In this document: piece after piece, positions 1 through 37,292 of the stretch | Layout: each line of letters starts with the position of its first letter | Numbering within the stretch: position 1 is the first letter of the stretch | Assembly (NCBI GenBank): GCA_021790515.1 | Contig: JAJYHV010000015.1 | Coordinates: forward strand, 1 to 37,292 | DNA length: 37,292 bases | From: Pseudomonadota bacterium | Lineage (GTDB): Bacteria; Pseudomonadota; Gammaproteobacteria; Burkholderiales; Sulfuriferulaceae | Direction: 5' to 3' | Made by a program: the position numbers and the translations under genes | Notes under the pieces: model-generated | The model's input: only the letters and a program-made list of their open reading frames with translations | The model's database searches: none | Told to the model about the DNA's origin: nothing

Positions 1-114
1 TCCATCAGGGCTCGCAGACAGAAAAACCGTCTGCAATAAAGCCGGATATAAGACTGCAACCGATTCAAGTTTTTCCAAACACGCAATATCTCTTGCAAAA
101 CGGGAGGCGTCCAT
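1..114 (-). CDS. Possible start of an unknown gene, cut by the window edge
   Basis: A reading frame without stops runs leftwards from an ATG at 114 off the window edge and gives 38 residues beginning MDASRFARDIACLEKLES. The frame is also open upstream to about position 190, so the true start could lie further right, inside the inverted-repeat element. The composition looks protein-like (balanced charged and hydrophobic residues), but no ribosome binding site is clear and no family is recognised. It may be a real gene start or chance. Confidence 0.3.
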   Translation of the reverse strand, partial: MDASRFARDIACLEKLESVAVLYPALLQTVFLSASPDG

Positions 115-116
115 AT

Positions 117-440
117 AAGCGCTGATTAATTCCCACACGGTCGCGACGGTGGCTTGGCGGAGTGAAATGCAAGGCGCGACGGGCAGTCAAGGGTTATTCT
201 CCCTTGGGTCAGTGCCCAAGAAACAGCCTTGACAAGCGGCGCAACGCGGAAACTCGCCCGCCAAACCCCGTCCCGCCGTGCATGTTTTGCACGTTTTCAA
301 CGTGGCGGTTGCAACCAAATTGCGCGCTCGCTTCGCCGACCTCCTTGGCATCGTAGTCCCGGCTACGACCTTCGTCGTTCGTCTCGCGATCATCGCAATT
401 TGGTCTGCTTTGCTCCTCGTGGAGGAGTAAATCAGCGCTT
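117..440. repeat. Small element flanked by inverted repeats, no gene seen
   Basis: The ends AAGCGCTGATTAA (117-129) and TAAATCAGCGCTT (428-440) are inverted copies with 12 of 13 bases matching. The 324-bp interior holds no convincing gene but has hairpin-forming stretches, for example CTTGGG/CCCAAG at 203-220 and CGTGCA/TGCACG near 279-295. Single copies of the end motif recur at 3673-3685 and 13787-13799. This looks like a MITE or the remains of an insertion sequence. The stretch 115-561 has no gene beyond this element and a few short repeats. Confidence 0.45.
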
Positions 441-445
441 CCTTA

Positions 446-478
446 GGCCGAGGTTTTAAACCAGCAAGGAAATAGGAT
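446..478. repeat. 33-bp dispersed repeat, copy 1
   Basis: The segment GGCCGAGGTTTTAAACCAGC and the 13 bases that follow match 28 of 33 bases with 12125-12157. It directly follows the right end of the inverted-repeat element. Function unknown; likely part of a dispersed intergenic repeat family. Confidence 0.5.
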
Positions 479-528
479 GAAGACGATGGGCGGTCGGGAA
501 GATTTGGTTTGAATGTTTGGCCGTCGGT

Positions 529-556
529 GTGTTTTGGCTAGCGTGTTTTGGCTAGT
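529..556. repeat. 14-bp tandem duplication
   Basis: The unit GTGTTTTGGCTAGC occurs twice in a row with one mismatch, followed by a partial third copy, just beyond the stop codon of the metallo-hydrolase gene. Confidence 0.8.
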
Positions 557-561
557 GTGTT

Positions 562-1326
562 TTATAACTCGCGCCAGTCGAATCCATGTTGCTGGCTGGC
601 GCAATCGAGCCAGTCAGGGTGACAGCCCAGAATGGCAGTCAGGCTGGTCAGCGCGAGTTCCGGGGTGTTGTTTTGCTGTGACAGGTGGGCGGCAATGAGG
701 TGGCGCAGCTTGCTGGTATCGATACGGTTGAGCAGGCTGGCAGCCGTCTGATTGTCCAAATGACCGAATTGTCCGGCAATGCGGTTTTTGAGCGATGCCG
801 GGTAATGGCTGTGTTGCAGGGTATGGGCATCGTGATTGCATTCGAGCACCAGTGCATCGCAGGCATCGAGTTGGTTGGCGATGTGGGGCGTGATCGTGCC
901 GGTGTCGGTCAGGATGCCCAGGCGGGATTGTCCATCGCTGAATACGAATTGCACTGGTTCACGCGCGTCATGCGGTACAGGAAACGGTTGCAACTGTAAC
1001 GCGTCGATGTTGAATGCACTGTGGCTGTCAATCAGTTCGACGGCAGGCAGCTCATCGTGTTGCGCCAGCAGGTAACGGTGTGTGCCATACGTCATCCATA
1101 ATTTGATGGCGTATTTGCGGGCGAAACGCACCGCTCCCTGCAAATGGTCGCTATGTTCATGGGTGATGACAATGGCAGAAATGTCTTCTGGCATCAACTG
1201 TTTTTGCGCGAGACGGGTGGCGGTTTCACGCAGACCGAATCCGCAATCGAGCAGCACACGTGTGCTGCCCGACTCAACCACCAACGCATTGCCTTCGCTG
1301 CCGCTGCCCAGACTGGCAAAACGCAT
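562..1326 (-). CDS. MBL-fold metallo-hydrolase (YycJ/WalJ-like)
   Basis: A 254-residue metallo-beta-lactamase-fold protein. It opens with MRFASLGSGSEGNALVV, as in the YycJ/WalJ group of predicted metal-dependent phosphodiesterases, and carries the metal-binding motif THEHSDH at about residues 54-60. Further conserved stretches are the aspartate in GILTDTG and the histidines in LECNHD and AAHLS. No signal peptide is seen, so it should be cytoplasmic. Its start is 4 bases from the bamC stop, so it is probably the last gene of dapA-bamC-MBL. The exact substrate cannot be read from the sequence. Confidence 0.88.
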   Translation of the reverse strand: MRFASLGSGSEGNALVVESGSTRVLLDCGFGLRETATRLAQKQLMPEDISAIVITHEHSDHLQGAVRFARKYAIKLWMTYGTHRYLLAQHDELPAVELIDSHSAFNIDALQLQPFPVPHDAREPVQFVFSDGQSRLGILTDTGTITPHIANQLDACDALVLECNHDAHTLQHSHYPASLKNRIAGQFGHLDNQTAASLLNRIDTSKLRHLIAAHLSQQNNTPELALTSLTAILGCHPDWLDCASQQHGFDWREL

Positions 1327-1330
1327 GGGG

Positions 1331-2530
1331 TTATTTCAGCTGATCGTACAGTTTGTGTACGATGCGTTCGGTGACATCTTTGCTGGCGGGATTGCCTTTT
1401 CCGTCGAGAATGCGCACGTCGGTGCCGGTCGCGGACGGGTTTTCATCCAGTTCGAGTTGATATTCGGTCACATTGTTGCCCATACGGTTCCAAAATGCCA
1501 GTTTGTCCCAGAGGCTGTTGGTCGGTTGCTTGCTGATGCCTGCGCTGCCTTCGGTGATGGTATAAATGCCTTTGTTGCGATCGCTGTTGTCTAGTCCATA
1601 GCCGATGCGATCGATGGCAAGACCAACACGGCGCCAGGCGCGATCAAATGGTTCGTCGTCACGCAGCACCAGCGTTCCGTCGTTCAGATGGGCAATGTGC
1701 GCCAGTCCGCTGGGTGCCGTACTCTTGAGCTGGGCCAGCGCTTGTGGATGGGCAAGGCCAAAATCCTGCATCAGGCGCGTCAGCATGATGGCTTCGGCAC
1801 CGGGGTCGGCAGGACCGGGTTGCCACTGAGTGTGTAGTCCGTCAATGCTGTTGTCGTATACCTGTACTACTGTGCGTTCGGTCAGATAAATGTCGGTGAG
1901 TGCGGGATTGGTCGGATCACGTTCGATTCTCACGCGGAACTGGTCACGCTGGCCACTGGAATACAGGCCGCTCAACACACTGCCAAGCGCACGGTGAATG
2001 ATATCTTGTGGTAGTTTGTCCTGGTCTTCTTTCCATTCGGTCAGTTGTACGCCTAGTTTTGGGTCATCTTGCACCAGTTTGTAGCCGTTTTCTTGCCAGA
2101 AACGGGTCAAGACCGGCCAGATTTTTTCCGGCGGTTGCGCTACCACCAGCCAGCGTTCGCTGCCATCACGTTCCAGATGCACGCTGTTGACGGGTTGTGG
2201 CAAGACATCCGGTGTTGTTTCTCCATTATCGTGGGCTGGTTGGGATGCGTTGGCGGCAGTTTGTTCGGCAGCGGTCTTGGCGGCCTTGGCTTCGTTGGCT
2301 GCGTAGTCAGAGTAGGTGGCGCTGCCCGGTTTGCCATTGGCATTGACATCGTAATGCGTATCCAGTGTTGGAACGCTCAAATCGGGCGGGACCTCGAGCG
2401 GGTTGATTTGGGGTGTGTTTTGATAGGCGACTGGTTTGGAATTGAATAATTCCTTGATCGAGCTGCATCCATCAAGCTGGATTAGCAGGCTGGTACTGGC
2501 AAGTATTATCGTGAGTGATTTAAGTTTCAT
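1331..2530 (-). CDS. bamC: Outer membrane assembly lipoprotein BamC
   Basis: A 399-residue lipoprotein of the BamC (NlpB/DapX) family, an accessory part of the BAM complex that inserts beta-barrel proteins into the outer membrane. The first 22 residues form a lipoprotein signal ending LDGC, with the lipidated cysteine at 22; aspartate before the glycine is unusual for a lipobox. After it come a flexible region rich in Pro, Ala and Asn (about 25-120) and two helix-grip domains (about 120-250 and 280-399). It lies directly downstream of dapA, the common proteobacterial order and the origin of the name dapX. Confidence 0.9.
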   Translation of the reverse strand: MKLKSLTIILASTSLLIQLDGCSSIKELFNSKPVAYQNTPQINPLEVPPDLSVPTLDTHYDVNANGKPGSATYSDYAANEAKAAKTAAEQTAANASQPAHDNGETTPDVLPQPVNSVHLERDGSERWLVVAQPPEKIWPVLTRFWQENGYKLVQDDPKLGVQLTEWKEDQDKLPQDIIHRALGSVLSGLYSSGQRDQFRVRIERDPTNPALTDIYLTERTVVQVYDNSIDGLHTQWQPGPADPGAEAIMLTRLMQDFGLAHPQALAQLKSTAPSGLAHIAHLNDGTLVLRDDEPFDRAWRRVGLAIDRIGYGLDNSDRNKGIYTITEGSAGISKQPTNSLWDKLAFWNRMGNNVTEYQLELDENPSATGTDVRILDGKGNPASKDVTERIVHKLYDQLK

Positions 2531-2573
2531 TGTGGACGTTTCCGTTAACCGTAAAATGTGCAGTAAAGTTGCG

Positions 2574-3467
2574 TTAGACAGTGGAGGTTGATGGCAGTAT
2601 TCCCGCTTGTTGCAACGCTTGTATTAATCGATCGTGATGGGCGGGGGAGAGTTCGGTCAGTGGCAAACGGATGCCGTTGCCGATTTTCCCCATGTACGCC
2701 AATGCCCATTTGACCGGAATCGGGTTGGCTTCCACGAAAAGATCGGTATGTAAAGCAAACAGGCTGCGATTGATGTCGCGCGCACGTGGCAGGTCGCCAG
2801 CAAAAGCGGCAGCGCACAGGTTGTGCATGGACAGTGGCGCTACGTTGGCGGTGACGGAAATGACCCCATGCCCGCCCATGAGCAGAAAAGGCAGTGCGGT
2901 CGCATCATCGCCGGTATAACAGGCGAAGTCGGTTGGCGCACGCAGCAGCAAGTCGGTATTGCGTTGCAGATTACCCGTGGCGTCCTTGATGCCGATGATG
3001 TTATCAACTTGCGCCAATCGTAGTGCAGTGTCGTTCTGGATGTCGCTGACCGTACGTCCTGGCACGTTGTACAGAATCATGGGCAGGTCGACCGCTTCTG
3101 CGATGGCGCGGAAATGGCGGTATAGTCCTTCCTGCCCCGGCTTGTTGTAATATGGGGCAACCGATAACCCGGCGACAGCACCGGCCGCATGGGCGCACCG
3201 GGTCAACTCTATTGCCTCGCTGGTGGAATTGGCACCTGTGCCGGCAATGATGGCCAAGCGACCCGCAGAATATTCGACGGCCGCACGGATGAGTTCGCAA
3301 TGTTCAGCAAAATCGACGGAGGGAGATTCGCCGGTGGTGCCAACGATGACCAGGGCGTCCGACTGTTGGTCGGCATGCCAGTCAACGAGTTGCCGCAGTG
3401 CCGTAAAATCCAGACTGCCATGTTCAGACATCGGGGTAACAAGTGCAACCAGACTGCCAGTAAGCAT
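2574..3467 (-). CDS. dapA: 4-hydroxy-tetrahydrodipicolinate synthase
   Basis: A 297-residue enzyme that condenses pyruvate with aspartate semialdehyde, the first dedicated step to diaminopimelate and lysine, in the cytoplasm. Family marks are GTTGES (substrate-binding threonines, about residues 43-48), the tyrosine in LYNVPGRT and the Schiff-base lysine in GIKDAT (about 160-165). Length is normal (usual 290-300). The start at 3467 fits the family N-terminus ([13 protein letters not shown]). It leads the minus-strand group dapA-bamC-MBL and is divergent from the GGDEF gene. Confidence 0.96.
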
Positions 3468-3538
3468 GATGAATAAAACAACCCGTCAAAAACTGCGAGT
3501 TTACCTGATTTGGCGATGGCAGAAAACCGGTTCATTTG

Positions 3539-3562
3539 ATTGGGGGATCAATTGGGGGATCA
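3539..3562. repeat. 12-bp tandem duplication
   Basis: ATTGGGGGATCA occurs twice without mismatch between dapA and the GGDEF gene. Confidence 0.85.
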
Positions 3563-3624
3563 TAATGAGGTGAATGGTAAGCAAATGGGGTGACGTATCG
3601 CGAATCAATGATTCATTCCCGCAG

Positions 3625-3657
3625 GATTGCAATGTGATTGCAATGTGATTGCAATGG
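3625..3657. repeat. 11-bp tandem repeat, three copies
   Basis: GATTGCAATGT occurs three times in a row, the last copy with one changed base. It lies in the divergent dapA/GGDEF promoter region. A solo copy of the AATCAGCGCTTCC motif follows at 3673-3685. Confidence 0.85.
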
Positions 3658-3756
3658 CAGTTTGGCGGAATCAATCAGCGCTTCCATAGAGAAATCATTG
3701 CAGTGCTTACTATTGCTGTGTAGCATCTGTGTCAAGAAAACGGTTGGGAGTTTGGG

Positions 3757-4821
3757 TTGAAAGATCGCGTCGCTCAGCAGCAATTAAATGAACTGTTGCA
3801 TCAGGTCAGGGAGAACGAAAGCAAGCTGGAAAAGTTTGCGCGCCTTGAACAGCGGTTGGTAGCGGCGATTAACCTGATCGATATGCTGCAGATATTGCTG
3901 GTTGAATTTCCTGTCGACTTCTCGTTGCAGGCAGTGTTGCTGGTATTGCTGGATCGTGACGGAGAGTGGAAACGGACGTTGGGTGAAGACGCCGTGCAGC
4001 GTTTCGCTGCGCGCGGGCTCAGATTGTGCCCGGATTTTCTGGATGCCGGGCCGGATGTCTTGCCCGTGTTGCGTCCGTCGTTGAGCAGGTTTGAGCCAAA
4101 GCGGCATGGTGGATTGTTTGCCAATTTGGCCACCCAGCCCGGTTCGGTGGCGATTTTGCCACTGTTGCGTCAGGAAAAGCTGATGGGTCAATTATGCCTG
4201 GCCAGTGAACGTGGTTCACGTTTTGCCGATGGTGATGGTACTTTGTTTTTGGAGCGTATGGCGACGTTCATGGTGCTGTGTCTGCAAAATGCGCTGTATT
4301 TTGAACGGTTGGAACGATCGAGCTGGTTGGATGGTTTGACACAGGTCAACAATCGGCGTTATTTTGATACCCGGTTGATCGAAGCTGTGCATTTTGCCTT
4401 TCGACACAATCAAAAGTTGTCGTTGGCCATTTTTGATCTGGATCATTTTAAGCGCGTCAACGATAAGTGGGGACATCAGGCTGGTGATTTTGTGTTGCAG
4501 CAGACGGCGCAATTGATTCGCTCCCATTTGCGTAACAGCGACAGTTTTGCCCGTTATGGCGGAGAGGAATTTGTGGCGCTGTTGCCGGGAACACCACAGG
4601 AGGCAGCGATCGAGTTGGCGCGACGTATTTTGCAGGCTGTGGCGGATTTTCATTTTGGGCAGACGATGCAATTGCGACTGACTGTTTCCATCGGTGTGGC
4701 GCAACTGGGTCAACAATTGCCATCCGATATGGTGGTCAGCGCGCAGGGACTGGTTGGCCGGGCGGATGCTGCCTTGTATCGCGCCAAACGGGGAGGGCGC
4801 AATAGGGTAGTTGGGGCATGA
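3757..4821 (+). CDS. Diguanylate cyclase (GGDEF), GAF/DUF484-like N-terminus
   Basis: A 354-residue protein predicted to make cyclic di-GMP. A short coiled coil (about 1-40) leads into a GAF or DUF484-like sensor domain (about 40-180). The GGDEF domain follows (about 190-352) with FDLDHFKRVND and the active-site motif GGEEF at 268-272. An inhibitory RxxD site (R259-D262) sits five residues before it, so product inhibition is likely. The first in-frame ATG would remove the coiled coil; the TTG at 3757, with GGGAG six bases upstream, is the better start. Its stop overlaps the scpA start as ATGA, suggesting translational coupling. Confidence 0.9.
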   Translation: MKDRVAQQQLNELLHQVRENESKLEKFARLEQRLVAAINLIDMLQILLVEFPVDFSLQAVLLVLLDRDGEWKRTLGEDAVQRFAARGLRLCPDFLDAGPDVLPVLRPSLSRFEPKRHGGLFANLATQPGSVAILPLLRQEKLMGQLCLASERGSRFADGDGTLFLERMATFMVLCLQNALYFERLERSSWLDGLTQVNNRRYFDTRLIEAVHFAFRHNQKLSLAIFDLDHFKRVNDKWGHQAGDFVLQQTAQLIRSHLRNSDSFARYGGEEFVALLPGTPQEAAIELARRILQAVADFHFGQTMQLRLTVSIGVAQLGQQLPSDMVVSAQGLVGRADAALYRAKRGGRNRVVGA

Positions 4822-5603
4822 CAGCCACCATCGTGGCTCGGGTCGGCGAGGAAAAGCTGACCGCATTGCCAGACGATCTGTATATTCCGCCGGATGCGCT
4901 GGCCATATACCTGCAGAGCTTTGAAGGGCCGCTGGATTTATTGTCCTGGCTTATCCGGCGTGACCGGCTGGATATTCTGGACATTCCCATGGCTGAATTG
5001 ACGGCGCAATACATGTCTTATGTGGACTGGTTGCACGAGCAGCGGCTGGAACTGGCGGCGGAGTATCTGGTGATGGCGGTGTGGTTGATGGAAATCAAAT
5101 CGCGCATGTTGTTGCCGGCGATAGCGGCCAGTCAGGGCGACGGTGAGCAGGAAGACCCGCGCGCTGCGCTGGTGCGGCGATTGGTGGAATATGAAAGCAT
5201 CCGGAGCGCAGCAGAATGGTTGGCGGCATTGCCGCTGGCCGGGCGGGATGTGTTTGTGGCTGGAGTGCCGCAGGAATTGTCAGCGCCGGATTTGCCTGTA
5301 GCCGATTTGCAGGCGTTGACGGATGTTTGGCAGGCATTGTTGAAGCGGGAGAAACTGACGGTGAAGCACCGCACTGCACGGCGCGAACTGTCCCTGCGTA
5401 CGGCGATGACGCGATTGCTTTCTGGTTTGCAAGGTGATTTATTCATGGATTTTTCCAGCCTGTTTGAAGCGCAACGTGGTGTGTCATGGTGGGTAGTGCA
5501 TATTTTGGCCATGCTGGAACTGGCGCGTGAGCAGCGGGTGGAGATTGTGCAAAACGAACCGTTTGCACCCATTTATGTGCGGGAGAAACATGCCGGAAAT
5601 TGA
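4818..5603 (+). CDS. scpA: Segregation and condensation protein A
   Basis: A 261-residue kleisin, the bridging subunit of the Smc-ScpAB complex that compacts and helps separate chromosomes. The family signature near the N-terminus is SFEGPLDLLSWLIRRDRLDI (about 34-53), followed by MAELTAQYM and the ScpB-contacting middle helix LAAEYLVMAVWLMEIKSRMLLP. The start overlaps the preceding stop by four bases (ATGA), and scpB begins inside its 3' end. Confidence 0.93.
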   Translation: MTATIVARVGEEKLTALPDDLYIPPDALAIYLQSFEGPLDLLSWLIRRDRLDILDIPMAELTAQYMSYVDWLHEQRLELAAEYLVMAVWLMEIKSRMLLPAIAASQGDGEQEDPRAALVRRLVEYESIRSAAEWLAALPLAGRDVFVAGVPQELSAPDLPVADLQALTDVWQALLKREKLTVKHRTARRELSLRTAMTRLLSGLQGDLFMDFSSLFEAQRGVSWWVVHILAMLELAREQRVEIVQNEPFAPIYVREKHAGN

Positions 5604-6237
5604 ACAAGAGCCGTTAAAAATCGTTCTTGAGTCATTATTGTTGACCAGCACCGAGACGCTTGGCCTGAGTGATATGCGGCAGGCACTGTCAGCTCCGGTC
5701 GAGACAGAATCATTGCTGCGCGCATTGGATGCGTTGGCGGAAGACTGGCGCGACCGTGGTCTGGAGTTGGTGCGGGTGGCCGATGGCTGGCGTTTCCAGA
5801 CGCGTGCGACGTTTGCGGTTTATCGACAACGCTTGCTGGCAGAAAAGCCGCCACGCTATTCGCGGGCGGTGATGGAAACGCTTGCCGTGATCGTCTGGCG
5901 CCAACCTGCGACACGTGGTGATATTGAGGCGATTCGGGGAGTGACTGTGTCAGCCTCCATTTTGCGCATTCTGGAAGAGCGGGGCTGGATACGCAGCAAT
6001 GGGCAACGACAAGTGCCGGGTCGACCGGCGTTGTATGTTACGACTCCTCAGTTTTTGCAGGATTTTGGTTTGCGTACACTGGATGATTTGCCGCTGACGA
6101 CTCCGGCAGACAAATCGTCAGGTGAGACTGTATTGTGGGTGAACCGGGAATTGGATCTGCAGGCGCCAGACGCCAATACGTCAGTTGATGTGGTATCCAC
6201 AGCGGAAACGGATACTGTGCCGTATGCTGCGTTATAA
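5590..6237 (+). CDS. scpB: Segregation and condensation protein B
   Basis: A 215-residue partner of ScpA built of two winged-helix domains. The start at 5590 (MPEIEQEPLKIVLESLL) has GGGAG five bases upstream and fits the family; an earlier in-frame ATG at 5527 lies deep in scpA and is unlikely. Conserved stretches are YSRAVMETLAVIVWRQPATRGDIEAIRGV, read here as residues about 92-120, and RGWIRSNGQRQVPGRPALY after it. It overlaps scpA by 14 bases, which supports co-translation. Confidence 0.92.
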   Translation: MPEIEQEPLKIVLESLLLTSTETLGLSDMRQALSAPVETESLLRALDALAEDWRDRGLELVRVADGWRFQTRATFAVYRQRLLAEKPPRYSRAVMETLAVIVWRQPATRGDIEAIRGVTVSASILRILEERGWIRSNGQRQVPGRPALYVTTPQFLQDFGLRTLDDLPLTTPADKSSGETVLWVNRELDLQAPDANTSVDVVSTAETDTVPYAAL

Positions 6238-6268
6238 TGAACACTCAATTTATTGTAAAAGGCACAAC

Positions 6269-7141
6269 ATGACGGCAGAAGGTTCACGTCGCCACCGGAC
6301 TTCTTTACGCACGGACAAATTGTCGCCGCAACCGGAAGCAACCGAAGACGACCCCCAGGCATCACAGAAGCTGCAAAAGGTATTGGCGGCAGCAGGTATG
6401 GGATCTCGGCGTGATATGGAAGACTGGATAAGCCAGGGTCGGGTGACGGTGAATGGCGAAATAGCCATTCTGGGTGCGCGGGTTGATGCGCAGGACAGGA
6501 TTCTGATTGATCGTCGGCCGGTACGCTGGCCGTTTGACGAGGCGGCTTTGCCGCGCGTGTTGATTTATCATAAACCCGAAGGCGAAATTGTTACTCGCGA
6601 CGACCCCAAGGCACGAAAAACCGTTTTCGAGAGCTTGCCTCATGTGAAGAATGGCAAATGGATTGCCATTGGCCGACTGGATTACAACACAGAGGGTTTG
6701 CTGATTTTTACCACCGATGGTGCGTTGGCCAATCGGTTGATGCACCCCGGCTTTGCCGTGGAGCGGGAGTATGCCGTGCGCATCATGGGCGAATTGACGC
6801 GCGAGCACATGGTGACGTTGACGACCGGAGTGACGCTGGATGACGGGGAAGCCCGTTTTGAGCGTATCATGGAGGAAGGGGGCGATAATGCCAACCGCTG
6901 GTATCGGGTTGTGTTGCGCGAGGGGCGAAACCGTGAAGTGCGACGCATGTTTGCAGCAGTCGGCATGATGGTGAGCCGGTTGATTCGCGTGCGCTTTGGC
7001 ATGGTGAATTTGCCGGCGCGGGTCAAGCGTGGGCAGATGCTGGAGTTGGAGTTGTCGCAGGTGGCGGCGTTGCTGAAGTGGGCGGGGTTGCCCGTGCCGG
7101 AAATGTTGCCGCAACGACGGCCAGAAGACAAAAGGCGATGA
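6269..7141 (+). CDS. rluB: 23S rRNA pseudouridine synthase RluB
   Basis: A 290-residue pseudouridine synthase of the RsuA/RluB group, which in known members modifies U2605 of 23S rRNA. An S4 RNA-binding domain (about 34-95, LQKVLAAAGMGSRRDMEDWI) precedes the catalytic domain. The catalytic aspartate lies in GRLDYNTEGLLI (about 135-146). The chosen ATG at 6269 has AAAGG upstream; an upstream frame extension to 6185 overlaps scpB and looks non-coding. Linkage to scpB is common in proteobacteria. Confidence 0.92.
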   Translation: MTAEGSRRHRTSLRTDKLSPQPEATEDDPQASQKLQKVLAAAGMGSRRDMEDWISQGRVTVNGEIAILGARVDAQDRILIDRRPVRWPFDEAALPRVLIYHKPEGEIVTRDDPKARKTVFESLPHVKNGKWIAIGRLDYNTEGLLIFTTDGALANRLMHPGFAVEREYAVRIMGELTREHMVTLTTGVTLDDGEARFERIMEEGGDNANRWYRVVLREGRNREVRRMFAAVGMMVSRLIRVRFGMVNLPARVKRGQMLELELSQVAALLKWAGLPVPEMLPQRRPEDKRR

Positions 7142-7144
7142 GAA

Positions 7145-7561
7145 ATGCTGGAATTCATTTTTTTTGATCATGGCTTGTGTCAGCGTTTTGTGACATATCT
7201 GGCGGGTCAGGGCCTCGCAGCGGTGGTGCGTGACGATCATTTTGGCTGGGTCGTCGGAGTCGACGAAACAGTTCTCGACGAGATGCGGATTTTGTCCATT
7301 GAGGCTGAATATGAGGCGCTGGAGCGCGAGCAGATGCACCTGACCGAGCGCAGCGAAGGCGGGTTGGAAAAATTCGCCGCAGGTTTCGGTGTGGCGCTGC
7401 CATCCGGGGAACAGATTATGGTCGATATCCCGCCGAACCTTGCCACACGATTGATAGCACAATTTAGTCTGGATGAAATTCATGAGATGTTTTCACGTGT
7501 TGCTGCACAGGCGTTGCAGCCCGATCACCGTCCGGTTTGTCAACGCGATGAGTCGTCATGA
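7145..7561 (+). CDS. Conserved small protein of unknown function
   Basis: A 138-residue soluble protein starting 3 bases after the rluB stop. I do not recognise a named family. The first half (MLEFIFFDHGLCQRFVTYLA) reads as alpha/beta, and the middle (EYEALEREQMHLTERSEGG) is charged and helical. No membrane segment, signal peptide or clustered cysteines are seen. The tight spacing suggests it is translated with rluB. Its composition matches its neighbours, so it is taken as a real gene. Confidence 0.7.
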   Translation: MLEFIFFDHGLCQRFVTYLAGQGLAAVVRDDHFGWVVGVDETVLDEMRILSIEAEYEALEREQMHLTERSEGGLEKFAAGFGVALPSGEQIMVDIPPNLATRLIAQFSLDEIHEMFSRVAAQALQPDHRPVCQRDESS

Positions 7562-7603
7562 TCGTTTGTTGATTTTGCTGGCTTCTGTCATGGCTGTTGA
7601 CCG

Positions 7604-8260
7604 ATGAATTTTGTCGATTCTATGGTTCCCCAAAATTGGTGGGGCTTGTGGTTGCTGTTTGTCGCCGGAACGGCGTGGGTGCTCTGGCAGGCGCCGTGGC
7701 GGGTGCTGCGCAAGCCTGGTATCGCCAATCTGATGGCAGGGGGCGTTGTGCTGGTGCTGGGGTTGTGGCAGGTGCACGCCGATATTCGCCCTGACCTGAT
7801 GTTGCACCTCATTGGGGCAAGTTTGCTGACCCTGCTGTTCGGCCCCTGGTTTGGTTCGTTGTGCCAATTACTGGTGTTGCTGATCAGCACAGTCTGGTCT
7901 GGTCATGCATGGCAGGCGTTGCCTGCCAATACACTGTTACTGGATTGGGTACCGGTTGCAACCACGTGGGCGGTCTATCGTCTGGTTGACAGCAGGTTGC
8001 CCAATAACCTGTTTGTGTATATTTTCTTGAACGGATTTGTCGCTGCGATGCTGTCGGTGGCTGTGGCGGCTTTTGCATCGGTTGGTTTGCTTGTGGCCAT
8101 GGGTTATGCCAACTGGGAAGCGCTGAGCCAGAATTATTTGCTGTTTTATTTACTGATTGCTTTTTCAGAAGGCACCAGTACGGGTATGATTATCACCGTA
8201 TTGGTGGTTTATCGTCCGCAATGGGTGGCAACGTTCAGTGACGAACAGTATCTCCGGTAA
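7604..8260 (+). CDS. CbiM-type energy-coupling factor membrane protein
   Basis: A 218-residue inner-membrane protein with about six hydrophobic segments. The order LHLIGASLLTLLFGPWFGS, VPVATTWAVYRLVDSRLPNN and the C-terminal FSEGTSTGMIITVLVVYRPQ matches the CbiM/ECF permease family (substrate-binding S component for cobalt or nickel). No metal-binding histidine-rich N-terminus and no CbiN, CbiQ or CbiO partner are present, so the substrate is open. Its 3' end overlaps the annotated GTG start of hrpA. Confidence 0.8.
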   Translation: MNFVDSMVPQNWWGLWLLFVAGTAWVLWQAPWRVLRKPGIANLMAGGVVLVLGLWQVHADIRPDLMLHLIGASLLTLLFGPWFGSLCQLLVLLISTVWSGHAWQALPANTLLLDWVPVATTWAVYRLVDSRLPNNLFVYIFLNGFVAAMLSVAVAAFASVGLLVAMGYANWEALSQNYLLFYLLIAFSEGTSTGMIITVLVVYRPQWVATFSDEQYLR

Positions 8261-11200
8261 ACGTCGGCCGGCGACATCAACAGATATGCCTTTTGTGACA
8301 GCACGTTGGCGCCCGCAACAGATTGAGTTTCCGGCGGATTTGCCGGTGGTGGCCATGCGCGACGATATCGTTGCCGCCATACGTCGGCATCCGGTGGTGA
8401 TTGTCTGCGGTGCGACGGGTTCTGGCAAAACCACGCAATTACCCAAGTTATGTCTGGAAGCCGGACGTGGGGAGCAGGGGCGTATTGCCTGTACTCAGCC
8501 ACGTCGCATTGCGGCGCGCGCACTGGCCGATCGTATCGCGCAAGAGTTGCATACAGCAGTGGGAGAAGGCGTCGGCTACAAGGTGCGTTTCCATGATCGC
8601 GTGCGGGAAGACACCGCCATCAAGATCATGACCGATGGCATGTTGCTGGCCGAAATCGTCGGCAACCGGTTGTTGCGCGAATACGACACCATTATTCTGG
8701 ATGAAGCGCATGAGCGTAGCCTGAACATCGATTTCTTGTTGGGTTATTTGCGCGGTTTGTTGCCCCGTCGTCCGGATTTGCGCGTTATCATTGCGTCTGC
8801 TACGCTGGATGCAGCGCGGTTTTCAGCGCATTTCCATAACGCGCCGGTGATTGAGGTTTCCGGACGCAGCTATCCGGTGGAGCTACGTTATCGCCCGCTG
8901 GAAGCTGCGTCGAACAATCCTGCGACTGAACAGAAATCACGCCCGCAACCCGATGAAGATCGCTTGACGCAAGCAATTCTGTCTGCTGTGGATGAGTTGG
9001 CGCATCTGGGCGATGGCGGTATTTTGATTTTTCTGCCCGGCGAACGCGAAATTCGTGACGTGGCGGAAGCCTTGCGCAAGCATCACCCCGCGCATACCGA
9101 AATTCTGCCGCTGTTTTCGCGTTTGTCTGTGCAGGAACAGACACGGATTTTTCAGCCCGGCAATGCGCGCCGTATCGTGCTGGCCACCAATGTGGCTGAA
9201 ACCTCGCTCACCGTACCAGGCATTCGTTATGTGGTGGACAGCGGTTTGGCGCGTGTGCCGCGTTATTCCTTGCGCAACAAGGTGGATCAACTGCTGACAG
9301 AGCCCATATCGCAAGCTGCCGCCAACCAGCGCGCGGGCCGTTGCGGCCGGGTAGCGGCGGGGGTGTGCATCCGATTGTATTCGGAACTGGATTTTGCGGC
9401 ACGGCCACCTTATACCGATGCCGAGATTTTGCGCACATCGCTGGCGGGAACGATCTTGCGCATGCAAGCGTTGAAGCTGGGGCAACCGGAAGCATTCCCG
9501 TTTCTGGATGCGCCAAGCCCTCGCGCCATTGCGGAAGGTTTTGCCGTGCTGGAAGAGTTGGGCGCGGTGGATCAAACCCGTCGCATGACGGATACCGGCC
9601 GTCAATTGGCGCGCTTGCCGCTGGAACCAAGGGTGGGTCGGGTGTTGCTGGCAGCACAGCAATTTGGTTGTCTGCGCGAAGCCTTGGTCATTTGTGCGGC
9701 GCTGTCGGTGCAGGATGTGCGCGATCGTCCGGCGGCGCAAGCAGGGTCAGCCGATGACCGGCACCGCGCCTTTGCCGACGAACGTTCCGATTTTATGGGC
9801 CTGCTGAAATTGTGGGCGTTTTATGATGACGCATTGCGCCACCAGAAATCTCGCCGCCAGTTGCAGCAGTTGTGTCAGGAGCATTTTCTCAATGCTGCCC
9901 GTTTGCGCGAATGGCGCGAGGTGCACGGACAACTGTCCAGCAGCGTGGCCGAATTGGGGGTGCGCGAAAATGAGATTCCCGCCAGTTATGAAGCGATTCA
10001 TTGCGCTTTGCTCGCGGGTTTTCCTGGTCAGATTGGGGTCAAACAGGACGAAGGCGGTTATCAGGGCACACGGGGTATCCGTTTCTGGTTGCATCCGAGC
10101 TCGATTCTGGCGAAAAAATCGCCCAAATGGGTCATGGTGGGCGAGCTGACCGAAACCAGCCGTTTGTATGGTCGTCTGGCGGCAAAAATCGAGCCGGAAT
10201 GGCTGGAACGCGTGGCAACCCATCTGTGCCAGTCGCAGTATTTTGATCCGCATTGGGATCGGCGCAGTGCACAGGTAAATGCGTTTGAACAGGTGCAACT
10301 GTTTGGCTTGATCATTGTGCCACGTCGTCGGGTGCATTATGGCAGCATCGATCCGGTTATCAGCCGGGAAATCTTCATCCGGCAGGCTTTGGTGGCGGGT
10401 GAGTTCGACACGAAGGCAGCGTTTTTCGCCCACAATCAGCGCGTGCTGCAAGAAGCAGCAGATCTGGAGCACAAGGCGCGGCGTCTCGATGTGTTGGTGG
10501 ACGACGAAGGCTTGTTTGCATTTTTCGATGCCCGCGTGCCGGCGCATATCGTGAACGGTGCCGGTTTTGAACGCTGGCGGCGGGAAGCCGAACAGCAGAC
10601 CCCGCGTTTGCTGTGCTTTGAAGCGACCGATGTGATGCGGCATGATGCAGCCAGCGTGACAGAAGAGTGGTATCCCAAAGTGCTGCAGGTCGATGGGTTG
10701 GATTTGCCGCTGCACTATCGTTTTGAACCCAATCATCTGCTCGACGGAGTGACGCTGAATGTGCCCCTGCCGTTGCTGAACACCCTTACCGCTTGGCGCA
10801 TGGATTGGCTGGTGCCGGGAATGCTGCGTGAAAAACTGAATTGGTATGTGCGAAATCTGCCAAAATCGTTGCGGCAAGCGTTTGTGCCCGTAGCAGATAC
10901 GGTCACTGCGGCGATGCAAGCGTTGCGGCCCACAGGCCCGTTGCCGGAGTTGTTGGCCGGGTTTTTGTCCGCACGCACCGGGTTGAATATCGTGGCGTCT
11001 GTCTGGGGGGAGCCGCCACCGCACCTGAAGATGAATATTCGTTTGCTTGCGGATGACGGCGAAGAATTGGGTATGGCGCGCGACATTCAAACTTTGCGTG
11101 CCCAGTGGGGAAGCAGTGCGCAATTGGCTTTTTCCGAAGCGGATTCGGATATCGAGCGCTCGGGCATGACCCAATGGGAGGTGGGAGAACTGGCGTGCGA

Positions 11201-12020
11201 ATTGTCGGTGCGCCGGGCTGGTGTTGCCGTGGCGGCATATCCGGCACTGGTGGACGAGGGCGAAGACGTCAGTCTGTGTTTGTTTGACACAGCAGAAGCC
11301 GCACAGGCCGCGCACCACGCGGGTGTATTGCGGCTGGCCAGAATTGCCCTGCGGGCCCAATTGTCGCAACTGGAGAAAGATTGGCCGGATGCAACCCGTT
11401 TGGCGCTGGCCTATCGACCACTTGGCAATCCTGACGCGTTGCGGTCCGACTGGTTGCAGGCAATTTTGGAGCAGGCTTGTCTGGCCGACCTGCCCGATAA
11501 TGAACTTCCCCGTAGCCAAAAATCATTTGAGCAACTGATTGTCAAGGCGCGCGTGCGTTTGCGCCCGGTTGCCGATGCGCTCAACCGTGTGCTGGCAGAA
11601 GTATTGGCACAATACGCAATTCTTGCCCCACAAGTGGCACGGATTTCCGGCATTTCCGGCAAGGACATGCAGGAACAGTTGCGGCAACTGGTGTATTCAG
11701 GGTTTGTGCGCCAGACGCCGTGGCCACACATGCAGCAATTGTTGCGTTATCTGCAGGGTTTGCAGTGGCGTGTGGAGAAATATGGCGAACGTCGCGAACA
11801 GGATGCTCGCCATACGGCAGCCATTGCCCGGTTACGCGAACCATGGCAGGTTAAAATGCAGTCACGCGAACTCAACGGTGAGCAGCGACGGCAATTGCTG
11901 GCGTTTCGCTGGCAGTTGGAAGAGTTACGCATCTCGTTGTTTGCCCAGCAGTTGAAAACGCCGTATCCGGTGTCTGTCAAACGATTGGAAAAACATTGGC
12001 AGGAGATTTCGGGTTGTTGA
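8238..12020 (+). CDS. hrpA: ATP-dependent RNA helicase HrpA
   Basis: A DEAH-box helicase of up to 1260 residues, close to the usual 1300 of HrpA. Visible parts: Walker A GATGSGKTTQ (58-67), DEAH (155-158), SAT in IIASATL, the C-terminal helicase motif QRAGRCGR, then HA2, OB and a long C-terminal region. Known members unwind mRNA and rescue stalled ribosomes. The GTG at 8238 overlaps the previous gene by 23 bases; an ATG at 8286 is an alternative start, and neither has a strong ribosome binding site. Confidence 0.93.
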   Translation: MTNSISGKRRPATSTDMPFVTARWRPQQIEFPADLPVVAMRDDIVAAIRRHPVVIVCGATGSGKTTQLPKLCLEAGRGEQGRIACTQPRRIAARALADRIAQELHTAVGEGVGYKVRFHDRVREDTAIKIMTDGMLLAEIVGNRLLREYDTIILDEAHERSLNIDFLLGYLRGLLPRRPDLRVIIASATLDAARFSAHFHNAPVIEVSGRSYPVELRYRPLEAASNNPATEQKSRPQPDEDRLTQAILSAVDELAHLGDGGILIFLPGEREIRDVAEALRKHHPAHTEILPLFSRLSVQEQTRIFQPGNARRIVLATNVAETSLTVPGIRYVVDSGLARVPRYSLRNKVDQLLTEPISQAAANQRAGRCGRVAAGVCIRLYSELDFAARPPYTDAEILRTSLAGTILRMQALKLGQPEAFPFLDAPSPRAIAEGFAVLEELGAVDQTRRMTDTGRQLARLPLEPRVGRVLLAAQQFGCLREALVICAALSVQDVRDRPAAQAGSADDRHRAFADERSDFMGLLKLWAFYDDALRHQKSRRQLQQLCQEHFLNAARLREWREVHGQLSSSVAELGVRENEIPASYEAIHCALLAGFPGQIGVKQDEGGYQGTRGIRFWLHPSSILAKKSPKWVMVGELTETSRLYGRLAAKIEPEWLERVATHLCQSQYFDPHWDRRSAQVNAFEQVQLFGLIIVPRRRVHYGSIDPVISREIFIRQALVAGEFDTKAAFFAHNQRVLQEAADLEHKARRLDVLVDDEGLFAFFDARVPAHIVNGAGFERWRREAEQQTPRLLCFEATDVMRHDAASVTEEWYPKVLQVDGLDLPLHYRFEPNHLLDGVTLNVPLPLLNTLTAWRMDWLVPGMLREKLNWYVRNLPKSLRQAFVPVADTVTAAMQALRPTGPLPELLAGFLSARTGLNIVASVWGEPPPHLKMNIRLLADDGEELGMARDIQTLRAQWGSSAQLAFSEADSDIERSGMTQWEVGELACELSVRRAGVAVAAYPALVDEGEDVSLCLFDTAEAAQAAHHAGVLRLARIALRAQLSQLEKDWPDATRLALAYRPLGNPDALRSDWLQAILEQACLADLPDNELPRSQKSFEQLIVKARVRLRPVADALNRVLAEVLAQYAILAPQVARISGISGKDMQEQLRQLVYSGFVRQTPWPHMQQLLRYLQGLQWRVEKYGERREQDARHTAAIARLREPWQVKMQSRELNGEQRRQLLAFRWQLEELRISLFAQQLKTPYPVSVKRLEKHWQEISGC

Positions 12021-12124
12021 TCGACGCGAAAACTCTTTCGCTTTACCCTCATTCCTTGCGGGCAAGAATTGTCGCTGGCGTAACCATCGGTCAGGGCGAA
12101 GTTCGGCGCTCCTTCCGGCCTGAA

Positions 12125-12157
12125 GGCCGAGGTTTCAGACCAAAAAGGAAACAGGAT
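12125..12157. repeat. 33-bp dispersed repeat, copy 2
   Basis: 28 of 33 bases match 446-478. Here the repeat is preceded by a small hairpin CGGCC-TGAA-GGCCG (12116-12129) and an imperfect one near 12049-12069, all between the convergent ends of hrpA and the HPP gene. The hairpins might end transcription, although no T-run follows. Confidence 0.5.
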
Positions 12158-12216
12158 CAATATCCTGCGCGATCATTATGTAAATTTGTACAAAATCCGG
12201 GATAAAACCAGATGGC

Positions 12217-12765
12217 TTAAAACCAGATTTCCGGATACCTTCTGGTCGCCGGGACGTTGTTCACCAGGACCGCCACGACCAAAAGGATCAATGGTCCCAG
12301 CGTCGCTGGCATAATCACATACCAGAATCCAAGCTTGTGCAGGGCTGTTGAACCGATTACTGCATTCAAGGCCGTGGCACCGCCCGGTGGATGTAGTGTC
12401 CGTGTGACATGCATGGTGGCGATGGCGCTGGCAACCGCGATGGCTTGTGCAAGTGCCGGGTATGGATGAAACAGTTTCCAGCAAATGACCCCGACGATGG
12501 CTGAGACAAAATGTCCACCCACCAGATTGCGCGGTTGCGCCAAAGGACTGCGTACTGCACCGTAAATCAACACGGCTGAAGCGCCAAAGGAGGCAATCAT
12601 CAGTGATAAATCAGTACCCGCAAAAAAAAAGTGGTCCAACCAGGCCACAGATGCAATACCACAAAAGCCGCCTATCCAGGACCAGATGATTTCGGAATTA
12701 TTGACTCTTGGTAAAAGGGTGCGTGTGGTGCCCCTCATTTTGAGAAAATATTCAGGAACTTTCAT
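12217..12765 (-). CDS. HPP family membrane protein
   Basis: A 182-residue inner-membrane protein with about four to five hydrophobic segments. It has the family signature GASAVLIYGAVRSPLAQPRN (about 61-80) and LHPPGGATAL (124-133), the motif that gives the family its name. Plant HPP members move nitrite; the bacterial role is not settled. The ATG at 12765 has AAGGA six bases upstream and is preferred over an in-frame ATG at 12843. It lies 87 bases after a CBS-domain gene, a frequent partner, so the pair probably forms an operon. Confidence 0.88.
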   Translation of the reverse strand: MKVPEYFLKMRGTTRTLLPRVNNSEIIWSWIGGFCGIASVAWLDHFFFAGTDLSLMIASFGASAVLIYGAVRSPLAQPRNLVGGHFVSAIVGVICWKLFHPYPALAQAIAVASAIATMHVTRTLHPPGGATALNAVIGSTALHKLGFWYVIMPATLGPLILLVVAVLVNNVPATRRYPEIWF

Positions 12766-12852
12766 TTTTTTCCTTGAAATAAAAATTCGTTGCTGTGTGC
12801 AGCAGGTATGCCATGCATGACCGCAATGGGTGAATTGATGCAAAGAATCTGG

Positions 12853-13473
12853 TTATCCGGTGATCAGTTTCCAGGCACAAATAAAGTCTTTGCGCATCAA
12901 CAAACCAAGCAGGTGATTATTTGCATCGACAATGGGCATACTGCGCCGGTCATGCAAATAAAATGCGTGAATGATTTCGCCGAAATTCGCATGTTCATTT
13001 ACTGTGATGGCGGGCGTGGTCATGATGGCACTGGCAGATATTTTATGATAAACATGATTGAATTCAAAAGCATTGTCTGCCATGTTGAGCAATATCTCGA
13101 GAAAAGTATTGGCTTTATGCCAACGTAAAAAATCGGTATCAGTCAGTATGCCCACCACGCAACCGTTTGCATCCAGCACGGGCAAGGATTTGAATTCGGA
13201 TCGAATGAGAATCGCGGCAGCTTGATCCAGTGGCAGGTCTGCCAATATGGGTTCATGTACAATCCGCATCAGATTTTTTGGTTGAATTTTAGTGAGCAGG
13301 CGTTCTATGGCATGGTGATAAGCAAGGTGATAGAGCTCGCGAAAATCCTCGGTGGTAATGTCGATGTAGCCGGAAATATGCTGCATGGCATCGACGATGT
13401 CCGCATCGGACAGCTCAATTTCTATGATCTCACTGTTGCGGGTACAGATGTTTGAGTTGGTGATCTTTTCCAT
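12853..13473 (-). CDS. CBS-domain pair protein
   Basis: A 206-residue protein with an N-terminal helical segment (about 20-65) and two CBS domains (about 75-125 and 148-203; key stretches EFKSLPVLDANGCVVGILTDTDF and DRRSMPIVDANNHLLGLLMRKDF). CBS pairs usually bind adenosine nucleotides, so this could be an energy-state sensor for the HPP protein downstream. The start is uncertain: the frame stays open to a possible start at 13662, but the added 63 residues look unlike coding sequence, and MEKITNSN (13473) is preferred. Confidence 0.82.
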   Translation of the reverse strand: MEKITNSNICTRNSEIIEIELSDADIVDAMQHISGYIDITTEDFRELYHLAYHHAIERLLTKIQPKNLMRIVHEPILADLPLDQAAAILIRSEFKSLPVLDANGCVVGILTDTDFLRWHKANTFLEILLNMADNAFEFNHVYHKISASAIMTTPAITVNEHANFGEIIHAFYLHDRRSMPIVDANNHLLGLLMRKDFICAWKLITG

Positions 13474-13711
13474 AGGCGCTTTTAATGTATTGTCGATTTG
13501 ATGATGGTTCACTGAACGAACGCGCACATGCAAAGAACACGACAGCCTGTGCTGTTTCAACGAGCAGACCACCTGGCAAACCAAAATTCCCGGTTTGACA
13601 CCTGTTCGGCTGGCTGTTGTGTTTTTATTGTGTGATCCATTTCCAGCTTCAACTGCATTCATGCCATACTGTGATGTATTGCAGTCTACGCGGGCAGATT
13701 ATCCTCTATCC

Positions 13712-13725
13712 TTGACTTAGATCAA
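13712..13725. promoter_or_regulatory. Likely FNR/ANR box
   Basis: TTGACTTAGATCAA matches the FNR/ANR consensus TTGAT-N4-ATCAA in all but one base. On the minus strand a TAGACT sequence at 13688-13683 lies about where the -10 box of a class II FNR promoter would be, so the box could switch on the CBS-HPP pair when oxygen is low. A role for the plus strand is also possible. Confidence 0.55.
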
Positions 13726-13738
13726 GATTGGTAACATC

Positions 13739-13786
13739 GTATGCATCAAGGTATGCATCAAGGTATGCATCAAGGTATGCATCAAG
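13739..13786. repeat. 12-bp tandem repeat, four perfect copies
   Basis: GTATGCATCAAG occurs four times without mismatch, directly next to the FNR-like box. A copy of the GGAAGCGCTGATT motif follows at once (13787-13799). The 12-bp length would keep a reading frame, giving repeated Tyr-Ala-Ser-Arg on the plus strand. Confidence 0.9.
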
Positions 13787-13823
13787 GGAAGCGCTGATTC
13801 ATGAGGAATTCGGCGACGGCATC

Positions 13824-13943
13824 ATGAGCGCCATTGATTTCAGTATGAATATTTCACGGGTGGCGGACCACAAAGGCGACCGGGTAAAAATTGTTTTGAA
13901 CGGCAAATTTTTACCTTACAAAACATATTGCAAAACATATTGA
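13824..13943 (+). CDS. Possible 39-residue small protein
   Basis: A short frame reading [25 protein letters not shown] and on to residue 39. It contains no known motif and lacks a well-placed ribosome binding site. Its last codons lie in a 12-bp duplication that encodes Lys-Thr-Tyr-Cys twice. The frame is also open upstream through the 12-bp repeats. It may be a decayed gene or non-coding. The stretch 13474-13982 holds otherwise only the FNR-like box and repeats. Confidence 0.25.
13919..13942. repeat. 12-bp tandem duplication
   Basis: CAAAACATATTG occurs twice without mismatch, just beyond the 3' end of the nifV-fix operon. Confidence 0.85.
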
Positions 13944-13982
13944 TTGTGTGTCACACCGGCGTTTCGCTGTCACTGGATCGGT

Positions 13983-14306
13983 TTACCACGCACTTGCCGG
14001 CGCGCACAGACGGCTGACAATCTGATCACCCATCAGATGTGAATCGAAAATTTCCTTCACATCTTTTGCGGTCACTTGTTGATACAGTACCCCTTCCGGG
14101 TAGACCAGGACATTCACGCCACCATCGCAGGGACCCAGGCATCCGGAGTAGGTGACGGCAACGCGGTCGTAGGCGTTGTGTTGTTGTAATTCGCGCCAGA
14201 ATGTTTGCAAGACTTCGCTACTTCCTTTGCTGGCGCAGGAACCGCGCGGATGGCCTTCCGGGCGTGATTGTGAGCAGACGAATACGTGTTTGACTGGTTT
14301 TGGCAT
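13983..14306 (-). CDS. Thioredoxin-like [2Fe-2S] ferredoxin (Shethna type)
   Basis: A 107-residue electron carrier of the thioredoxin-fold [2Fe-2S] family, best known from Azotobacter vinelandii iron-sulfur protein I. Start HVFVCSQSRPEGHPRGSCA carries two cluster cysteines (about 11 and 24), and YSGCLGPCDGGVNVLVYPEG carries the other two (about 56 and 60). Azotobacter proteins of this type occur with nitrogen fixation. It is the last gene of the nifV-fix operon, 48 bases after the preceding ferredoxin. Confidence 0.88.
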   Translation of the reverse strand: MPKPVKHVFVCSQSRPEGHPRGSCASKGSSEVLQTFWRELQQHNAYDRVAVTYSGCLGPCDGGVNVLVYPEGVLYQQVTAKDVKEIFDSHLMGDQIVSRLCAPASAW

Positions 14307-14354
14307 GATGATGTTCCTGTATGGATAGTGGAATGGGAATAAAAATGGCCGGTC

Positions 14355-15045
<691 letters not shown>

Positions 15046-15069
15046 GATTTTTCCAGTTCTGGTTTTGAT

Positions 15070-16317
15070 TCAAAGTTGTGACATATCAATTTCTCGTGCG
15101 CGAGGTTTACCAATCAAGAAGTTTCCGATGTCTTGTCCGAAACGGTGGCAGTCTTGCAGTTCGTCTGCGCTGGGGATGAGTTTGATACGCAATCCGCTCA
15201 ATGGCACACGCATTTTGAGGCCGCGCAGGCGGTCATCAATCATGCGGACGGCTTCGCCGGTCCAACCGTATGAACCAAAGGCTCCGGCGACTTTGCCTTT
15301 GACGTTGATTTTGGAAAACGAGGACAACAGATCCCAGACCGGTTTGACGGCGTCGCCATTGATGGTAGGGGAGCCAAGCAGGATGGCATCTGCTTCTTCG
15401 ACCAAATCAATGAACGGTTCCACTTCGCCGCCTTCCAGGTCATACAGGGAAATACGAAAACCGCCGACTTCTGCTGCACCATCACGAATGGCTTCGGCCA
15501 TGTGCATGGTGTTACCGTAAGAACTGATGTAGAAGATGATCATGCTTTTGGTGTCACGATCCCGTTCCAGATGCAGATGAGGCGTAGACAGTTCGCGATA
15601 ATGCTGAACATAATGCTGTGGATGGTCGCGCAGAATAGGGCCATGTGTGGGGGCGATCAACTGGATGGGCAGCGGTTCGATGAGTTCCAGCGCACTGAGA
15701 ACGTAAGCCTTGAACGGGCGCATGATGTGGTTGTAGTAGTATTCGAACGAAAACCGGAAATCGCCAACGCGATCGTTGAACAACAATTCATCACAATAAT
15801 GGCAGCCGAAAACATCGCCGGAAAACAACACGCCTTCTTCCACCAGATAGGTGCATTGCGTGTCCGGCCAGTGAAGATAGGGTGTGTTCAGAAAGCGCAA
15901 GGTACAGTCCCCGAGACTGATGGAGTCATTCGTGGTGACAGGGATGTAGTCAATGTCGTTATTGTTCAGTAACGCCTTGAGCATCAGTTGCGCTGCATCC
16001 GAGATATACAGCTTTGCCTGTGGTGCCCGGCGCATCAATTCGGGTAAGGCGCCTGAATGATCGGGTTCAAGATGGTTGAGCACAATGGCTGTTATTTCAT
16101 GGTATCGGGCAACGGCCTCCAACCGCGTAAAAAATTGATCGGCACGTTCTGCCTTGACCGTATCGATGACAGCCACGCCTTCTGATCCACGAACCAGATA
16201 GGCGTTGTAAGTCGTACCGTTGGGCGTTTTCAGAATAACGTCAAAAGTACGCATCGTCGGATCGAGGGCGCCAATCCAGTGTACTTTGTTGGTGACCGCA
16301 ATGGCTTCGTTTTTCAT
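15070..16317 (-). CDS. Flavodiiron protein (FprA family)
   Basis: A 415-residue flavodiiron protein, a family that reduces oxygen to water or nitric oxide to nitrous oxide. The beta-lactamase-like domain keeps all six iron ligands: H82, E84, D86 (HLEPD), H149, D168 and H225. The flavodoxin domain starts near 258 with the FMN loop SSYGNT (265-270). No rubredoxin domain is attached, so electrons must come from a separate carrier, perhaps the ferredoxins encoded next. ATG 16317 is preferred because it fits the family N-terminus; ATG 16332 and TTG 16344 are possible. Confidence 0.93.
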   Translation of the reverse strand: MKNEAIAVTNKVHWIGALDPTMRTFDVILKTPNGTTYNAYLVRGSEGVAVIDTVKAERADQFFTRLEAVARYHEITAIVLNHLEPDHSGALPELMRRAPQAKLYISDAAQLMLKALLNNNDIDYIPVTTNDSISLGDCTLRFLNTPYLHWPDTQCTYLVEEGVLFSGDVFGCHYCDELLFNDRVGDFRFSFEYYYNHIMRPFKAYVLSALELIEPLPIQLIAPTHGPILRDHPQHYVQHYRELSTPHLHLERDRDTKSMIIFYISSYGNTMHMAEAIRDGAAEVGGFRISLYDLEGGEVEPFIDLVEEADAILLGSPTINGDAVKPVWDLLSSFSKINVKGKVAGAFGSYGWTGEAVRMIDDRLRGLKMRVPLSGLRIKLIPSADELQDCHRFGQDIGNFLIGKPRAREIDMSQL

Positions 16318-16337
16318 ATGTTGCCCATTCATTGTCG

Positions 16338-16376
16338 TGTTCAACCGAAATGTTCAACCTGAAGTGTTCAACCGAA
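16338..16376. repeat. 13-bp near-tandem repeat, three copies
   Basis: TGTTCAACCGAA-type units occur three times (16338-16350, 16351-16364 and 16365-16376), the middle one with an extra base. The last copy covers the fixX stop codon; the rest fills the gap to the flavodiiron gene. Confidence 0.75.
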
Positions 16377-16658
16377 TTTGAACAGGACACCATAACCGCC
16401 ACGCGGATACTCCCAAGTGACGTTGTGGTGATCGTTGCAGATGATACGGCAAGTACCACATTCCAGGCAGCCATCCGTAATCAGCACGATACGACCATTG
16501 CCTTCCATGGTGTAGCATCCGGCCGGGCAACAGACTGTGCATTGCCTGGTTTGGCATTGTGCGGCGCAGATTTCTTCGTCGCGTATCTGGATGTGCGGAC
16601 GTCCGGCATCGACACGGTAACGGTTCTGAAACAGCTTTTCTTCGATTTTGAGGCTCAT
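16368..16658 (-). CDS. fixX: Ferredoxin-like protein FixX
   Basis: A 96-residue ferredoxin-like subunit of the FixABCX complex, which links NADH oxidation to reduction of quinone and of low-potential ferredoxin or flavodoxin. Cysteines lie in [20 protein letters not shown] and in [11 protein letters not shown] (4Fe-4S type), and the C-terminus [10 protein letters not shown] is typical. The ATG at 16658 overlaps the fixC stop as ATGA and has GGAGGG upstream; a start five codons earlier is less likely. Confidence 0.93.
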
Positions 16659-17953
16659 TCGAATGCCCTCCACAATTTGAATGCGTCACTCATCAGGCCA
16701 AACAATGAGCGACGTTGCCGAAAATCGGCCAGAATGGCTTTCTCCTTGCTCTTTTTGTCGATACCATCGACCTTTAGCATGCGATGGGCTGCCTGATTGA
16801 GCATTTCCGGGTAAGCGGTGAAAAATTGTGAGTTGGCGTGAAAAATTCCCGGCATGTTCTGGTATTTTTTCAGGTCTTTCATCACAAAAGAATCGTTGAG
16901 CTTTTGTTGATACCGCGCCAGATTTTTGGTCGAACAGGGTTTTTGCTCATTCATCAGTTCGATGATGGTTTCCGCAGCGAAACAGCCGGAGGTCATCGCC
17001 AGATTGGAACCTTCCCGGTGCATGGCGTTTACCAGCATGGCCGCATCTCCGGCAATCATCCAGCCCTCGCCATAGAGTTTGGGAATCGCTTTGTATCCGC
17101 CTTCCGGAATCAGATGCGCGGTATATTCTTTCATTTCGCCGCCTTCCAGCAGGGGGGCAATCGACGGGTGTGCTTTCATGTCTTCCAGCAATTGATAGGG
17201 AGTGATTTTTTGCGTCTTGAAATCAGACAACATGCAACCAACGCCAACAGTCAGCGATTCTTTGTTGGTGTACAAAAAACCTGTTCCCATCATGCCACGG
17301 GTAATCTTTCCTGCCATTTCAATCACGACACCGGCTTCTCCTTGCAGATTGAAGCGCGCTTCAATGGTTTCTTGCGGCATGAAATGAATTTCCTTGACGG
17401 CCAGCGCGACATTGGCCGGGTCAATTTCGGCATGGAATCCCGCTTTTTTGGCCAGCAGTGAATTGACGCCATCGGCCAGAATGACGACGTCTGCATAAAT
17501 GGACCCACCCATACGGTCGGTTTGTACGCCGACGACTTTTTTATCATCCATCAGCAGTTCTGTGACGGTGGTTTCACAAATGACCAGTGCACCTGCTTGC
17601 TGGACTTTTTCGGAAAACCATTTGTCGAATTGTGCGCGAATGATGGTGTAACGATTGTATGGCGGTTTATTGAAATCGTCAGATCGGTAATGTGCACCAA
17701 TGAATGACGCGTCATCCAGCACCCACATGCGTTGTTCGATGATATGTCGTTCCAACGGCGCCTCATCGCGAAAATCCGGAATGATGCGTTCCAGCGCGTC
17801 TGCGTACAGAATCGCTCCTTGTACGTTTTTTGAACCCGGATATTCTCCGCGTTCCAGTTGCAGTACTTTAAGTCCGGATTTGGCGAGCGTGTAAGCTGCC
17901 GCATTACCGGATGGTCCGGCGCCAACCACGATGACATCAAATTTTTCAGCCAT
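16655..17953 (-). CDS. fixC: FixC, flavoprotein-quinone oxidoreductase
   Basis: A 432-residue FAD protein related to electron-transfer-flavoprotein:quinone oxidoreductase, the membrane-facing subunit of FixABCX. The N-terminal dinucleotide-binding motif is [20 protein letters not shown] (about 7-26), and a second FAD motif, [21 protein letters not shown], is near 300. The iron-sulfur part is supplied by the separate FixX. It follows fixB closely and overlaps fixX by four bases. Confidence 0.95.
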
Positions 17954-17970
17954 GATAAATCTCCTTACGT

Positions 17971-19071
17971 TCAGCCTGCTTTACGTGCCACAGCCAGTTG
18001 CTGTTTGAAAATCTCGGTCAGCACGGGCAGAATGGTCATGGCATTGCCGACAATGCCATAATGGGCAAAGTCAAAAATGGGCGCATTGGGGTCGTTGTTG
18101 ATGGCAATGATGACATCAGCACCTTCCATACCTACGCGGTGCTGAATGGCACCAGAAATACCGGCTGCGATGTAGAGTTTGGGACGCACCGTTTTGCCGG
18201 ATTGGCCAACCTGTCTGTCGAGTTCTGCCCAGCCAGCCTGAACGACCGGGCGAGTGGCGCCGACTTCTGCGCCCAGCACTTTGGCCAACGACCAGATGAG
18301 CTGGAAGTTTTCCGGTTTTTTCATGCCGCGCCCACCAGAGACAATAATGTCGGCAAAGGGTAATTGGGGTTTGTCTTGCGTGTCGTCCGGAATGAAGCTG
18401 AGCACTTTGGTGACAATCTCCGTTTCTATCATGCCGAGGCTGTGTTCGACAATGCTGCCGCTGCGGCTGGTGTCGCGTTCTGGCATCGACATGACCCGTG
18501 GCCGTACAGTGGCCATTTGCGGTCGGTAATTCTTGGTAATGATGGTACAAAGCAGACTGCCGCCAAACGTCGGACGCGTTGCGGCAAGGCCGCGATTGTC
18601 CGGGTCGATATTCAGTTCGGTGCAATCGGCAGTCAAGCCGGTTTCCAGCGTGGTGGCGACGCTACCGGCGAGATCCCGTCCTTGTGTGGTAGCGCCCAAC
18701 AGCAGAATTTCCGGTTTGTAACGATTGACCAGATCGGTCATGCCTCTGGTGAATGGTTCATTGCGATAATTTGCCAGGACAGGGTCTTCCACCAGATAGC
18801 AGTTGTCGGCGCCATAAAAGAAACTTTCTTCACAGAATCGGCGTGTGGGCAGGCCGGCAGCGCCCATGACGACACCAGACAGGCTGACGCCAAGCTTGTC
18901 GGCCAGTTTGCGGCCTTCACCGAGCAACTCCCAGGAAACCGGGTGTACTTCGCCCTGTTCGTGTTCGATGAATACCCAGATGCCTTGATAAGCTTTCAGG
19001 TGTTCATCCAGTTCAAAATTGCCGCGTCCAGCTTTTTTAGGGCTTGCATTGCGTTCAGGTGTTTGTGTCAT
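17971..19071 (-). CDS. fixB: FixB, electron transfer flavoprotein alpha subunit
   Basis: A 366-residue ETF alpha-type subunit. The C-terminal FAD-binding signature is complete: [20 protein letters not shown], then [27 protein letters not shown]. The N-terminus has a 30-residue polar extension ([13 protein letters not shown]) before the conserved [20 protein letters not shown]. With FixA it carries the flavins that split electrons from NADH towards quinone and ferredoxin. Confidence 0.95.
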
Positions 19072-19125
19072 GGTAGCCTCGGATAACGGTTTGGACAGCA
19101 GGTTGAGGGGTGTGATGGCAATGCA

Positions 19126-19965
19126 TCAATGGCTCCTCAAGCTGTCGTGCAATTTTGGATGCTGGGTGAACAGCTTGTTGACCAGCGTCAGCGCAATGTC
19201 GCGTGGATCATTGCTTTCGGTATCGATGATGTCGGCACGGCGCGCCAGCGGTTTGGGCGCAAACACCTTGGATACCAGCGTTGGAGAACCTTTGAGACCG
19301 ATTTTGTTGACATCTTCGATACCGGCGGCGTCCTTGTTCCAGATTTTGGTGGCATACCGTGCAGCGCGGAACATGTTTTCCATGGTGGCATAACGCATGT
19401 CGTTACTGCCTTCCAGCATGGTAATCAGGCATGGCAGGCGGGTCTGCAGGACTTGTACGCCATTTTCTGCGCGACGTCGCACCTGAATGGTGTTTTTTTC
19501 CAGATCGATGGCGTCAATTTGCGCAACGTAGGTCAATAGTTGCAGGTTCAAGCGTTTGGCAATGCCCGGTCCGACTTGCGCAGTGTCGCCATCGATGGTC
19601 TGTTTGCCCGCAAAAACCATATCGACCTTCATGTCTTTTTCTATTTGTCGAATGGCTTGCGCCAGTGCGAAAGAAGTTGCCAAGGTATCTGCACCGGCAA
19701 AGGCACGGTCGGTAACCAGAATGGCTTCGTCTGCGCCATAAGCGATGCATTTCTTCAACGCTATTTCGGCTTGGGGAGGTCCCATGCTGATGACCGTGAT
19801 CCGTCCACCGTGAACATCTTTTAACCGTAATGCTGCCTCCAGCGAAAACAGGTCATATGGATTGACGATGGCCGGCACACCTTGGCGCATGATGGTATTG
19901 GTGACAGGATGTACGCGAATCTGCGCGCTGTCCGGAACCTGTTTGATACAAACGACGATGTGCAT
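19126..19965 (-). CDS. fixA: FixA, electron transfer flavoprotein beta subunit
   Basis: A 279-residue ETF beta-type subunit. Conserved parts are CIKQVPDSAQIRVHP at the N-terminus, AIVNPYDLFSLEAALRLKD, and the nucleotide-binding stretch GKQTIDGDTAQVGPGIAKRL. It is first of the fixABCX genes and lies after nifW across a 46-base gap that holds a perfect 13-bp hairpin. FixABCX is typical of aerobic and microaerobic diazotrophs. Confidence 0.95.
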   Translation of the reverse strand: MHIVVCIKQVPDSAQIRVHPVTNTIMRQGVPAIVNPYDLFSLEAALRLKDVHGGRITVISMGPPQAEIALKKCIAYGADEAILVTDRAFAGADTLATSFALAQAIRQIEKDMKVDMVFAGKQTIDGDTAQVGPGIAKRLNLQLLTYVAQIDAIDLEKNTIQVRRRAENGVQVLQTRLPCLITMLEGSNDMRYATMENMFRAARYATKIWNKDAAGIEDVNKIGLKGSPTLVSKVFAPKPLARRADIIDTESNDPRDIALTLVNKLFTQHPKLHDSLRSH

Positions 19966-19989
19966 GATGTGCTCCTGTATTAGGGATCA

Positions 19990-20022
19990 TTAATGAATAA
20001 CCGTGATATGGTTATTCATTAA
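19990..20022. promoter_or_regulatory. Perfect 13-bp hairpin between nifW and fixA
   Basis: TTAATGAATAACC and GGTTATTCATTAA form a perfect inverted repeat around a 7-base loop. One arm includes the nifW stop codon. There is no T-run on the minus strand, so it looks more like an RNA processing or stability element (or protein site) than a terminator. Confidence 0.55.
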
Positions 20023-20359
20023 CGAGCCCTTGGCTGGTGCCGGGTAGCGTGGATTTGAGTTTTTCGAGGGAAAAACTCTTGGCTTCGGCATCCTGAAAAA
20101 CCTTGAATACTTTTTCGGTGGCAGCGTCGGAACGGACGAAATCATGGTAGGCGCGCTTTAGTGCATCGTGGTAAACGATGAACAGTTCATCGGCCGTCTT
20201 GGTGGATAAATGACGTTCCTGGTGCAGATATTGGTAAAAGCGTTTCAGTATGTGCAAGCGGTTGACATTGACAACGGTTTCATCCCACGGAATGTTGAAA
20301 TAGGCCAAAAATTCTTCTGCAGCGGAAAATTGTTTCAATTTTTCAATCATGGCGTTCAT
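20012..20359 (-). CDS. nifW: Nitrogenase-protective protein NifW
   Basis: A 115-residue NifW, which in studied diazotrophs binds the MoFe protein and helps protect or mature it under oxygen stress. The family pattern FSAAEEFLAYFNIPWDETVV (about 10-29), then VNRLHILKRFYQYL, is clear, and the length is normal. The start overlaps the nifV stop by four bases (ATGA), so the two are translated together. Confidence 0.93.
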   Translation of the reverse strand: MNAMIEKLKQFSAAEEFLAYFNIPWDETVVNVNRLHILKRFYQYLHQERHLSTKTADELFIVYHDALKRAYHDFVRSDAATEKVFKVFQDAEAKSFSLEKLKSTLPGTSQGLVNE

Positions 20360-21486
20360 GATGGTATTCCTGTGTGGGTGGTGGTTTCCAGATAAAAACG
20401 GCGCAATTCATCGGCGTTGGGCGAACGTTTGTTCAGCGTGCTGTGCACCCGGATCGCTTGCAGGACGGCATTGACTTCGTCTGTCGTCAGTATCATGCCA
20501 AGGCGGGCATAGGCATCGAGTACGGCATGCGAACCGGAATGCTTGCCCAGTACGGTATGGTGGTGGCGCCCGACTTCGGTTGGGCTGAAACCTTCGTAAT
20601 TCAGCGGATTTTTCATCAGGCCATCGACGTGAATGCCCGCCTCATGGGTAAACACAAACTCGCCGACGATGCTTTTGTTGCTGGCCACGGTACGCCCGGA
20701 GGCTTGAGCTACCAGTGCCGAAATGTCCGGGAAGCGCAGGGTGTCAATCCGGGTTTCAATGTGGTGCAGATGGCGCAGTGCCATGACCACTTCTTCTAAC
20801 GCAGCGTTGCCCGCGCGTTCACCCAAGCCATTGACGGTGGTATTGACATGGGTGGCACCCGCCTGAATGGCGGCCAATGTGTTGGCAGTGGCCAATCCCA
20901 GATCGTTGTGGGCGTGCATTTCCAGTTGCAGATCACAGGTTTGACGCAGATTATGAATACGCTGCCAGGTCCCGAATGGCTCCAGCAAGCCAAGGGTATC
21001 GGCATAGCGCAGCCGGTTGGCGCCAAAGTGTTGAGCCGCTTCCGCGATGCGTTGCAGAAAATCCTGGTCGGCACGCGAGGCGTCTTCCATTCCGACGCTG
21101 ACCTTGAGGCCAAGATCGCGGGCGCGCGGAACATAGTGAGCGATTTGTGCCAATACCCAATCTTCATTACGCCCCAATTTGTGGGTAATCTGGATGGAGG
21201 ATACCGGGATGGACAGGTTGACCCAATCAACGGCGCAATGACTGACCGCGTTGAGGTCTTGCTGGCACATGCGCGCCCAGACCATCAATTGACTGGCAAG
21301 CCCCAAGTCGACAATTCTCTGAATCTGTTCGATTTCTGTGTTACCCATGGCAGGAATGCCGATTTCCATTTCCGGCACGCCAGCGGCGTCGAGCGCGCGA
21401 GCGATAGCGATTTTTTCTTCGATGTTGAACGCCACACCGGCGGTCTGCTCGCCATCGCGCAAAGTTGTGTCGTTAATCGTTACCAT
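20356..21486 (-). CDS. nifV: Homocitrate synthase NifV
   Basis: A 376-residue enzyme that makes R-homocitrate, the organic part of the nitrogenase FeMo cofactor, from acetyl-CoA and 2-oxoglutarate. Motifs: TINDTTLRDGEQTAGVAF at the N-terminus, the metal-binding HAHNDLGLA near 195 and GERAGNAALEEV. The ATG at 21486 is chosen because it fits the family start and has GGGATG upstream; the frame extends ten codons further. First gene of the minus-strand operon; a sigma-54 promoter lies about 40 bases upstream. Confidence 0.95.
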   Translation of the reverse strand: MVTINDTTLRDGEQTAGVAFNIEEKIAIARALDAAGVPEMEIGIPAMGNTEIEQIQRIVDLGLASQLMVWARMCQQDLNAVSHCAVDWVNLSIPVSSIQITHKLGRNEDWVLAQIAHYVPRARDLGLKVSVGMEDASRADQDFLQRIAEAAQHFGANRLRYADTLGLLEPFGTWQRIHNLRQTCDLQLEMHAHNDLGLATANTLAAIQAGATHVNTTVNGLGERAGNAALEEVVMALRHLHHIETRIDTLRFPDISALVAQASGRTVASNKSIVGEFVFTHEAGIHVDGLMKNPLNYEGFSPTEVGRHHHTVLGKHSGSHAVLDAYARLGMILTTDEVNAVLQAIRVHSTLNKRSPNADELRRFYLETTTHTGIPS

Positions 21487-21525
21487 GATCGCATCCCATT
21501 TCGTTATTGCCGCCATTCTCTGATA

Positions 21526-21541
21526 AGCAATTCACGTGCCA
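21526..21541 (-). promoter_or_regulatory. Sigma-54 promoter of the nifV-fix operon
   Basis: On the minus strand the sequence TGGCACGTGAATTGCT fits TGGCACG-N4-TTGCW in every defined base. It ends about 40 bases before the nifV ATG. An AT-rich stretch follows upstream (21542-21585). No TGT-N10-ACA NifA site is found in the next 200 bases upstream, since there is no ACA in that stretch. Confidence 0.85.
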
Positions 21542-21754
21542 ATAAAATTTATTATTTATTTTCATCATGTTGAATAAATATTATGGTGATGGTTTTGATG
21601 CGTCTGTTATGTTTGTTATGTTTGCTGCATGATTTGTCGCAGGATGGCGAGTGTCTGGTTCGTTTTGCCAGGAGCTGTGTTGTGAAGGTTGTCGCGCCTG
21701 CACTTTCCTGTGCTTTCCTGTGTTTTTTTGTGCTTTCTTGCGGCTCCGGTAGCT

Positions 21755-23635
21755 TTATAGCGCGAGATGTTCCAGTGATTTTCCTGTCAGAGCATGTTGA
21801 ATGGCATGGTTCATGCGCCGGGCGGCAAATTCTTGCGTAGCCTGATTCAGTGTTTCCGAGGCTTGCCTGAGCGCTTCTATCTGGTTGACGCCTTCTGTTT
21901 CAATGACGTCGACCAGATGGTGCATACATTGCCGGATGGCGTTCAGTTCGGCAGGGTTGAGCAAGGTTTTTCCGTCCTGGGCCAATGCCGCTTCGGTCGC
22001 GTCGAGCAGGCGGCGAGCATCGACTTGCGTTTCGCGCAACATGCGCATGCGCATGTCATCACCGGCTTTGTTTTGTGCTTCAGTCAGCATGCGTGCAATT
22101 TGTGCATCATCCAACCCATAAGATGGTTTGACCGTAATTGCACTTTCAATGCCGCTGGTCAGTTCGCGCGCGCTGACACTGAGCAGGCCATCGGTATCGA
22201 TTTGCAGGGTGACACGGATACGGGCAGCACCGGCATTCATGGCCGGAATGCCATGCAGGGTGAAACGTGCCAGTGAACGGCAATCGGATACCAATTCACG
22301 TTCACCCTGCAGGATGTGAATGCTCATGGCTGTTTGTCCGTCACGGAAGGTGGTGAATTCTTGCGCCATGGCAATGGGCAGGCTGCTGTTGCGCGGAATG
22401 ATTTTTTCGACCAACCCGCCCATGGTTTCAATGCCCAGAGATAATGGGTTGACATCCAGCAGCAACCAGTCGTGGTCGCCCCGATTGCCAGCCAGAACGT
22501 TGGCCTGGATGGCAGCACCCAATGCCACAACGGCATCAGGATCCAGATTGGTCAGGGGTGGCCGGCCGAAAAATGTCGCCACAGCTTCACGGATGTGAGG
22601 CATGCGCGTGGCACCGCCGACCAGTACCACACCGTCGATATCCTGATTGGTCAATTTGGCGTCGCGCAACGCTTGCCGTGTCGATTTGAGCGTTCGATTC
22701 AACAGTTCATTGCTGATGCGCCAGAAGGTGGCGCGATCGAGTTGCAGGCGGATATTGGTTCCGTCGGACAGCTCAAAGGCGATGGGTGCGATGTCTGTGT
22801 CGGATAAATATTCTTTCGCATTTTTTGCATGGTGCAATAATTGTTGCCGATCTGAAATGGAAAGATTGGCTGATGGGCATTGCTGGCTTATCCAGTCTGC
22901 GATGCGACGGTCGAAATCATCACCACCCAAGGCAGCATCACCATGGGTAGATAATACTTCGAACACGCCCTGGCTTAATCTGAGGATGGAAATATCAAAA
23001 GTGCCGCCACCCAGATCATAAATGGCGTAAGTGCCTTGTATGGCTTGATCCAGTCCATAGGCAATGGCGGCAGCGGTAGGTTCATTGAGCAGACGTAACA
23101 CTTGCAACCCGGCTAGGCGGGCAGCATCGCGGGTGGCCTGACGCTGGGCATCGTCGAAATACGCTGGTACAGTAATGACGACACCTGTCAGCGGGCCACC
23201 AAGACTGGCTTCTGCTCGGTTTTTCAAGGTGGTGAGAATTTCTGCTGCGATTTCTACCGGAGATTTATCACCGGCGATGGTGCGGATTTTTACCATGCCC
23301 GGCGCGTCAATCAATTGGTAGGGCAGGCTGGTTGCCAGTCCGTTCAGGTCGTTGAGTGTACGCCCCATCAATCGTTTGGCTGACGCGATGGTGTTGGGGG
23401 CGTCATGGTGTTGGCTGGATAGTGCAGCATGACCGGTTTCGGTGCCGCCGTCTTCCAGAAAACGAACGACGGATGGAAACAGGCGGCGGTTCTGCGTATC
23501 GCTCAGTACACTGGCAGCGCCACTGACCACGCTGGCAATCAATGAGTTGGTCGTGCCAAGATCGATACCGGCTGCCAGACGATGCTCGTGTGGTGCGGTA
23601 GACAGGCCAGGTTCCGAAATCTGCAAAAGTGCCAT
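21755..23635 (-). CDS. hscA: Iron-sulfur cluster chaperone HscA (Hsp70)
   Basis: A 626-residue Hsp70 of the HscA type, which uses ATP to drive cluster transfer from IscU. The ATPase domain has [14 protein letters not shown] (about 23-36), [14 protein letters not shown] and [16 protein letters not shown]; the peptide-binding domain follows from about 390. The ATG at 23635 gives the usual length (616 in E. coli). Its target motif, LPPVK, is present in the IscU encoded upstream. No hscB co-chaperone gene is near. Confidence 0.93.
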
Positions 23636-23738
23636 GGTAATCACCGAAAGATAAACATGAAATAAACAATGGTTCGATTCAGGATTCAACTCAGACCACC
23701 ATTCGGTTGGGTGAAATGAAATTCAAACCTGATCCGGA

Positions 23739-23754
23739 AACCGGAAAACCGGTT
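23739..23754. promoter_or_regulatory. Small hairpin between iscA and hscA
   Basis: AACCGG-AAAA-CCGGTT forms a six-pair hairpin touching the iscA stop codon. There is no T-run after it. It could lower or stabilise the hscA part of the message. Confidence 0.35.
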
Positions 23755-24077
23755 CAGACGCGAAAGCTCTCACCGCACCCGCATTGATCTTTGACGTTGG
23801 GATTGTTGAAACGAAATCCTTCGTTGAGACCCTCACGAACAAAATCGAGCTCTGTTCCGGACAGAAACTCGTGACTTTTTTGGTCAGTCAGGATAACGAC
23901 GCCTTCACTTTCGAATTGCAGGTCGTCTTGTGTCGTTTCATCGGCAAATTCCAACGCGTAAGCGAGCCCGGAGCAACCGCTGGTTTTTACGGCCAGACGC
24001 AGGCCGACACCTTTGCCACGTTGGGTGAGGAAATGCCGGATACGTTGTGCGGCGGCGGGGGTGACGGTAATGCTCAT
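23754..24077 (-). CDS. iscA: Iron-sulfur assembly protein IscA
   Basis: A 107-residue A-type carrier that holds iron or Fe-S clusters during delivery. The three conserved cysteines are in [12 protein letters not shown] (about 35) and DQCGCGESF (about 99 and 101). The length equals E. coli IscA (107). The ATG at 24077 has AGGAGG upstream. It lies between an ErpA-like gene and hscA. Confidence 0.93.
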
Positions 24078-24107
24078 GATGCCTCCTGCATAAAAGTTAT
24101 CTGGAAA

Positions 24108-24506
24108 TCACATGGAAAACGAGCTGCCGCAGCCGCAGGTCGACGTGGCGTTCGGGTTTCGAATCAGGAAGCGCGAACCTTCCAGCCCATCTTCATAATC
24201 CACTTGCGCACCCATCAGGTATTGCAGGCTGACGGCATCCACCAGCAAGGTGACGCCAGCGTGTTCAACGGCAATGTCATCTTCGTTGACTGTTTGGTCA
24301 AAAGCAAAGCCATACTGGAAACCTGAGCAACCGCCACCGCTGACATATATGCGCAGTTTGAGCAAAGGGTTGCCTTCTTCCAGAATCATGGTGCGCACTT
24401 TGGCGGCAGCATGAGGGGTAAAGTCAACCGGTGCCGGGGCGGTTTTTGGTTCCGCTGTCAGGTGAATGGTTTCCAGAATGGGGGTATCCAACATTTCTTC
24501 GAGCAT
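24108..24506 (-). CDS. ErpA-like A-type iron-sulfur carrier
   Basis: A 132-residue A-type carrier with [14 protein letters not shown] and [10 protein letters not shown], the latter close to the C-terminus of ErpA (FSM-type end not certain, but FQYGF is ErpA-like). The N-terminus has about 25 residues more than ErpA (around [17 protein letters not shown]). The ATG at 24506 has AAGGAG seven bases upstream. Together with IscA and the Nif-type IscA there are three such carriers in the window. Confidence 0.85.
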
Positions 24507-24516
24507 GATGTTCTCC

Positions 24517-24558
24517 TTGGTCAGATGTCGTTGGTCAGATGTCGTTGGTCAGACGTCG
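24517..24558. repeat. 14-bp tandem repeat, three copies
   Basis: TTGGTCAGATGTCG occurs three times in a row, the third with one change. It fills the gap between the iscU stop and the ErpA-like gene, right beside the ribosome binding site of the latter. Confidence 0.9.
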
Positions 24559-24559
24559 T

Positions 24560-24994
24560 TCAGCGCGTCGCTGTGTTGTCGCAGGGGGTACAAATGGCAT
24601 AATCATCCTGCGTGGAAGCGCGTTTTTCACGGTAATCAGCCACAGCAGCCTTGATGGCATCTTCCGCCAGAATGGAGCAGTGGATTTTGACCGGTGGCAG
24701 CGCCAGTTCTTCGGCAATGGCCGTGTTTTTGATGTTCAGGGCTTCATCCAGCGTTTTGCCTTTCACCCATTCGGTGACCAGCGAACTGGATGCGATGGCT
24801 GATCCACAACCATAGGTTTTGAAACGGGCTTCTTCGATGATGCCGGCGTCGTTGACGCGAATTTGTAGTTTCATCACGTCGCCGCAGGCTGGGGCACCTA
24901 CCATGCCGGTGCCGATGTTTTCGTCTTCCTGGATGAACGAGCCGACATTGCGGGGGTTTTCGTAATGTTCGATGACTTTTTCGCTATAGGACAT
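24560..24994 (-). CDS. iscU: Iron-sulfur scaffold IscU
   Basis: A 144-residue scaffold on which [2Fe-2S] clusters are built with sulfur from IscS. The three cluster cysteines lie in PACGDVMK, YGCGSAIA and KIHCS. The aspartate after the first cysteine is kept, and the HscA recognition motif LPPVK is present just before the third. The C-terminus is about 16 residues longer than E. coli IscU and contains two further cysteines (CTPC), an unusual addition. ATG 24994 has AGGAG upstream. It follows iscS by 32 bases. Confidence 0.93.
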   Translation of the reverse strand: MSYSEKVIEHYENPRNVGSFIQEDENIGTGMVGAPACGDVMKLQIRVNDAGIIEEARFKTYGCGSAIASSSLVTEWVKGKTLDEALNIKNTAIAEELALPPVKIHCSILAEDAIKAAVADYREKRASTQDDYAICTPCDNTATR

Positions 24995-25026
24995 GGTGGC
25001 TCCTGAATGTGAAGGGTTAGGGATCG

Positions 25027-26241
25027 TTAATGTGCCGCCCACTTGACGCTGCCAAGATCAATACCGTCTTTGTACATATCCCAAAGTGGTGAAAGGGCGC
25101 GTAATTTGGCAACCTTGCTGTGCATCAACTGAATGGTGTCATCAATTTCTTCACTGGTGGTGAAGCGTCCGATGCTGAATCGGATGGAGCTGTGCGCGAG
25201 TTCATCGCTACGTCCCAGTGCGCGCAGGACATAGGACGGTTCCAGGCTGGCCGAGGTACAGGCTGAGCCGCTGGAGACAGCGATTTCCTTGACGGCCATC
25301 AGCAGTGATTCGCCTTCGACATAATTGAAACTGATATTCAGATTGTGCGGCACACGCTGTTGCATGTCGCCGTTGATATAAACTTCTTCCATGGATAGCA
25401 GTCCGGCCAGCAAACGGTCACGAAGCAGGCGAATGCGTTTGTTTTCCCATTCCATTTCTTCACGAGCAAGACGATAGGCTTCGCCCATGCCGACAATCTG
25501 GTGTGTGGCCAGCGTACCGGAACGCAAACCGCGTTCATGGCCACCACCGTGCATCTGCGCCTCCAGTCGTACCCGTGGCTTGCGGCGGACATAAAGGGCG
25601 CCAATGCCTTTAGGTCCATAGGTTTTGTGTGCGGAAAACGACATGAGATCAACTTTGGAAGTGCGGAGGTCGATGGCCACTTTTCCCGTGGCTTGCGCTG
25701 CATCCACATGCAGCAACACACCCTGCGCCCGGCAAATTTCGCCTAACTCGTCGATGGGTTGAATGACGCCGATTTCATTGTTGACCAACATGACTGAAGC
25801 CAATATGGTTTCTGGGCGAATCGCCTGTTTGAATTGATCGAGGTTGATGAGGCCGTTTTCCTGTGGCGCCAGCCAGGTTATTTCGAAACCCTCTCGTTCC
25901 AGTTCGCGACAGGTATCCAGAACGGCCTTGTGTTCGGTCAGCATGGTAATCAGATGGTTGCCACGCGAACGCAAAAAGTGGGCAGCACCCTTGATGGCAA
26001 GGTTGTTCGATTCGGTTGCGCCGGAAGTCCAGACGATTTCTTTTGGATCCGCGTTGACCAAAGCCGCCACTTCTTCGCGGGCATGTTCCACGGCTTTTTC
26101 CGCCGCCCAACCAAACGCATGTGAACGGCTGGCAGGATTGCCAAACTGCTCGGTCAGCCATGGAATCATTTGTTCTGCCACCCTGGGGTCAACCGGCGTC
26201 GTGGCGGAATAATCCAGATAGATGATGCGCTTGCCTGTCAT
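25027..26241 (-). CDS. iscS: Cysteine desulfurase IscS
   Basis: A 404-residue PLP enzyme that takes sulfur from cysteine for Fe-S clusters. The length is that of E. coli IscS, and the signatures are of the IscS rather than NifS type: [21 protein letters not shown] lysine in [19 protein letters not shown], and catalytic cysteine in [20 protein letters not shown]. The ATG at 26241 is chosen over frames reaching 26295, which would run into the promoter. It heads iscS-iscU-erpA-iscA-hscA, driven by a sigma-54 promoter. Confidence 0.94.
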
Positions 26242-26278
26242 GATCGTTAATCCTGTCAAATGGAGCCGGTTGGTATTA

Positions 26279-26294
26279 TGCAAATAGCATGCCA
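26279..26294 (-). promoter_or_regulatory. Sigma-54 promoter of the isc operon
   Basis: The minus-strand sequence TGGCATGCTATTTGCA fits the sigma-54 consensus (TGGCAYR-N4-TTGCW) in every defined base. It lies about 38 bases before the iscS ATG and about 75 bases from an exact NifA site. Confidence 0.88.
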
Positions 26295-26360
26295 TTAAAT
26301 AAAAATATTTATATTCAATACGATAGTAGATATTTTCGGCCGCATTCTTCTTGTTGCGAT

Positions 26361-26376
26361 TGTTGTAATCTCGACA
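26361..26376. promoter_or_regulatory. NifA activator site for the isc operon
   Basis: TGTTGTAATCTCGACA is an exact TGT-N10-ACA site. It lies at about -100 relative to the iscS transcription start, a usual distance for NifA, with AT-rich DNA in between. Confidence 0.8.
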
Positions 26377-26389
26377 AAATGTTCATTTG

Positions 26390-26623
26390 TCACCGGATTT
26401 TTTTGCGCTCGCCGGGAGAGTAATTGCTGAAATGCCCTTCGCGCGCGGCTTGTTGCCGTGCGCGCTGGATAATGGCGTTACTTTTGCCGGGTGCAGCAGG
26501 CATGGAAAGAAGTCGAGTGAGATGCTCGCTTTGACAATGTGGGCATACGGGGACGGTTGCGTTACGGATCAGTAATTCGCAGGTCTGATTACAGTTGGTG
26601 CAGTGATATTCAAAAATGGGCAT
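26390..26623 (-). CDS. FmdB-type zinc-ribbon protein
   Basis: A 77-residue protein with an N-terminal zinc ribbon, MPIFEYHCTNCNQTCELLI and then VPVCPHCQS, of the FmdB/CxxC regulatory family. The tail is basic and polar (QRARQQAAREGHFSNY). The ATG at 26623 has AGGAAAG upstream. The function of the family is not established; it may act as a small regulator or RNA-binding protein. It lies between the NifA site of the isc operon and nifA. Confidence 0.85.
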   Translation of the reverse strand: MPIFEYHCTNCNQTCELLIRNATVPVCPHCQSEHLTRLLSMPAAPGKSNAIIQRARQQAAREGHFSNYSPGERKKIR

Positions 26624-27145
26624 ATGGATTCTTTCCTGGGTTACGCCATCTGGCAGACGATGGATAAGCAAAATAGATTCCAGCGGGCATCGTAATGAAT
26701 AATCTGGTATTTTCTTGATGATTTATTAAATTGATTTATTGGATATTTTTGTCTTGTTTGCTGGTTTGAAACTTGCTTGCTGTATCGCTCATGGCCGTCT
26801 GTGTTTCGCACGAATGCGACAAATGGCGTTGTAATTGTTGGTTTTGTGTGTATGATTGTTTTTAACAAATCGTTGAAAAACGGTTGTGCTTGCCAAAATC
26901 CTGTCATTGAAAAGTGACTAAAAATCTTCATTAGTATTGTTTGTGAGTTTTGATTTTTAGTTTCAATTCTGGCTGTGCCCATGCCGTTTTCCAACGCTGG
27001 GCGGTGTGCGAAAAAGCTGTTGAATCGACAGATGATCGCGCAGATGCGGTGCGGATACATTAGGTAGCGTGTTTTCTTGCATTCAATACAAAGAAAAATG
27101 ATGGAGGACAAGAAATAGATCGGATAACCGGATAAAAGGAAGCGA
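26624..27145. other. Intergenic region upstream of nifA
   Basis: A 522-base AT-rich gap between the divergent fmdB-type gene and nifA. It holds a long inverted repeat (26917-26961) but no exact NifA site, no FNR box and no convincing sigma-54 promoter. A six-codon frame at 27098-27118 just before nifA is noted but not supported as a leader peptide. The nifA promoter could not be assigned. Confidence 0.6.
26917..26961. promoter_or_regulatory. Inverted repeat upstream of nifA
   Basis: ACTAAAAATC (26917-26926) and GATTTTTAGT (26952-26961) are perfect inverted 10-bp arms with 25 bases between them, about 185-230 bases before nifA. This could be a regulator site or an RNA hairpin. Confidence 0.45.
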
Positions 27146-28822
27146 ATGATGGACACGATGTGTGCTGGAGAGTTGGTGACGACCAATAAAACGGAGATTG
27201 GACAGGATCGGGAATTGCTGACAATTTATGAAATCAGCAAGATTCTGAGTTCTTCGCTCAATCTGTCGCGAACATTGCGGGAGACTCTCAATGTGTTGTC
27301 GAATTATCTGGATATCCGGCGCGGCATGGTCAGTCTGTTGCAGAGCTCCGGTGAATTACGGCTGGTGGCTGCGCATGGCTTGAGTCGTGAAGAATTTCGG
27401 CGCGGATGTTTTGAACCGGGGGAAGGAATTACCGGAAAAATTCTGCAAACCGGTATGCCGGTCGTGTTGCATGATATTGCTGCCGAACCGCAGTACCTGA
27501 ATCGCACCGGATCGCTGGAGGGCCTGGGTGACAAACCGGTGTCGTTTGTTGGCGTGCCAGTCAAACACAATACCAAAGTCATTGGTGTGTTGAGCATCGA
27601 TCATCTGGCCGATCAGCGCCATCGTTCATTCCAGAAGGAAGTCATGTTGTTGAGCATGGTGGCCAACCTGATTGGTCAAACCGTGCGTTTGCAGCAAGGT
27701 GTGGCGGCAGAGCGTGACGCGTTGTTACAGGAAAGCCGTCGCTTGAAGACAGAATTGCGCGGTAAATACAGTCTGGATAATGTGGTGGGTTATTCCAAGA
27801 GCATGCAGGAAGTTTTTGCTCAGGTGCATCAGGCTGCGCCGGGCAGGGCAACTGTCCTGTTGCGTGGCGAGAGTGGTGCGGGCAAGGAAGTCATCGCGCG
27901 TGCCATCCATTTTCTTAGTCCGCGCAAGGATGGGGCGTTTATTAAACTCAACTGTGCCGCGCTGTCTGAAACCTTGTTGGAATCGGAATTGTTTGGCCAT
28001 GAAAAAGGCGCGTTTACGGGAGCGCAAAGCGAACGCAAAGGGCGTTTTGAACAGGCGCATGGCGGTACGCTGTTTCTGGATGAAATCGGCGATATTTCGC
28101 CTGCGTTTCAAACCAAATTGTTGCGGGTATTACAGGAGCGCGAGTTTGAACGCGTGGGCGGCAACCGTTCCATCCGTGTCGATGTGCGCTTGATTGCCGC
28201 AACGAACCGTGATCTGGAAAAAGCGGTCATGGATGGCGGTTTTCGTGCGGACTTGTATTATCGTATCAACGTGGTGGGAATTTTTTTGCCGCCGTTGCGC
28301 GAGCGGCGGGAAGACATCCCCTATTTGGTTGAAATGTTCTTGAGCCGTTTCAATCGCGATAACCAGCGACAATTGCAGGTGTCGCCGGAGGCGATGCGGG
28401 TCATGCTCAATTGTGGCTGGCCGGGCAATGTGCGCGAACTGGAAAACTGCGTTGAGCGGACTGCCACGATGACCCATGGCAATACTATTCGGGATGTCGA
28501 TTTTTTATGCCAGCACGATCGCTGTCTGTCACGTATGTTGCAGGGCGATCTTCCCCCTGAGCATGAAATCGAGCGGCACGTTGCGCCGGTGAGCATGCCC
28601 GTCAGCACGCGTGACAACGCTCGCGATACTACACGTGAGTGGAGATCAGGTCATGACACAAGTGATGGTGGCATGCCGCCGCTTGGTGAGCGGGAGCGAT
28701 TGATCTGGGCGCTGGAGCAATGTGGTTGGGTACAGGCCAAAGCGGCGAGGCTGCTGAATATTTCGGCGCGGCAGATGGGGTATGCTTTGTCGAAATACAA
28801 TATCGAGGTGCGAAAATTCTGA
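27146..28822 (+). CDS. nifA: Nif-specific regulator NifA, oxygen-sensitive type
   Basis: A 558-residue sigma-54 activator that turns on nif genes. Domains: GAF (about 25-170), AAA+ (about 205-440; Walker A GESGAGKE 241-248, sigma-54 contact GAFTGA 288-293), linker, and a C-terminal Fis-type helix-turn-helix (about 512-558). Cysteines at 423, 435, 455 and 460 follow the exact spacing C-X11-C-X19-C-X4-C, the redox- and metal-dependent signature of NifA proteins that sense oxygen directly. No nifL is present in the window. The ATG at 27146 has AAGGAAG upstream. Confidence 0.97.
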
Positions 28823-28854
28823 TCGGGTGTTTGGGTCAGGGATGTCGGTTTCCG

Positions 28855-28870
28855 TGTTGACTTTGCGACA
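28855..28870. promoter_or_regulatory. NifA activator site for nifB
   Basis: TGTTGACTTTGCGACA is an exact TGT-N10-ACA NifA site, 33 bases after the nifA stop and at about -128 relative to the nifB transcription start. Confidence 0.8.
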
Positions 28871-28934
28871 ATATTATCACAAGCGCGACATTCACATTGT
28901 TTGGTTTGGTAAGGATTGAGTCGGCTAATCATCG

Positions 28935-28947
28935 CAACATATTGATT
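28935..28947. promoter_or_regulatory. IHF site between NifA site and nifB promoter
   Basis: CAACATATTGATT fits the IHF consensus (reverse form YAA-N4-TTGATW) exactly. Its place between activator site and sigma-54 promoter is where IHF bends DNA in known nif promoters. Confidence 0.65.
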
Positions 28948-28964
28948 GTTAAATTATAAATTTC

Positions 28965-28980
28965 TGGCATGTTTCTCGCT
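28965..28980 (+). promoter_or_regulatory. Sigma-54 promoter of the nifB operon
   Basis: TGGCATGTTTCTCGCT keeps GG and GC at the correct 10-base spacing and differs from the consensus by one base in the -12 part. It ends 47 bases before the nifB ATG. Confidence 0.75.
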
Positions 28981-29027
28981 TCATGATTGGTAACGCGTTT
29001 TTACGCATTATCTGACGGGAGCGGAAC

Positions 29028-30581
29028 ATGCAAGAAATGATCGGTAATACGGATAATCACACCAATCATGCATTGGGTGAGATGCTGGACAAGATTGCAG
29101 AGCACAAAGGATGTGGTACATCGGGTGGTTCTGGAAAATCCAGTTGTGGTTCTTCGGATGGGCCATCCGACATGGCGCCGGAGGTGTGGGAGAAAGTCAA
29201 GAATCACCCCTGTTACAGCGAGGAAGCGCATCATCATTATGCGCGCATGCATGTCGCTGTTGCGCCAGCCTGTAACATTCAGTGTAATTATTGCAACCGC
29301 AAATACGATTGCGCCAATGAATCACGGCCTGGGGTGGTCAGTGAAAAGCTGACGCCAGAACAGGCGGCCAAAAAAGTGCTGGCAGTGGCATCGGCCATTC
29401 CACAAATGACGGTACTGGGAATTGCCGGCCCCGGTGATGCGCTGGCCAATCCTGCCAAAACCTTCAAGACGTTTGAACTGATTCAGAAAACGGCTCCCGA
29501 TATAAAATTGTGTCTGTCTACCAATGGGTTGGCGTTGCCTGACCATGTGGATACCATCAAGGCGTTCAATGTCGACCATGTCACGATCACCATCAATATG
29601 ATTGATCCGGAAGTCGGGCAGCATATTTATCCTTGGGTGTACTACAAAAACAAACGTTATACCGGTATCGAGGCAGCGCGCATTCTGACCGAACGGCAGA
29701 TGCAGGGGTTGGAAATGCTGACAGCCGCTGGTGTGTTGACCAAAATCAATTCGGTGATGATTCCCGGCATCAATGACAAGCATCTGGTTGACGTCAACAA
29801 GGCGGTGAAATCACGTGGGGCGTTCTTGCACAATATCATGCCGCTGATTTCTGCGGCTGAACATGGCACAGTGTTCGGCTTGAATGGTCAGCGTGGGCCA
29901 ACGGCGCAGGAGCTCAAGGCGTTACAGGATTCTTGCGAAGGCGAAATGAACATGATGCGGCACTGCCGACAGTGCCGTGCCGATGCGGTTGGTTTGTTGG
30001 GCGAAGATCGCAGCGCCGAATTCACGACGGAAAAAATCGATGCGATGGGTGAAGTAGTGTATGACGCTGAATCCCGCAAAACGTATCAGGAATTGGTGGA
30101 AGCCGAGCGTGTTGAAAAGGTTGCGGCCAAAGAGGCGGCGCTGCAGGAATTGGACGTGACCGATGTTCGCATCATGATTGCGGTGGCGACAAAGGGTCAT
30201 GGCCGGGTCAATGAACATTTCGGTCACGCCCATGAATTTCAGATTTATGAAGTGGGCTCGTTCGGTGCAAAATTTGTCGGCCATCGTCGCGTCGACTTGT
30301 ACTGCCAGGGAGGTTATGGTGACGAAGATACCTTGCCGTCAGTCGTCCGGGCCATCAATGATTGTCACGCTGTGTTTGTGGCCAAGATTGGGGCTTGCCC
30401 ACGAGATGAACTCAAGGCGGCGGGGATTGATCCGGTAGACAGCTATGCTGACGAATTCATCGAAGAGTCTGCCATTCTGTATTTCAAGGAATATTTTGCC
30501 AAAGTCTGCGCACGGGAAATCGAGCACCGGGCGCGTGGTGATGCTGATATCCGGCAGGGTGCATTTACAGCAGCAGCATAA
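29028..30581 (+). CDS. nifB: FeMo-cofactor synthesis protein NifB
   Basis: A 517-residue radical-SAM enzyme that builds NifB-co, the 8Fe-9S-C precursor of FeMo-co. The SAM cluster cysteines are C82, C86 and C89 (CNIQCNYC); other conserved parts are the N-terminal [20 protein letters not shown] and [19 protein letters not shown] NifX-like domain (about 380-490, [20 protein letters not shown]) is fused at the C-terminus. ATG 29028 follows GGGAG. It leads a long run of genes downstream. Confidence 0.97.
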
Positions 30582-30642
30582 ATTGTTCGTGGGTCATGCT
30601 ATTGACGGGTAACAACGTAGTGAACAGAAAGGAAACTGAAAA

Positions 30643-30861
30643 ATGGCTTATAAAATTATCGCATCACAGTGTACCGGTTGTTCGGCTTGCGAGCCGGAAT
30701 GCCCGAATGTGGCGATTCGTGAAAAAAATGGTGTGTTTCTGATTGACCCGAAAAAATGCACCGAGTGCATCGGGCATTTTGATGAAGCACAGTGTGTCGC
30801 GGTATGTCCGGTGGATGATACTTGTGTCATCGATATGGCTTATCCCCGTTATCAAGCATAA
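30643..30861 (+). CDS. fdxN: 2[4Fe-4S] ferredoxin FdxN
   Basis: A 72-residue bacterial-type ferredoxin with [13 protein letters not shown] and [18 protein letters not shown]; the second motif has the seven-residue loop between its second and third cysteines that is typical of FdxN-type proteins next to nifB. In other diazotrophs FdxN supplies electrons to NifB and nitrogenase. AAGGAAAC lies before the ATG. Confidence 0.93.
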
Positions 30862-30883
30862 ACACAATTCTGGAGGAAATTCG

Positions 30884-31255
30884 ATGAACATTACCATCAC
30901 ACCAAAAGCTGAAAAATTCATGCGCCGTATTGTCCGTTTCGGCGGCGCGGAAGGTTCCGGGTTTCGCTTGAGCGTCAGCCCTGGCGGTTGCTCAGGTCTG
31001 GCGTCCGAATTCAGCGCTGAAGCCACACCATTGACCGGCGATGTCGTGTTTGACTGGAATGGGCTCAAGCTGTTTCTACCCGTTGAAAGCCGTTTGATGT
31101 TGGAAGGGGCCACCATTGATTTTGTGGAAACTGCCACCGAATCCGGCTTGAGCTTCAAATTGCCCAATGCACAGTCGTGTGGTTGCAGCAGTTCTTCGGG
31201 TTCGTCGGCTGGCAGCAGTACGGTGGTGAATATTTCCGCCATCACGCGAGCCTGA
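30884..31255 (+). CDS. Nif-type IscA (HesB-like) protein
   Basis: A 123-residue A-type carrier with PGGCSGLASEF and a C-terminal SCGC followed by a Ser-rich tail (SSSSGSSAGSS). This third member differs clearly from the two encoded in the isc operon and resembles nif-linked IscA proteins near nifB or nifU. ATG 30884 has GGAGG seven to eight bases upstream; a frame extending back to 30743 overlaps fdxN and is a shadow. Confidence 0.9.
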   Translation: MNITITPKAEKFMRRIVRFGGAEGSGFRLSVSPGGCSGLASEFSAEATPLTGDVVFDWNGLKLFLPVESRLMLEGATIDFVETATESGLSFKLPNAQSCGCSSSSGSSAGSSTVVNISAITRA

Positions 31256-31297
31256 AGTGATGGTGCAGCAGCAGGGATAATATGAAAGGAGCAAATA

Positions 31298-31843
31298 ATG
31301 CCTGTCGCACAGCAGTTTGCGTCTGGATCAGCGGAAGCGCTGGTCATGGACGAGGAGTGGATGGCATCCGCTTGTCTGGGCGGCGTATTGCCGGCAGCGG
31401 TGACCAGCAGTCTGCAACGCGCGGCATTGATGTACCAGCGTGGTGAGGATGCTGAGCCTGTTTTGCTCGATGTGTACAGGGAAGCACAGCATCATCCTGC
31501 GGTTCATATTGCCCTGTATCGGTTTTATTTTTACCGGCATCGGATCGCGGAAGCCTTGCAGGTGGCGGAACGCTGCCTGCTCAAAGTGGCCAACGATTTG
31601 CATCTGCCGTCTGATTGGCGCGAAGTACAACCACATCAGGCCAGTTTCGGGACTTTTGATGATGTGGTGCCCAGGTTCTATCTGTACACACTGAAGGCTT
31701 GCGCATATTTGAACATGCGATTGGGCAGATTGGATATTGGCGGCGCGATGTTGCAACAGCTAAGGCAACTTGATCCGAAAGATCGGTTGGGGGGTTCAGT
31801 GTTGCAAGATGTCTTGGCACGGATTGGGGTTGATGATGAATGA
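31298..31843 (+). CDS. Unknown helical (TPR-like) protein in nif operon
   Basis: A 181-residue soluble protein, all-helical by composition. Two stretches look like TPR units: HPAVHIALYRFYFYRHRIAEALQVAERCL (given here as about residues 67-95) and FYLYTLKACAYLNMRLGRLDIGGAMLQQLRQLDP (about 127-160). No catalytic motif is seen. AAAGGAG precedes the ATG. The 3' end overlaps the LRV gene, suggesting coupling. It may be an adaptor for nitrogenase assembly; that is inference from position only. Confidence 0.75.
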   Translation: MPVAQQFASGSAEALVMDEEWMASACLGGVLPAAVTSSLQRAALMYQRGEDAEPVLLDVYREAQHHPAVHIALYRFYFYRHRIAEALQVAERCLLKVANDLHLPSDWREVQPHQASFGTFDDVVPRFYLYTLKACAYLNMRLGRLDIGGAMLQQLRQLDPKDRLGGSVLQDVLARIGVDDE

Positions 31844-32666
31844 ATCGATTCATGCGGCGGATACAATTGATACCTCATTTCCCGCGCTGGATTGGCAGGG
31901 GCAAGCATTGGATTGCGCGCAATGTGCGCAATCCGTGGCAAAACAGTCTGGCCAGGCGGTGCGTTGCGGATTGCGGGTAGCTTGTGTTGAGGATCGCTAC
32001 GCTTTGCGTATTGATCGTTTTTTCAGATGGAATCCGGCGCTGGCCCGGCAATATTTGCGCCACCCTTATTTTGAAGTGCGTGCCATTGCGGCGAAATATG
32101 TCGATGTGTTCTATCTGCCGCAACTCGTCAAGGATGTTGATGAAACCGTACGCTGGAGTGCGGTACACCGTTTGGCGCCAAGGCAATTGCTGGCGTTGCG
32201 GCAGGATCCGGATCGGGAAGTGCGGATACGTGTTGCAGCGAGACTGCCGGAGGCAAATCTTGTCAGCATGATGGCAGACGAAGATTATTTTGTGCGCACG
32301 ATAGTGGCGCGCCGGTTGCCGCAGGCGTTGCTGTCGGCCATGAAATATGACAAAGATGCCGAGGTGCGTGCCGAGGTGGCCAAGCGCATCAGCGTGGATG
32401 GCCTGCTTGATATGGTGGAAGACGCGTCGGAAATCGTACGTTTGGTGGTCGTACATCGTTTGCCAATGGGGTATCTGGGGCAGATGATGAATGATATCGA
32501 TTGGCGTGTGCGTTATGAAGTGGCCAGACGGGCCGGTTTCGATATATGGAGCAGGCTGCTTGATGACGAAGACGAGGCAGTCAGGGAAATGGCGCATTCA
32601 CGTCAATCGATCCGAGCGACTGCCCAGGTTACCCAGATGCAGTTTGGTGTGGGAGGCAAGCGATGA
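31833..32666 (+). CDS. LRV repeat protein with [4Fe-4S] domain
   Basis: A 277-residue protein of the leucine-rich-repeat-variant family, known from a nif-linked Azotobacter protein. The N-terminal cluster cysteines are C28, C31, C45 and C51, followed by RIDRFFRWNPALARQYL. From about 75 on there are eight or so 24-residue alpha/3-10 repeats of the type DxxxxVRxxVAxRLP (for example DREVRIRVAARLP, DAEVRAEVAKRI). The start is at 31833 or 31836. Overlaps its neighbours at both ends (11 and 4 bases). Confidence 0.9.
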   Translation: MMNESIHAADTIDTSFPALDWQGQALDCAQCAQSVAKQSGQAVRCGLRVACVEDRYALRIDRFFRWNPALARQYLRHPYFEVRAIAAKYVDVFYLPQLVKDVDETVRWSAVHRLAPRQLLALRQDPDREVRIRVAARLPEANLVSMMADEDYFVRTIVARRLPQALLSAMKYDKDAEVRAEVAKRISVDGLLDMVEDASEIVRLVVVHRLPMGYLGQMMNDIDWRVRYEVARRAGFDIWSRLLDDEDEAVREMAHSRQSIRATAQVTQMQFGVGGKR

Positions 32667-32965
32667 AGATCAGCCGTGACAGCAGTATTGTCGAGTTAAA
32701 TGATTCGCCGTGTTTTGATTATGGCGAAAAAGTGAAAAGCCTGAAAACGGTGCGCAACGACGGCACGTTTCCGGGCAAAGAAGTTGGTGACATTCTGGTC
32801 AAAAAGGGCGATTACGGTTATGTCACCAGCATCGGTACGTTCCTGCAACAGTTTTATATTTATGGCGTCGAGTTTGTCGAGCATGGCTATAAGGTGGGCA
32901 TGCGTGCCAAGGAACTGGAATCGCTGGATGAAGCGGGCGCTGATGATGAAAGTAATTGGGAATGA
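32663..32965 (+). CDS. nifZ: NifZ
   Basis: A 100-residue NifZ-domain protein. NifZ helps mature the P-clusters of the MoFe protein. Family stretches are GEKVKSLKTVRNDGTFPGKE, read at about 21-40, and GDYGYVTSIGTFLQQFYIYGVEF. The start overlaps the LRV stop by four bases (ATGA). Confidence 0.92.
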   Translation: MKISRDSSIVELNDSPCFDYGEKVKSLKTVRNDGTFPGKEVGDILVKKGDYGYVTSIGTFLQQFYIYGVEFVEHGYKVGMRAKELESLDEAGADDESNWE

Positions 32966-32989
32966 TGGAATGATTTCTGGAGACGGGAA

Positions 32990-33244
32990 ATGATGGATAT
33001 ACGTGAGCCCAAATATCAGTGGGGACAACCGGTTATCAGTCTCGTTGACTTGTTTAATGACGGATCGTACCCGGATTGCGAACCCGACACACTGTTGGTG
33101 GCGCAAGGTGCGAGTGGGGAAATTGTGCAGGTAGGGCATCACGTTGATGCAAACATACCGGTTTATCTGGTTGAGTTCGGCATTCCGGGGCAGGCAAGCA
33201 GAGTGATTGGCTGTGTCGAGGATGAAATTCAACCTGTGTCCTGA
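32990..33244 (+). CDS. Second, shorter NifZ-domain protein
   Basis: An 84-residue protein with the same plan as NifZ: KYQWGQPVISLVDLFNDGSY, then GASGEIVQVGHHVDANIPVYLVEF. It is not a copy of the gene before it and is probably an old duplicate with its own role. GGAGACGGGAA precedes the ATG. The stop codon lies among a 17-bp tandem repeat. Confidence 0.85.
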   Translation: MMDIREPKYQWGQPVISLVDLFNDGSYPDCEPDTLLVAQGASGEIVQVGHHVDANIPVYLVEFGIPGQASRVIGCVEDEIQPVS

Positions 33245-33287
33245 TTGATACGGTGTCCTGATTGATACGGTGTCCTGATTGATACGG
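33237..33287. repeat. 17-bp tandem repeat, three perfect copies
   Basis: TGTCCTGATTGATACGG occurs three times without mismatch. The first copy carries the last codons and stop of the second nifZ-type gene, and the others fill the gap to the next gene. Confidence 0.92.
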
Positions 33288-33307
33288 TGGCTGATGGGGA
33301 GTGAATT

Positions 33308-33631
33308 GTGGCGGCACATCCAAATGAACTGGATGCCAGACGCATCATGAAGCGATTGGCGCAGCGCCAGCGTTACCGTTATGTCACGCCAAGGGTGGTG
33401 TTTATTGAGAATGGGTATCAAATTGTGAGTCCGTGTTGTTCGCGCAATGTGGATGCCCGGGGTGGTGAAATCGATATTGCCCGGTTGGAATATGACGCGG
33501 ATCAACTGACATGGTTGTTGTTTCGCAAGAATCACCGGACACTGCAGTGGGAGTTGTCCATCAGGTCTGAGCATCTGGAAGGCGTCTTGTCAGTACTGAA
33601 TGACGACACGAAAAGGGAGTTTTGGCAATGA
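33308..33631 (+). CDS. Small conserved nif-linked protein (DUF3024-like)
   Basis: A 107-residue protein with RYRYVTPRVVFIENGYQIVS, then PCCSRNVDARGGEIDIARLE and a C-terminal LNDDTKREFW. This resembles the DUF3024 family found in nif clusters; the assignment is from memory of the pattern and not certain. The paired cysteines (about 43-44) could bind metal. The start is GTG at 33308 with GGGGAG upstream. Its stop overlaps nifS by four bases (ATGA). Confidence 0.75.
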   Translation: MAAHPNELDARRIMKRLAQRQRYRYVTPRVVFIENGYQIVSPCCSRNVDARGGEIDIARLEYDADQLTWLLFRKNHRTLQWELSIRSEHLEGVLSVLNDDTKREFWQ

Positions 33632-34773
33632 ATGCCACGGTTTATCTGGATAACAACGCAACGGCACCGATGTTGCCGGAAGTCATGACGGCGGTCATGA
33701 CCAGCATGCAGGATTGTTATGGCAATCCATCCAGTAAACATCATGTGGGCGACATGGCGCGGGAAGCACTGATGCAGGCGCGGGGAAAAATGGCCGCTTT
33801 GCTGTCCGCCGCACCGGCTGAAATCGTGTTTACCAGCGGGGCGACGGAAAGCAACCATCTGGCGATTTTGGGAGCGCTGGCGCGAGATCCGGCGCGACGG
33901 CATCTGATAGTCAGCCAGGTTGAGCATCCATCCATTCGATCGTTGTTACCCCGTGTGCAGCAAATGGGGGTTCGGGTGACGGATATTCCGGTGGATAGTC
34001 GGGGCGTGCCGGATATGGAAGCGTTGCGACACGCGCTGACCGAAGAGACAGCGCTGGTCAGCATGATGTGGGTCAACAATGAAACTGGCGTAGTGATGCC
34101 TGTTGCCGAAGCCGCGGCGCTTGCTGCCAGTCGCGGCGTGCCGATTCATGTCGATGCGACACAGGCAGTCGGGCGTATGCCAGTCGATATGCGTGCCTGT
34201 CCGGCGGATTTGCTGTCTTTTTCCGGACATAAGTTCCATGCGCCCAAAGGGGTGGGTGGGTTGTTTGTCCGTAAAGGGTTTGTGCTGCCGGCGTTGTTGA
34301 GTGGACGGCAAGAGCGTGGCCGGCGTGGCGGTACCGAAAATGTGGCAGCTCTCGTTGGGTTGGGGGTGGCGGCAGAATTGGCCGGCCAACACCTGCTGAC
34401 CGGATTGGATGTGGTGCGCAGTTGGCGTGATCGTTTTGAAGCCTTGGTTGCGGCGCGTATTCGTTCCATGCGCATCAATGGCGCTGGCACCGCACGTATC
34501 GGCAATACCAGCCATTTGAGTTTTCCCGGGCTGAATGCGGAGACCATCATTCATCGTTTGGATAAGGCGGGAATCTGTGTATCCAGTGGCGCCGCCTGTG
34601 CTGCCTCCGGAACGGAAGCTTCGCATGTGTTGCTGGCAATGGGACAGAGTGAGGAAATGGCACGTTCTGCGATACGGGTGTCGTTTGGTGTTTGCAATAC
34701 GGAAGAAGAAGCCATTCTGGCTGCAGAAACGCTGTGTGATGTTGTACAGCCATTGTTGAATCGGGCTGCCTGA
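33628..34773 (+). CDS. nifS: Cysteine desulfurase NifS
   Basis: A 381-residue PLP enzyme supplying sulfur for nitrogenase clusters. Marks: [50 protein letters not shown], the PLP lysine in SFSGHKFHAPKGVGG and the cysteine in SSGAACAASGTEASHVLLAM, which is NifS-like rather than IscS-like. The ATG at 33628 is preferred to a TTG two codons earlier because of the GGGAG spacing. No nifU accompanies it. Confidence 0.95.
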   Translation: MNATVYLDNNATAPMLPEVMTAVMTSMQDCYGNPSSKHHVGDMAREALMQARGKMAALLSAAPAEIVFTSGATESNHLAILGALARDPARRHLIVSQVEHPSIRSLLPRVQQMGVRVTDIPVDSRGVPDMEALRHALTEETALVSMMWVNNETGVVMPVAEAAALAASRGVPIHVDATQAVGRMPVDMRACPADLLSFSGHKFHAPKGVGGLFVRKGFVLPALLSGRQERGRRGGTENVAALVGLGVAAELAGQHLLTGLDVVRSWRDRFEALVAARIRSMRINGAGTARIGNTSHLSFPGLNAETIIHRLDKAGICVSSGAACAASGTEASHVLLAMGQSEEMARSAIRVSFGVCNTEEEAILAAETLCDVVQPLLNRAA

Positions 34774-34797
34774 AAACAAGATGGATAGGAAAAAATC

Positions 34798-35007
34798 ATG
34801 AAAATCATGCTGCGCAAGAATGCTGCGGGTACTTTGTCGGTGTATGTGCCGAAAAAAGATTTGGAAGAGCCTGTGGTCGAGATGTCATCGGCAGACATGT
34901 GGGGTGGTCAGATTACGCTGGCAAATGGCTGGCGACTGGATTTACCGGCGATGCCGGCGGGTACGACGTTACCGATAACGGTTGATGCACGCAAACTGGG
35001 TGATTGA
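34798..35007 (+). CDS. nifT: NifT/FixU
   Basis: A 69-residue NifT/FixU protein, common in nif operons, of unsettled function. Conserved parts are MKIMLRKNAAGTLSVYVPKK and WGGQITLANGWRLDLP. It is separated from nifS by 24 bases. Confidence 0.92.
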   Translation: MKIMLRKNAAGTLSVYVPKKDLEEPVVEMSSADMWGGQITLANGWRLDLPAMPAGTTLPITVDARKLGD

Positions 35008-35008
35008 C

Positions 35009-35287
35009 ATGGCGATAGAAGCGAGTGCGATTGCACAATTGGTTGCATTGCTGGATGCGTTACCGCCGGCGACCAATCCCAGAGTTTCATTGCTGAAGCA
35101 TTTTCCGGACTGGACGATTTCCTGTTGCGATGCGGAAGACATGCGGGATGAAGTGCCTCATTGTCAGGCTGGCCGCTATACCGTGTTTTTGCTGGATAGT
35201 CGCGAGCATTGCTGGCGCATGACTGATGCACTGGATATGGCTACTGGTGTTGTGCTGGCAGAAAAAACGGGGGCTGAACATGGATGA
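35009..35287 (+). CDS. Small unknown nif-linked protein
   Basis: A 92-residue protein starting one base after the nifT stop. The N-terminal helix (AIAQLVALLDALPPATNPRV) is followed by FPDWTISCCDAEDM and a strand-rich YTVFLLDSREHCWRMTDALD. It may belong to the DUF6129 group of small nif-linked proteins, but I am not sure. No catalytic motif is seen. It overlaps the next gene by 8 bases. Confidence 0.7.
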   Translation: MAIEASAIAQLVALLDALPPATNPRVSLLKHFPDWTISCCDAEDMRDEVPHCQAGRYTVFLLDSREHCWRMTDALDMATGVVLAEKTGAEHG

Positions 35288-36434
35288 TGACGAAGACTGG
35301 ATTGCGCTGAGTGACCCGGATATCAGCATGGCCGAGCTGGATGCCGTGACGAACGTACTCAAATCGGCGCGAATTTCTGCCGGGGAGGTTGTTGATGCCT
35401 TTGAAAACGATTTTGCTGAATATCTGGGGCGGCGTTATGCCGTGGCAGTGTCGAGCGCCACGCAAGGGCTGGTGCTGGCGTTGCGCGCGCTTGGCATACG
35501 CCCCGGAGATGAAATCATTACCAGCGCATATGCCTGGTATCAGATTGCACATGCCATTACCCTGGTGGGCGCTGTGCCGGTATTGGTGGACATCGATTAT
35601 TGGTCCGGCGCGTTGCTGGCAGACAAGGCAGCTGCAAAAATTACGCCTGACACCCGCGCCATATTGGCGGGCAATCCGAATGGGCATCCGGCAGATTGGG
35701 ACGCCCTGCGCGCGCTGGCCGGTCGGCATGGGCTGGCATTGCTGGAAGATTCGACCGAGGCAATCGGCTCACGTTATCAGGGAAAACTGGTGGGCACGTT
35801 TGGTGATGTGTCTGTGTTCGATTTTTCCCAACCGGCTGCGCTGGTCTGTGGCGAGGGTGGAATGGTGGTGACGGATGATCCGGTGTTGGCGAGCGAGTTA
35901 CGTTATTTTCGTGGTCGCATCATGGACGAACGTTTTTCAATTTCGATTGCAAGCCGTGTGCCACATCAGGCCATGATGAGTGACATGAGCGCAGCCCTTG
36001 GTCTGGCGCAACTGGAACGTCTGGATGAAATTCTGGCGCGCCGTAAACGTGTCGAGAGCTGGTATCTGGCGTACATTCAGTCATTCGAGGGTATCAAGCC
36101 CGCTTACATTGCTCCGGAAGTGGACGAGATCCACTGGATGACATTCTTGGTCCATTTGGGGACGCGCTTTACCCGCAGTGCGCGTAATCAGATTGTGGAT
36201 GATTTGTTGACGGCGCATATCGAAGCGCCAGCGTACTGCAACCCTTTGCATCTGCAATATTTTTACGGCAACCTGGGTTATCGCAAAGGGGATTTGCCCG
36301 TCACGGAAAAAGTGGCGGATCGCGCATTGGCTTTACCGTTTCATGGGCATCTGGACGAAGATACGGTGGCTTTTATCGTACAGACGGCCAAAGATTCGTC
36401 TGTGAATGTGGGGGCTGGTGCGGCCATTTATTGA
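35280..36434 (+). CDS. DegT-family protein lacking the catalytic lysine
   Basis: A 384-residue protein with the fold of DegT/DnrJ/EryC1/StrS sugar aminotransferases: AVAVSSATQGLVLALRALGI (55-74), GDEIITSAYAWYQIAH, the PLP-contacting aspartate in LEDSTEAIGS (D157) and GEGGMVVTDD (191-200). The lysine expected five residues before GEGG is replaced by alanine (A186; local sequence DFSQPAALVC). It therefore cannot form the usual PLP aldimine at that place. ATG 35280 fits best. No sugar-synthesis gene is near; the neighbours are nifS, nifT and a SIR2-like gene. Confidence 0.88.
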   Translation: MDDDEDWIALSDPDISMAELDAVTNVLKSARISAGEVVDAFENDFAEYLGRRYAVAVSSATQGLVLALRALGIRPGDEIITSAYAWYQIAHAITLVGAVPVLVDIDYWSGALLADKAAAKITPDTRAILAGNPNGHPADWDALRALAGRHGLALLEDSTEAIGSRYQGKLVGTFGDVSVFDFSQPAALVCGEGGMVVTDDPVLASELRYFRGRIMDERFSISIASRVPHQAMMSDMSAALGLAQLERLDEILARRKRVESWYLAYIQSFEGIKPAYIAPEVDEIHWMTFLVHLGTRFTRSARNQIVDDLLTAHIEAPAYCNPLHLQYFYGNLGYRKGDLPVTEKVADRALALPFHGHLDEDTVAFIVQTAKDSSVNVGAGAAIY

Positions 36435-36456
36435 TGTTTATTGATGTTTATTGATG
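36427..36456. repeat. 10-bp tandem repeat, three perfect copies
   Basis: TTTATTGATG occurs three times. The first copy contains the stop codon of the DegT-family gene. Confidence 0.88.
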
Positions 36457-36498
36457 TTATTGCTGCGTGTTTTATACGCATTTTGTAAAGGAATCACC

Positions 36499-37292
36499 AT
36501 GGCTGAAAAATTCCCTCCCTTGTTGCTGGATGCACTGCGCCAAGGAAGCGTCATACCGTATCTGGGTGCGGGTTTGCTGGATGCAGCGGAAAACACCGTG
36601 CGTCTTCCTGCCACACCAGAGGCGTTGGCGGAACTGTTGACCACCAAGGTCAGCGTGCCGCATAAAATCCGCAAACGGCTGACTGCAGCGGCGCAATACA
36701 TCGAGAATTTCAAGCACCGAAAAACCTTGGTCAATTTGATGAATGGCGTATTTTCCCAGCACGGTACGCCGACAGCGCTGCATCAATGGTTGTCGACGTG
36801 GCCGGATTTGCCTTTGCTGGTGTCTGCCTGGTATGACGATACCATGCAGCGGGCACTGGTTGGACGAACCGGTGGTTGGGGCATGGTGCAGGGATTGTCG
36901 CAATCGGAGCATTTTGGACAATGGATCGGGTATTACCATGCGGATGGCAGCAGTGCCACAGAGGCAGAAAGTGCTGATTGGCAAACTTTGTTGTATCAAC
37001 CGTGGGGTAGTGCCAGCCCGGCAGGTAATTATCTGGTATCGGATTCCGATTATGTGGAAGTATTGACAGAAATCGATATCCAGACGCCGATTCCGGAGCC
37101 AGTGCAGCGTTTGCGCGCCGGACGGCATTTTCTGTTTTTGGGTTGCCGGTTTAATGACCAGTTGAGCCGTTCTTTTGCGCGGCAGATCATGAAGCGTTCG
37201 TCCGATCAGCATTGGGCGATCTTGCCAACTGATATGAGTCGTAATGAACAGCGGTTTTTGTTGGAGCAACGCATCACACCGTTGCATATGTC
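36499..37292 (+). CDS. SIR2-like domain protein, 3' end outside window
   Basis: The frame is open from ATG 36499 (AAAGGA upstream) to the window edge, 264 codons. The pattern fits the SIR2-like family: nucleotide loop VIPYLGAGLL (18-27), LLVSAWYDDTMQRAL in place of the usual TTNYD segment (106-120), NYLVSDSDYVEVL (177-189) and FLFLGCRFNDQLSRSF (211-226). Where SIR2 proteins often have a catalytic HG, this one reads PWG (168-170). It probably belongs to the nifB run, 64 bases after the DegT-family gene. Whether it uses NAD is unknown. Confidence 0.75.
   Translation, partial: MAEKFPPLLLDALRQGSVIPYLGAGLLDAAENTVRLPATPEALAELLTTKVSVPHKIRKRLTAAAQYIENFKHRKTLVNLMNGVFSQHGTPTALHQWLSTWPDLPLLVSAWYDDTMQRALVGRTGGWGMVQGLSQSEHFGQWIGYYHADGSSATEAESADWQTLLYQPWGSASPAGNYLVSDSDYVEVLTEIDIQTPIPEPVQRLRAGRHFLFLGCRFNDQLSRSFARQIMKRSSDQHWAILPTDMSRNEQRFLLEQRITPLHM

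Follow-up and report, generated by a model that had tools for sequence, protein, structure and literature searches.

A DegT/StrS fold without its catalytic lysine is familiar from ColD-type dehydratases, in which a histidine stands in place of the lysine. For the related E1 enzyme, H220 is named in the title of structure entry 3bb8. Engineered Lys-to-Ala members of the family retain PLP or substrate adducts according to the titles of entries 4oca, 3nys, and 4ztc; hence, lysine loss alone is no proof of cofactor loss. For phosphate ligands, the passages of PMC9309667 at hand describe other PLP-enzyme classes.

Within nif regions, a DegT-family gene has been listed as BRADO5411 of Bradyrhizobium ORS278, beside genes for a 2Fe-2S ferredoxin, NifZ, LRV, TPR, and SufA-like proteins (PMC3899966). 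According to the passages of that paper at hand, an operon made up of four neighboring members of this gene set is shared by nod-independent Bradyrhizobium strains and Azorhizobium caulinodans and not conserved in three named rhizobia without free-living nitrogen fixation, and the cluster is up-regulated in A. caulinodans bacteroids; the same passages do not discuss the DegT gene beyond its table entry. Apart from this table, we found nothing in the openly licensed literature on the protein described here (hereafter nif-DegT) or its lysine loss, and no data on phenotypes, interactions, or biochemistry turned up for members of its clade. No such gene appears in the passages at hand of PMC9769520, PMC3916325, PMC8305402, and PMC3912193, the DegT mentions in those of PMC6522883 concern other enzymes, and the match in PMC9164220 was an author name.

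A DegT/StrS-fold protein encoded within the nifB run

The window, i.e., the whole stretch of 37,292 nucleotides analyzed here (contig JAJYHV010000015.1 of assembly GCA_021790515.1), contains a gene run in the order nifA, nifB, fdxN-like, IscA-like, TPR, LRV-FeS, nifZ, nifZ, DUF3024, NifS-like, nifT, DUF6129-like, DegT, SIR2-like (Table 1), in which we assign the names nifB, fdxN-like ferredoxin, and IscA/ErpA-like by resemblance.

Table 1 Features of the nif-DegT gene run and of the nif-DegT coding sequence, in window coordinates.
Feature	Position	Strand	Basis
nifA	27146..28822	+	ORF; syntenic with annotated nifA in loci L058 and L060
TGT-N10-ACA, NifA-site-like, before nifB	28855-28870	+	Pattern search
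-24/-12-like TGGCATGTTTCTCGCT (GG-N10-GC), before nifB	28965-28980	+	By eye
nifB, fdxN-like ferredoxin, and IscA/ErpA-like genes	29028..31255	+	ORFs; names agree with those annotated for the syntenic L058 and L060 genes
TPR-like protein	31298..31843	+	Weak TPR matches below curated cut-offs; syntenic
LRV FeS4-cluster protein	31833..32666	+	PF05484 and PF01816
Two tandem nifZ genes	32663..33244	+	PF04319 twice
DUF3024 protein	33308..33631	+	PF11225
NifS-like cysteine desulfurase	33622..34773	+	PF00266; TIGR03402 at 426 bits, below the cut-off of 530.75
nifT	34798..35007	+	TIGR02934, above cut-off
Small DUF6129-type ORF, overlapping the DegT start	35009..35287	+	Homologs in other loci
nif-DegT, DegT/StrS-fold protein without Schiff-base Lys, 384 aa	35280..36434	+	PF01041; structure model
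Codons 157-160 (DSTE), retained Asp157 and Glu160	35748..35759	+	Alignment
Codon 181 (Asp; Ser in paralogs)	35820..35822	+	Alignment
Codon 186, GCT (Ala), Schiff-base lysine position	35835..35837	+	Alignment to 3bn1; 41-member clade alignment
C-terminal tail NVGAGAAIY	36405..36431	+	39/39 complete clade members, 0/18 paralogs
SIR2-like gene, cut by the window end	36499..37290	+	PF13289

The reading frame of nif-DegT is open throughout. PF01041 covers residues 15–368 (Pfam profile search, E = 1.8e-90), which places the protein in the DegT/DnrJ/EryC1/StrS family. A fold-type-I DegT fold is also predicted by the structure model, in which residues 380–384 have pLDDT < 50; this model supersedes a poor first one built from 13 sequences (pLDDT 69). 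The closest solved relatives are GDP-perosamine synthase and ArnB. Public records carry the annotation “DegT/DnrJ/EryC1/StrS family aminotransferase”; judged by its sequence, the protein is very unlikely to have this function. PADLOC returned no match for nif-DegT or the small upstream ORF, and one weak match for the SIR2-like protein (E = 0.005).

A similar gene run was found in loci L001–L011 and L045–L056, several of which are clipped by locus ends (L008 includes only four genes) and some of which leave single genes unmatched (no TPR match in L001). L013 carries a shorter run, nifB-iscA-LRV-nifS-nifT-DegT-SIR2, and annotated versions occur in Methylococcus EFPC2 and on two Paraburkholderia plasmids. 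nif-DegT holds a stable place in these nif gene runs, as expected for a nif accessory gene. The DUF3024 protein recurs regularly in the run across loci. The small DUF6129-type protein evolves fast (25–52% identity where matched) and lies directly 5′ of DegT in most loci; the DUF6129 profile scored above its cut-off on the relatives in L001 and L061 and below it on that in L058, and a Pfam search of the window copy gave no match. The nifB match is split in two pieces in L050 (15835-17348) and L051 (3072-4858), possibly through an insertion or frame break.

The two elements before nifB are weakly compatible with a NifA/sigma54 unit. Window-wide, TGT-N10-ACA was found 14 times against 10.15 expected, and neither this nor the sigma54/NifA pattern counts overall exceeded chance; the −24/−12-like element was absent from the sigma54 pattern matches (up to 1 mismatch).

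Lysine loss and the former cofactor pocket

We surveyed homologs of nif-DegT at several taxonomic ranges. Among 61 related genomes, 14 held a clade member, one partial. A peptide-pattern scan of genome contigs returned 14 loci, i.e., 13 relatives at 50–74% identity and one short match; since the contigs were scanned once and by peptide patterns, distant clade members may be missing. Matches were obtained at E ≤ 1e-95 in 9 of the 369 genomes of the class sample (8 clade members, own genome included, and G088), at E ≤ 1e-80 in 6/398 genomes of the phylum sample (every match a clade member, the own genome among them), and in 4/112 records of a plasmid collection (58–65% identity, one copy broken). 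The clade occurs in Betaproteobacteria (Azoarcus, Methylotenera, Hydrogenophaga, Polaromonas, and Paraburkholderia), on a gammaproteobacterial Methylococcus plasmid, in one Nitrospirota record, and in three genomes from another class within the same phylum (G537, G594, and G607). No viral relatives surfaced in the pattern scan based on the window protein. As a separate observation, DegT relatives on viral contigs (L096, L097, and L101) have a His in place of the lysine, the residue also found there in ColD-type dehydratases.

The broken copy (L061, 11835-12963) lies unannotated in the nif region of the alphaproteobacterium Bradyrhizobium BWA-3-5, and has Leu at the lysine position, i.e., it likewise lacks the lysine. 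This single case, from a peanut-nodule strain, would fit dispensability in symbiosis-only strains; however, full-length copies are found on Paraburkholderia plasmids, one of them from a root nodule. The SIR2-like gene of BWA-3-5 is placed elsewhere in its nif cluster.

Our main alignment comprised 41 clade sequences including the window, with rows L005–L011 being near-copies, and 18 more distant paralogs (L029–L044, L062, and L071). Counts of 41 and 39 exclude the broken L061 copy, and counts of 39 also exclude the incomplete L012 and L057. Ala186 aligned with the catalytic lysine of the solved perosamine synthetase 3bn1, five residues before G191 of GEGG, exactly where the original prediction had put it. 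Position 186 was Lys in 0/41 clade members against 18/18 paralogs, which upholds the claim that nif-DegT is no normal lysine-dependent aminotransferase and excludes a lone mutant or sequencing error. Clade members displayed Ser in 30 cases, Gly in 6, Ala in 3, and Leu or Gln in 1 each: the lysine loss is thus fixed (41/41) in the nif-linked homologs found. Because this residue varies and is never His (0/41), in contrast to ColD/E1 dehydratases, the earlier suggestion that another residue takes over at the same place is unlikely.

The related-genome search gave about 90 non-clade matches (92 by hand count), 18 of which were read at this position, and all 18 had Lys (the 16 loci L029–L044, plus G002:C86 and G000:C10). 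G088 (L071, 37% identity) also keeps it, and the 12.7 kb around this gene (L079) gave no match to other window nif genes. A nif-cluster homolog with the lysine would have argued against the original prediction, and none was found in the few surroundings of Lys-bearing relatives inspected (G002:C86, G000:C10, L062, and L079). G002:C86, 18 kb from nifH, and the own-genome G000:C10 look like ArnB in arn (lipid A)-like operons, both named by resemblance, and L062 adjoins glycosyltransferase genes.

Other residues of the old pocket were partly retained. Asp157, which we take to be the pyridine-N1 partner, and Glu160 were invariant (41/41 each), Asp157 being a family feature that the original prediction had also pointed out, residue 86 was Trp or Phe in 41/41, and T61 of the SGT loop was kept in 35/41. 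Asp157, Glu160, and the aromatic residue give the impression of a PLP-like ring still in place, which speaks against the explanation favored below. Together with T61 and with the PLP or adducts held by Lys-to-Ala relatives (entry titles), these residues would favor a protein that still binds PLP or PMP non-covalently and acts by lysine-independent catalysis, resembling a PMP dehydratase or an aldimine carrier. We judge this rather unlikely. Position 181, a Ser in 17/18 paralogs (that of the FSF...K motif, and presumably the PLP-phosphate ligand), is Asp in 41/41 clade members. The Asn of loop 230–232 (N232 in 15/18 paralogs, N230 in 2/18), presumably the partner-subunit Asn, is seen in none of the 41, one of them gapped there. 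Six of the 41 carry S, R, or N instead of T61, and residue 186 is variable where ColD-type dehydratases would have His.

Several lysines are conserved within the clade (K273 in 40/40 with a letter, K371 in 39/39, and K116 in 39/41). In the structure model, K273 is positioned past the long helix 248–266 and K371 within the last helix; from these model positions, it is improbable that either replaces Lys186. Further clade-fixed residues are N132, W108, W140, R218, K273, and H292.

The clade has evolved under purifying selection: dN/dS was 0.02–0.17 in 12 of 13 pairs, values that are rough because dS exceeded 1 in 5 of these 12, and the 13th pair was saturated. In a tree of 57 rows, the 39 full-length clade members fell on one side of one branch (support 100/100), with a clade stem of 1.4 changes per site; the midpoint root is for drawing only, and long branches were flagged, including L071, L070, and L013. 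All 39 complete clade members end in GAG[AST][AS]IY, or the same plus Leu, and none of the 18 paralogs does. A pseudogene, an assembly error, or a single-strain chance loss is an extremely improbable origin of the missing lysine, and is refuted by its absence from 41/41 members and by dN/dS well below 1. The broken BWA-3-5 copy would be in keeping with such decay, but frames are open, without inner stops, among the matches listed. nif-DegT instead has the features of a pseudoenzyme, i.e., a predicted retained fold, a lost catalytic residue, and purifying selection.

Association with nifH and with neighboring genes

Next to synteny, the distribution of nif-DegT strongly links it to nif, in agreement with the nif-linked role originally predicted. 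Among the relatives, 14 genomes held the DegT gene and 14 had nifH over cut-off, with 11 holding both (p = 2.7e-7). The DegT gene sits among nif genes in G000, G003, and G047, draft assemblies in which nifH was not found. In the phylum sample without the own genome, nifH was present in 5/5 holders against 37/397 genomes (p = 5.4e-6). nif-DegT hence co-occurs with nifH beyond chance, as a nif accessory gene should. In G013, nifH lies ~22 kb downstream of DegT. The window's own assembly has no nifH over cut-off and no nifD, and we think that its nifHDK contig is missing. nif-DegT is absent from 32 of the 37 nifH genomes in the phylum sample and from those of the relatives G015, G041, and G051; the gene is thus dispensable for nitrogen fixation in general.

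The SIR2-like gene is the most regular downstream neighbor, at ≤ about 700 bp from DegT in 35/37 loci scored, sometimes with small genes in between, and the 5 DegT-bearing genomes of the phylum sample other than the own one all have it (p = 5.8e-9). In the window, the own locus (L015) ends 861 bases past the match instead of 1500, at the window end, so that the contig seems to end inside this gene. Such proximity could reflect a two-protein regulatory or protective unit of nif-DegT and the SIR2-like protein, e.g., for NAD-dependent modification of nitrogenase parts, an idea to which we give little credence. The SIR2-like gene is more widely spread than DegT (12 vs 6 of 398 phylum genomes, own included), occurring without it in 6/398, 4 of them with nifH, and it ranks as a nif-cluster gene independently of DegT. 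It lies about 4–5 kb upstream of DegT, on the same strand, in L085 (G607) and L087 (G537). In Paraburkholderia sprentiae (L059, 10988-13456), it is only partly matched and unannotated, while DegT is full length.

Pseudo-subunits are a known theme of fold-type-I PLP enzymes, and LCB1 is the non-catalytic partner of LCB2 in serine palmitoyltransferase. nif-DegT might accordingly be the catalytically silent partner of an active PLP enzyme in a heteromer, for example of the NifS-like desulfurase. The gene for the latter lies three genes upstream, separated by nifT and the DUF6129-type ORF, and the catalytic Lys and Cys of the desulfurase are retained in the window copy as well as in every one of the 33 best matches from the 37 loci (one per locus, at least 2 of the 33 being IscS-type copies outside the run). 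We consider such a heteromer improbable: NifS is a class V protein (PF00266) and only a distant relative, which makes shared dimer contacts unlikely, the NifS-like gene is missing from the run in L074 and L075, both with a clade DegT, and it is annotated at only 420 bp in L059 next to the full-length DegT. As the NifS-like proteins keep Lys and Cys and the own-genome ArnB-like protein keeps Lys, the lysine loss is specific to DegT.

Proposed role and comparison with known systems

Since a lysine-less protein has been kept by selection in the nif operon of many bacteria, nif-DegT probably has a different job there, in building or protecting nitrogenase. Of the explanations considered, we favor with some confidence a nif-dedicated pseudo-aminotransferase, i.e., an accessory protein that does not transaminate and serves to mature or protect nitrogenase. 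An ancestor related to the DegT/StrS nucleotide-sugar aminotransferases would have retained the fold and lost the lysine of the PLP internal aldimine, and the lysine-less protein would then have been taken over into the nifB gene run as an accessory. We infer that the protein forms a dimer of fold type I, in which the former cofactor pocket (W86, N132, D157, E160, and D181) may hold another ligand or be structural, and the C-terminal ...GAGAAIY tail may dock on a protein encoded in the same run. Without an internal aldimine, the protein would bind rather than transaminate, in a step of maturation or protection to which the nifB run contributes. Its likely working parts are the tail and the former, Asp-rich pocket. 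Taken together, the observation behind the original prediction is confirmed and its interpretation partly supported. Binding of PLP or of a cluster precursor, and a scaffold role, which were also raised there, would be conceivable.

A bolder and fairly unlikely version is a new nitrogenase-assembly factor derived from a sugar aminotransferase, whose pocket (Asp181, Asp157, Glu160, Asn132, and Trp86) would bind a cationic or metal-containing cofactor-assembly intermediate or a partner peptide, and whose ...GAGAAIY end would hand it on or anchor the protein to a nifB-run partner. As a conserved and apparently unstudied protein of the nifB run, nif-DegT is a candidate missing part for nitrogenase transfer into new hosts. 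It also illustrates neatly how an aminotransferase fold can be put to new use once the catalytic lysine is gone.

Among known systems, BRADO5411 resembles nif-DegT in the genes listed beside it, and is itself listed only as a putative aminotransferase (PMC3899966). ArnB, the UDP-Ara4N aminotransferase (1mdo, 4oca), has the same fold at about 32% identity, with an aromatic residue at position 86 in both; unlike nif-DegT, the own-genome ArnB-like paralog (L105) keeps its lysine (FSFHANKN) and lies among arn-like genes, named by resemblance. ColD and E1-type PMP dehydratases (3gr9, 3bcx) share with nif-DegT a DegT fold without Lys, but have at the lysine place a His that no clade member has. Compared to the Caulobacter GDP-perosamine synthase (3bn1, 3dr7, and the K186A mutant 3dr4), nif-DegT is without the Lys186 and the FNYRM Asn, has an extra C-terminal tail, and is found in a nif rather than a polysaccharide context.
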